Both the position numbers and the translations under genes were made by a program. The notes beneath the pieces are model-generated. The model saw only the letters and a list, made by a program, of their open reading frames with translations, did not search any database and was not told where the DNA came from. DNA of 33,259 nt, taken from the NCBI GenBank assembly GCA_900316445.1, contig ONCZ01000031.1, positions 1 through 33,259 of the forward strand, in the 5' to 3' direction. Positions 1 through 33,259 of the stretch are shown one piece after another. Each line of letters starts with the position of its first letter. The first letter of the stretch is position 1. Source of the stretch: an uncultured Prevotellaceae bacterium. GTDB taxonomy: Bacteria; Bacteroidota; Bacteroidia; Bacteroidales; Bacteroidaceae.

Positions 1-14
1 TGAATAAAAAAGAG

Positions 15-96
15 TGCCCAGAACAGGACTCGAACCTGCACGCCTCGCGGCACACGCACCTGAAACGTGCGCGTCTACCAATTCCGCCACCTGGGC
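15..96 (-). tRNA. tRNA-Leu (anticodon CAG)
   Basis: Read on the minus strand, the sequence folds as a class II tRNA. It has a 7 bp acceptor stem (GCCCAGG with TCTGGGC, closing in a G-U pair), a D-arm containing GGTAGACG, an anticodon stem CACGT/GCGTG with loop TTCAGGT, a variable arm and a T-arm with GGTTCGAGTCC. The loop gives anticodon CAG, so it reads CUG leucine codons. The discriminator base is A, as expected for tRNA-Leu. CCA is not encoded and would be added after transcription. It lies downstream of tRNA-Gly, probably in the same transcript. Confidence 0.95.
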
Positions 97-145
97 AATT
101 ATTCACCAGGGCCTTCCCTGACGACTCTTTTTTGTTCAACAAGTG

Positions 146-218
146 AGCGGAAAACGGGACTCGGACCCGCGACCCCAACCTTGGCAAGGTTGTGCTCTAC
201 CAACTGAGCTATTTCCGC
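146..218 (-). tRNA. tRNA-Gly (anticodon GCC)
   Basis: The minus strand folds as a standard cloverleaf of 73 nt. The acceptor stem is GCGGAAA with TTTCCGC, the D-loop contains AGTTGGTAGAGC, the anticodon loop is TTGCCAA (anticodon GCC) and the T-arm contains GGTCCGAGTCC. The discriminator base is U, typical of tRNA-Gly. CCA is not encoded. About 50 nt separate it from the downstream tRNA-Leu. Confidence 0.95.
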
Positions 219-283
219 ATGTAATCCTTCTAAATCTAGTGAAAAATCTACCTTTCGGAAGGAGCATTTCTCTAAATGCGGTG

Positions 284-314
284 CAAAGGTAATGCTTTTT
301 TTGGAACTGACAAA
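284..314 (-). promoter_or_regulatory. Promoter of the tRNA-Gly/tRNA-Leu unit
   Basis: On the minus strand a -33 element TTTG (311-314) is followed, after 19 nt, by a -7 element TACCTTTG (284-291). This matches the Bacteroidetes promoter pattern TTTG-N19-21-TAnnTTTG. The predicted start near position 280 lies about 60 nt before the tRNA-Gly gene. The promoter sits immediately after the nspC stop codon. Confidence 0.75.
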
Positions 315-344
315 CTTTTTGGACGTTTTTTTTCAAAAAAACTG

Positions 345-1526
345 CTAATCCATCCGATTTTTGTAGTCTGTGTAGTCAAATTCGCGCAGGATTTCCAGTT
401 TTCCGTCCTCATGCAGCATCCCGATGGAGGGGTGGCGCACACCGTTGAACATGTTCGTCTTCACCGTCGTGTAGTGGATCATATCCTCAAAGATGACTTC
501 CTCGCCAACCTGCAACTCATGGTCAAACTGCCAATACTCCATAAAGTCACCACTCAGGCAGCTGTTCCCGCCCAGGCGATAGACGAAATCGGAGGTACGG
601 GGGTGCGGGGGTGCGGGGGTGCGAGATATGTCAGTACCCGTAGTAATCTCGTGCCCCCGTACCTTCGTACCCCCGCGCCCTCGAACCCATACCTCGGGCA
701 TATACGGCATTTCCAGACAGTCGGGCATATGACAGGTGAAGCTGACATCGAGGATGGCCGTACGGATACCCTTATCCTCCACAATATCCACCACATGCGC
801 CACAAGCGGTCCCGTCTGCCAGGCAAAGGCACTACCCGGTTCAAGGATTACCTTCAACCACGGATAGCGCTCATGGAATCCCATCATCAGCCGGATGAGC
901 AGCTCCACATCATAATCCTTGCGCGTCATCAGATGGCCACCGCCGAAGTTGATCCACTCCAGCTGCGGGAACCACCTCGCGAAGTTATCCTCGATATGCT
1001 TCAGCGTCCGTTCGAACACGTCTGCCCCACTCTCACAATGACAATGACAATGGAACCCGCGGATGTCCTCCGGCAACTGTTCCGGCAGCTTGTCAGCCGT
1101 CACGCCGAAGCGCGTGCCTGGAGCACAGGGATTATACAGCAGCGTCTCCACCTCCGAATACTCCGGATTCACGCGCAAGCCAATCGACACGCCTGCAGCC
1201 CGCTTATGGAATCGCTCGTATTGCGACAGCGAATTGAACGTCAGGTGCGACGAACAGTCGGCAATCGCGTCGAACTCCTCATCGGTATAGGCTGGCGAAT
1301 ACGTATGCGCCGGAGCCCCGAATGCCTCGTAGGCCAGCCGAGCTTCAGACAGCGAACTGGCGGTGGTCGAACGGATATACTCCTTGAAAATCGGGAAAGT
1401 CTTCCATAGGGCGAATGCCTTGAAGGCGAGAATCACCTCTATATCTGCTTTCGCCGCAACACCGGCGATAAGCGCCAGGTTGCGGCGAAGTTTCTTCTCC
1501 TCTATAATATAAATAGGTGTAGGCAT
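345..1526 (-). CDS. nspC: Carboxynorspermidine decarboxylase
   Basis: A PLP-dependent fold-III decarboxylase that converts carboxynorspermidine or carboxyspermidine to the triamine, the last step of the alternative spermidine pathway in many gut bacteria. Visible signatures are the PLP lysine in the AFKAFA segment (K36), the HCHCES segment (about 159-164), FGGGH (194-198), the phosphate-binding EPGSA (229-233), CHMPDC (265-270) and YRLGGNSCLSGD near residues 316-327. The 393 residues slightly exceed the family norm because about 34 residues (279-312) are encoded by an in-frame palindromic repeat between EMPYMPE and DFVYRL. The start codon overlaps the stop of the upstream kinase gene (TAATG), implying translational coupling. 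The carboxyspermidine dehydrogenase partner is not in the window. The assignment is firm; the exact polyamine made is inferred. Confidence 0.93.
   Translation of the reverse strand: MPTPIYIIEEKKLRRNLALIAGVAAKADIEVILAFKAFALWKTFPIFKEYIRSTTASSLSEARLAYEAFGAPAHTYSPAYTDEEFDAIADCSSHLTFNSLSQYERFHKRAAGVSIGLRVNPEYSEVETLLYNPCAPGTRFGVTADKLPEQLPEDIRGFHCHCHCESGADVFERTLKHIEDNFARWFPQLEWINFGGGHLMTRKDYDVELLIRLMMGFHERYPWLKVILEPGSAFAWQTGPLVAHVVDIVEDKGIRTAILDVSFTCHMPDCLEMPYMPEVWVRGRGGTKVRGHEITTGTDISRTPAPPHPRTSDFVYRLGGNSCLSGDFMEYWQFDHELQVGEEVIFEDMIHYTTVKTNMFNGVRHPSIGMLHEDGKLEILREFDYTDYKNRMD
591..692. repeat. In-frame palindromic GC-rich repeat inside nspC
   Basis: The left arm holds about three copies of GGGGGTGC (8 bp period) ending in GCGAGAT. 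After a short loop the right arm contains ATCTCGTGCCCCCGTAC and further GTACCCCC runs, so the two sides can pair into a long imperfect hairpin. On the coding strand it encodes a low-complexity segment rich in R, G, T and P in the middle of a conserved decarboxylase, between two family motifs that are normally close together. It keeps the reading frame. Insertion is an inference from family comparison; the palindrome itself is seen. Confidence 0.8.
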
Positions 1527-2668
1527 TATTGTTTAAGTGGAATGAGAACGCTGAACGTACTGCCCTCTCCCTCGACGGACTCCACGGTACAGTCGCCGCC
1601 GTTCTTGCGGGCGAAGTCCTGACAGAGCTGCAGGCCCAGCCCGGAACCTTCCTCACCGCCCGTACCGTAAGTAGTCTCTCCCTTATGGAAGATAGAGCCG
1701 ATGCGGTTGGCGGCGATACCCACACCGTGGTCGCGGACGCTCACCTTCGCCATATCTCCCTCCGGAGCCATAATGATCTCGATCGACGAATCCTCGGGCG
1801 AGAACTTGATGGCGTTCGACAGGAAGTTTCTCACCACGGTCTTGAGCATGTCGTTGTCGGCATTCACCACCAGCGGTGCATCCGTCTTCTTCAGATCCAG
1901 TTTGATATGCTTCGTATAGGCGATGGCCTCGAAGATCTCCACCACGCCCGGGATGATGTCGTTCAGGTCCAGATCCTGCTTCACCACCGTCAGCCGGCCC
2001 GTCTGGCTCTTCGTCCATTTCAGCAGGTTGTCCAGCAGGTCGTGCACCTCCTCCGACTCCCTATTGGCCTGGTCGAGCAGCGTATACAGCTCCGGTCCTA
2101 CGGTCTCCGGCGAGGCCGACGCCACCACGAGATTCAGCACCATACGGATGCTGGCCATCGGCGAGCGCAGGTCGTGGGCAATCACAGAGTACATCTTGTC
2201 GCGGTTGGTCAGCGTGGCTCGCAGCTCCTGGTTCTGCTTCTCGATGATGCGCTTGGCTGCGACGAGCGAGATCTGCTGCGTCACACGCATCACAAGCTCC
2301 TCCTTGTTGAAAGGCTTCGTCAGGAAGTCGCTGGCTCCCACCTGGAAGCCGTGCACGAGGTCCTGCGGCGTATTCAGGGCGGTCAAGAAGATGATGGGGA
2401 TGTCCTTCGTTCCCTCCTCCTTCTTCAGCACGGTGGCTGTGTCGAAGCCGTTCATATCAGGCATCATCACGTCAAGTAAGATCAGGTCGGGATGCTCCTT
2501 CCTGGCCATTTCGATGCAGGTCGTACCGTTGTTGGCGGTACACACCTGGAACTTCTCATTCGTCAACAGAATTTTGAGCAGCAACACGTTGCTGACCACA
2601 TCGTCGACAATCAAAATTTTATAATCGCTCCGATTTATTTTGCCCTCTAATGTCTCACCTGTATCCAT
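1526..2668 (-). CDS. Response regulator-histidine kinase fusion (hybrid sensor without input domain)
   Basis: This is a cytoplasmic two-component protein of 380 residues. An N-terminal receiver domain (about 17-130) has the acidic pair DD (22-23), phospho-acceptor D66 in LILLDVMMPDMNG and the conserved lysine in LTKPF (K118). A short helix leads into a HisKA domain with H165 in SVIAHDLRSP. The C-terminal HATPase domain has NAIKFS (N box), DHGVGI (G1) and GSGLGLQL (G2). There is no membrane segment and no DNA-binding domain, so it probably takes phosphoryl groups from, or passes them to, another protein. The gene overlaps nspC by one base and shares its promoter, which suggests co-expression with polyamine synthesis. 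The signal it responds to cannot be inferred. Confidence 0.9.
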   Translation of the reverse strand: MDTGETLEGKINRSDYKILIVDDVVSNVLLLKILLTNEKFQVCTANNGTTCIEMARKEHPDLILLDVMMPDMNGFDTATVLKKEEGTKDIPIIFLTALNTPQDLVHGFQVGASDFLTKPFNKEELVMRVTQQISLVAAKRIIEKQNQELRATLTNRDKMYSVIAHDLRSPMASIRMVLNLVVASASPETVGPELYTLLDQANRESEEVHDLLDNLLKWTKSQTGRLTVVKQDLDLNDIIPGVVEIFEAIAYTKHIKLDLKKTDAPLVVNADNDMLKTVVRNFLSNAIKFSPEDSSIEIIMAPEGDMAKVSVRDHGVGIAANRIGSIFHKGETTYGTGGEEGSGLGLQLCQDFARKNGGDCTVESVEGEGSTFSVLIPLKQ

Positions 2669-2701
2669 TCGCAGAGTCAGTAATGCTTATAATTTCGGTT
2701 G

Positions 2702-2733
2702 CAAATATAGCACTATTATTTGAAATCTCCAAA
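2702..2733 (-). promoter_or_regulatory. Promoter of the kinase-nspC operon
   Basis: On the minus strand, TTTG (2730-2733) and TATATTTG (2702-2709) are separated by 20 nt, a close match to the Bacteroidetes -33/-7 consensus. The predicted transcript starts near 2697, about 30 nt before the kinase ATG at 2668. No terminator is apparent between this promoter and the end of glmS at 2759. Confidence 0.75.
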
Positions 2734-2758
2734 TGATTACGCCACTTTTTGCAAAAAA

Positions 2759-4603
2759 TTATTCAACAGTCACCGATTTGGCAAGGTTTCGGGGTTGGTC
2801 CACGTTCTTTCCCTTGCATACAGCCACGTGATACGCCAGCAGTTGCAGCGGTATCGTAGCCACCAACGGCTCCAGGCATTCCAGCACATCGGGCAGTTCG
2901 ATCACCTCGTCGGCAATCTTCGCAATCACGTCGTCACCCTTCGACACCAAGGCTATCACCCTACCCTGTCGGGCCTTGATCTCCTGGATGTTCGACAGCA
3001 CCTTCTCATACATCGCGTTGTGCGTGGCGATCACCACCACGGGCATATCCGAATCGATCAGTGCGATCGGACCGTGCTTCATCTCGGCGGCAGGATAACC
3101 CTCGGCGTGGATATACGAAATCTCCTTCAGCTTCAGCGCACCCTCCAGGGCTACGGGATAAGAGAATCCGCGACCCAGGTAGAGGAAATTATGGGCGTAG
3201 GTAAACGTCCTTGCGAGGTCGGCCACCTTGTCGTTCGTCTGCAGCACCTCGCGGATCTTCACGGGAATCTCGCTGAGTCCCTTCACGATCTTCAGATACT
3301 CCTGACGGTCCACCGTGCCCTTCGCCTCGCCCATCGCCAGGGCAATCATCGTGAGCACCGTCACCTGACCTGTGAACGCCTTCGTCGAGGCCACACCGAT
3401 CTCCGGTCCTACGTGGATATACGTACCCGTGTCCGTGGCTCTGGGGATGCTCGAGCCGATGGCGTTGCAGATGCCGTAGATGAAGGCACCCTTCTCCTTG
3501 GCCAACTGCACGGCGGCCAGCGTGTCGGCCGTCTCACCGCTCTGAGAGATGGCGATCACCACGTCGCCCTTGCCCACCACGGGATTACGATAACGGAACT
3601 CCGAGGCGTACTCCACCTCCACAGGAATGCGGCAAAGCGTCTCGATGATCTGCTTGCCGATGAGTCCGGCGTGCCACGAAGTGCCGCAGGCAACAATCAC
3701 CACGCGCTTCGCTTCCAGCAACTGGCGGCGGTAGTCAATCAGCGCCGAGAGCGTCACATGGTCGGCCTCCACGTTCACGCGGCCTCGCATGCAGTTCGTC
3801 AGGCACTCCGGCTGTTCGAAGATCTCCTTCAACATGAAGTGCGGATAGCCGCCCTTCTCGATCTGGCCGAGGTCGATGTCCACAGTCTTCACCTTCAGCT
3901 CCTGATCCTCGCCGAGGATATTCACCACGTGCAGGTCCTGTCCCAGACGGATCACGGCTATATTGCCGTCCTCCAGATACACCACCTTGTCCGTATATTC
4001 CACGATGGGGCTGGCGTCGGAACCTAAGAAGAACTCATCCTCGCCGATGCCCACCACCAGCGGACTCTGCTTGCGGGCGGCGATGATCTGCGTCGGATCA
4101 TTCTTGTCGAGCACGGCGATGGCGTAGGCACCTATCACCTGGTAGAGTGCCACCTGCACGGCCGTCAGCAGGTCGAGCTGCTTGTGGTTCTTGATATACT
4201 CTATCAGCTGCACCAGCACCTCTGTATCCGTGTCGCTGATGAAGTGTACGCCCTTCGCCTCCAGCTTCGTCTTCAGGTCGGCATAGTTCTCGATGATACC
4301 GTTGTGAATGATGGCGAGGTTCTTCGACTCTGAATAGTGCGGGTGGGCGTTGCGTGACGACGGTTCGCCGTGAGTTGCCCAGCGCGTATGGGCGATGCCC
4401 ACGCAGCCGCTCACGTCCTTGTCGTTGCAGTACTCCGTCAGGTTGTCCACCTTACCCTTCGTCTTATACACGTTCAGGTCACCGTTGGCGTTGATCAGCG
4501 CCACGCCGGCACTGTCGTAGCCACGATACTCCAGTCGTCTCAGACCCTTGATGAGGATGGGATATGCATCCTTCTTACCAATATATCCTACGATTCCACA
4601 CAT
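2759..4603 (-). CDS. glmS: Glutamine--fructose-6-phosphate aminotransferase (isomerizing)
   Basis: It makes glucosamine-6-phosphate from fructose-6-phosphate and glutamine, the entry step to UDP-GlcNAc for peptidoglycan and lipid A. The protein has the full family length (614 residues). It begins MCGIVGYIG, so Cys2 is the N-terminal nucleophile of the glutaminase domain. That domain also carries HTRWATHG and the HNGIIEN loop. Two SIS sugar-isomerase domains follow, with ACGTSWHAG and SQSGETADT in the first and HAEGYPAAEMKHGP between the two. The C-terminus DQPRNLAKSVTVE is essentially invariant in the family. The gene is monocistronic with its own promoter. No glmS ribozyme-like leader is recognisable, as expected outside Firmicutes. 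Confidence 0.98.
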   Translation of the reverse strand: MCGIVGYIGKKDAYPILIKGLRRLEYRGYDSAGVALINANGDLNVYKTKGKVDNLTEYCNDKDVSGCVGIAHTRWATHGEPSSRNAHPHYSESKNLAIIHNGIIENYADLKTKLEAKGVHFISDTDTEVLVQLIEYIKNHKQLDLLTAVQVALYQVIGAYAIAVLDKNDPTQIIAARKQSPLVVGIGEDEFFLGSDASPIVEYTDKVVYLEDGNIAVIRLGQDLHVVNILGEDQELKVKTVDIDLGQIEKGGYPHFMLKEIFEQPECLTNCMRGRVNVEADHVTLSALIDYRRQLLEAKRVVIVACGTSWHAGLIGKQIIETLCRIPVEVEYASEFRYRNPVVGKGDVVIAISQSGETADTLAAVQLAKEKGAFIYGICNAIGSSIPRATDTGTYIHVGPEIGVASTKAFTGQVTVLTMIALAMGEAKGTVDRQEYLKIVKGLSEIPVKIREVLQTNDKVADLARTFTYAHNFLYLGRGFSYPVALEGALKLKEISYIHAEGYPAAEMKHGPIALIDSDMPVVVIATHNAMYEKVLSNIQEIKARQGRVIALVSKGDDVIAKIADEVIELPDVLECLEPLVATIPLQLLAYHVAVCKGKNVDQPRNLAKSVTVE

Positions 4604-4647
4604 ACTTGTCTCTCAGTTTTTGTCTCTACATAATTGAAATTTGGCTG

Positions 4648-4655
4648 CAAAATTA
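4648..4655 (-). promoter_or_regulatory. -7 box of the glmS promoter
   Basis: The minus strand reads TAATTTTG here, matching TAnnTTTG, about 45 nt before the glmS ATG. A clear TTTG -33 element is absent; TTG at 4678-4680 is the nearest candidate, 22 nt upstream. Confidence 0.6.
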
Positions 4656-4791
4656 CGAAAAAACTATCAACTACCACCAATAAATACAAAACTTTTTTTC
4701 TTGTCCACTACTATTTTTTACACTATGACAGTTAAGAAGTAAGATCATGCACCTCACAGGAAGTGATTGGTGACACTATGTCAACGTATTC

Positions 4792-4857
4792 GTTGACTCC
4801 AGTCAAATGGTTCGTTGACTCCAGTCGACGAATGCGTTGACTTTAGTCGACGAACGG
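4792..4857. repeat. Three tandem 22 bp repeats in the glmS upstream region
   Basis: Three units of exactly 22 bp start at 4792, 4814 and 4836. Each begins CGTTGACT and contains AGTC, and units two and three also share AGTCGACGAA. A degenerate fourth copy may precede them (4770-4791). Within units two and three, TTCGTCGACT-type sequence faces TCGTTGACT, giving partial dyad symmetry. The array lies between divergently oriented ends: the glmS promoter region on one side and the metallopeptidase terminator on the other. Nearby, GTTTCATCCG also occurs twice (about 4879 and 4901). No gene was found in 4604-4988. The function is unknown. Confidence 0.75.
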
Positions 4858-4940
4858 TTTAAACGGCCTAAGACATCGGTTTCATCCGATATTCCCGTCA
4901 GTTTCATCCGTGAGGACTGTCTGTCAACAGGCATTAAAAT

Positions 4941-4970
4941 ATTCCCGAAGCGGTTATGCGCCTCGGGAAT
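4941..4970 (-). terminator. Intrinsic terminator after the zinc metallopeptidase gene
   Basis: ATTCCCGA (4941-4948) pairs with TCGGGAAT (4963-4970), and the stem extends inward through GCG/CGC. On the minus strand it is followed by ATATTTTAAT. It sits about 20 nt past the stop codon of the metallopeptidase gene and reads as its terminator. Confidence 0.75.
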
Positions 4971-4988
4971 CACTTAATCAATCTACGA

Positions 4989-5858
4989 TTAGAGATCGTT
5001 GTAATTCTGCACGTTGAAGGTCGAGGTGCGCATGTCACCTGTCTCGTAGCCGCGCTTCAGCCAGCGTTTGCGCTGGTCGGAGGTGCCGTGGGTGAACGAC
5101 TCGGGCGTGGCACGGCCCTGGGCCTTCTTCTGCAGCCAGTCGTCGCCGATGGCCTTGGCGAGTTCGAGACCTTTCTCCAGGTCGCCGTACTCCATCGAGT
5201 GGTTCATCTTGTCCTCATAGTGGGCCCAGACACCGGCGTAGTAGTCGGCGAGCAGCTCGAGGCGGACGCTGATCTTGTTGGCATTCACCTTGTCGGTCTG
5301 GTTCATCTGGGCGTGGGCCTTCGAGAGGGTTCCCGTGAGGTATTCGACGTGGTGGCCGATCTCGTGGGCGATGACGTAGGCATAGGCGAAGGTGTTGCCC
5401 TCGACGCCGAGCTGGCGCTTCATCTGGGTGAAGAACGACAGGTCGATGTAGAGTTTCTGGTCGCCCGAGCAATAGAAGGGACCTACGGCAGCCGTGGCGT
5501 TACCGCAGGCGGAGTTCACCTGATTGGTGAAAAGCACGAGTGTGGGCGAGGTGTAGGTGGCACCCATCTGTTCGAACACGGGTCCCCAGACGTCTTCCGT
5601 CGAGGCGAGGATCTTCTTGCAGTCTGAGGCGAGCTCCTGCTCCTCCTCGGTAAAGTTCTGCTCGTCGACGGTCTCCGTGCGCTGGGCCATCTGCTCCTGG
5701 GCTGCCTGCAGGCCTGCCGAGAGGGGGTCGCCTCCGCTCATCCATGCAAACAGGGCTGCGATGATTACTGCGCCGATACCACCACCAGCGACTGCCTTTC
5801 CACTAATTCCGCGGCGGTCTTCCACGTTGGAACTTTCTCTTCTTCCGTCTAATTTCAT
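4989..5858 (-). CDS. Neutral zinc metallopeptidase of the YpfJ family
   Basis: The 289-residue protein has a short basic N-terminus, one hydrophobic segment at about 20-42 (a membrane anchor or uncleaved signal) and a C-terminal peptidase domain facing the periplasm. The zinc-binding site HEIGHH is at residues 165-170, followed by a helix with RLELLADYYAGVWAH that should supply the third ligand. GRATPESFTHGTSDQRKRWL near the end is typical of the family, which is predicted to hydrolyse peptides but has no well-known substrate. It lies downstream of the DUF5715 gene on the same strand across an AT-rich octamer repeat, and it ends at a clear terminator. No separate promoter box is visible, so co-transcription is likely. 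Confidence 0.88.
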   Translation of the reverse strand: MKLDGRRESSNVEDRRGISGKAVAGGGIGAVIIAALFAWMSGGDPLSAGLQAAQEQMAQRTETVDEQNFTEEEQELASDCKKILASTEDVWGPVFEQMGATYTSPTLVLFTNQVNSACGNATAAVGPFYCSGDQKLYIDLSFFTQMKRQLGVEGNTFAYAYVIAHEIGHHVEYLTGTLSKAHAQMNQTDKVNANKISVRLELLADYYAGVWAHYEDKMNHSMEYGDLEKGLELAKAIGDDWLQKKAQGRATPESFTHGTSDQRKRWLKRGYETGDMRTSTFNVQNYNDL

Positions 5859-5906
5859 AATGCTTTAAGTTTAAGTGAATATAATTTTTGAATTATTTAA
5901 TTTTCT

Positions 5907-5954
5907 AATCTTTTAATTTTTTAATCTTTTAATTTTTTAATCTTTTAATTTTCC
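5907..5954. repeat. Six tandem octamers between two minus-strand genes
   Basis: AATCTTTT and AATTTTTT alternate six times (16 bp period, units starting at 5907, 5923 and 5939), filling the gap up to the DUF5715 stop codon. It is one of many short-unit arrays at gene junctions in this window. Confidence 0.85.
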
Positions 5955-6701
5955 TCATCTCACCGTCATGTGGAAACAGCCCTGCTTGACCTCGTACTTG
6001 ATGTAGCAGCGATCTTGTTCGCGCAGATCGCGTAGCACCTCAGAGAGCACCCATTTCAGCGTGTCGTTGCGCACCTCACGGCGACGGGGGCCGTCAGGAT
6101 TCTCGACCGTTTTGTAGCGGTTGTAGCAGATGTCGAAGGTGGTGCCGTAGAGATGGCAGGAGTTCTCTGTCGCATTGCCGTTGCGCCGACGGAGCTTTGC
6201 CACGTCCTCCTGGGAACGGAGCACGCTGGTGACAATGATCTTATGCAGGGGCACGCCCTTGACGTAGAGGCTGTCGAAGAAAGCCTGGCCGATGTCCTGC
6301 AGCAGGACGGCGGCACGGGGCACGAGATAGGGGATGCTCGAATAGAGCGGATCGACGTGGTAATAGGGGTTCGCCCCGACGTAGACGAGTTCACGCTTGC
6401 GCGACTCTGCATCCTCGCGGTTCGCCACGGGTGTGACTCCCCAGCGGTTGGCTGCCGTCAGTTGTAGGCCGTTAGTGTCGGGAAAGGCCACAGCGTAGTT
6501 GGGCACGGAACGAATCTTATGATATTTACGATTTTCGGATTGACGATTTCCGATTTTGGGCTGCGCCAGAGTGTTACCACTCCTCACGCTGCCTTCCACA
6601 GTCCTCGCCGCAGCGACCTGGGGGAAGGCCCACCGGATGCACGCAAGGAGCAAAACGACGGTCAGAAATCCTAATAAATATGTCTTTTTTGTTAATCTCA
6701 T
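5955..6701 (-). CDS. DUF5715 family protein, possible LAS-type D,D-peptidase fold
   Basis: I chose the ATG at 6701 (248 residues). The longer frame to 6755 begins with TTG inside the promoter, and an earlier ATG at 6716 would leave almost no leader. From 6701 the protein starts MRLTKKTYLL followed by a hydrophobic stretch to about residue 25, a signal anchor or signal peptide, so it is exported. The C-terminal half has SCHLYGTTFDICY and a final FHMTV. This resembles the SxHxxGxxxD...HxH zinc ligands of VanY/peptidase M15 proteins, so a cell-wall peptidase role is plausible but not shown. Residues around 47-62 are encoded by heptamer-like AAATCG repeats (6521-6560), an oddity within a coding region. 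Divergent from phoH. Confidence 0.75.
   Translation of the reverse strand: MRLTKKTYLLGFLTVVLLLACIRWAFPQVAAARTVEGSVRSGNTLAQPKIGNRQSENRKYHKIRSVPNYAVAFPDTNGLQLTAANRWGVTPVANREDAESRKRELVYVGANPYYHVDPLYSSIPYLVPRAAVLLQDIGQAFFDSLYVKGVPLHKIIVTSVLRSQEDVAKLRRRNGNATENSCHLYGTTFDICYNRYKTVENPDGPRRREVRNDTLKWVLSEVLRDLREQDRCYIKYEVKQGCFHMTVR
6521..6560. repeat. Heptamer-like repeat inside the DUF5715 gene
   Basis: On the coding strand the units AAAATCG, GAAATCG, TCAATCC, GAAAATCG and TAAATATC follow each other. They resemble the GTAAATC arrays found between genes at 9489 and 15821. The segment encodes a basic, polar linker after the signal anchor. Confidence 0.6.
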
Positions 6702-6724
6702 GAATAATTTTCTCATTTCGGGCA

Positions 6725-6755
6725 CAAAGTTACAAACTTTTTTGTAATTTTGCAA
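6725..6755 (-). promoter_or_regulatory. Promoter of the DUF5715-metallopeptidase operon
   Basis: The minus strand has TAACTTTG at 6725-6732 with TTG at 6753-6755, 20 nt upstream. It overlaps the divergent phoH promoter, so the two transcripts start within about 40 bp of each other. Confidence 0.65.
6745..6752 (+). promoter_or_regulatory. -7 box of the phoH operon promoter
   Basis: TAATTTTG matches TAnnTTTG. With a start near 6758, the TTG codon at 6750 cannot be the phoH start, which supports initiation at 6780. This is the only evident promoter for the long run of genes from phoH to the HD protein. Confidence 0.65.
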
Positions 6756-6779
6756 CCAAATTATAATTTTGTTTTAAGA

Positions 6780-7745
6780 TTGACCGAGAAACATATCGTA
6801 TTAGAGGATATAGACCCCGTAACGTTCTACGGAGTTGGTAACGTACATCTGCAGATGTTGCGCTCTCTGTATCCGAAGTTGCGGGTAGTGGCCCGCGATA
6901 ATGTCATACGTGTGCTGGGCGACGAGGAGCAGATGGCCGCCTTCGAAGAGACGGCCGAGAAAATCCGCCAGCACGTGCTGCAGTTCAACGCCCTGAAGGA
7001 CGAGGACATCCTCGACATCGTGAAGGGGAAGCAGCGCAACGAGGTGCCCGACGACGTGGTGTGCTACTCGATGTCGGGACGTGCCATCAAGGCGCGCACG
7101 AAAAACCAGCAGCGGCTGATCGAGGCGTATAAGGAGAACGACATGGTGTTTGCCGTCGGCCCCGCGGGCACGGGCAAGACCTATCTCTCGATAGCCCTCG
7201 CCGTGAAGGCGCTGAAAGAGAAGTCGGCGAAGAAGATCATCCTCTCCCGCCCTGCCGTGGAGGCCGGCGAGAAGCTGGGATTCCTGCCGGGCGACATGAA
7301 GGACAAGATCGATCCCTACCTACAGCCGCTCTACGACGCGCTGGAGGACATGCTGCCGCAGGTGAAGCTGCAGGACATGATGGAGAAGCACGTGATACAG
7401 ATAGCGCCGCTGGCCTTCATGCGCGGACGGACGCTGTCTGACGCGGTGGTGATCCTCGACGAGGCACAGAACACGACGCCCGCCCAGATCAGGATGTTCC
7501 TGACACGCATGGGATGGAACACGAAGATGATCATCACGGGCGACATGACCCAGATCGACCTGCCCGCGAAGGCGAAGAGCGGACTCATCGAGGCCCTACA
7601 TATATTAAATAAGGTAGAGGGCATCGGCATCGTGAATCTCGACCGCTCGGACATCGTGCGACACAAGCTCGTCACAAAGATTGTCAATGCCTACGAGGAG
7701 TACGATAAGGAAGTTAAGGAAGTTAAGGAAGATAAAGACATATGA
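6780..7745 (+). CDS. phoH: PhoH-like ATPase
   Basis: A cytoplasmic P-loop ATPase of the PhoH family, 321 residues from the TTG at 6780. The frame opens at a TTG at 6750, but that codon lies in the -7 box. Bacteroidetes PhoH proteins begin close to the segment [11 protein letters not shown], so 6780 is preferred. Walker A GPAGTGKT has its lysine at about residue 133, and the Walker B-like LDEAQNTTP is at about 225. The GDMTQIDLP segment is also characteristic. The family is linked to RNA metabolism, but its exact reaction is unsettled. The last dozen codons are a 9 bp tandem repeat (7704-7738) encoding DKEVKEVKE. The stop overlaps the purC ATG by 4 bp. Confidence 0.92.
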
Positions 7746-8701
7746 ACAAAGCATTAACAAGAACAGACTTCAATTTTGAAGGACAAAAGAGTGTTTATCA
7801 CGGTAAGGTCCGTGACGTGTACAACATCAACGACAAGCTGATGGTGATGGTGGCCACCGACCGCATCTCGGCGTTCGACGTCGTGCTGCCGAAGGGCATA
7901 CCCTTCAAAGGCCAGGTGCTGAACCAGATTGCCGCCAAGTTCCTCGATGCCACGACGGACATTTGCCCGAACTGGAAGCTGGCCACTCCCGACCCGATGG
8001 TGACCGTCGGTCTGAAGTGTGAGGGTTTCCGCGTTGAAATGATCATCCGCTCAATCCTCACGGGATCAGCCTGGAGGGAGTACAAGAACGGCTGTCGTGA
8101 GTTGTGCGGCGTGAAGCTGCCTGACGGCATGAAGGAGAACGAGCGCTTCCCCCAGCCCATCATCACGCCGACGACCAAGGCCGACGAGGGTCACGACATG
8201 AACATCTCGAAGGAAGAGATTATCGCCCAGGGACTGGTGTCGGCAGAGGACTATGCCCTGATGGAGGACTACACGCGCAAGATCTTTCAGCGCGGACAAG
8301 AGATCGCCGCCAAGCGCGGACTGATCCTCGTGGACACGAAGTATGAGTTCGGAAAGCGCGACGGCAAGGTGTATCTCATCGACGAGATCCACACGCCCGA
8401 CTCCAGCCGCTATTTCTATGCCGAGGGCTACGAGGAGAAGCTGGCCAAGGGTGAGCCTCAGCGGCAGCTCTCGAAGGAGTTCGTGCGCCAGTGGCTCATT
8501 GAGCACAACTTCATGAACGAGCCCGGTCAGGTGATGCCAGAGATCACGGACGAATACGCTGAGAGTGTCAGCGAACGCTATATCGAACTCTACGAGCATA
8601 TCGTGGGTGAGCGCTTCGAGCGTGAGAACAGCGATGAGGATATCGCCACACGTATCGAGAAGAACGTCAGCTCGTGGCTGAAAGCGTTTGAGAAAAGGTG
8701 A
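7742..8701 (+). CDS. purC: Phosphoribosylaminoimidazole-succinocarboxamide synthase (SAICAR synthetase)
   Basis: It joins aspartate to CAIR using ATP in de novo purine synthesis. The 319 residues match the longer family type common in Bacteroidetes. Recognisable segments are [11 protein letters not shown] (nucleotide loop) near the start, [28 protein letters not shown], and DTKYEFGK with [13 protein letters not shown] in the C-terminal half. The ATG overlaps the phoH stop by 4 bp (ATGA), so the two are translationally coupled. A second purine gene, purM, lies 1.6 kb downstream in the same transcript direction. Confidence 0.97.
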
Positions 8702-8706
8702 TTTTG

Positions 8707-8734
8707 TTTATAGTTTACAGTTTATAGTTTATAG
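8707..8734 (+). repeat. Four tandem heptamers between purC and menG
   Basis: TTTATAG, TTTACAG, TTTATAG, TTTATAG in exact 7 bp register, starting 5 nt after the purC stop and ending 16 nt before the menG ATG. Confidence 0.9.
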
Positions 8735-8750
8735 CTGATTACACTGGAGG

Positions 8751-9482
8751 ATGTATAGGCAGGAGGTGATCAAGCCCTATGGTGAGGGCGAGAAGGCGAA
8801 GCAGGTGGAGGAGATGTTCGACAACATCGCGCCGTCCTACGACAAGCTGAACCACCGTCTGTCGTGGAACATCGACAAGGGTTGGCGACGGAAGGCCATC
8901 CGACAGCTGGCACCCTTCAAGCCACAGACGCTGCTCGACATCGCCACGGGAACCGGCGACTTCGCCATCTTGGCCGCAGAGATGCTACACCCGCAGAAAC
9001 TTGTGGGAGCTGATATCAGCGAGGGGATGATGGAGATAGGCCGGAAGAAAGTGCGGGAGAAGGGACTGCAGGACATCATCTCCTTCGACAAGGAGGACTG
9101 TCTGCACTTGAGTTATCAGGACGAGACCTTCGACGCCGTCACTGCCGCCTTCGGCATCCGCAACTTCGCCGACCTAGACAGCGGCCTGCGTGAGATGCAG
9201 CGCGTGCTGAGAAAAGGCGGACACCTGAGCATCGTCGAACTGACCTCACCCGTCAGTTTCCCGATGAAACAGCTCTTCCATGTGTACAGCCACACGGTGC
9301 TGCCTGTCTACGGACGGCTCATCTCGAAGGACACCAGCGCCTACAGCTATCTGACGAAGACCATCGAGGCATTCCCGCAGGGAGAGCAGATGGTGGAGAT
9401 CCTTCACAAGGCCGGATTCAGCGAGGCCAGCTTCAAGCGCCTCACCTTTGGCATCTGTACAATGTATTTCGCGAGGAAATAA
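8751..9482 (+). CDS. menG: Demethylmenaquinone methyltransferase
   Basis: It methylates demethylmenaquinone with S-adenosylmethionine, the last step of menaquinone synthesis (the UbiE/MenG family, 243 residues as expected). It has the family N-terminus [23 protein letters not shown]-binding motif [10 protein letters not shown] (about 64-72), the acidic GADIS that follows, [13 protein letters not shown] and the C-terminal FGICTMYFA. Menaquinone rather than ubiquinone is expected in anaerobic Bacteroidetes, hence the name. It lies between purC and aroE, an arrangement common in this phylum. GGAGG directly abuts the ATG; spacing is too short for a normal Shine-Dalgarno site. Confidence 0.96.
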
Positions 9483-9488
9483 ACATAG

Positions 9489-9510
9489 TAAATCACTAAA
9501 TCGTAAATCA
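9489..9510 (+). repeat. Three GTAAATC-type units between menG and aroE
   Basis: GTAAATC, ACTAAATC, GTAAATC (7, 8 and 7 bp) fill most of the 32 bp gap, ending 4 nt before the aroE ATG. The same unit recurs at 15821-15864. Confidence 0.75.
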
Positions 9511-9514
9511 GAAG

Positions 9515-10267
9515 ATGGACAGGTATGGTTTAATCGGTTACCCTTTGGGGCACTCATTCTCCATCAGCTACTTCAACCAGAAGTTTGCTGACGAGAAGAT
9601 CAATGCCAAGTATGAGAACTATGAAATCTCAGACATCGATCAGTTGCCAGAGATTCTTGACAAGTTTCCAGACCTGCGCGGGCTGAACGTTACCATCCCT
9701 TATAAGGAGAAGGTGATTCCGTTTCTCGACTCTCTCTCGCCTGAGGCCAGGGCCATCGGAGCCGTGAACGTCATCCGCGTCAAGCACGAGGGTAACAACA
9801 CCATCCTGAAGGGATATAACAGCGACGTGATCGGCTTCACGCAGAGCATCGAACCCATGCTCGACAAGAAATGGCACAAGAAAGCGCTCATCCTGGGAAC
9901 GGGCGGCGCATCGAAGGCCATCAACTACGGGCTGAAGTCGTTGGGCATCGAAACCGTCTTCGTCAGCCGTTACGAGCGGCCCGACACCATCCAATACGAC
10001 AAGATCACGCCGGAGGTAGTGAAGGAGTACAACGTCATCGTGAACTGTACGCCCTTAGGTATGTATCCCCATACGGAAGAGTGTCCGCAGCTGCCTTATG
10101 AGGCGATGGACAACCATACTATCCTCTACGACCTGATCTACAACCCCGACCAGACACTCTTTATGCGCAAGGGTGCCGAGCACGGTGCCGATGTGAAGAA
10201 TGGCCTCGAGATGCTTTTATTGCAGGCTTTCGCTTCATGGGAATTCTGGCACGGAAAGGATAAATAG
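9515..10267 (+). CDS. aroE: Shikimate dehydrogenase
   Basis: It reduces 3-dehydroshikimate to shikimate with NADPH in aromatic amino acid synthesis. The 250-residue protein opens YGLIGYPLGHSFS, which binds shikimate. It has NVTIPYKEKV with the catalytic lysine near residue 66, AIGAVNVI, and the nucleotide-binding GTGGASKAI at about 128-136. NCTPLGMYP and the final GLEMLLLQAFASWEFW helix complete the family pattern. Slightly shorter than E. coli AroE, as usual in Bacteroidetes. It is co-oriented with menG and purM, with short repeat-filled gaps on both sides. Confidence 0.96.
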   Translation: MDRYGLIGYPLGHSFSISYFNQKFADEKINAKYENYEISDIDQLPEILDKFPDLRGLNVTIPYKEKVIPFLDSLSPEARAIGAVNVIRVKHEGNNTILKGYNSDVIGFTQSIEPMLDKKWHKKALILGTGGASKAINYGLKSLGIETVFVSRYERPDTIQYDKITPEVVKEYNVIVNCTPLGMYPHTEECPQLPYEAMDNHTILYDLIYNPDQTLFMRKGAEHGADVKNGLEMLLLQAFASWEFWHGKDK

Positions 10268-10276
10268 TTTTATTGA

Positions 10277-10324
10277 TTATAGTTGAGAGTTTATAGTTTA
10301 TAGTTGAGAGTTTATAGTTTATAG
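10277..10324 (+). repeat. Seven tandem heptamers between aroE and purM
   Basis: Units TTATAGT, TGAGAGT, TTATAGT, TTATAGT, TGAGAGT, TTATAGT and a final TTATAG run in exact 7 bp register. A 21 bp higher-order unit is duplicated. The array ends 5 nt before the purM ATG. Confidence 0.9.
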
Positions 10325-10329
10325 ATGTT

Positions 10330-11496
10330 ATGACTGACAACAGATATATGTTAAGGGGCGTCTCGGCAGCGAAAGAAGACGTGCATAACGCCATCAAGAA
10401 CATCGACAAGGGCATCTTCCCGCAGGCTTTCTGCAAGATCATCCCTGACATACTGGGCGGAGACCCTGAGTATTGTAACATCATGCATGCAGACGGGGCC
10501 GGCACTAAGTCGAGCCTCGCCTATATGTACTGGAAGGAGACGGGCGACCTCTCCGTATGGAAGGGCATCGCCCAGGATGCCATCGTGATGAATACCGACG
10601 ACTTGCTCTGTGTGGGTGCTGTGGATAACATTCTTGTTTCGAGCACCATCGGACGAAATAAGATGCTCGTGCCTGGAGAGGTAATCTCTGCCATCATCAA
10701 CGGTACGGACGAACTGCTGGCAGAATTGCGCGAGATGGGCATCGGCATTTATCCCACAGGTGGTGAGACGGCCGATGTAGGCGACCTTGTGAGAACGATC
10801 ATCGTTGACTCGACGGTGACTTGTCGCATGAAGCGTTCTGACGTCATCGACAATGCGAATATCTGTCCGGGCGATGTCATCGTGGGCCTTTCTTCTACTG
10901 GTCAGGCCACGTATGAGAAGCGTTATAACGGCGGTATGGGCTCGAATGGCCTTACCTCCGCCCGTCATGATGTCTTCGCCAAGTATCTGGCAGAGAAATA
11001 TCCAGAGAGCTATGATCACGCTGTGCCCAATGAGCTGGTGTATAGCGGTCAATACAAACTGACGGATACAGTCGAGGGATCGCCTGTGGATGCAGGACAG
11101 CTGGTGCTCTCCCCCACCCGCACCTATGCCCCCGTGATCAAGAAACTGCTCGACGAGCTGCGGCCAGAGATCCACGGTATGGTGCATTGCACAGGCGGTG
11201 CCCAGACCAAGGTGCTGCACTTCGTGAGTGATAACTGCCGTGTCATCAAGGACAATATGTTCCCTGTGCCGCCGCTGTTCAAGGCCATCCACGAGTGCTC
11301 TGGCACAGACTGGAAGGAGATGTATCAGGTGTTCAACATGGGCCATCGTATGGAGATCTACGTACGTCCGGAAATCGCCGATCAGGTGATTGCCCTCTCG
11401 AAGAGTTTCAACATCGATGCCCAGGTGATCGGCCATATCGAAGAAGGTAAGAAGAGCCTCACGATAAAGAGCGAATTCGGCACTTTCGATTATTAA
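10330..11496 (+). CDS. purM: Phosphoribosylformylglycinamidine cyclo-ligase (AIR synthetase)
   Basis: An ATP-dependent ring closure giving aminoimidazole ribonucleotide in purine synthesis. At 388 residues this is the Bacteroidetes form, longer than E. coli PurM. HADGAGTKS (about 54-62) is the glycine-rich nucleotide segment, followed by MNTDDLLCVGA with the paired aspartates and by PTGGETADVGD. The C-terminal domain contains HCTGGAQTKVLHF and VFNMGHRMEIY, matching the family HITGGG and FNMGIGM regions with changes typical of this subtype. The stop is 6 nt from the prfA ATG. PurC upstream acts two steps later in the same pathway. Confidence 0.93.
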   Translation: MTDNRYMLRGVSAAKEDVHNAIKNIDKGIFPQAFCKIIPDILGGDPEYCNIMHADGAGTKSSLAYMYWKETGDLSVWKGIAQDAIVMNTDDLLCVGAVDNILVSSTIGRNKMLVPGEVISAIINGTDELLAELREMGIGIYPTGGETADVGDLVRTIIVDSTVTCRMKRSDVIDNANICPGDVIVGLSSTGQATYEKRYNGGMGSNGLTSARHDVFAKYLAEKYPESYDHAVPNELVYSGQYKLTDTVEGSPVDAGQLVLSPTRTYAPVIKKLLDELRPEIHGMVHCTGGAQTKVLHFVSDNCRVIKDNMFPVPPLFKAIHECSGTDWKEMYQVFNMGHRMEIYVRPEIADQVIALSKSFNIDAQVIGHIEEGKKSLTIKSEFGTFDY

Positions 11497-11502
11497 TTGT
11501 TT

Positions 11503-12612
11503 ATGGAGAATAACAGCATATTACAGAAATTAGACGGTTTGGAGGCGCGATTTGAGGAGGTGTCGACATTGATCACCGACCCGGACGTGATAGCCGATCA
11601 GAACCGTTTTGTGAAACTGACCAAGGAATACAAGGATCTGGGCGACATCATGGATGCCCGCAAACGTTATATTGCCTGTCTGAACGGCATCAAGGAGGCC
11701 AAGGATATCCTTGCCAACGAGGACGATCCGGAGATGAAGGAGATGGCCCGCGAGGAACTGGCCACCAACGAGGCCCTGCAGCCCAAGCTGGAAGAGGAAA
11801 TCAAGATTGCCCTTATCCCGAAGGACCCAGAGGACGCCAAAAACGTGCAGATGGAGATCCGTGCAGGTACGGGTGGCGACGAGGCCTGCCTCTTTGCCGG
11901 AGACCTGTTTAAAATGTATAAGAGCTACTGCGACTCGAAAGGTTGGCAGCTGTCAATCACCAGTGTCTCTGAAGGAGCCGTCGGTGGCTATAAGGAAATC
12001 GACTTTGCCGTCTCGGGGGCAGATGTCTATGGTACGCTGAAATATGAATCGGGCGTGCATCGTGTGCAGCGCGTGCCTGCTACAGAGACACAGGGACGTA
12101 TGCATACCTCGGCGGCGACGGTGGCCGTGCTGCCTGAGGCCGATAAGTTCGAGGTACATGTGAACGAGGGAGAGATCAAATGGGATACCTTCCGCAGTTC
12201 AGGTGCCGGTGGTCAGAACGTGAATAAGGTGGAGTCTGGTGTCCGTCTGCGTTATATGTGGAAAAATCCCAACACGGGTGAGACAGAGGAGATTCTCATC
12301 GAATGTACGGAGACGCGCGACCAGCCCAAGAATAAGGAGCGTGCCCTCTCGCGCCTGTATACCTTTATTTATGATAAGGAGCATCAGAAATATATGGACG
12401 ATATCGCCAGCCGTCGTAAGAGCCTGGTCTCTACGGGTGACCGTTCGGCGAAGATCCGTACCTACAACTTCCCCCAGGGACGTGTGACGGATCACCGCAT
12501 CGGCTATACCACCCACGACCTTCAGGGATTCCTCGCTGGCGACATCCAGGCGATGATCGATGCCCTGACAGTGGCAGAGAATGCAGAGAGAATGAAAGAA
12601 ACGGAGTTATAG
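11503..12612 (+). CDS. prfA: Peptide chain release factor 1
   Basis: It terminates translation at UAA and UAG. I start at the ATG 11503 (369 residues); two in-frame codons further upstream begin with TTG just after the purM stop and add nothing. The stop-codon recognition tripeptide PAT lies in RVQRVPATETQGR, the RF1 signature that distinguishes it from RF2. The catalytic GGQ is at residues 236-238 in SGAGGQNVNK. The acidic, helical N-terminal domain and RAGTGGDEA are also standard. No frameshift site is present, as expected for RF1. The stop codon runs directly into an octamer repeat array. Confidence 0.97.
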   Translation: MENNSILQKLDGLEARFEEVSTLITDPDVIADQNRFVKLTKEYKDLGDIMDARKRYIACLNGIKEAKDILANEDDPEMKEMAREELATNEALQPKLEEEIKIALIPKDPEDAKNVQMEIRAGTGGDEACLFAGDLFKMYKSYCDSKGWQLSITSVSEGAVGGYKEIDFAVSGADVYGTLKYESGVHRVQRVPATETQGRMHTSAATVAVLPEADKFEVHVNEGEIKWDTFRSSGAGGQNVNKVESGVRLRYMWKNPNTGETEEILIECTETRDQPKNKERALSRLYTFIYDKEHQKYMDDIASRRKSLVSTGDRSAKIRTYNFPQGRVTDHRIGYTTHDLQGFLAGDIQAMIDALTVAENAERMKETEL

Positions 12613-12643
12613 AAGGAGAGAAGGAGTAAAGGAGAAAAGGAGT
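12612..12643 (+). repeat. Four tandem octamers between prfA and pyrF
   Basis: GAAGGAGA, GAAGGAGT, AAAGGAGA, AAAGGAGT in 8 bp register. Because the unit contains AGGAG, the array could act as a series of ribosome-binding sites before the pyrF ATG at 12652; that is inference, as this phylum relies little on such sites. Confidence 0.85.
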
Positions 12644-12651
12644 AAGTAGAT

Positions 12652-13509
12652 ATGACCAGAGAAGAATTGATTAAGCAGATCCGCGAAAAGCAGAGTTTCC
12701 TCTGCGTAGGACTCGATACAGACATCAACAAGATACCCCAGTGCATCATCGATGAGGCAAAGGAGAAGGATGGCGAAGACTATCTCTTCCGGGCGCTTTG
12801 TGAGTTTAATGCCCTCATTATTGATGCGACAGCCCCCTACTGCGTAGCCTATAAGCCCAACCTTGCTTTCTATGAGGCATACGGTGTGGACGGCATCCTC
12901 GCCTTTGAAGCCACAGTCGACTACCTGAAGGAGGAATATCCCGACCACTTCATCATTGCTGACGCCAAGCGCGGGGATATCGGCAACACGTCGAAGATGT
13001 ATGCCAAGACATTCTTTGAGCAGTATGACGTCGATGCCCTGACCGTCGCCCCCTATATGGGCGAAGACTCCGTCACGCCGTTCTTGGGTTATGACGGCAA
13101 GTGGGTCATCCTGCTTGCTCTCACCAGCAATAAGGGCTCATACGATTTCCAGCTGACAGAGGATGCCCAGGGCGAGCGCCTTTTTGAGAAAGTACTGAAG
13201 ATCTCCCAGCAATGGGGTAACGACGAGAATATGATGTATGTTGTCGGTGCCACACAGGGCAAGATGTTTGAGGATATCCGTAAGGTGGCTCCCAACCACT
13301 TCCTGCTCGTGCCTGGCGTAGGTGCCCAGGGTGGCAGTCTGGAGGAGGTGTGCAAATACGGCATGACCAAGGACTGCGGACTACTCGTAAACTCCTCCCG
13401 TGGCATCATCTATGCCTCCAACGGCGAGGACTTCGCTGAGGTGGCTGCACAGAAAGCCCAGGAACTACAACAGCAGATGGCTGAAGAACTGAAAAAGGTG
13501 GGATTGTAA
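12652..13509 (+). CDS. pyrF: Orotidine 5'-phosphate decarboxylase
   Basis: It decarboxylates OMP to UMP, the last step of de novo pyrimidine synthesis. The 285 residues fit the longer subfamily 2 type. FLCVGLDTD near the N-terminus is the first strand motif, [13 protein letters not shown] carries the substrate lysine, and [15 protein letters not shown] (about 104-118) is the catalytic D-K-x-x-D segment. [12 protein letters not shown] and [10 protein letters not shown] form the phosphate site. The C-terminal tail is a lysine- and glutamine-rich helix. The gene is 20 nt upstream of the HD protein and in the same direction. Confidence 0.96.
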
Positions 13510-13529
13510 GTCCTGCCTTCTTTGATTAT

Positions 13530-14753
13530 ATGATAGAAGCAAAAATCATCAATGATCCGGTTTTCGGATTCATCAAGATACCACGCGGGCTGCTTTACAG
13601 TATTGTGGAGCATCCGTTGTTCCAACGCCTGAACCGCATCAACCAGTTAGGATTGGCCTCTGTGGTCTACCCTGGTGCCAGACATACCCGTTTCCAGCAC
13701 TCGCTGGGGGCGTTCCACCTGATGAGTGAGGCCATCATCTCCCTTCAGCAGAAAGGCATCTTCATCTTTGATGCAGAGGCAGAGGCCGTACAGGCCGCCA
13801 TCCTCATGCACGACATCGGGCATGGTCCGTTCTCGCACGTACTGGAAGACTCACTTATTCACGGCATCTCGCATGAGGATATTTCGTTGATGATGATGGA
13901 GGAGATGAACGACTACTTCAACGGGGAACTGAACCTGGCCATCTCGATATTCAAGGGCGACTATCCCAAGAACTTCCTCCACCAACTTATCTCTTCGCAA
14001 CTGGATATGGACCGCCTGGACTATCTGCGCAGGGACTCCTTCTACACAGGTGTGACGGAAGGCAACATCGGCTCGGCCCGAATCATCAAGATGCTGAATG
14101 TGGTGAACGACTCGCTGGTGGTAGACCAGAAGGGTATCTACTCGTTGGAGAACTACCTCACCACCCGCCGACTGATGTACTGGCAAGTATATCTGCATCG
14201 TACCTGTGTGGCGTATGAGAAGGTGCTGGTGAACATGCTCATCCGTGCCAAAGACCTTATCCATCAGGGGAAAGATGTATTCGCCACCCCTGCCCTGCAC
14301 TATTTCCTCAGCAACGATATAGACAGAGACTGGTTCATCAGCCATCCGGAGGCCTTGAGGAACTATGAGGAGCTCGACGACTCAGACATCTGGAGTGCGA
14401 TGAAGGTGTGGAAGCATCACGACGACAAGATCCTCTCCACGCTGGCTACGGACATGCTCGACCGTAGGATCTTCAAGGTGGAGGTGCATGAGGAGCCCAT
14501 CGAGGAGGTACGCATCAGGCAGATACAGGAAAACATTGCCAAACAGCTTGGCATCGACGTGAAGGATGCCCACTATCTGATGAACCTGTCGACGATATCA
14601 AAGGATATGTATAATGTGGAAGATGACAGCATCGCAATTCTTTACAAAAATGGAGAAATCAAGGACATTTCCGAGGCTTCCGAATTGCTAAATGTTCAAT
14701 TACTTTCTAAAAAAATAAGAAAATATTACCTTTGTTATCAACGTTTCGAATAA
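13530..14753 (+). CDS. HD-domain phosphohydrolase (dGTPase-like superfamily)
   Basis: The 407-residue cytoplasmic protein has an HD metal site. Arg-His-Thr-Arg-Phe-Gln-His (51-57) gives the first histidine, [11 protein letters not shown] (H94, D95) is the HD pair, and the aspartate-bearing [14 protein letters not shown] lies near 157-170. This arrangement is that of the SAMHD1/dGTPase-related family often annotated as HD superfamily phosphohydrolase. The likely activity is removal of phosphate from nucleotides, but the substrate is not known. It is conserved upstream of lpxD in Bacteroidetes. The end of the gene overlaps a -7 box for the lpx operon. Confidence 0.88.
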
Positions 14754-14768
14754 TTTTTGCTATCTTTG
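14727..14768 (+). promoter_or_regulatory. Two tandem -7 boxes for the lpxD operon
   Basis: TACCTTTG (14727-14734) lies in the last codons of the HD gene and TATCTTTG (14761-14768) lies 23 nt before the lpxD ATG. Both match TAnnTTTG. The second is better placed for a short leader; neither has an obvious TTTG at the proper distance. Confidence 0.6.
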
Positions 14769-14790
14769 CAAAATAAATCAAACCCTGAAT

Positions 14791-15831
14791 ATGGAATTTA
14801 CAGCCAAGCAGATTGCAGAATTTGTAGGTGGCCGCGTAGAAGGAAACGAAAATGCCACCGTCAACACGTTTTCGAAAATCGAAGAAGGAACGCCTGGTGC
14901 GCTCTCTTTCCTCTCGAACCCTAAATATACCCATTATCTTTATGAGACGAAATCGAGCGTCGTGTTAATCAACGAAGACGTCGAACTGGAGAAGCCCGTG
15001 GATGCAGCTCTCGTGCGCGTGAAGAATGCCTATGAGAGTGTTGCACGCTTGTTGCAGCTCTACGAATCGATGAAGCCAGCCAAGAAAGGTATCGATGCCC
15101 AGGCCAGCATCTCTCCCAGCGCGAAGATCGGCCAGGATGTCTTCATCGGCGCCTTTGCCGTCGTCGGCGACGGAGCCGTCATCGGTGATGGCACGCAGAT
15201 TTATCCCCACACCGTCATCGGCGACGGGGTGACTATCGGTGCGAAATGTGTGCTCTATCCGAACGTGACAGTATATCAGGGATGCAAATTAGGAAATAAC
15301 GTGACAATCCACGCTGGCAGCGTCATCGGTGCCGACGGCTTTGGCTTCGCCCCCAACACGGAGGGATATATGAAGATTCCACAGATCGGCATCGTGATCA
15401 TCGAAGATGATGTGGAGATCGGCGCCAACACGTGTGTAGACCGTTCGACGATGGGGCAGACCGTTATTCGCAAGGGCGTGAAACTTGACAATCTGATCCA
15501 GGTGGCCCACAACTGTGAGATCGGCGAGAACACCGTGATGTCTGCTCAGGTAGGTCTGGCTGGCTCAACGAAGATCGGCAGCTGGTGTATGGTAGGCGGA
15601 CAGGCTGGCTTTGCCGGACATATCCAAGTAGCCGACAAGACTTTCGTGGGTGCCCAATGCGGTGTGATCAGCAATACAAAGGGTGACGGTCAGCAGTTGA
15701 TCGGCTCTCCCGCTATGGACACGAAGGTGTTCTTCAAGGCAAAGGCCCTCTATGCCAAGCTGCCAGACATGTATCGCCAGATAGCCCAGTTGCAGCGTGA
15801 GATAGAGGAACTGAAAAATAGTAAATCGTAA
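14791..15831 (+). CDS. lpxD: UDP-3-O-acylglucosamine N-acyltransferase
   Basis: It adds the second 3-hydroxyacyl chain in lipid A synthesis, from acyl-ACP. The 346-residue protein has an N-terminal uridine-binding domain (with [11 protein letters not shown] near 36-46) and a left-handed beta-helix of hexapeptide repeats from about residue 103, such as [16 protein letters not shown]. The catalytic histidine is H240 in [11 protein letters not shown]-terminal helix (about 325-345) completes the trimer. The last four residues and the stop codon fall inside a GTAAATC repeat, so the native C-terminus is shaped by the repeat. First gene of the lipid A operon. Confidence 0.96.
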
Positions 15832-15864
15832 ATCCGTAAATCGTAAATCCGTAAATCGTAAATT
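15821..15864 (+). repeat. Six GTAAATC/GTAAATCC units spanning the lpxD stop
   Basis: Units of 7 and 8 bp alternate: GTAAATC, GTAAATCC, GTAAATC, GTAAATCC, GTAAATC, GTAAATT. The second unit supplies the lpxD TAA at 15829-15831. The array ends 5 nt before the lpxC/fabZ ATG. Confidence 0.9.
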
Positions 15865-15869
15865 ATCAG

Positions 15870-17252
15870 ATGAAGCAAAAGACACTCAAAGGCAGTTTCT
15901 CCCTTTTCGGAAAAGGACTGCATACAGGATTGAACCTGACGGTGACATTCAACCCGGCACCAGAGAACACTGGTTATAAAATCCAGCGTATCGACCTGGC
16001 AGGCGAACCCATCATCGACGCTATTGCTGAGAATGTGGTAGACACACAGCGCGGCACCGTGCTTGGCAAAGGCGATGCCCGTGTATCTACAGTCGAACAC
16101 GGACTGGCAGCACTTTACGCCTTAGGCATCGACAACTGTCTGATTCAGGTGAATGGCCCAGAGTTCCCCATCCTTGACGGCTCTGCCATCAAGTATGTGG
16201 AGAAGATCAATGAAATCGGTATTGAGGAGCAGAACGCACCCAAAGACTGGTACATCATCCGCAAAAAAATCGAGGTGAAAGACGAACAGACTGGCTCATG
16301 CATCACCCTTCTGCCCGACGACGAGTTCTCACTCACTGTGATGTGTTCATTCGAGTCGAAATTCATCAACTCACAGTTTGCTACCGTCAATAGAGTGGAA
16401 GACTTCCCGACAGAGATTGCACCTGCCCGGACATTCGTTTTTGTACGCGATATAGAACCTCTGCTACAGGCCAACCTCATCAAGGGCGGCGACCTCGACA
16501 ATGCTATCGTTATTTACGAGCGCCAGACCACCCAGGAGCGCCTTGACATGCTGGCAGACATGCTACATGTGGAGCATCGCGACGCCACAGACTTAGGTTA
16601 TATCCAGCACAAGCCCTTGGTATGGGAGAATGAGTGTACGCGCCATAAACTGCTTGACATCGTTGGCGACATGGCCCTCATCGGCAAGCCCATCAAGGGC
16701 CGTATCATCGCCACCCGTCCAGGTCATACCATCAACAACAAGTTTGCCCGTCTGATGCGTAAGGATATCCGCAAGCACGAAGTGCAGGCCCCCATCTACG
16801 ACCCCAATGAGGAGCCCGTGATGGACGTGAACCGCATCCGTGAACTGCTGCCCCACCGTTATCCGATGCAGTTGGTAGACAAAGTGATCTCGCTGGGTGC
16901 CAACACCATCGTCGGCGTCAAGAACGTTACTGCCAACGAGCCCTTCTTCCAGGGACACTTCCCACAGGAGCCCGTGATGCCAGGCGTGCTGCAGATTGAG
17001 GCGATGGCACAATGCGGCGGACTGCTGGTGCTGAACACTCTTGAGAATCCCAGCGAATGGAGCACCTATTTCATGAAGATCGACGACGTGAAGTTCCGTC
17101 AGAAGGTGGTGCCTGGCGACACACTTATCTTCAAGGTTGACCTGCTGGCACCCGTCCGTCACGGCATCTCTTCGATGAAAGGATACATCTTCGTAGGCGA
17201 CCATGTAGTGGCCGAAGCCACATTCACCGCACAAATCGTAAAGAACAAATAA
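15870..17252 (+). CDS. lpxC-fabZ: Bifunctional UDP-3-O-acyl-GlcNAc deacetylase / 3-hydroxyacyl-ACP dehydratase
   Basis: A 460-residue fusion of two enzymes. Residues 1 to about 305 are LpxC, the committed zinc deacetylase of lipid A synthesis. Its metal ligands are H77 in VEHGLAALY and H259/D263 in RHKLLDIVGD, the usual HxxxD spacing. From about 318 on it is FabZ, which dehydrates 3-hydroxyacyl-ACP. It has LPHRYPMQLVDKV, catalytic H363 in GHFPQEPVMPG and E377 in QIEAMAQ. Both enzymes compete for the same hydroxyacyl pool, so the fusion may balance phospholipid and lipid A synthesis. This fusion is a Bacteroidetes/Chlorobi hallmark. LpxA follows after one base. Confidence 0.97.
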   Translation: MKQKTLKGSFSLFGKGLHTGLNLTVTFNPAPENTGYKIQRIDLAGEPIIDAIAENVVDTQRGTVLGKGDARVSTVEHGLAALYALGIDNCLIQVNGPEFPILDGSAIKYVEKINEIGIEEQNAPKDWYIIRKKIEVKDEQTGSCITLLPDDEFSLTVMCSFESKFINSQFATVNRVEDFPTEIAPARTFVFVRDIEPLLQANLIKGGDLDNAIVIYERQTTQERLDMLADMLHVEHRDATDLGYIQHKPLVWENECTRHKLLDIVGDMALIGKPIKGRIIATRPGHTINNKFARLMRKDIRKHEVQAPIYDPNEEPVMDVNRIRELLPHRYPMQLVDKVISLGANTIVGVKNVTANEPFFQGHFPQEPVMPGVLQIEAMAQCGGLLVLNTLENPSEWSTYFMKIDDVKFRQKVVPGDTLIFKVDLLAPVRHGISSMKGYIFVGDHVVAEATFTAQIVKNK

Positions 17253-17253
17253 T

Positions 17254-18027
17254 ATGGCAAATCAGATACATCCATTGGCAGTCGTTGACCCAGAAGCCAA
17301 GATTGGTGACGGTAACATCATTGGTCCTTTCTGTGTGATAGACAAGAATGTCGTCATCGGCGACAACAACAGGTTACTCAACAACGTGACCATTCACTAC
17401 GGAGCCCGCATCGGCAATGGCAACGAGTTATTCCCAGGAGCCTCTATCTCCACGAAACCTCAGGACTTGAAGTTCCAAGGCGAGGATACAACCTGCGAGA
17501 TCGGCGACAACAACAGCATCCGTGAGAATGTGACCATCAGTCGCGGTACGGCCTCAAAGGGCAAGACCGTCATAGGCAACGGCAATCTGCTGATGGAGAA
17601 TATGCACGTGGCCCACGACTGTGTGATCGGCAACGGCTGCATCATCGGCAACTCGACGAAGTTTGCCGGTGAGGTCGAGGTTGATGATTATGCGATTATC
17701 TCCGCCACCTGTCTGTTCCACCAGTTCTGTAAGGTAGGCAGCTACATCATGTTCCAAGGCGGCTCACGCACAAGTCAGGATATTCCGCCCTACGTCATCG
17801 CAGGCAAGGAGCCTGTGCGCTATGCTGGTGTGAACCTCGTAGGCTTGCGTCGCAGAGGCTTTCCCCGTGAGACCATCGAAGCCATCCACGAGGCCTATCG
17901 TATCATCTACTCCCAGGGCGTCCTGAAAGACGGTGTGGCGATGGCCCGCGAACAGTTCCCAGACTCGAAGGAAGTGGAATATATCTGCTCGTTTATTGAG
18001 AACTCCAAGCGTGGCGTCATCAGATAG
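17254..18027 (+). CDS. lpxA: Acyl-ACP--UDP-N-acetylglucosamine O-acyltransferase
   Basis: The first enzyme of lipid A synthesis, transferring a 3-hydroxyacyl chain to UDP-GlcNAc. The 257 residues are the usual length. The N-terminal two thirds are hexapeptide repeats (for example AKIGDGNIIGPFCVI) forming a beta-helix. Catalytic H121 lies in MHVAHDCVIGN, and GLRRRGFPRETIEAI begins the C-terminal helical domain. The start is one base after the lpxC/fabZ stop, so translation is probably coupled. The stop is followed at once by a heptamer array leading into miaA. Confidence 0.96.
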   Translation: MANQIHPLAVVDPEAKIGDGNIIGPFCVIDKNVVIGDNNRLLNNVTIHYGARIGNGNELFPGASISTKPQDLKFQGEDTTCEIGDNNSIRENVTISRGTASKGKTVIGNGNLLMENMHVAHDCVIGNGCIIGNSTKFAGEVEVDDYAIISATCLFHQFCKVGSYIMFQGGSRTSQDIPPYVIAGKEPVRYAGVNLVGLRRRGFPRETIEAIHEAYRIIYSQGVLKDGVAMAREQFPDSKEVEYICSFIENSKRGVIR

Positions 18028-18075
18028 TTTGCGGTTTGCAGTAGTTTACGGTTTACAGTAGTTTACGGTTTACGG
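18028..18075 (+). repeat. Heptamer array between lpxA and miaA
   Basis: TTTGCGG, TTTGCAG, TAG, TTTACGG, TTTACAG, TAG, TTTACGG, TTTACGG. Two heptamers plus TAG form a 17 bp unit repeated nearly three times. It begins directly after the lpxA stop and runs into the first codons of the miaA reading frame, where an ATG would be expected. Confidence 0.9.
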
Positions 18076-19001
18076 ATAAAACGCTCATCGTAATAACAGG
18101 ACCCACCGCCGTCGGGAAGACTGCCGTCAGTCTGGGCATTGCCAAGCATTTTGGCATCCCCGTCATCAATGCAGACTCGCGACAGATATTCAAGGAACTG
18201 CGCATCGGCACAGCCCGTCCCACGGAGGCAGAGATGGAAGAAGTGAAGCACTACTTTGTGGGCACACTGGGCATCGAGGACTATTACAGCGCATCGCTCT
18301 ATGAGCAACAGGTGCTGGAGCTGTTGGATAAGGAGTTTCAATCTCACGACTACGCCCTGCTCTCTGGTGGCAGCATGATGTATATCGACGCCGTATGCGA
18401 CGGCATTGACGATATCCCCACCATCGACGACCAGACCCGTGAGACCATGAAGAGGCGACTGAAGGAAGAAGGCCTTGAGGCACTCGTTGAGGAGTTGAGA
18501 AGGCTAGACCCAGACTACTACGAGATCGTTGACCGCCAGAATCCCCGTCGCGTGGTGCACGCCCTCGAAATCTGCGTGATGACAGGCAAGACTTACACTT
18601 CGTTTAGGAAAAAGGAGTCAGGAGTCAGGAGTCAGGAGAGCAGTAGAAATGTGAGGCCATTCCGTATTATAAAAATCGGTCTCGACCGTCCACGGGAAGA
18701 GCTTTACAATCGCATCAACGCCCGCGTGGATCAGATGATGAGCGACGGCCTGCTCGACGAAGTGAAGGCACTCTATCCGAAGAAGGAGCTGAACGCGCTG
18801 AACACCGTCGGCTATAAAGAACTCTTCGACTATCTCGACGGACGCTGGCCACTGGAGGAGGCTGTGGAACGCATCAAGGGCAACACCCGCCGCTATGCCC
18901 GCAAGCAGCTCACATGGTATAAGAAAGACGAACATATCAGATGGTTTCATCCAGACGACAAACAATCATTAATGAACTACATATTAAAAGACTATGAGTA
19001 A
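18072..19001 (+). CDS. miaA: tRNA dimethylallyltransferase with no canonical start codon
   Basis: It isopentenylates A37 of tRNAs reading UNN codons. The reading frame contains the P-loop GPTAVGKT (18099-18122), NADSRQIF, LSGGSMMYIDAVCDG, QNPRRVVHALE and the C-terminal ARKQLTWYKKDE, so it is a complete MiaA. However, no ATG, GTG or TTG lies between the in-frame TAG at 18042 and the P-loop; the first ATG (18234) would remove the ATP site. The frame just before DKTLIVITGP reads ACG at 18072, one base from ATG and part of a heptamer repeat, and I place the start there. About 14 extra residues near 178-193 come from a GGAGTCA repeat. The gene overlaps the next by 8 bp. Function is certain; expression is uncertain. 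Confidence 0.85.
   Translation, partial: TDKTLIVITGPTAVGKTAVSLGIAKHFGIPVINADSRQIFKELRIGTARPTEAEMEEVKHYFVGTLGIEDYYSASLYEQQVLELLDKEFQSHDYALLSGGSMMYIDAVCDGIDDIPTIDDQTRETMKRRLKEEGLEALVEELRRLDPDYYEIVDRQNPRRVVHALEICVMTGKTYTSFRKKESGVRSQESSRNVRPFRIIKIGLDRPREELYNRINARVDQMMSDGLLDEVKALYPKKELNALNTVGYKELFDYLDGRWPLEEAVERIKGNTRRYARKQLTWYKKDEHIRWFHPDDKQSLMNYILKDYE
18614..18638 (+). repeat. GGAGTCA heptamer array inside miaA
   Basis: GGAGTCA is repeated three times exactly, plus a partial unit, within the miaA coding sequence. It encodes an extra polar segment (roughly ESGVRSQE) between the conserved TGKTYTSFR and RPFRIIKIGL. Since 7 is not a multiple of 3, gain or loss of one unit would frameshift the gene. 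Confidence 0.85.
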
Positions 19002-21489
19002 CGAATCATCAAACATCATAAGCCGCACCCTTCAGTGGTGCAAGCAGAAGCTGGCAGCAGCCTGGCAATGGTACAAGCATCTCTACAAGGGTCGCCCATG
19101 GTATATTAAGGTACTGTCATTTGTCATATCTGTCATCCTCGCCTTCTTTCTCTACCTTGGAGCCGTAGACATCAACTTCCTGTGGCTCTTCGGCAAGTCG
19201 CCCTCGATGTCGACCATCAAGAACAAGCGCCCTGCGGAGGCCTCAATCATCTACAGTGCCGACGGCAAGCAGATCGGCAAGTTCTTCAGTGAGAACCGTA
19301 CGCCTGTAACCTACGAGGAGGTGAATCCCGTATTCTGGCAGGCACTCATCTCTACTGAGGACGAACATTTCTATCATCACCACGGCATCGACTATACCGC
19401 CTTCGTAGCCGTCGCCAAGGACTATATCCTCCATCGCGACGCCCGTGGAGCCTCGACCATCACCCAGCAGCTGGCCAAGAACCTCTTCCGCACACGCTCT
19501 GAATACTCTACAGGCCTCTTGGGAAACATTCCCGGACTGAAGATGCTCATCATGAAGAGCAAGGAATGGATCACCGCCTACAAACTCGAATACTTCTTCA
19601 CCAAGGAAGAAATCCTGACGCAGTATGCCAACACCGTAGACTTCGGCTCCAACGCCTTCGGCATCAAGACCGCCTGCAAGACCTACTTCGGCTGTTCGCC
19701 CAAAGACTTGAAGCCTGAGAACGCCGCCATCCTCGTAGGCATGCTCAAGGCCACCACCTACTACAATCCCCTCATCAATCCCGACAACGCCATCAAGCGC
19801 CGCAACATCGTGCTCGACCTCACGCAGCAGCACGGACACCTGTCGAAGGAAGTCTGTGACTCACTGAAGCAGTTGGAAATCAAACTCGACTACAGCGTGG
19901 AGAGTGCCTACGACGGCGATGCCAACTACTTCCGCGAGGCCGTCTCAGACTATCTGAAGGACTGGTGCAAGGAGTTCTACGACAACCGCAACGCCCTCTA
20001 TACCGAAGGCTTGAAGATCTACACCACCCTCGACTCACGCATGCAGCAGTATGCCGAGGAGGCTGCCTACAAGCAGATGAAGGAGGTGCAGAAGACCTTC
20101 AACCAGCACTGGGGCTCCACCAATCCCTGGCAGGATGAGCGCCACATAGAGATCAAGAACTTCATCGAGGACATCGCCAAGCGGCAGCCCGTCTACAAAT
20201 ACCTCTCAAAGAAATACGACGGCAACGAGGACTCCATCAACTACTACCTGAACCTGCCCCACCCCGTCAAGGTGTTCGACTACGAGCAGGGACAGGTGGT
20301 GAAGGAACTCTCCACGATGGACTCCATCCGTTACATGGTGCGCTTCATGCACTGCGGCTTCGTGGCGATGGAACCCCAGACGGGCCACGTGAAAGCCTGG
20401 GTGGGCGACATCGATTTCCGCTCATGGAAATACGACAAGGTGACTGCCATGCGCCAGCCTGGCTCCACCTTCAAGCTCTTCGTCTATACGGAGGCGATGA
20501 ATCAGGGCATCTCTCCCTGCGACACCCGTAAGGACGAGTATTTTGCCATGAAGGTGATGGATCACGGCAAGGAGGTCACCTGGGCTCCCACCAATGCCGA
20601 CGGACACTTCTCTGGAGCCAACATCACCCTGAAGCAGGCCTTCGCGATGAGTATCAACTCCGTAGCCGTCCGTCTGGGACAGGAATGCGGCATTGAGAAC
20701 ATCGTGAACACCGCCCACAACATGGGCATCAAGTCGAAACTCGACCCCACGCCCTCGCTCACCCTCGGCTCCAGCGACGTGAACCTTCTGGAGATGGTGA
20801 ACGCCTATTGTACGCCTGTGAACGACGGCAAGCACATCGATCCTGTACTTGTGGCGAAGATTGAAGACCGCGACGGCAACGTGATCTACCAGGCTCCGAC
20901 AGAAGCCAAGCAGGTCATCCCCTATCGCTCTGCCTTCCTCGTGCAGCAGCTGTTGAAGGGCGGTATGAGCGGCACCAGTTCTCGACTGATGGGCTTCGTG
21001 GGCTACGACAAGGCTGCCGACACCGACTTCGGCGGCAAGACAGGAACATCTAATAATCACTCCGACGCCTGGTTCATCGGCACCACGCCCAAGCTCGTCG
21101 TAGGTGCCTGGGTGGGCGGCGAATACCGCAGCATCCACTTCCGCACAGGCATGCTCGGACAGGGTAACCGCACGGCTCTCCCCATCTGCGGCTACTTCCT
21201 CGGCTCTGTGCTCAACGACAAGGACTTCAAACAGTACCGCTGCAAGTTCAGCGACCCGCACCACGATACGACGCTCTATTCGACAGAGTATGACTGCGGC
21301 GGCTACTTCAGCGCACCATCCGACTCAGACTCCATCAGCGTTGACTCACTCGACATCGACGAGCTCGATCCATATACCGCCGTCGATGAATGGGGCAATC
21401 CTGTGCCACCGCCTCACGACGAAGACTCTGAGGCACAGCCTGAACCTACTGAATCAGAGAACACGGAGGCCACCAGGGATGAAGACTAA
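18994..21489 (+). CDS. Class A penicillin-binding protein (PBP1A type)
   Basis: A bifunctional peptidoglycan synthase of 831 residues. A cytoplasmic N-terminus and one membrane helix (about 38-60) anchor it in the inner membrane. The glycosyltransferase domain (about 85-270) has catalytic glutamate E122 in ISTEDEHFYHHHGID and RGASTITQQLAKNLF. The transpeptidase domain has S491-T-F-K494 in RQPGSTFK, S553-I-N555 and K682-T-G684. The last 55 residues are an acidic, proline-rich tail. The start overlaps the miaA stop by 8 bp. Part of the membrane helix is encoded by a copy of the TGTCAT repeat found elsewhere in the window. Confidence 0.95.
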   Translation: MSNESSNIISRTLQWCKQKLAAAWQWYKHLYKGRPWYIKVLSFVISVILAFFLYLGAVDINFLWLFGKSPSMSTIKNKRPAEASIIYSADGKQIGKFFSENRTPVTYEEVNPVFWQALISTEDEHFYHHHGIDYTAFVAVAKDYILHRDARGASTITQQLAKNLFRTRSEYSTGLLGNIPGLKMLIMKSKEWITAYKLEYFFTKEEILTQYANTVDFGSNAFGIKTACKTYFGCSPKDLKPENAAILVGMLKATTYYNPLINPDNAIKRRNIVLDLTQQHGHLSKEVCDSLKQLEIKLDYSVESAYDGDANYFREAVSDYLKDWCKEFYDNRNALYTEGLKIYTTLDSRMQQYAEEAAYKQMKEVQKTFNQHWGSTNPWQDERHIEIKNFIEDIAKRQPVYKYLSKKYDGNEDSINYYLNLPHPVKVFDYEQGQVVKELSTMDSIRYMVRFMHCGFVAMEPQTGHVKAWVGDIDFRSWKYDKVTAMRQPGSTFKLFVYTEAMNQGISPCDTRKDEYFAMKVMDHGKEVTWAPTNADGHFSGANITLKQAFAMSINSVAVRLGQECGIENIVNTAHNMGIKSKLDPTPSLTLGSSDVNLLEMVNAYCTPVNDGKHIDPVLVAKIEDRDGNVIYQAPTEAKQVIPYRSAFLVQQLLKGGMSGTSSRLMGFVGYDKAADTDFGGKTGTSNNHSDAWFIGTTPKLVVGAWVGGEYRSIHFRTGMLGQGNRTALPICGYFLGSVLNDKDFKQYRCKFSDPHHDTTLYSTEYDCGGYFSAPSDSDSISVDSLDIDELDPYTAVDEWGNPVPPPHDEDSEAQPEPTESENTEATRDED
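19113..19136 (+). repeat. TGTCAT element core inside the PBP1A membrane helix
   Basis: ACTGTCATTTGTCATAT followed by CTGTCAT matches the intergenic element at 24209 in 23 of 24 positions. It encodes residues 40-48 of the protein (VLSFVISVI). The TGACA half at the start of the element is absent here. Confidence 0.6.
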
Positions 21490-21499
21490 GCGCAGAATC

Positions 21500-21527
21500 T
21501 GACACTGTCATTTGTCAGAATTGTCAT
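21500..21527 (+). repeat. TGTCAT element copy 1, before the helicase gene
   Basis: TGACACTGTCATTTGTCAGA then ATTGTCAT. It has a TGACA-C-TGTCA dyad followed by TGTCA repeats at +7 and +16. It occupies most of the 47 bp between the PBP1A stop and the helicase ATG at 21537. Confidence 0.85.
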
Positions 21528-21536
21528 CTTTTTGCA

Positions 21537-23399
21537 ATGAGCAGCCAAGAAGAATCGTTAGACCTTGAAAACAAGGAGTGGCAAGACGCCCTGCAGATTG
21601 TGAACTACACCCGCCGCTCGCTTTTCCTCACGGGAAAGGCAGGCACGGGCAAGAGCACTTTTCTCCGCTACGTCTCGAAGCACACGAAGAAGAAGCACGT
21701 GATCCTCGCCCCTACGGGCATCGCGGCCATCAACGCAGGCGGCTCCACGCTGCACAGTTTCTTCCGTCTGCCCTTCCATCCCCTGCTGCCCAACGATTCG
21801 CGCTACGATCGTCGGCATATCAAGGAAACGCTGAAATACACAGGTGCCCAGCGCAAGCTGATACGTGAAGTCGAACTCATCATCATCGACGAGATATCAA
21901 TGGTGCGGGCAGACATCATCGACTTCATCGACAAGGTGCTGCGCATCTATACCCGCAACCCTGAGCCCTTCGGCGGCAAACAGCTGTTGCTTGTGGGTGA
22001 CATCTTCCAGCTCGAGCCCGTGCTCAAAGACGATGAGCGCCAGCTGCTGCAGCCCTTCTACCCCTCGCCCTACTTCTTCAATGCGAAAGTGTGGCAGCAG
22101 ATGCCCGTTGTCTCCATCGAGCTCCGCAAGGTCTATCGTCAGTCTGACCCTGCCTTCATCGCCATCCTCGACCGCATCCGCAACAACACCGCCACTACTG
22201 CCGATTTACAAGCACTTAACGCCAGAGTAATCTCTTCCCCTCCTAAGTTAGGAGGGGTGTCCGAAGGACGGGGTGGTCTGAACACACCATCCGCACAATC
22301 AAGCCCCCAAACTAATCAAGCCCCACTCCCTTCGGGAGGGGTTGGGGGTGGGTTCCTAATCACCCTCGCTACTCGCCGCGACACCGTCGATTACATCAAC
22401 GAGCAACACCTCTCGGCCCTCGACGGCTCGCCATCCATCTTCTTCGGCGCCATCAAGGGCGACTTCCCTGAAACCTCTCTCCCCACGCCGATGGAACTCC
22501 AATTAAAGCCTGGTGCGCAGGTCATCTTCATCAAGAACGACAAGGACAAACGTTGGGTAAACGGCACCCTTGGCACCATCGACTACATCGACGAGGAAGA
22601 GGGTATCATCGGCATCATCAACGAACAGGGTCAGGAGTTCGATGTCGAGCGCGAAGTATGGGAAAATATGCGCTACACCTTCAACGAAAAGGAGCAGAAG
22701 ATCGAAGAAGATTTATTAGGCACCTACACGCAATTCCCTATTCGTCTGGCGTGGGCCATCACCGTCCACAAGAGCCAGGGACTGACATTCTCGCAAGTAG
22801 CAATCGATTTCGGTGGAGGCGGTGCCTTTGCCGGAGGACAGACCTACGTGGCCCTCTCCCGTTGCACTTCTCTCGAAGGCATCACCCTCAAGGAGCCCAT
22901 CCGTCAGAGTGACGTTTTCGTGCGTGCCGAAGTAGTGCAGTTTGCCAGCCGCTACAATGATGCCTCGCTCATCGCACAGGCGATGCAGGAAGGCAAGGCC
23001 GACCGCGAATATCACGATGCCGTGATGGCCTTCGACCGAGGTGACTTCGATGCCTTCCTCAACCATTTCTTCCTGGCCATCCACTCCCGCTATGACATCG
23101 AGAAGCCCCACGCCCGCCGCCTTATCCGCCGCAAGCTGGAGATCATCAACCGCCAGCGCCGCACCATCTCCGAACTCCAGGAAAAACACGCCTCAGAGCT
23201 CCAGTCCCTGCAATCTAAACTCGACGCGCAAAACGAACTCCTCAAGCGCCTCGCCGCCGAATATACCATCATGGGCCGCGAGTGCGAGCATGAGCACATG
23301 ACCGACGCCGCCATCCGCAACTACGAGAAGGCCCTCGAGCTCTATCCCGATGCCGGTGACGCCCGCCGCCGCCTCAAAAAACTCCAGAAAAAGTCCTAA
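21537..23399 (+). CDS. PIF1-like superfamily 1 DNA helicase with C-terminal coiled coil and TPR
   Basis: A 620-residue ATPase. Walker A GKAGTGKS is at residues 33-40, LAPTGIAAINAGG is motif Ia, IIIDEISMVRAD is the Walker B region, and VGDIFQLEPV is motif III. After an insertion, TVHKSQGLTF and YVALSRCTSLEGI are motifs V and VI of the PIF1/RecD family. The C-terminus (about 525-580) is a charged coiled coil and ends in a TPR-like segment, AIRNYEKALELYPDAGDA. Such proteins unwind DNA, often at structured sites. About 41 residues (233-273) come from an in-frame palindromic repeat between ARVIS and FLITLATRRDT. The start is the ATG just after the TGTCAT element. Confidence 0.87.
   Translation: MSSQEESLDLENKEWQDALQIVNYTRRSLFLTGKAGTGKSTFLRYVSKHTKKKHVILAPTGIAAINAGGSTLHSFFRLPFHPLLPNDSRYDRRHIKETLKYTGAQRKLIREVELIIIDEISMVRADIIDFIDKVLRIYTRNPEPFGGKQLLLVGDIFQLEPVLKDDERQLLQPFYPSPYFFNAKVWQQMPVVSIELRKVYRQSDPAFIAILDRIRNNTATTADLQALNARVISSPPKLGGVSEGRGGLNTPSAQSSPQTNQAPLPSGGVGGGFLITLATRRDTVDYINEQHLSALDGSPSIFFGAIKGDFPETSLPTPMELQLKPGAQVIFIKNDKDKRWVNGTLGTIDYIDEEEGIIGIINEQGQEFDVEREVWENMRYTFNEKEQKIEEDLLGTYTQFPIRLAWAITVHKSQGLTFSQVAIDFGGGGAFAGGQTYVALSRCTSLEGITLKEPIRQSDVFVRAEVVQFASRYNDASLIAQAMQEGKADREYHDAVMAFDRGDFDAFLNHFFLAIHSRYDIEKPHARRLIRRKLEIINRQRRTISELQEKHASELQSLQSKLDAQNELLKRLAAEYTIMGRECEHEHMTDAAIRNYEKALELYPDAGDARRRLKKLQKKS
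22234..22356. repeat. Palindromic element in frame inside the helicase gene
   Basis: The left arm TTCCCCTCCTAAGTTAGG continues to GGTGGTCTGAAC, the same arm seen at the 3' ends of the elements at 27579, 28571 and 31607 (reverse complement). The right part is a different GC-rich hairpin (CACTCCCTTCGGGAGGGG). It encodes a P-, G- and S-rich linker that interrupts the helicase between conserved motifs without breaking the frame. Confidence 0.85.
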
Positions 23400-23431
23400 A
23401 ACCCTACGGAATTAAGGAGTTTGCTTAATCA

Positions 23432-23507
23432 GAATTAATTTTTAAGTTAATTCCTTGCATATTTCAGAAATAGTTCTTATCTTTGCAGCGTGATAACTTA
23501 AAAGTTA
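23432..23507 (+). promoter_or_regulatory. Promoter and likely operators of the toxin-antitoxin pair
   Basis: A -7 box TATCTTTG (23478-23485) follows CTTG (23454-23457) by 20 nt. Two dyads flank it: GAATTAA/TTAATTC (23432-23453), touching the -33 element, and TAACTT-AA-AAGTTA (23494-23507) near the transcription start. Both include AAGTTA-type half-sites. This layout fits autorepression by the antitoxin; binding itself is inferred. Confidence 0.65.
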
Positions 23508-23529
23508 AGAACAACAATACTGTACTTGG

Positions 23530-23856
23530 ATGGACAAGATAGCAGAAATAGGTGCCTTAGAGAGGTATTTCCGCCCTGAAGGCAGATACGGAGATGGTGT
23601 TGGTGTGATTCCAATTGATGTTGGCAACAAAGTTCGTCTGTACTGTCTGCGATTGTCTGACAAGATTTTGGTGTTCGGAAATGGAGGAGTCAAGGATACG
23701 GCTACATGGCAGGAAAGCGAGGAATTGGCTCCCTATGTGAAACTCTTGATCGATACGAGCCGATTTATTTCATCGCGCATGAACGACGGCTCGTTGGTTT
23801 TGGTTGATAAGGAAATCATTGGTGACTTAAACTTTACGCGAGATGAAGAGAAGTAG
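23530..23856 (+). CDS. Putative HigB/RelE-like toxin of a type II module
   Basis: A 108-residue protein just upstream of, and overlapping by 14 bp, a small HTH protein. The core GDGVGVIPIDVGNKVRLYCLRLSDKILVFGNGGVKD has the alternating strands and basic KVRLYCLR of RelE/HigB-type RNase toxins found in Bacteroidetes (toxin gene first). Basic residues are modest and catalytic residues cannot be fixed by eye. The gene begins about 40 nt after a strong promoter with two inverted repeats. The pairing with an HTH protein is the main evidence for the role; the family name is moderately supported. Confidence 0.6.
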   Translation: MDKIAEIGALERYFRPEGRYGDGVGVIPIDVGNKVRLYCLRLSDKILVFGNGGVKDTATWQESEELAPYVKLLIDTSRFISSRMNDGSLVLVDKEIIGDLNFTRDEEK

Positions 23857-24187
23857 TATTATTGAGGCAAGGCGCATGCAGGTTAATCCTGAGGTGCGAC
23901 AGAGGGTGGATCTTTCGTTCCAGATAGTCGACCGCATCTATGAGATTCTCCAGGCTAAGGGCCTCAGACAGAAAGACCTCGCTCAGCTACTGGGCAAAAA
24001 GGAGGCAGAAATCAGCAAGTGGATGCGTGGCACACACAATTTCACAATCGACACACTCGTATCCATCGAGCATGCCCTTGGCGCTCCCATCTTACAAGTC
24101 GTACACACAAAAGCATTCGTCGATGCCTACGACTACCAGCCCATGATGGTCAGCGAACCACTTGAAGCCCCCACACCTGATAAGTGA
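23843..24187 (+). CDS. XRE-family HTH antitoxin
   Basis: A 114-residue protein with a helix-turn-helix of the Cro/C1 (XRE) type at about 41-75: LRQKDLAQLLGKKEAEISKW is the recognition unit and MRGTHNFTIDTLVSIEHALG completes the bundle. An N-terminal helix rich in charged residues precedes it, and a C-terminal tail ending in PTPDK is probably flexible. It overlaps the toxin gene by 14 bp, so the two are co-translated. It likely neutralises the upstream protein and represses the shared promoter at the dyads around 23432-23507. Confidence 0.8.
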   Translation: MKRSSIIEARRMQVNPEVRQRVDLSFQIVDRIYEILQAKGLRQKDLAQLLGKKEAEISKWMRGTHNFTIDTLVSIEHALGAPILQVVHTKAFVDAYDYQPMMVSEPLEAPTPDK

Positions 24188-24208
24188 CAGTGCCCTCCCC
24201 TTCGGAAA

Positions 24209-24236
24209 TGACACTGTCATTTGTCATATTTGTCAT
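24209..24236 (+). repeat. TGTCAT element copy 2
   Basis: TGACACTGTCATTTGTCATA then TTTGTCAT, preceded by CGGAAA. It lies between the antitoxin stop and the terminator, and faces copy 3 (25953-25980, minus) across the lipoprotein gene. Confidence 0.9.
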
Positions 24237-24243
24237 ACAAAAT

Positions 24244-24273
24244 AATCCCCGACGCCGCTGAGCATCGGGGATT
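24244..24273 (-). terminator. Terminator of the lipoprotein gene (possibly bidirectional)
   Basis: AATCCCCGA (24244-24252) pairs with TCGGGGATT (24265-24273), a 9 bp stem with a 12 nt loop, about 23 nt beyond the lipoprotein stop on the minus strand. It is followed on that strand by ATTTTGTATGAC. It may also stop transcripts from the toxin-antitoxin pair. Confidence 0.7.
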
Positions 24274-24295
24274 GTTGTATGAAGAAGTCGGGAGA

Positions 24296-25552
24296 TTAAT
24301 CTTCTGACAGGTCGGTGTCAGAGAACTGGAACCATTGCACGTTGGGAACACTCTGACGCTCAAGCATCCAAGTCTTGCTACCATACATAGTAGCAACAAT
24401 CAGAGGAGCCTCACCCTGAGCAGGGAATGGCACAGCCCAGTAGTATGTGGTTTCACCACCTGCTGCTTTATCATTACCTTCGACGATGACACTCACTTTG
24501 CTGTTATCGCCATCCCAGCCTGTAGCATCAAACTCCTTGAGGCAGAGATTCGGGTCGATGGGATTCGTGTTGAGCATCTCGGTGATGGTGTAATCCTGTC
24601 TCTTTGTCCAAGAATTGTTGGCTACCTTAATGGTGACATCAAGCGTACCACCGAGGGCACGGACATAGCACTTTTGAGAGCCGTCACTATACTTAATCAC
24701 ATCAAACACGACGTCGTTGAAGTCGAAGTCATAGCTACCACCGAGGTCCTCAACCATATAACGCTTTGAAATAACAGGGACAGGCACAGTCGGAATCTCT
24801 TTTACCCACAGAACCAGATTGGTGTAATCAGGGTTGGTCTTGTCGCATTTGAAGCCCCAGAATGTGTAGCTCACGCCATCAATGGTCATTGTAACAATCT
24901 TGAAGTCTGTGATAGTCTGGTTATATGCACTGCTCAAATCTACTTTCTTTTTGTCTGAGGAAGCGGTAAACCATCTGGCGCCGTCTGGAATCTGTGAGAA
25001 ATCGAGACTGCTGGTGTGTTTCTCTGCCGAGTTACCAATCTTTGCATTTTTGCCATTATCCGGACTGCTCTGTCTTAAATACAGGTCTCCTTCTGGTGTA
25101 TTGGCAACACCCCAGGTGAAATATTTCGCACTTGAAGCATCATCCCTTGACACGCCTACCACACTGAAAATAATCTTTCCGCTAGGTGCCCATGTTGTCG
25201 GCTGTACTTTACCAAACTCCGCAACAATATCTCCCCAGTTATTATTAAAAAGTTTGGCAATCTTGCTTTCATTATTGCTATAATTCAAATAATAACCATA
25301 AGATTCAGTTGAGGCCATATCTTGCACGAGGTTGCAACTTTGACCTTTATTACCACGCGTTCCGGCGAAACCAGCCAAGGTGCTGCCTCTCTGAGACAAA
25401 TCCCATGTCTCAAACGGAGAGATCTCCCCATACTTCTGAATGAATGCAGACTTATAGTCCTTCTCAATGAACTCATGAGCCTTTTCAGGACTATAAGAAT
25501 ACTCTTCTCCCTTGCTGCTGCAGGAAGACAAAACGACTGTACCAGCCATCAT
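24296..25552 (-). CDS. LruC/DUF4842-like lipoprotein, signal peptide apparently truncated
   Basis: A 418-residue protein with a lipobox-like LSSC at residues 8-11 and a C-terminal domain with EDLGGSYDFDFNDVVFDV (about 270-287), the acidic signature of LruC/DUF4842 proteins common in Bacteroidetes. Such proteins are surface or periplasmic lipoproteins with beta-rich domains. The first ATG gives only ten residues before the cysteine and no basic n-region. The frame continues upstream as ICAVT, a plausible signal-peptide core, to an in-frame TAG six codons before the ATG. The true N-terminus therefore seems lost to a mutation or rearrangement. No promoter box lies close upstream. The cassette is bracketed by inverted TGTCAT elements. 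Family assignment is moderate. Confidence 0.7.
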   Translation of the reverse strand: MMAGTVVLSSCSSKGEEYSYSPEKAHEFIEKDYKSAFIQKYGEISPFETWDLSQRGSTLAGFAGTRGNKGQSCNLVQDMASTESYGYYLNYSNNESKIAKLFNNNWGDIVAEFGKVQPTTWAPSGKIIFSVVGVSRDDASSAKYFTWGVANTPEGDLYLRQSSPDNGKNAKIGNSAEKHTSSLDFSQIPDGARWFTASSDKKKVDLSSAYNQTITDFKIVTMTIDGVSYTFWGFKCDKTNPDYTNLVLWVKEIPTVPVPVISKRYMVEDLGGSYDFDFNDVVFDVIKYSDGSQKCYVRALGGTLDVTIKVANNSWTKRQDYTITEMLNTNPIDPNLCLKEFDATGWDGDNSKVSVIVEGNDKAAGGETTYYWAVPFPAQGEAPLIVATMYGSKTWMLERQSVPNVQWFQFSDTDLSED

Positions 25553-25776
25553 AGTGACGGCACAAATTACCTAATAATGATGATATATTAGTAGAAATCG
25601 GCTAGTTTTTTAGTTAAAAATGTATAATATGTGAGATATGTCAATTCTTGGGCACATAATGTTACAATTTGTCAGAAGAGAAGTGATAAACATCAAATGG
25701 ATAAGATGGAGATGAAATTATTTTACATTAGAAATGCGCGAAAATGAGCAAAATTTAGCAGTAACGAAACAGGGAG

Positions 25777-25842
25777 TTTAGACTAAGGAAAGTGGAGGTT
25801 TCGTTAGGGGAAAGTCCAAGTTTCCTTAGGGGAAAGTCAGAA
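25777..25842. repeat. Three tandem 22 bp repeats
   Basis: Units start at 25777, 25799 and 25821. The second and third share TTTC-TTAGGGGAAAGTC with one difference in that core, and the first is diverged but keeps TTT and GGAAAGT in register. The unit length equals that of the array at 4792-4857 although the sequences differ. Confidence 0.75.
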
Positions 25843-25866
25843 GGGCGATTTTCGGCCGAATCAATG

Positions 25867-25874
25867 TACTTTTG
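25867..25874 (+). promoter_or_regulatory. Orphan -7 box
   Basis: TACTTTTG matches TAnnTTTG. A transcript from here would run through the AT palindrome at 26023-26062 toward the gene at 26207; no gene starts nearby. Weak support. Confidence 0.35.
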
Positions 25875-25952
25875 CAAGAAAACGAGAATTGAAATTATTT
25901 TACATCATAAATCGTTTGAGCAAACACGGCTGGGAGGCTCGGCGGGAAAAAG

Positions 25953-25980
25953 ATGACAAATATGACAAATGACAGTGTCA
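25953..25980 (-). repeat. TGTCAT element copy 3
   Basis: The minus strand reads TGACACTGTCATTTGTCATA then TTTGTCAT, identical over 28 nt to copy 2 in opposite orientation. Confidence 0.9.
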
Positions 25981-26022
25981 TATTTGGAGCAGGGAGGTTG
26001 GAAGAAAAAAGTGTGAAATATT

Positions 26023-26062
26023 TCACTATATATATAAATATATATATTTATATATATAGTGA
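26023..26062. repeat. Perfect 40 bp AT-rich palindrome
   Basis: The 20 nt left half TCACTATATATATAAATATA is followed immediately by its exact reverse complement, with no loop. In RNA it would form a long weak hairpin followed by T-rich sequence; in DNA it could extrude as a cruciform. Confidence 0.9.
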
Positions 26063-26101
26063 TTTTTATCAGGATTTTTTGCGGAGGTGTGGGCACGGAA
26101 A

Positions 26102-26130
26102 TGACAATTGTCATTTGTCATAATTGTCAT
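26102..26130 (+). repeat. TGTCAT element copy 4
   Basis: TGACAATTGTCATTTGTCAT then AATTGTCAT, preceded by CGGAAA. It has one extra base in the dyad compared with copies 2, 3 and 5. It forms the left boundary of the cassette that ends with copy 5. Confidence 0.85.
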
Positions 26131-26169
26131 TTTTTGCCTAATTCTCTTCGTGGAATCGAAAAAATGCTG

Positions 26170-26177
26170 TATCTTTG
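26170..26177 (+). promoter_or_regulatory. -7 box for the gene at 26207
   Basis: TATCTTTG matches TAnnTTTG, 29 nt upstream of the ATG at 26207. It supports that ATG over the more upstream in-frame ATG at 26108, which lies within the repeat. Confidence 0.65.
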
Positions 26178-26206
26178 CAGGCAACAAACGAATCAATCAC
26201 GAAAGA

Positions 26207-26932
26207 ATGAACAGCAAACTGTTGAAACTCAACGAGCCGTACAAGGTGATCTACGCCGGCGGCAAGGTAGGCCGGCACATCGCGACGCTCTTCACGTGGG
26301 AGGAAGACGAGGATGGCTCGGCAGAGATACTGGAGTCGCACGAGTATCCGATCATCGACCAGGGTGAGGAATTCCCCGCAGGCACGCTGGTGACGACGGA
26401 GATTGAAGACTGCCGCGTGATCTGCGGCTACAACCCGAAGAACGGCATCACGGGCACGAACCTCTATTGGCTGGCAGGCATCATCGAGTACGACTTCCAG
26501 CAGCTGGAGCCGTCGGGGGCCGAGTATATCCTGAAACGTTTGGAACTGCTCGACTGCCAGATCAAGCTGCCCGAGGAGGAAGTGAAGGACGAGAACGGCA
26601 AGCCGGAGCTCGACGAGAACGGCAAGAAGGTGATGACCACGAAGTGGGACTACACGGCCTCTCTCTGGGTATCGCTGAAGAAGGGCCGCTTCGAGGGCGA
26701 GCGCGAGTATATCGTGAAGGGCAACCACTCCAACGGCTTCTACTTCGAGTCGATGGGCACTGCCGACGAGATATTCAGCGACCTGAGCTATCAGCTGTCC
26801 GTCTACAGCCAATACCTGCTCGACGGCATCGGCAGCATCCATTTCTGCACGAGTGACGGCTATCTGGCCGACGTGTTCAACCGCCTGAACAAGAAGCAGG
26901 GCATCGAGACCGACTACAAGGATATATGGTAA
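26207..26932 (+). CDS. Protein of unknown function (241 residues), mobile-element neighbour
   Basis: I do not recognise this protein. The start is set at the ATG 26207, after the -7 box at 26170. It is acidic, has no signal peptide or membrane helix, and begins MNSKLLKLNEPYKVIYAGGK. A stretch near 130-146 (EVKDENGKPELDENGKK) is a low-complexity charged loop with a near-repeat of DENGK. GNHSNGFYFESMGTADEIFSDL and YLADVFNRLNKKQGIETDY are the most structured C-terminal parts. It is GC-rich and ends 20 nt before the next gene, so the two probably form an operon upstream of the VirE_N gene. A role in mobile-element maintenance is only suggested by position. Confidence 0.8.
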   Translation: MNSKLLKLNEPYKVIYAGGKVGRHIATLFTWEEDEDGSAEILESHEYPIIDQGEEFPAGTLVTTEIEDCRVICGYNPKNGITGTNLYWLAGIIEYDFQQLEPSGAEYILKRLELLDCQIKLPEEEVKDENGKPELDENGKKVMTTKWDYTASLWVSLKKGRFEGEREYIVKGNHSNGFYFESMGTADEIFSDLSYQLSVYSQYLLDGIGSIHFCTSDGYLADVFNRLNKKQGIETDYKDIW

Positions 26933-26952
26933 TAAAATAAGGTACGCGCGCG

Positions 26953-27537
26953 ATGGCAAACGACAACGGAACAGGCATACCCCTCGGCTATATCGTGGAA
27001 TACGCGAAGGCGCAGCCGACTCAGGCGAAGCGGCAGGCGTTTGTGAATCTGATCCACTTCTGGACCCAGAACGGCGGCGACTTGGAGGCTGCCCTCAAGG
27101 CCATCCTTGAGATACAGGGCGGACAGGTGATCAGCGCCAGCAATATGCCAAGGGAGTTTATGCCCTATTACCGTTCTGAGACGATCGCCACGAAGCTGAT
27201 AGACATCGTCCGCAAGATCGACGAGAGAATCGCTGCGAAGGAGGACAACTGGGACTGGGCTCACGTGATGCGGGTGATGATCGACGAGGGCATCATTATG
27301 ACGAACACGACGCCGAACAAGTTTGACCAGCTAATCTGTGCGATGGTGCCAGGCAAGGGGCGGGATAATGTGCGCAAGAACGGGGACTACAGCATCCTCG
27401 ACCGTGAGAAGCCTTGGACGCAATGGATCAAGATGAGTCACATAGATCCGCAAGAGGCACAGGACAGAACGATCTGCAATATGATCGCTAAGGAGTTCGA
27501 GCCCGTGCTGAAGCGAAAAATCATCATAGATTACTAA
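26953..27537 (+). CDS. Protein of unknown function (194 residues)
   Basis: I do not recognise a family. It is a soluble, mostly helical protein with no signal peptide. Residues 30-60 (FVNLIHFWTQNGGDLEAALKAILEIQGG) look like a helical repeat, and W-rich segments follow (EDNWDWAHVMRVMIDEGI; EKPWTQWIKMSHIDPQEAQDR). The C-terminus EFEPVLKRKIIIDY is basic then hydrophobic. The ATG at 26953 follows the upstream stop by 20 nt, so it is likely co-transcribed with the gene at 26207. Downstream lie a palindromic element and phased TTCCGA boxes, then the VirE_N gene on its own promoter. Confidence 0.8.
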   Translation: MANDNGTGIPLGYIVEYAKAQPTQAKRQAFVNLIHFWTQNGGDLEAALKAILEIQGGQVISASNMPREFMPYYRSETIATKLIDIVRKIDERIAAKEDNWDWAHVMRVMIDEGIIMTNTTPNKFDQLICAMVPGKGRDNVRKNGDYSILDREKPWTQWIKMSHIDPQEAQDRTICNMIAKEFEPVLKRKIIIDY

Positions 27538-27578
27538 CGACAATCACTCCCATCCAAGACCAGCCGCAGAAGTAATTG

Positions 27579-27697
27579 TTTCTCCCCCTGAGTCAGGGGG
27601 AGCCAGAGGGGGTCTGAACAAGGCTGAGACTGAGGGTGTGACTGAGGGAATAGCGACTGTTCAGACCACCCCAACCCCTCCTAACTTAGGAGGGGAA
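27579..27697. repeat. Intergenic palindromic element
   Basis: The left arm TTTCTCCCCCTGAGTCAGGG runs to GGGGGTCTGAAC. The right arm starts GTTCAGACCACCCC and ends CTAACTTAGGAGGGGAA, close to the reverse complement of the left. About 50 bp of unrelated sequence lies between. The flanks GTAATT and AATTAC extend the symmetry. Confidence 0.85.
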
Positions 27698-27721
27698 ATA
27701 ATTACATTGATCCCAATATTG

Positions 27722-27791
27722 TTCCGAAGCTTTTCCGAAAAACGCCAACACCTTTCCGACATTTTCCGATCTATTTCCATTTCCTTTCCGA
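27722..27791. repeat. Helically phased TTCCGA boxes
   Basis: TTCCGA occurs at 27722, 27733, 27754, 27764 and 27786, with TTCCAT at 27775. Spacings are 11, 21, 10, 11 and 11 bp, about one helical turn with one position skipped. The set ends 34 bp before the -33 element of the VirE_N promoter. It could be binding sites for one protein aligned on one face of the DNA. Confidence 0.7.
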
Positions 27792-27824
27792 ACAGTTAAA
27801 CGCGTCTGTTTAGAGGGGGAAAGA

Positions 27825-27899
27825 CTTGCTATACATTATTATTCTTAGTAACTTTGCAGTGTGAGAAGTCCGGAATTCTCGCATTGAGACTAAGAATAA
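27825..27899 (+). promoter_or_regulatory. Promoter of the VirE_N gene with nested inverted repeats
   Basis: CTTG (27825-27828) and TAACTTTG (27849-27856) are 20 nt apart. An 11 bp perfect inverted repeat, TTATTCTTAGT (27839-27849) and ACTAAGAATAA (27889-27899), encloses the start region, and GAGAA-TTCTC with TCCGGA at its centre lies inside it (about 27863-27880). The gene's ATG is at 27931. Confidence 0.65.
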
Positions 27900-27930
27900 A
27901 ATATTAATAGCAGAAGAAAAAAGTAATAGT

Positions 27931-30303
27931 ATGAGTACAAGAATGATTCTGATGAACCAAAAGGTTCGCGCCTCTAAGGCACAAGTTTTTAACGAGACGA
28001 TCGAGACTTACTTCGACACTACCAGGAGTGCCGAAGTCAAAAGCCTCATCGCAGAGATCCGCAGCACTGACGATACCAATAAGCGCCGTCAGTTGAAGAG
28101 CCAGCTGCCCTTCCGCTGCCCCCACTATTTCAGCTTCAAGGATGGCCGTCGTGCGCAGGCTAACATCATCCCTGAGGAGTTCACATTTCAGACCTGCGTG
28201 GACATCGACGATATGAGTCAGGTGGAGCAGGCACTCTCTCGCGCGTACCTTATTAATACTAATGAGGGTGAGTGGCAGGGAATGCTGCTTCACGCGGAGC
28301 GTTCGGCTTCGGGCAAACTGCATCTTGATATCCGTCTGCCGATTGGTATGACCATCGAGGAGGCTCAGCGAGCCTATACCAAGGCGCTGGGAGTAGATTT
28401 CGATAGCGATTGTTGTTCTCCTGAGCGTATGATCTACATTTCTGATGAGGAGTCGCAGTTGTTTACTGCAGATGGCTGGTATGCAAGGCTGTCGGATGAG
28501 GAATTGGCAGCCCGTCGCAAGGCCTACACCGATCGCGGACTGACGATTGACGGGCGTGACAAGGTATCTGTTTCCTCCCCTAAGTTAGGGGAGGTCAGGA
28601 GGGGTCTGAACGAGGGAATGACCGCAGGAAAAGCGGCTGTTCAGACCACCCCTACCCCTCCTAACTCAGGAGGGGAAAGAGATTACCCTGCGGACTATAT
28701 GGGTGTCCCCTACTCTTACATCGTCGAGGAGCTGGCCGATCAGCTGGGTGGTGCGCCAGAGCACGGCAACCGCAATCCGTTCATCTTCACGATGGCCTGT
28801 CATCTGCGCCACATCTGCAACGATGATCCTCAGTGGATCCGTCAGATCCTGCCCAACTTCGGCGAGGCTCAGGACCGTGTGAACGCCACCATCGAAAGTG
28901 CCTGCCGCCGCCAGCAGTCGCAGACCACTCCTACGAAGGTGAAGAACGCCATCACCCTCGCCCGCAAGCGCACAAACATCGAAAACGGTATGGACGAGGC
29001 CTCGCTGATGCGCCAGCCTCAGATGCCCGAACGTCTGCCGGCTCCCATCCGTCTCATCACCTCCAAGGCCCCTCGCGGCTACTGGCCCGCCATCGCCAAC
29101 ACCACCTTCGCCGCCTTTGCCACCTATACCGGAGGCGTGAAGGCTGAGTTCTGGAACGGCACGCTCACGGAGATGAATCAGCTGCACATGTTGGCCGCCC
29201 CTATGTCGATCGGCAAGTCGAGCATCAAGGAGCCCATCAACCACATCCTCCAGCCCATCATCGAGCGCGACAAGCTGGCCCGTCAGCGTGAGAAGGAATG
29301 GGCTGAGGAGACCAACACGAAAGGTGCCAACAAGGAGAAGCCCGAGCGCCCGAAGGACATCTGTGTGCAAGTGGTGGACTCGGATATGACCAACGCTGCC
29401 TACTGCCTTCGTATGGAGGATGCCGAACGTGCAGGCAACAAGGCTCTCTTCACCCGTATGGACGAAATGGAGCAGCTGAAGAAGTTGGCTGGCGGCACGA
29501 TGGCAGAGGTGACTGAGATCCTCCGCAGAGACTTCGATGCAGACGTCTACGGACAGGAGCGAGTAGGCACGCAATCCATCAAGTCGCGCACCACGATGCG
29601 TCACAATATGGTCATCTCCACCACGCCAGCAACGGCCAAGTATTTCCTTGGCGGCAACATCGACAACGGCACGCTCTCACGTTTCAGCCTCTCAACCATC
29701 GTGAGGGAGGATGTGGATCATCGCCCGATGTTTAAGTCGTACGACGAGATGTTCGACAAGCGGCTGGCCGTCTATCAGGCACGTCTTGACAATGCCAAGG
29801 GTACCATTGTCTGTCCGCAGGCCAAGAAACTGGCATTGGCACTGCTCGACCGCGGTGAGGAGCGTGCGCTGATGATGGGCAACGAGAGCTATCAGCAGCT
29901 GTCGTACCGAGCCGTAGAGATTGCCTTCCGAAAGAGCATCATCCTTTACATTATGAACGGTATGAAGTGGACCAGGGAGATCGAGGACTTCATTACGTGG
30001 ACGTTCGATTATGACCTGTGGGTGAAGATGTGCATCCTCGGACAGGAAATCAGCACGAAGCTGGAACAGGACTATCGCATTATGCGTCCAGGTATGCCCT
30101 GCCTGCTGGAGCAGCTTGGCGACTCCTTTACCCGTCAGGAGTTCGAAGTGCTTTACAAGGCGCAGTGCGGTTCAGTGGCCGACTTCAGGAAGGCTTCGGG
30201 CAATCTGCTCTCGCAATGGAAGAAGCGTGGATGGATCGAGGAAGACAAGGCGCAGGGCATCTTCTACAAGACCGATGTGTATTATCAGAAGCACGCGGCG
30301 TAA
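27931..30303 (+). CDS. VirE_N (BT4734-type) / DUF3987-like protein of a mobile element
   Basis: A 790-residue protein. The N-terminal half (to about 210) has RAQANIIPEEFTFQTCVDID, LHLDIRLPIGMTIEEAQRAY and CSPERMIYISDEES, the VirE N-terminal pattern widespread in Bacteroidetes mobile elements and related to primase-like folds. The C-terminal half resembles DUF3987 helicase/ATPase proteins, with a Walker A-like SIGKSS (K429) and VVDSDMTNAAY further on. The likely role is replication or priming of an integrated element; no integrase is present here. About 36 residues (214-249) are encoded by an in-frame palindromic element joining the two halves. The stop codon abuts TGTCAT element copy 5. Confidence 0.8.
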   Translation: MSTRMILMNQKVRASKAQVFNETIETYFDTTRSAEVKSLIAEIRSTDDTNKRRQLKSQLPFRCPHYFSFKDGRRAQANIIPEEFTFQTCVDIDDMSQVEQALSRAYLINTNEGEWQGMLLHAERSASGKLHLDIRLPIGMTIEEAQRAYTKALGVDFDSDCCSPERMIYISDEESQLFTADGWYARLSDEELAARRKAYTDRGLTIDGRDKVSVSSPKLGEVRRGLNEGMTAGKAAVQTTPTPPNSGGERDYPADYMGVPYSYIVEELADQLGGAPEHGNRNPFIFTMACHLRHICNDDPQWIRQILPNFGEAQDRVNATIESACRRQQSQTTPTKVKNAITLARKRTNIENGMDEASLMRQPQMPERLPAPIRLITSKAPRGYWPAIANTTFAAFATYTGGVKAEFWNGTLTEMNQLHMLAAPMSIGKSSIKEPINHILQPIIERDKLARQREKEWAEETNTKGANKEKPERPKDICVQVVDSDMTNAAYCLRMEDAERAGNKALFTRMDEMEQLKKLAGGTMAEVTEILRRDFDADVYGQERVGTQSIKSRTTMRHNMVISTTPATAKYFLGGNIDNGTLSRFSLSTIVREDVDHRPMFKSYDEMFDKRLAVYQARLDNAKGTIVCPQAKKLALALLDRGEERALMMGNESYQQLSYRAVEIAFRKSIILYIMNGMKWTREIEDFITWTFDYDLWVKMCILGQEISTKLEQDYRIMRPGMPCLLEQLGDSFTRQEFEVLYKAQCGSVADFRKASGNLLSQWKKRGWIEEDKAQGIFYKTDVYYQKHAA
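28571..28677. repeat. Palindromic element in frame inside the VirE_N gene
   Basis: The left arm TTTCCTCCCCTAAGTTAGGG runs to GGGGTCTGAAC, the right arm is GTTCAGACCACCCC to ACTCAGGAGGGGAAA, and the middle is about 30 bp. It matches the intergenic copy at 27579. The encoded segment is a P-, G- and T-rich linker between the N-terminal domain and the ATPase part. Confidence 0.9.
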
Positions 30304-30306
30304 AAG

Positions 30307-30334
30307 ATGACAAATATGACAAATGACAGTGTCA
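30307..30334 (-). repeat. TGTCAT element copy 5
   Basis: The minus strand reads TGACACTGTCATTTGTCATA then TTTGTCAT, identical to copies 2 and 3. It begins 4 nt after the VirE_N stop and forms the right boundary, inverted relative to copy 4. Confidence 0.9.
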
Positions 30335-30349
30335 TATTCCGCACACAGC

Positions 30350-30382
30350 ATCGCACAATGGGGACTGTCCCTGTTGTGCGAT
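30350..30382 (+). terminator. Terminator after the VirE_N gene
   Basis: ATCGCACAA (30350-30358) pairs with TTGTGCGAT (30374-30382), and GGGAC/GTCCC (30361-30371) can extend the stem. TTTACTTTT follows. It is placed 47 nt after the stop codon. Confidence 0.7.
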
Positions 30383-30503
30383 TTACTTTTCATGATGTAT
30401 GTCAAATATCAATCGATTGCATACATTTTTATGTTAAGATTTGATAAATTTTGCGATTGTGCGGGAACACACCCCACTTTCGTAAAAAAAAGTTCAAGAA
30501 AAG

Positions 30504-30535
30504 TTTGGACGTTTGGAAAAAAGAGCTTACCTTTG
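30504..30535 (+). promoter_or_regulatory. Strong Bacteroidetes-type promoter with no annotated gene
   Basis: TTTG (30504-30507), 20 nt, TACCTTTG (30528-30535), an exact match to the consensus. The predicted start is near 30541. Downstream is a possible small RNA or 23-codon peptide. Confidence 0.65.
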
Positions 30536-30591
30536 CAGCCGTTATCCTGAAAACAATCTTTTTACCTTAGAAGCTAATACCTATTGAAGAT

Positions 30592-30663
30592 ATGGAGCGA
30601 TCGCTTGCGAAAGTCGTCGCTTTATTTTTTGCCCTTATCGCCGCAATCGTTAAACTTTCCTAA
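30592..30663 (+). CDS. Possible 23-residue hydrophobic peptide, or small RNA with terminator
   Basis: From ATG 30592 the frame reads [19 protein letters not shown] then VKLS and TAA. This is a basic start followed by a single hydrophobic helix, about 50 nt after a consensus promoter. The same DNA contains AGCGA and TCGCT (about 30596-30622) that can pair, followed by a T-rich run (TTTATTTTTT), so the transcript could instead be a roughly 90 nt RNA ending at an intrinsic terminator. Both readings fit; neither is proven. It lies upstream of rplU, but that gene has its own promoter. Confidence 0.35.
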
Positions 30664-30675
30664 ATCTAATTATAA

Positions 30676-30703
30676 TTCTCAATTCTCAACTCTCAACTCT
30701 CAA
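30676..30703 (+). repeat. Four tandem heptamers in the rplU promoter region
   Basis: TTCTCAA, TTCTCAA, CTCTCAA, CTCTCAA in exact 7 bp register, ending 10 nt upstream of the rplU -7 box. They occupy the position where a -33 element would be. Confidence 0.9.
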
Positions 30704-30713
30704 CTAAAAGTTG

Positions 30714-30721
30714 TACCTTTG
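30714..30721 (+). promoter_or_regulatory. -7 box of the rplU-rpmA promoter
   Basis: TACCTTTG matches TAnnTTTG. The leader of about 85 nt to the rplU ATG at 30812 could host autoregulation by ribosomal protein, but no structure is recognised. Confidence 0.65.
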
Positions 30722-30811
30722 CACCCCGTTAGAGTCCGTTGGGGCAGAGTGAAGTGTGTACGGACGTACGCCGCCTCGCGGAAAAAACCCTTAAAATACA
30801 ATATAAAAAGA

Positions 30812-31106
30812 ATGTACGCAATTGTAGAAATTCAGGGTCAGCAGTTCAAGGCCGAAGAGGGCAAGAAGCTCTTTGTGCATCACATCAAGGATGCCGAGGA
30901 AGGCAAGACTGTTGAATTTGACAAAGTGAGTGACGGTAGGTGCTCCGACCGTAAAGGGAGCCAAAGTAGTGTGTGAGGTAGTGAACCCGCTGGTGAAAGG
31001 TGACAAAGTCATCGTGTTCAAAATGAAGCGCCGCAAGGACTCTCGTAAGCGCAACGGTCATCGTGAGCAGTTCACCCAGTTGGAAATCAAATCAGTAATC
31101 GCTTAA
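30812..31106 (+). pseudogene. rplU: 50S ribosomal protein L21, frameshifted by an internal deletion
   Basis: ATG 30812 starts [20 protein letters not shown], unmistakably L21, through VEFDKV at 30928. The frame then runs out after about 15 unrelated codons. One base later, in another frame (from 30930), [20 protein letters not shown] and on to IKSVIA (stop 31104-31106) continues L21. Compared with the usual Bacteroides L21, about eight residues (the LLVDxxGx loop) are missing, equal to a 23 nt deletion. L21 is a core ribosomal protein, so an assembly or sequencing error is the likeliest cause. It is immediately followed by rpmA, the conserved order. Confidence 0.85.
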
Positions 31107-31125
31107 ATCAGAGGAGGACTTAGAA

Positions 31126-31395
31126 ATGGCACATAAAAAAGGTGTAGGTAGTTCTAAGAACGGTCGTGAGAGCGCAGCTCAGCGACTCGGCATTAAGATT
31201 TTCGGCGGTCAGAAGTGCGTGGCTGGTAACATCATCGTTCGCCAGCGCGGTACGAAGCACAATCCTGGCAACAACGTGGCCATCGGTAAGGATGACACCT
31301 TGTTCGCACTCGTTGATGGTACTGTTCAGTTCCACAAGGGCGTCCGCAACAAGAGCGTTGTTTCAGTGATTCCAAACGCTGAGGCCCAGAATTAA
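31126..31395 (+). CDS. rpmA: 50S ribosomal protein L27
   Basis: An 89-residue protein beginning [16 protein letters not shown], with [19 protein letters not shown] and the [16 protein letters not shown] segment. These are the L27 signatures, with the flexible N-terminal tail that reaches the peptidyl-transferase centre. It is 19 nt downstream of rplU in the conserved L21-L27 operon. The start follows GGAGGACTTAGAA, giving a reasonable ribosome site. An 11 bp terminator hairpin follows. Confidence 0.98.
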
Positions 31396-31430
31396 AAGTA
31401 AAAAACACTTATTCCAAACAAACAACAGAG

Positions 31431-31470
31431 TCCTGTGTTCCTCTCGGAGCGCAGGATTTCTGCGTTTTAT
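31431..31470 (+). terminator. Terminator of the rplU-rpmA operon
   Basis: TCCTGTGTTCC (31431-31441) pairs with GGAGCGCAGGA (31446-31456) through all 11 positions, counting G-U pairs, around a TCTC loop. TTTCTGCGTTTTATT follows. It is 36 nt past the rpmA stop. Confidence 0.85.
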
Positions 31471-31723
31471 TCTCCCCCTAAGTTTGGATCCGCAGTTCTC
31501 CCCCTAAGTTGGATCCGCAGTTCTCCCCCTAAGTTAGGGGGAGCCAGAGGGGGTCTGAATAAGCGCACGGTTTCTGCCTTAGTTCTCCCCTAAGTTGGAT
31601 CCGCAGTTCTCCCCCTAAGTTAGGGGGAGTAAGAGGGGGTCTGAACGCGGGCTTGTTCTGAGGCAAAAGAAACCATTGGTGCTCGTTCAGACCACCCCTA
31701 ACCCCTCCTAACTTAGGAGGGGA
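31470..31723. repeat. Nested cluster of palindromic elements between rpmA and serS
   Basis: Five left ends starting TTCTCCCC(C)TAAGTT occur at 31470, 31496, 31521, 31583 and 31607. Three are cut short into GGATCCGCAG and run into the next left end after 24-26 bp. Two carry the full left arm to GGGGGTCTGAA. Only one right arm is present (31685-31723). The whole interval between the rpmA terminator and the serS promoter is made of these repeats. Confidence 0.85.
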
Positions 31724-31744
31724 ATGAAATAAATCTTGATTTAT

Positions 31745-31775
31745 TTTGCATTTCGCATAAAAAGTTGTAATTTTG
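31745..31775 (+). promoter_or_regulatory. serS promoter
   Basis: TTTG (31745-31748), 19 nt, TAATTTTG (31768-31775). This is a consensus Bacteroidetes promoter placed 41 nt before the serS ATG and just after the last palindromic arm. Confidence 0.75.
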
Positions 31776-31816
31776 CAGGCTAGAATTGAAATCAAACAAA
31801 TAAATACGTATTTAAC

Positions 31817-33063
31817 ATGTTAACACTCAAACTTATCAACGAAGAGACCGAGCGCGTAATCCGCGGCCTGGAGAAGAAACATTTCCCCAATGCCAAGGAG
31901 GCTATCGAAAACGTGCTGGCCGTCGACAAGAAGCGCCGTGAGGCCCAGCAGGAACTTGACAAATCGCTGAACGAACAGAAGCAGCTTTCAGGTCAGATTG
32001 GCCGTCTGATGAAGGAAGGCAAGAAGGACGAGGCCGAGCAGGTGAAGGCTCAGGTGGCCGCGCTCAAAGAGAAATCGAAGGAGATGGACGAGCAGATGGC
32101 CAAGGCTCAAGAAGAGATGACCACCCTGCTCTGTCAGATCCCCAACATCCCCTACGACGAAGTGCCTGAGGGCCGTGCTGCTGAGGACAACCACGTGGTG
32201 AAATCCAACCTTCGGGAATGCAAGGAAGGCGACACCGTAGGCAACTGGGACGTGAATCCCTCGCTGGGCATTCAGAATCCCCTGCCCCACTGGGAACTGG
32301 CCAAGAAGTACAACCTCATCGACTTCGACCTCGGCGTGAAGATCACAGGCGCAGGTTTCCCCGTCTATATCGGCAAAGGCGCACAGTTGCAGAGAGCCCT
32401 CATCAACTTCTTCCTCGCCGAAGCCAACAAGGCTGGCTATACAGAGATCATGCCGCCCACGGTGGTGAATGCCGCTTCAGGCTACGGTACTGGTCAGTTG
32501 CCGGATAAGGAAGGACAGATGTATCATTGCGAGGTTGACGACTTCTATCTGATTCCTACAGCCGAGGTGCCCGTCACCAATATCTATCGCGACGTGATCC
32601 TCGACGAGAAGGATCTGCCCATCAAGAACTGCGCCTATACAGAGTGCTTCCGTCGTGAGGCTGGCTCGTATGGCAAGGACAGCAGAGTCATAAGGAGATG
32701 CTGGAGCACGTAGAGGGCCTGCTGAAGAAGTTAGAGCTTCCCTATAGGATTCTGCTGTTATGCGGTGGCGATCAGTCGTTTACGAGCGCCATCTGCTACG
32801 ACTTCGAGGTCTATTCAGAGGCTCAGGGCCGCTGGCTCGAAGTATCGTCTGTATCCAATTTCGATACCTATCAGGCCAACCGTCTGAAGTGCCGCTATCG
32901 TCCTGAGGGCAGCAAGAAGCCCGAACTCTGCCACACGCTCAACGGCTCTGCTTTGGCTCTGCCGCGCATCGTAGCTGCCCTGCTGGAGAACAACCAGACG
33001 GAGAACGGCATCAAGATTCCCGCCGCCCTCGTTCCCTATATGGGCTGCGACATCATCGATTAA
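31817..33063 (+). pseudogene. serS: Seryl-tRNA synthetase, frameshifted by an internal deletion
   Basis: The first frame (from ATG 31817) has the long helical arm (KKRREAQQELDKSLNEQKQL) and the class II motifs up to CFRREAGSYGKD, ending at 32680. The remainder continues in a different frame from 32683 as QSHKEMLEHVEGLLKKLELP and on to RWLEVSSVSNFDTYQANR (motif 3 region), then the stop at 33061-33063. About 26 residues that normally link these parts (the RGLNRLHQF and EIVRI region, needed for the active site) are absent. As serS is essential, a deletion in the assembly is more likely than true loss. Taken alone, the two pieces would read as 298 and 121 residues. Confidence 0.88.
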
Positions 33064-33079
33064 TCAACACTAAACAAAT

Positions 33080-33259
33080 ATGAACAAAATCGTAAGAAAA
33101 GAGCAGTTCTCTGAGAAGGTATTCCTTTTTGAGATCGAGGCTCCGCTGATTGCCAAGAGCCGCAAGGCTGGCAACTTCGTCATCGTGCGCGTAGGCAAGA
33201 AAGGTGAGCGTATGCCGCTGACCATCGCTGCCGCCGACATCGAGAAAGGCACCATCACG
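33080..33259 (+). CDS. Sulfide/dihydroorotate dehydrogenase-like FAD/NAD-binding protein (partial)
   Basis: Only the first 60 codons are present; the gene runs off the window. MNKIVRKEQFSEKVFLFEIE and then AGNFVIVRVGKKGERMPLTIA match the FAD-binding N-terminus of the ferredoxin-NADP reductase alpha subunit family (SudB/NfnA-like). These flavoproteins usually work with a glutamate-synthase-like partner encoded next to them. The ATG follows the serS stop by 16 nt, so the two may be co-transcribed. Confidence 0.8.
   Translation, partial: MNKIVRKEQFSEKVFLFEIEAPLIAKSRKAGNFVIVRVGKKGERMPLTIAAADIEKGTIT

Follow-up and report, generated by a model that had tools for sequence, protein, structure and literature searches.

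The alpha protein of phage P4 is a primase-helicase with two separated iteron regions, ori1 and crr. Iterons also lie directly downstream of the genes for the initiator helicases SaPI Rep and SCCmec Cch2, and in these systems the initiator binds its own iterons (PMC7581432). The BT4734-like primases carry the AEP motifs hhhD(D/E), sxH and h(D/E), as defined in their description (PMC5862659). In the literature searched, which consisted partly of extracts and had most subscription journals outside it, no tested function was found for BT4734-like primases, and nothing linked iterons to them. Among dispersed repeats, the 188-bp intergenic repeat PINSR of Prevotella is described as having no terminal inverted repeats, and that description does not tie it to a gene (PMC4755523).

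The locus considered here lies in the window, a stretch of 33,259 nt that makes up the whole of contig C44 in the genome of an uncultured Prevotellaceae bacterium (G000; 137 contigs, 4.04 Mb). With phage P4 it shares a putative primase-helicase and two iteron regions, but phage or satellite genes are absent here. As in SaPI and SCCmec, a putative chromosomal primase/helicase gene has iterons directly downstream of it, but the locus differs from those systems (PMC7581432) in that the primase and helicase-like parts are joined in one protein, a second, AT-rich module with inverted iterons lies upstream, gene-less modules are scattered elsewhere, and the scanned window ORFs yielded no integrase. 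The small, palindromic, dispersed copies recall MITEs, although no cognate transposase was found among the same ORFs, no target duplication was recognised, and the arrays are iterated short words matched to the primase cassette. PINSR is likewise a dispersed intergenic repeat in Prevotella; the repeat studied here is linked to a gene cassette and differs in this from PINSR as described (PMC4755523). The parts are of known kinds, while their combination and the dispersed private modules appear to be new.

Repeat arrays, module and genes of the window

The features of the window are as follows, with the searches behind each in brackets.

19109..19136, + strand: diverged copy in the coding sequence of a PBP transmembrane segment, possibly coincidental (repeat searches)
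21500..21527, + strand: lone iteron array, with the PBP gene on one side and the PIF1-like gene on the other (repeat searches)
24209..24236, + strand: single iteron array adjoining the lipoprotein gene (28-mer search; absent from locus L145)
25772..25840, no strand: R-module of AAAGTC/GAGTTT-type repeats, left of the origin-like module (sequence; similar blocks beside other copies)
25953..25980, - strand: left arm of the origin-like module, an iteron array (28-mer search, layout comparison)
26020..26065, no strand: AT palindrome with 23-nt arms, the module core (palindrome scan)
26101..26130, + strand: right arm of the origin-like module, with gene A downstream of it (sequence, 22-mer core search)
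26207..26932, + strand: gene A, coding for a conserved 241-aa protein of no known family (family and PDB searches, relatives)
26953..27537, + strand: gene B, coding for a conserved 194-aa protein of no known family (family and PDB searches, relatives)
27931..30303, + strand: gene for a 790-aa protein, putatively a primase joined to a helicase-like ATPase (invariant residues, homologs)
30307..30334, - strand: right-hand iteron array, 4 nt past the primase stop codon (28-mer search, relatives)

All five repeat copies named in the sequence-only reading, at 21500(+), 24209(+), 25953-25980(-), 26101(+) and 30307-30334(-), are present; three of them are identical over 28 nt, and together they form one repeat family. 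A 19-mer allowing up to 3 mismatches matched 5 places in the window (expected 0.00 from 100 shuffles), a list that lacks the 26101 copy, which other searches recovered, including that with the 22-mer core; counting the added match at 19109(+), the window holds six copies. The five copies do fall within 9 kb, but the family is not restricted to that segment and occupies 11-20 places genome-wide: at up to 3 mismatches the 28-mer was found at 11 places in G000 (reversed control 0) and the 22-mer core at 20 (reversed control 1). At up to 2 mismatches the core occurs in 27 of 150 sampled genomes of the genus, the reversed control giving one hit each in 2 genomes.

Three of the copies stand singly. 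The array-like match at 19109-19136 is common to the close relative G136, and the G018 protein differs in sequence there. The 21500 array was found in 2 of the 28 PBP-PIF1 loci read (G000 and G136) and also in L156; a host regulon around PBP-PIF1 was rejected on these counts, as the gene pair itself is conserved. The copy at 24209 had been paired with that at 25953 as the ends of a lipoprotein cassette. This pairing fails, and the mobile unit 24209-25953 is ruled out, by locus L145, where 134 other nucleotides replace 24209-25775, including copy 2 and the lipoprotein gene, while everything from 25776 onward is kept, with copy 3. A small ORF in this region (23530-24187) has a weak RelE/ParE-type match (E 0.068) and overlaps a gene of HTH type; the two, also present in L145, may form a toxin-antitoxin pair.

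Copy 3 belongs instead with copy 4, because other loci have this divergent pair too, again with an AT-rich core in the middle but with no genes. The two inverted iteron arrays surround an AT palindrome in an origin-like module of ∼180 bp, and this palindrome is the sole one with arms of at least 15 in the 33-kb window (0 in each of 5 Markov shuffles). Elsewhere in G000 the copies are mostly divergent pairs that span 178-309 bp with an AT-rich core between them; such pairs lie at C33, C78, C86, C47 and C56, and at C90, where one arm is interrupted. R-module-like blocks adjoin the copies at C33, C78, C86, C47, C90, C56 and C79. One R-module search pattern was poorly chosen (5 places, against 4 for the control) and was discarded. 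C47 and C90 have ∼690 nt in common, and three module copies in G018 are alike over 322-443 nt at 84-87%, with similarity stopping a few nucleotides from the outer edge of the right arm. The C47 and C86 modules are common to G136 with their flanks included, and so give no sign of current movement. Modules can contain or lie next to arrays of another spelling (loci L068 and L364; TGTAAC at C47, GTGACC next to C83:20403), as if several families were nested.

The 790-aa protein had been labelled VirE_N, for which there is no direct support. PF08800 gave 16 matches over its curated cut-off in 15 other reading frames of G000 and none in this ORF, and at E<=1e-3 the protein matched nothing in Pfam, NCBIfam or PHROG; judged on PF08800 alone, it falls outside the BT4734-like primase family. 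The likeness to that family (PMC5862659) comes from a C83 protein, 37% identical to the window protein, that does match PF08800, and from the candidate AEP motif residues D91, D93, H131 and D172, assigned by eye, which are invariant in an alignment of 8 homologs. The P-loop residues are invariant in the same homologs, including G428-K429-S430. A DUF3987 match was found in 1 of the 8 (1e-5), the window protein itself having none, and weak Cas8b_C matches occur in 5 of them (best 0.0058). The protein is taken here as a putative divergent BT4734-like primase fused to a helicase-like ATPase. PDB profile searches returned nothing for the primase or gene A and E-values of only 0.2 or worse for gene B, and neither gene A nor gene B has an informative match in the family libraries searched.

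Other features of the window were observed alongside these. G+C-rich palindromic repeats of the CCCCTCCTAAGTTAGGAGGGG type recur at 22234-22350, 27579-27698, 28571-28675 and 31469-31722, one inside the PIF1-like open frame and another inside the primase frame, in a variable linker; L155 lacks a 171-nt block (27540-27710) that contains one of them. The gene for ribosomal protein L21 (∼30811-31080) is in two frames compared with relatives, and serS (32680) is missing ∼73 nt that are present in four relatives. The split frame and the gap may be assembly errors or real damage.

Related cassettes and their array letters

A scan of named genomes with alignment A1 gave 77 loci, of which 65 have Prevotella or Prevotellaceae in the title. 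Layout was compared in a set of 26 loci at 46-94% identity; outside the set are L158, from G136, which has the complete layout, L162 (a copy of L161), L160 and L163, omitted because their contigs begin at the primase, and the fragments L209, L218 and L220. Of the 26, 22 have a left module complete with its two arms. As for the other four, the contig of L150 begins at the right arm, L165 retains the palindrome and right arm only, the module of L148 is degenerate, and L146 has no module in the 254 nt examined before gene A. An AT palindrome with arms of at least 15 was found at 14 of the 26 loci, never more than one per locus, and each of the 18 module cores measured, 15 from the set, was AT-rich. 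An inverted array follows closely on the primase stop codon in 21 of the 25 loci that could be evaluated, the exceptions being L147, L159, L161 and L168; L148, with 80 nt after the stop, was not evaluable. Gene content varies, in that L152 and L175 retain the module and primase and lack genes A and B, and the A-B pair in L165 is inverted relative to L166. The cassettes have iterons that adjoin the putative initiator gene, together with an AT-rich region, as in the layout of iteron replicons. The related cassettes, with internally matching repeats in spellings of their own, point to a little-known family of origin-like chromosomal elements in Prevotella, of which the window would carry one member.

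The letters of the arrays differ between subfamilies (TGTCAT-TTGTCAT, TGTCAGAATTGTCAG, TGTCATCGGTGTCATCG and TGTAATCCTGTAATCC) and are concordant within each locus. Summed over 25 loci, own-locus matching was 478, compared with a maximum of 477 and a mean of 335 in 20,000 permutations, relatedness inflating both sides of the test; the own upstream ranks first in just 4 of the 25 because relatives share letters. When the 150 nt after each stop codon were compared with the 4.5 kb upstream, an inverted match scoring at least 15 was found for 31 of 92 primase ORFs, among which two loci are counted twice (L238/L355 and L211/L240), and for 17 of 356 other ORFs; no fewer than 6 of these 17 sit on the same arrays. 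The remaining 61 primase ORFs, mostly of remote subfamilies, have no inverted match at score 15, and two 97%-identical cassettes in G045 have different upstream repeats.

Among other SPECIFICITIES in G000, 16 further primase ORFs were examined and 3 have matched arrays, with the same layout in other letters: C53 (inverted match 26/26), C35 (25/25) and C83 (23/24). Tandem arrays follow the stop codon at C119, C19 and C62, where the partner was not found, and the rest of the 16 have no clear matched array. The ATGGGA array of the C53 type occurs at 9 places in G000 (reversed control 0): three at the C53 cassette itself, two inverted pairs on C83, and two singles. Both C83 pairs are gene-less, with starts 141 and 139 bp apart, and each has an AT-rich core and an R-module. 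Dispersed gene-less modules therefore exist for two specificities in one genome. The partner genes vary among cassettes: that of C83 (L355 4865-6319, reverse-complement coordinates) has a weak HIRAN match below cut-off, and that of C35 (L357 2718-3440, reverse-complement coordinates) encodes a BRO-N/KilAC protein.

Boundaries, competing explanations and meaning

The inverted pair 26101(+)/30307(-) does bracket a conserved cassette of gene A, gene B and primase, as had been claimed, and similarity between loci stops within ∼30 nt of the right array. This is seen for cassettes at different loci, L150/L152/L153/L154 and L164-L167; at L147 and L175 divergence begins before the right array, and in remote subfamily loci such as L180, L185 and L192 similarity continues some hundreds of nucleotides past it. 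The paralogs in the complete genome G045, from another subfamily, do not have their boundaries at matching arrays. In the same genome, L221 carries a 2.6-kb insertion (10700-13324) in a BRO-N type gene, absent from the paralog L222; each of its ends has GTACCGATT words in iterated form, and a short flanking sequence (ACATGG) is duplicated. Precise presence or absence in strains, and target duplications, had been proposed as checks. Inspection by eye of the compared edges revealed no duplication, and no clean empty site was found for the C78 and C33 modules, at the L151/L152 site, or in an indel scan of available loci; a 328-nt indel between L172 and L178, considered as a module, resembled coding sequence. 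A plasmid origin was set aside, with no plasmid match, as was a phage origin, with two weak phage matches at ∼24% and one viral contig at 31%.

The explanation we favour, with about as much doubt as belief, is a primase-helicase element resident in the chromosome, with an origin-like site where its product recognises iterons of its own. It builds on the layout, the matching of arrays within loci, the subfamily-specific letters and the dispersed gene-less modules of two specificities in one genome, all observed directly, and from these we infer binding, replication and mobility. The element would consist of two iteron arrays, inverted relative to each other around an AT-rich core and accompanied by an R-module, then genes that end in a putative BT4734-like primase-helicase, and usually another inverted array soon after the stop codon. 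A cassette product, most likely the primase-helicase itself, would recognise the element's own iterons, open the AT-rich core and prime DNA synthesis there, by analogy with the initiators of satellite islands and iteron plasmids. The right-hand array may be a second contact point or the element's end, and the gene-less module would have been scattered as non-autonomous copies.

The same arrangement might be read as a transposon, with 26101(+)/30307(-) as terminal inverted repeats, the gene-less modules as miniature non-autonomous copies moved in trans, and the primase-helicase taking part in copy-type transposition, and taken together this is rather unlikely. The end of cassette similarity near the right array, the dispersal of the gene-less modules and their inverted arms, such as define a MITE or transposon by its terminal inverted repeats, are what a transposon would leave. 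However, the window ORFs scanned had no match to a transposase or integrase family, the edges of the gene-less unit are formed by the divergent pair rather than by the 26101/30307 pair, the right array is missing in 4 of 25 loci, and neither a target duplication nor a clean empty site came to light. The sequence-only reading, in which the pairs look like terminal inverted repeats of mobile cassettes, is supported in part: copies 4 and 5 bracket a conserved cassette, and copies 2 and 3 do not bound a unit.

Its other proposal, that one regulator binds the copies, agrees partly with the findings, but the cassette's own primase-helicase is the likelier factor. In a stricter form, a cassette protein would control its own operon and some host genes through the arrays, with no replication or movement. 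We regard this as improbable: an operator has no need of an array past a stop codon or of an AT palindrome between the arms, and modules occur with no shared downstream gene seen, even though gene A has its promoter-like region immediately downstream of the right arm and single copies sit at gene ends. It is more doubtful still, and in our view very unlikely, that these are unlinked intergenic repeats lying beside primase genes by chance. These genomes are rich in repeats, G018 has dozens of places with R-module-like matches, and the G045 paralogs have different neighbours, but chance would hardly account for within-locus matching over several spellings, the fixed layout and the C53 result.

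Returning to the origin-like element, a wider picture is possible, if tentative, in which Bacteroidales carry transposase-free chromosomal elements whose primase-helicase and private iteron code diversify together, and which spread by copying origin-bearing DNA rather than by cut-and-paste. One genome would then hold several families (TGTCAT, ATGGGA, CCTAACAA and others), sometimes nested, and each family would have a master cassette as well as orphan origins scattered elsewhere. G000 has many BT4734-like primases, as the PF08800 matches show. If the proposed element is real, private iteron arrays and origin-like modules would provide a testable function for some of these primases, account for a number of puzzling intergenic repeats, and supply a natural collection of distinct initiator-origin pairs.
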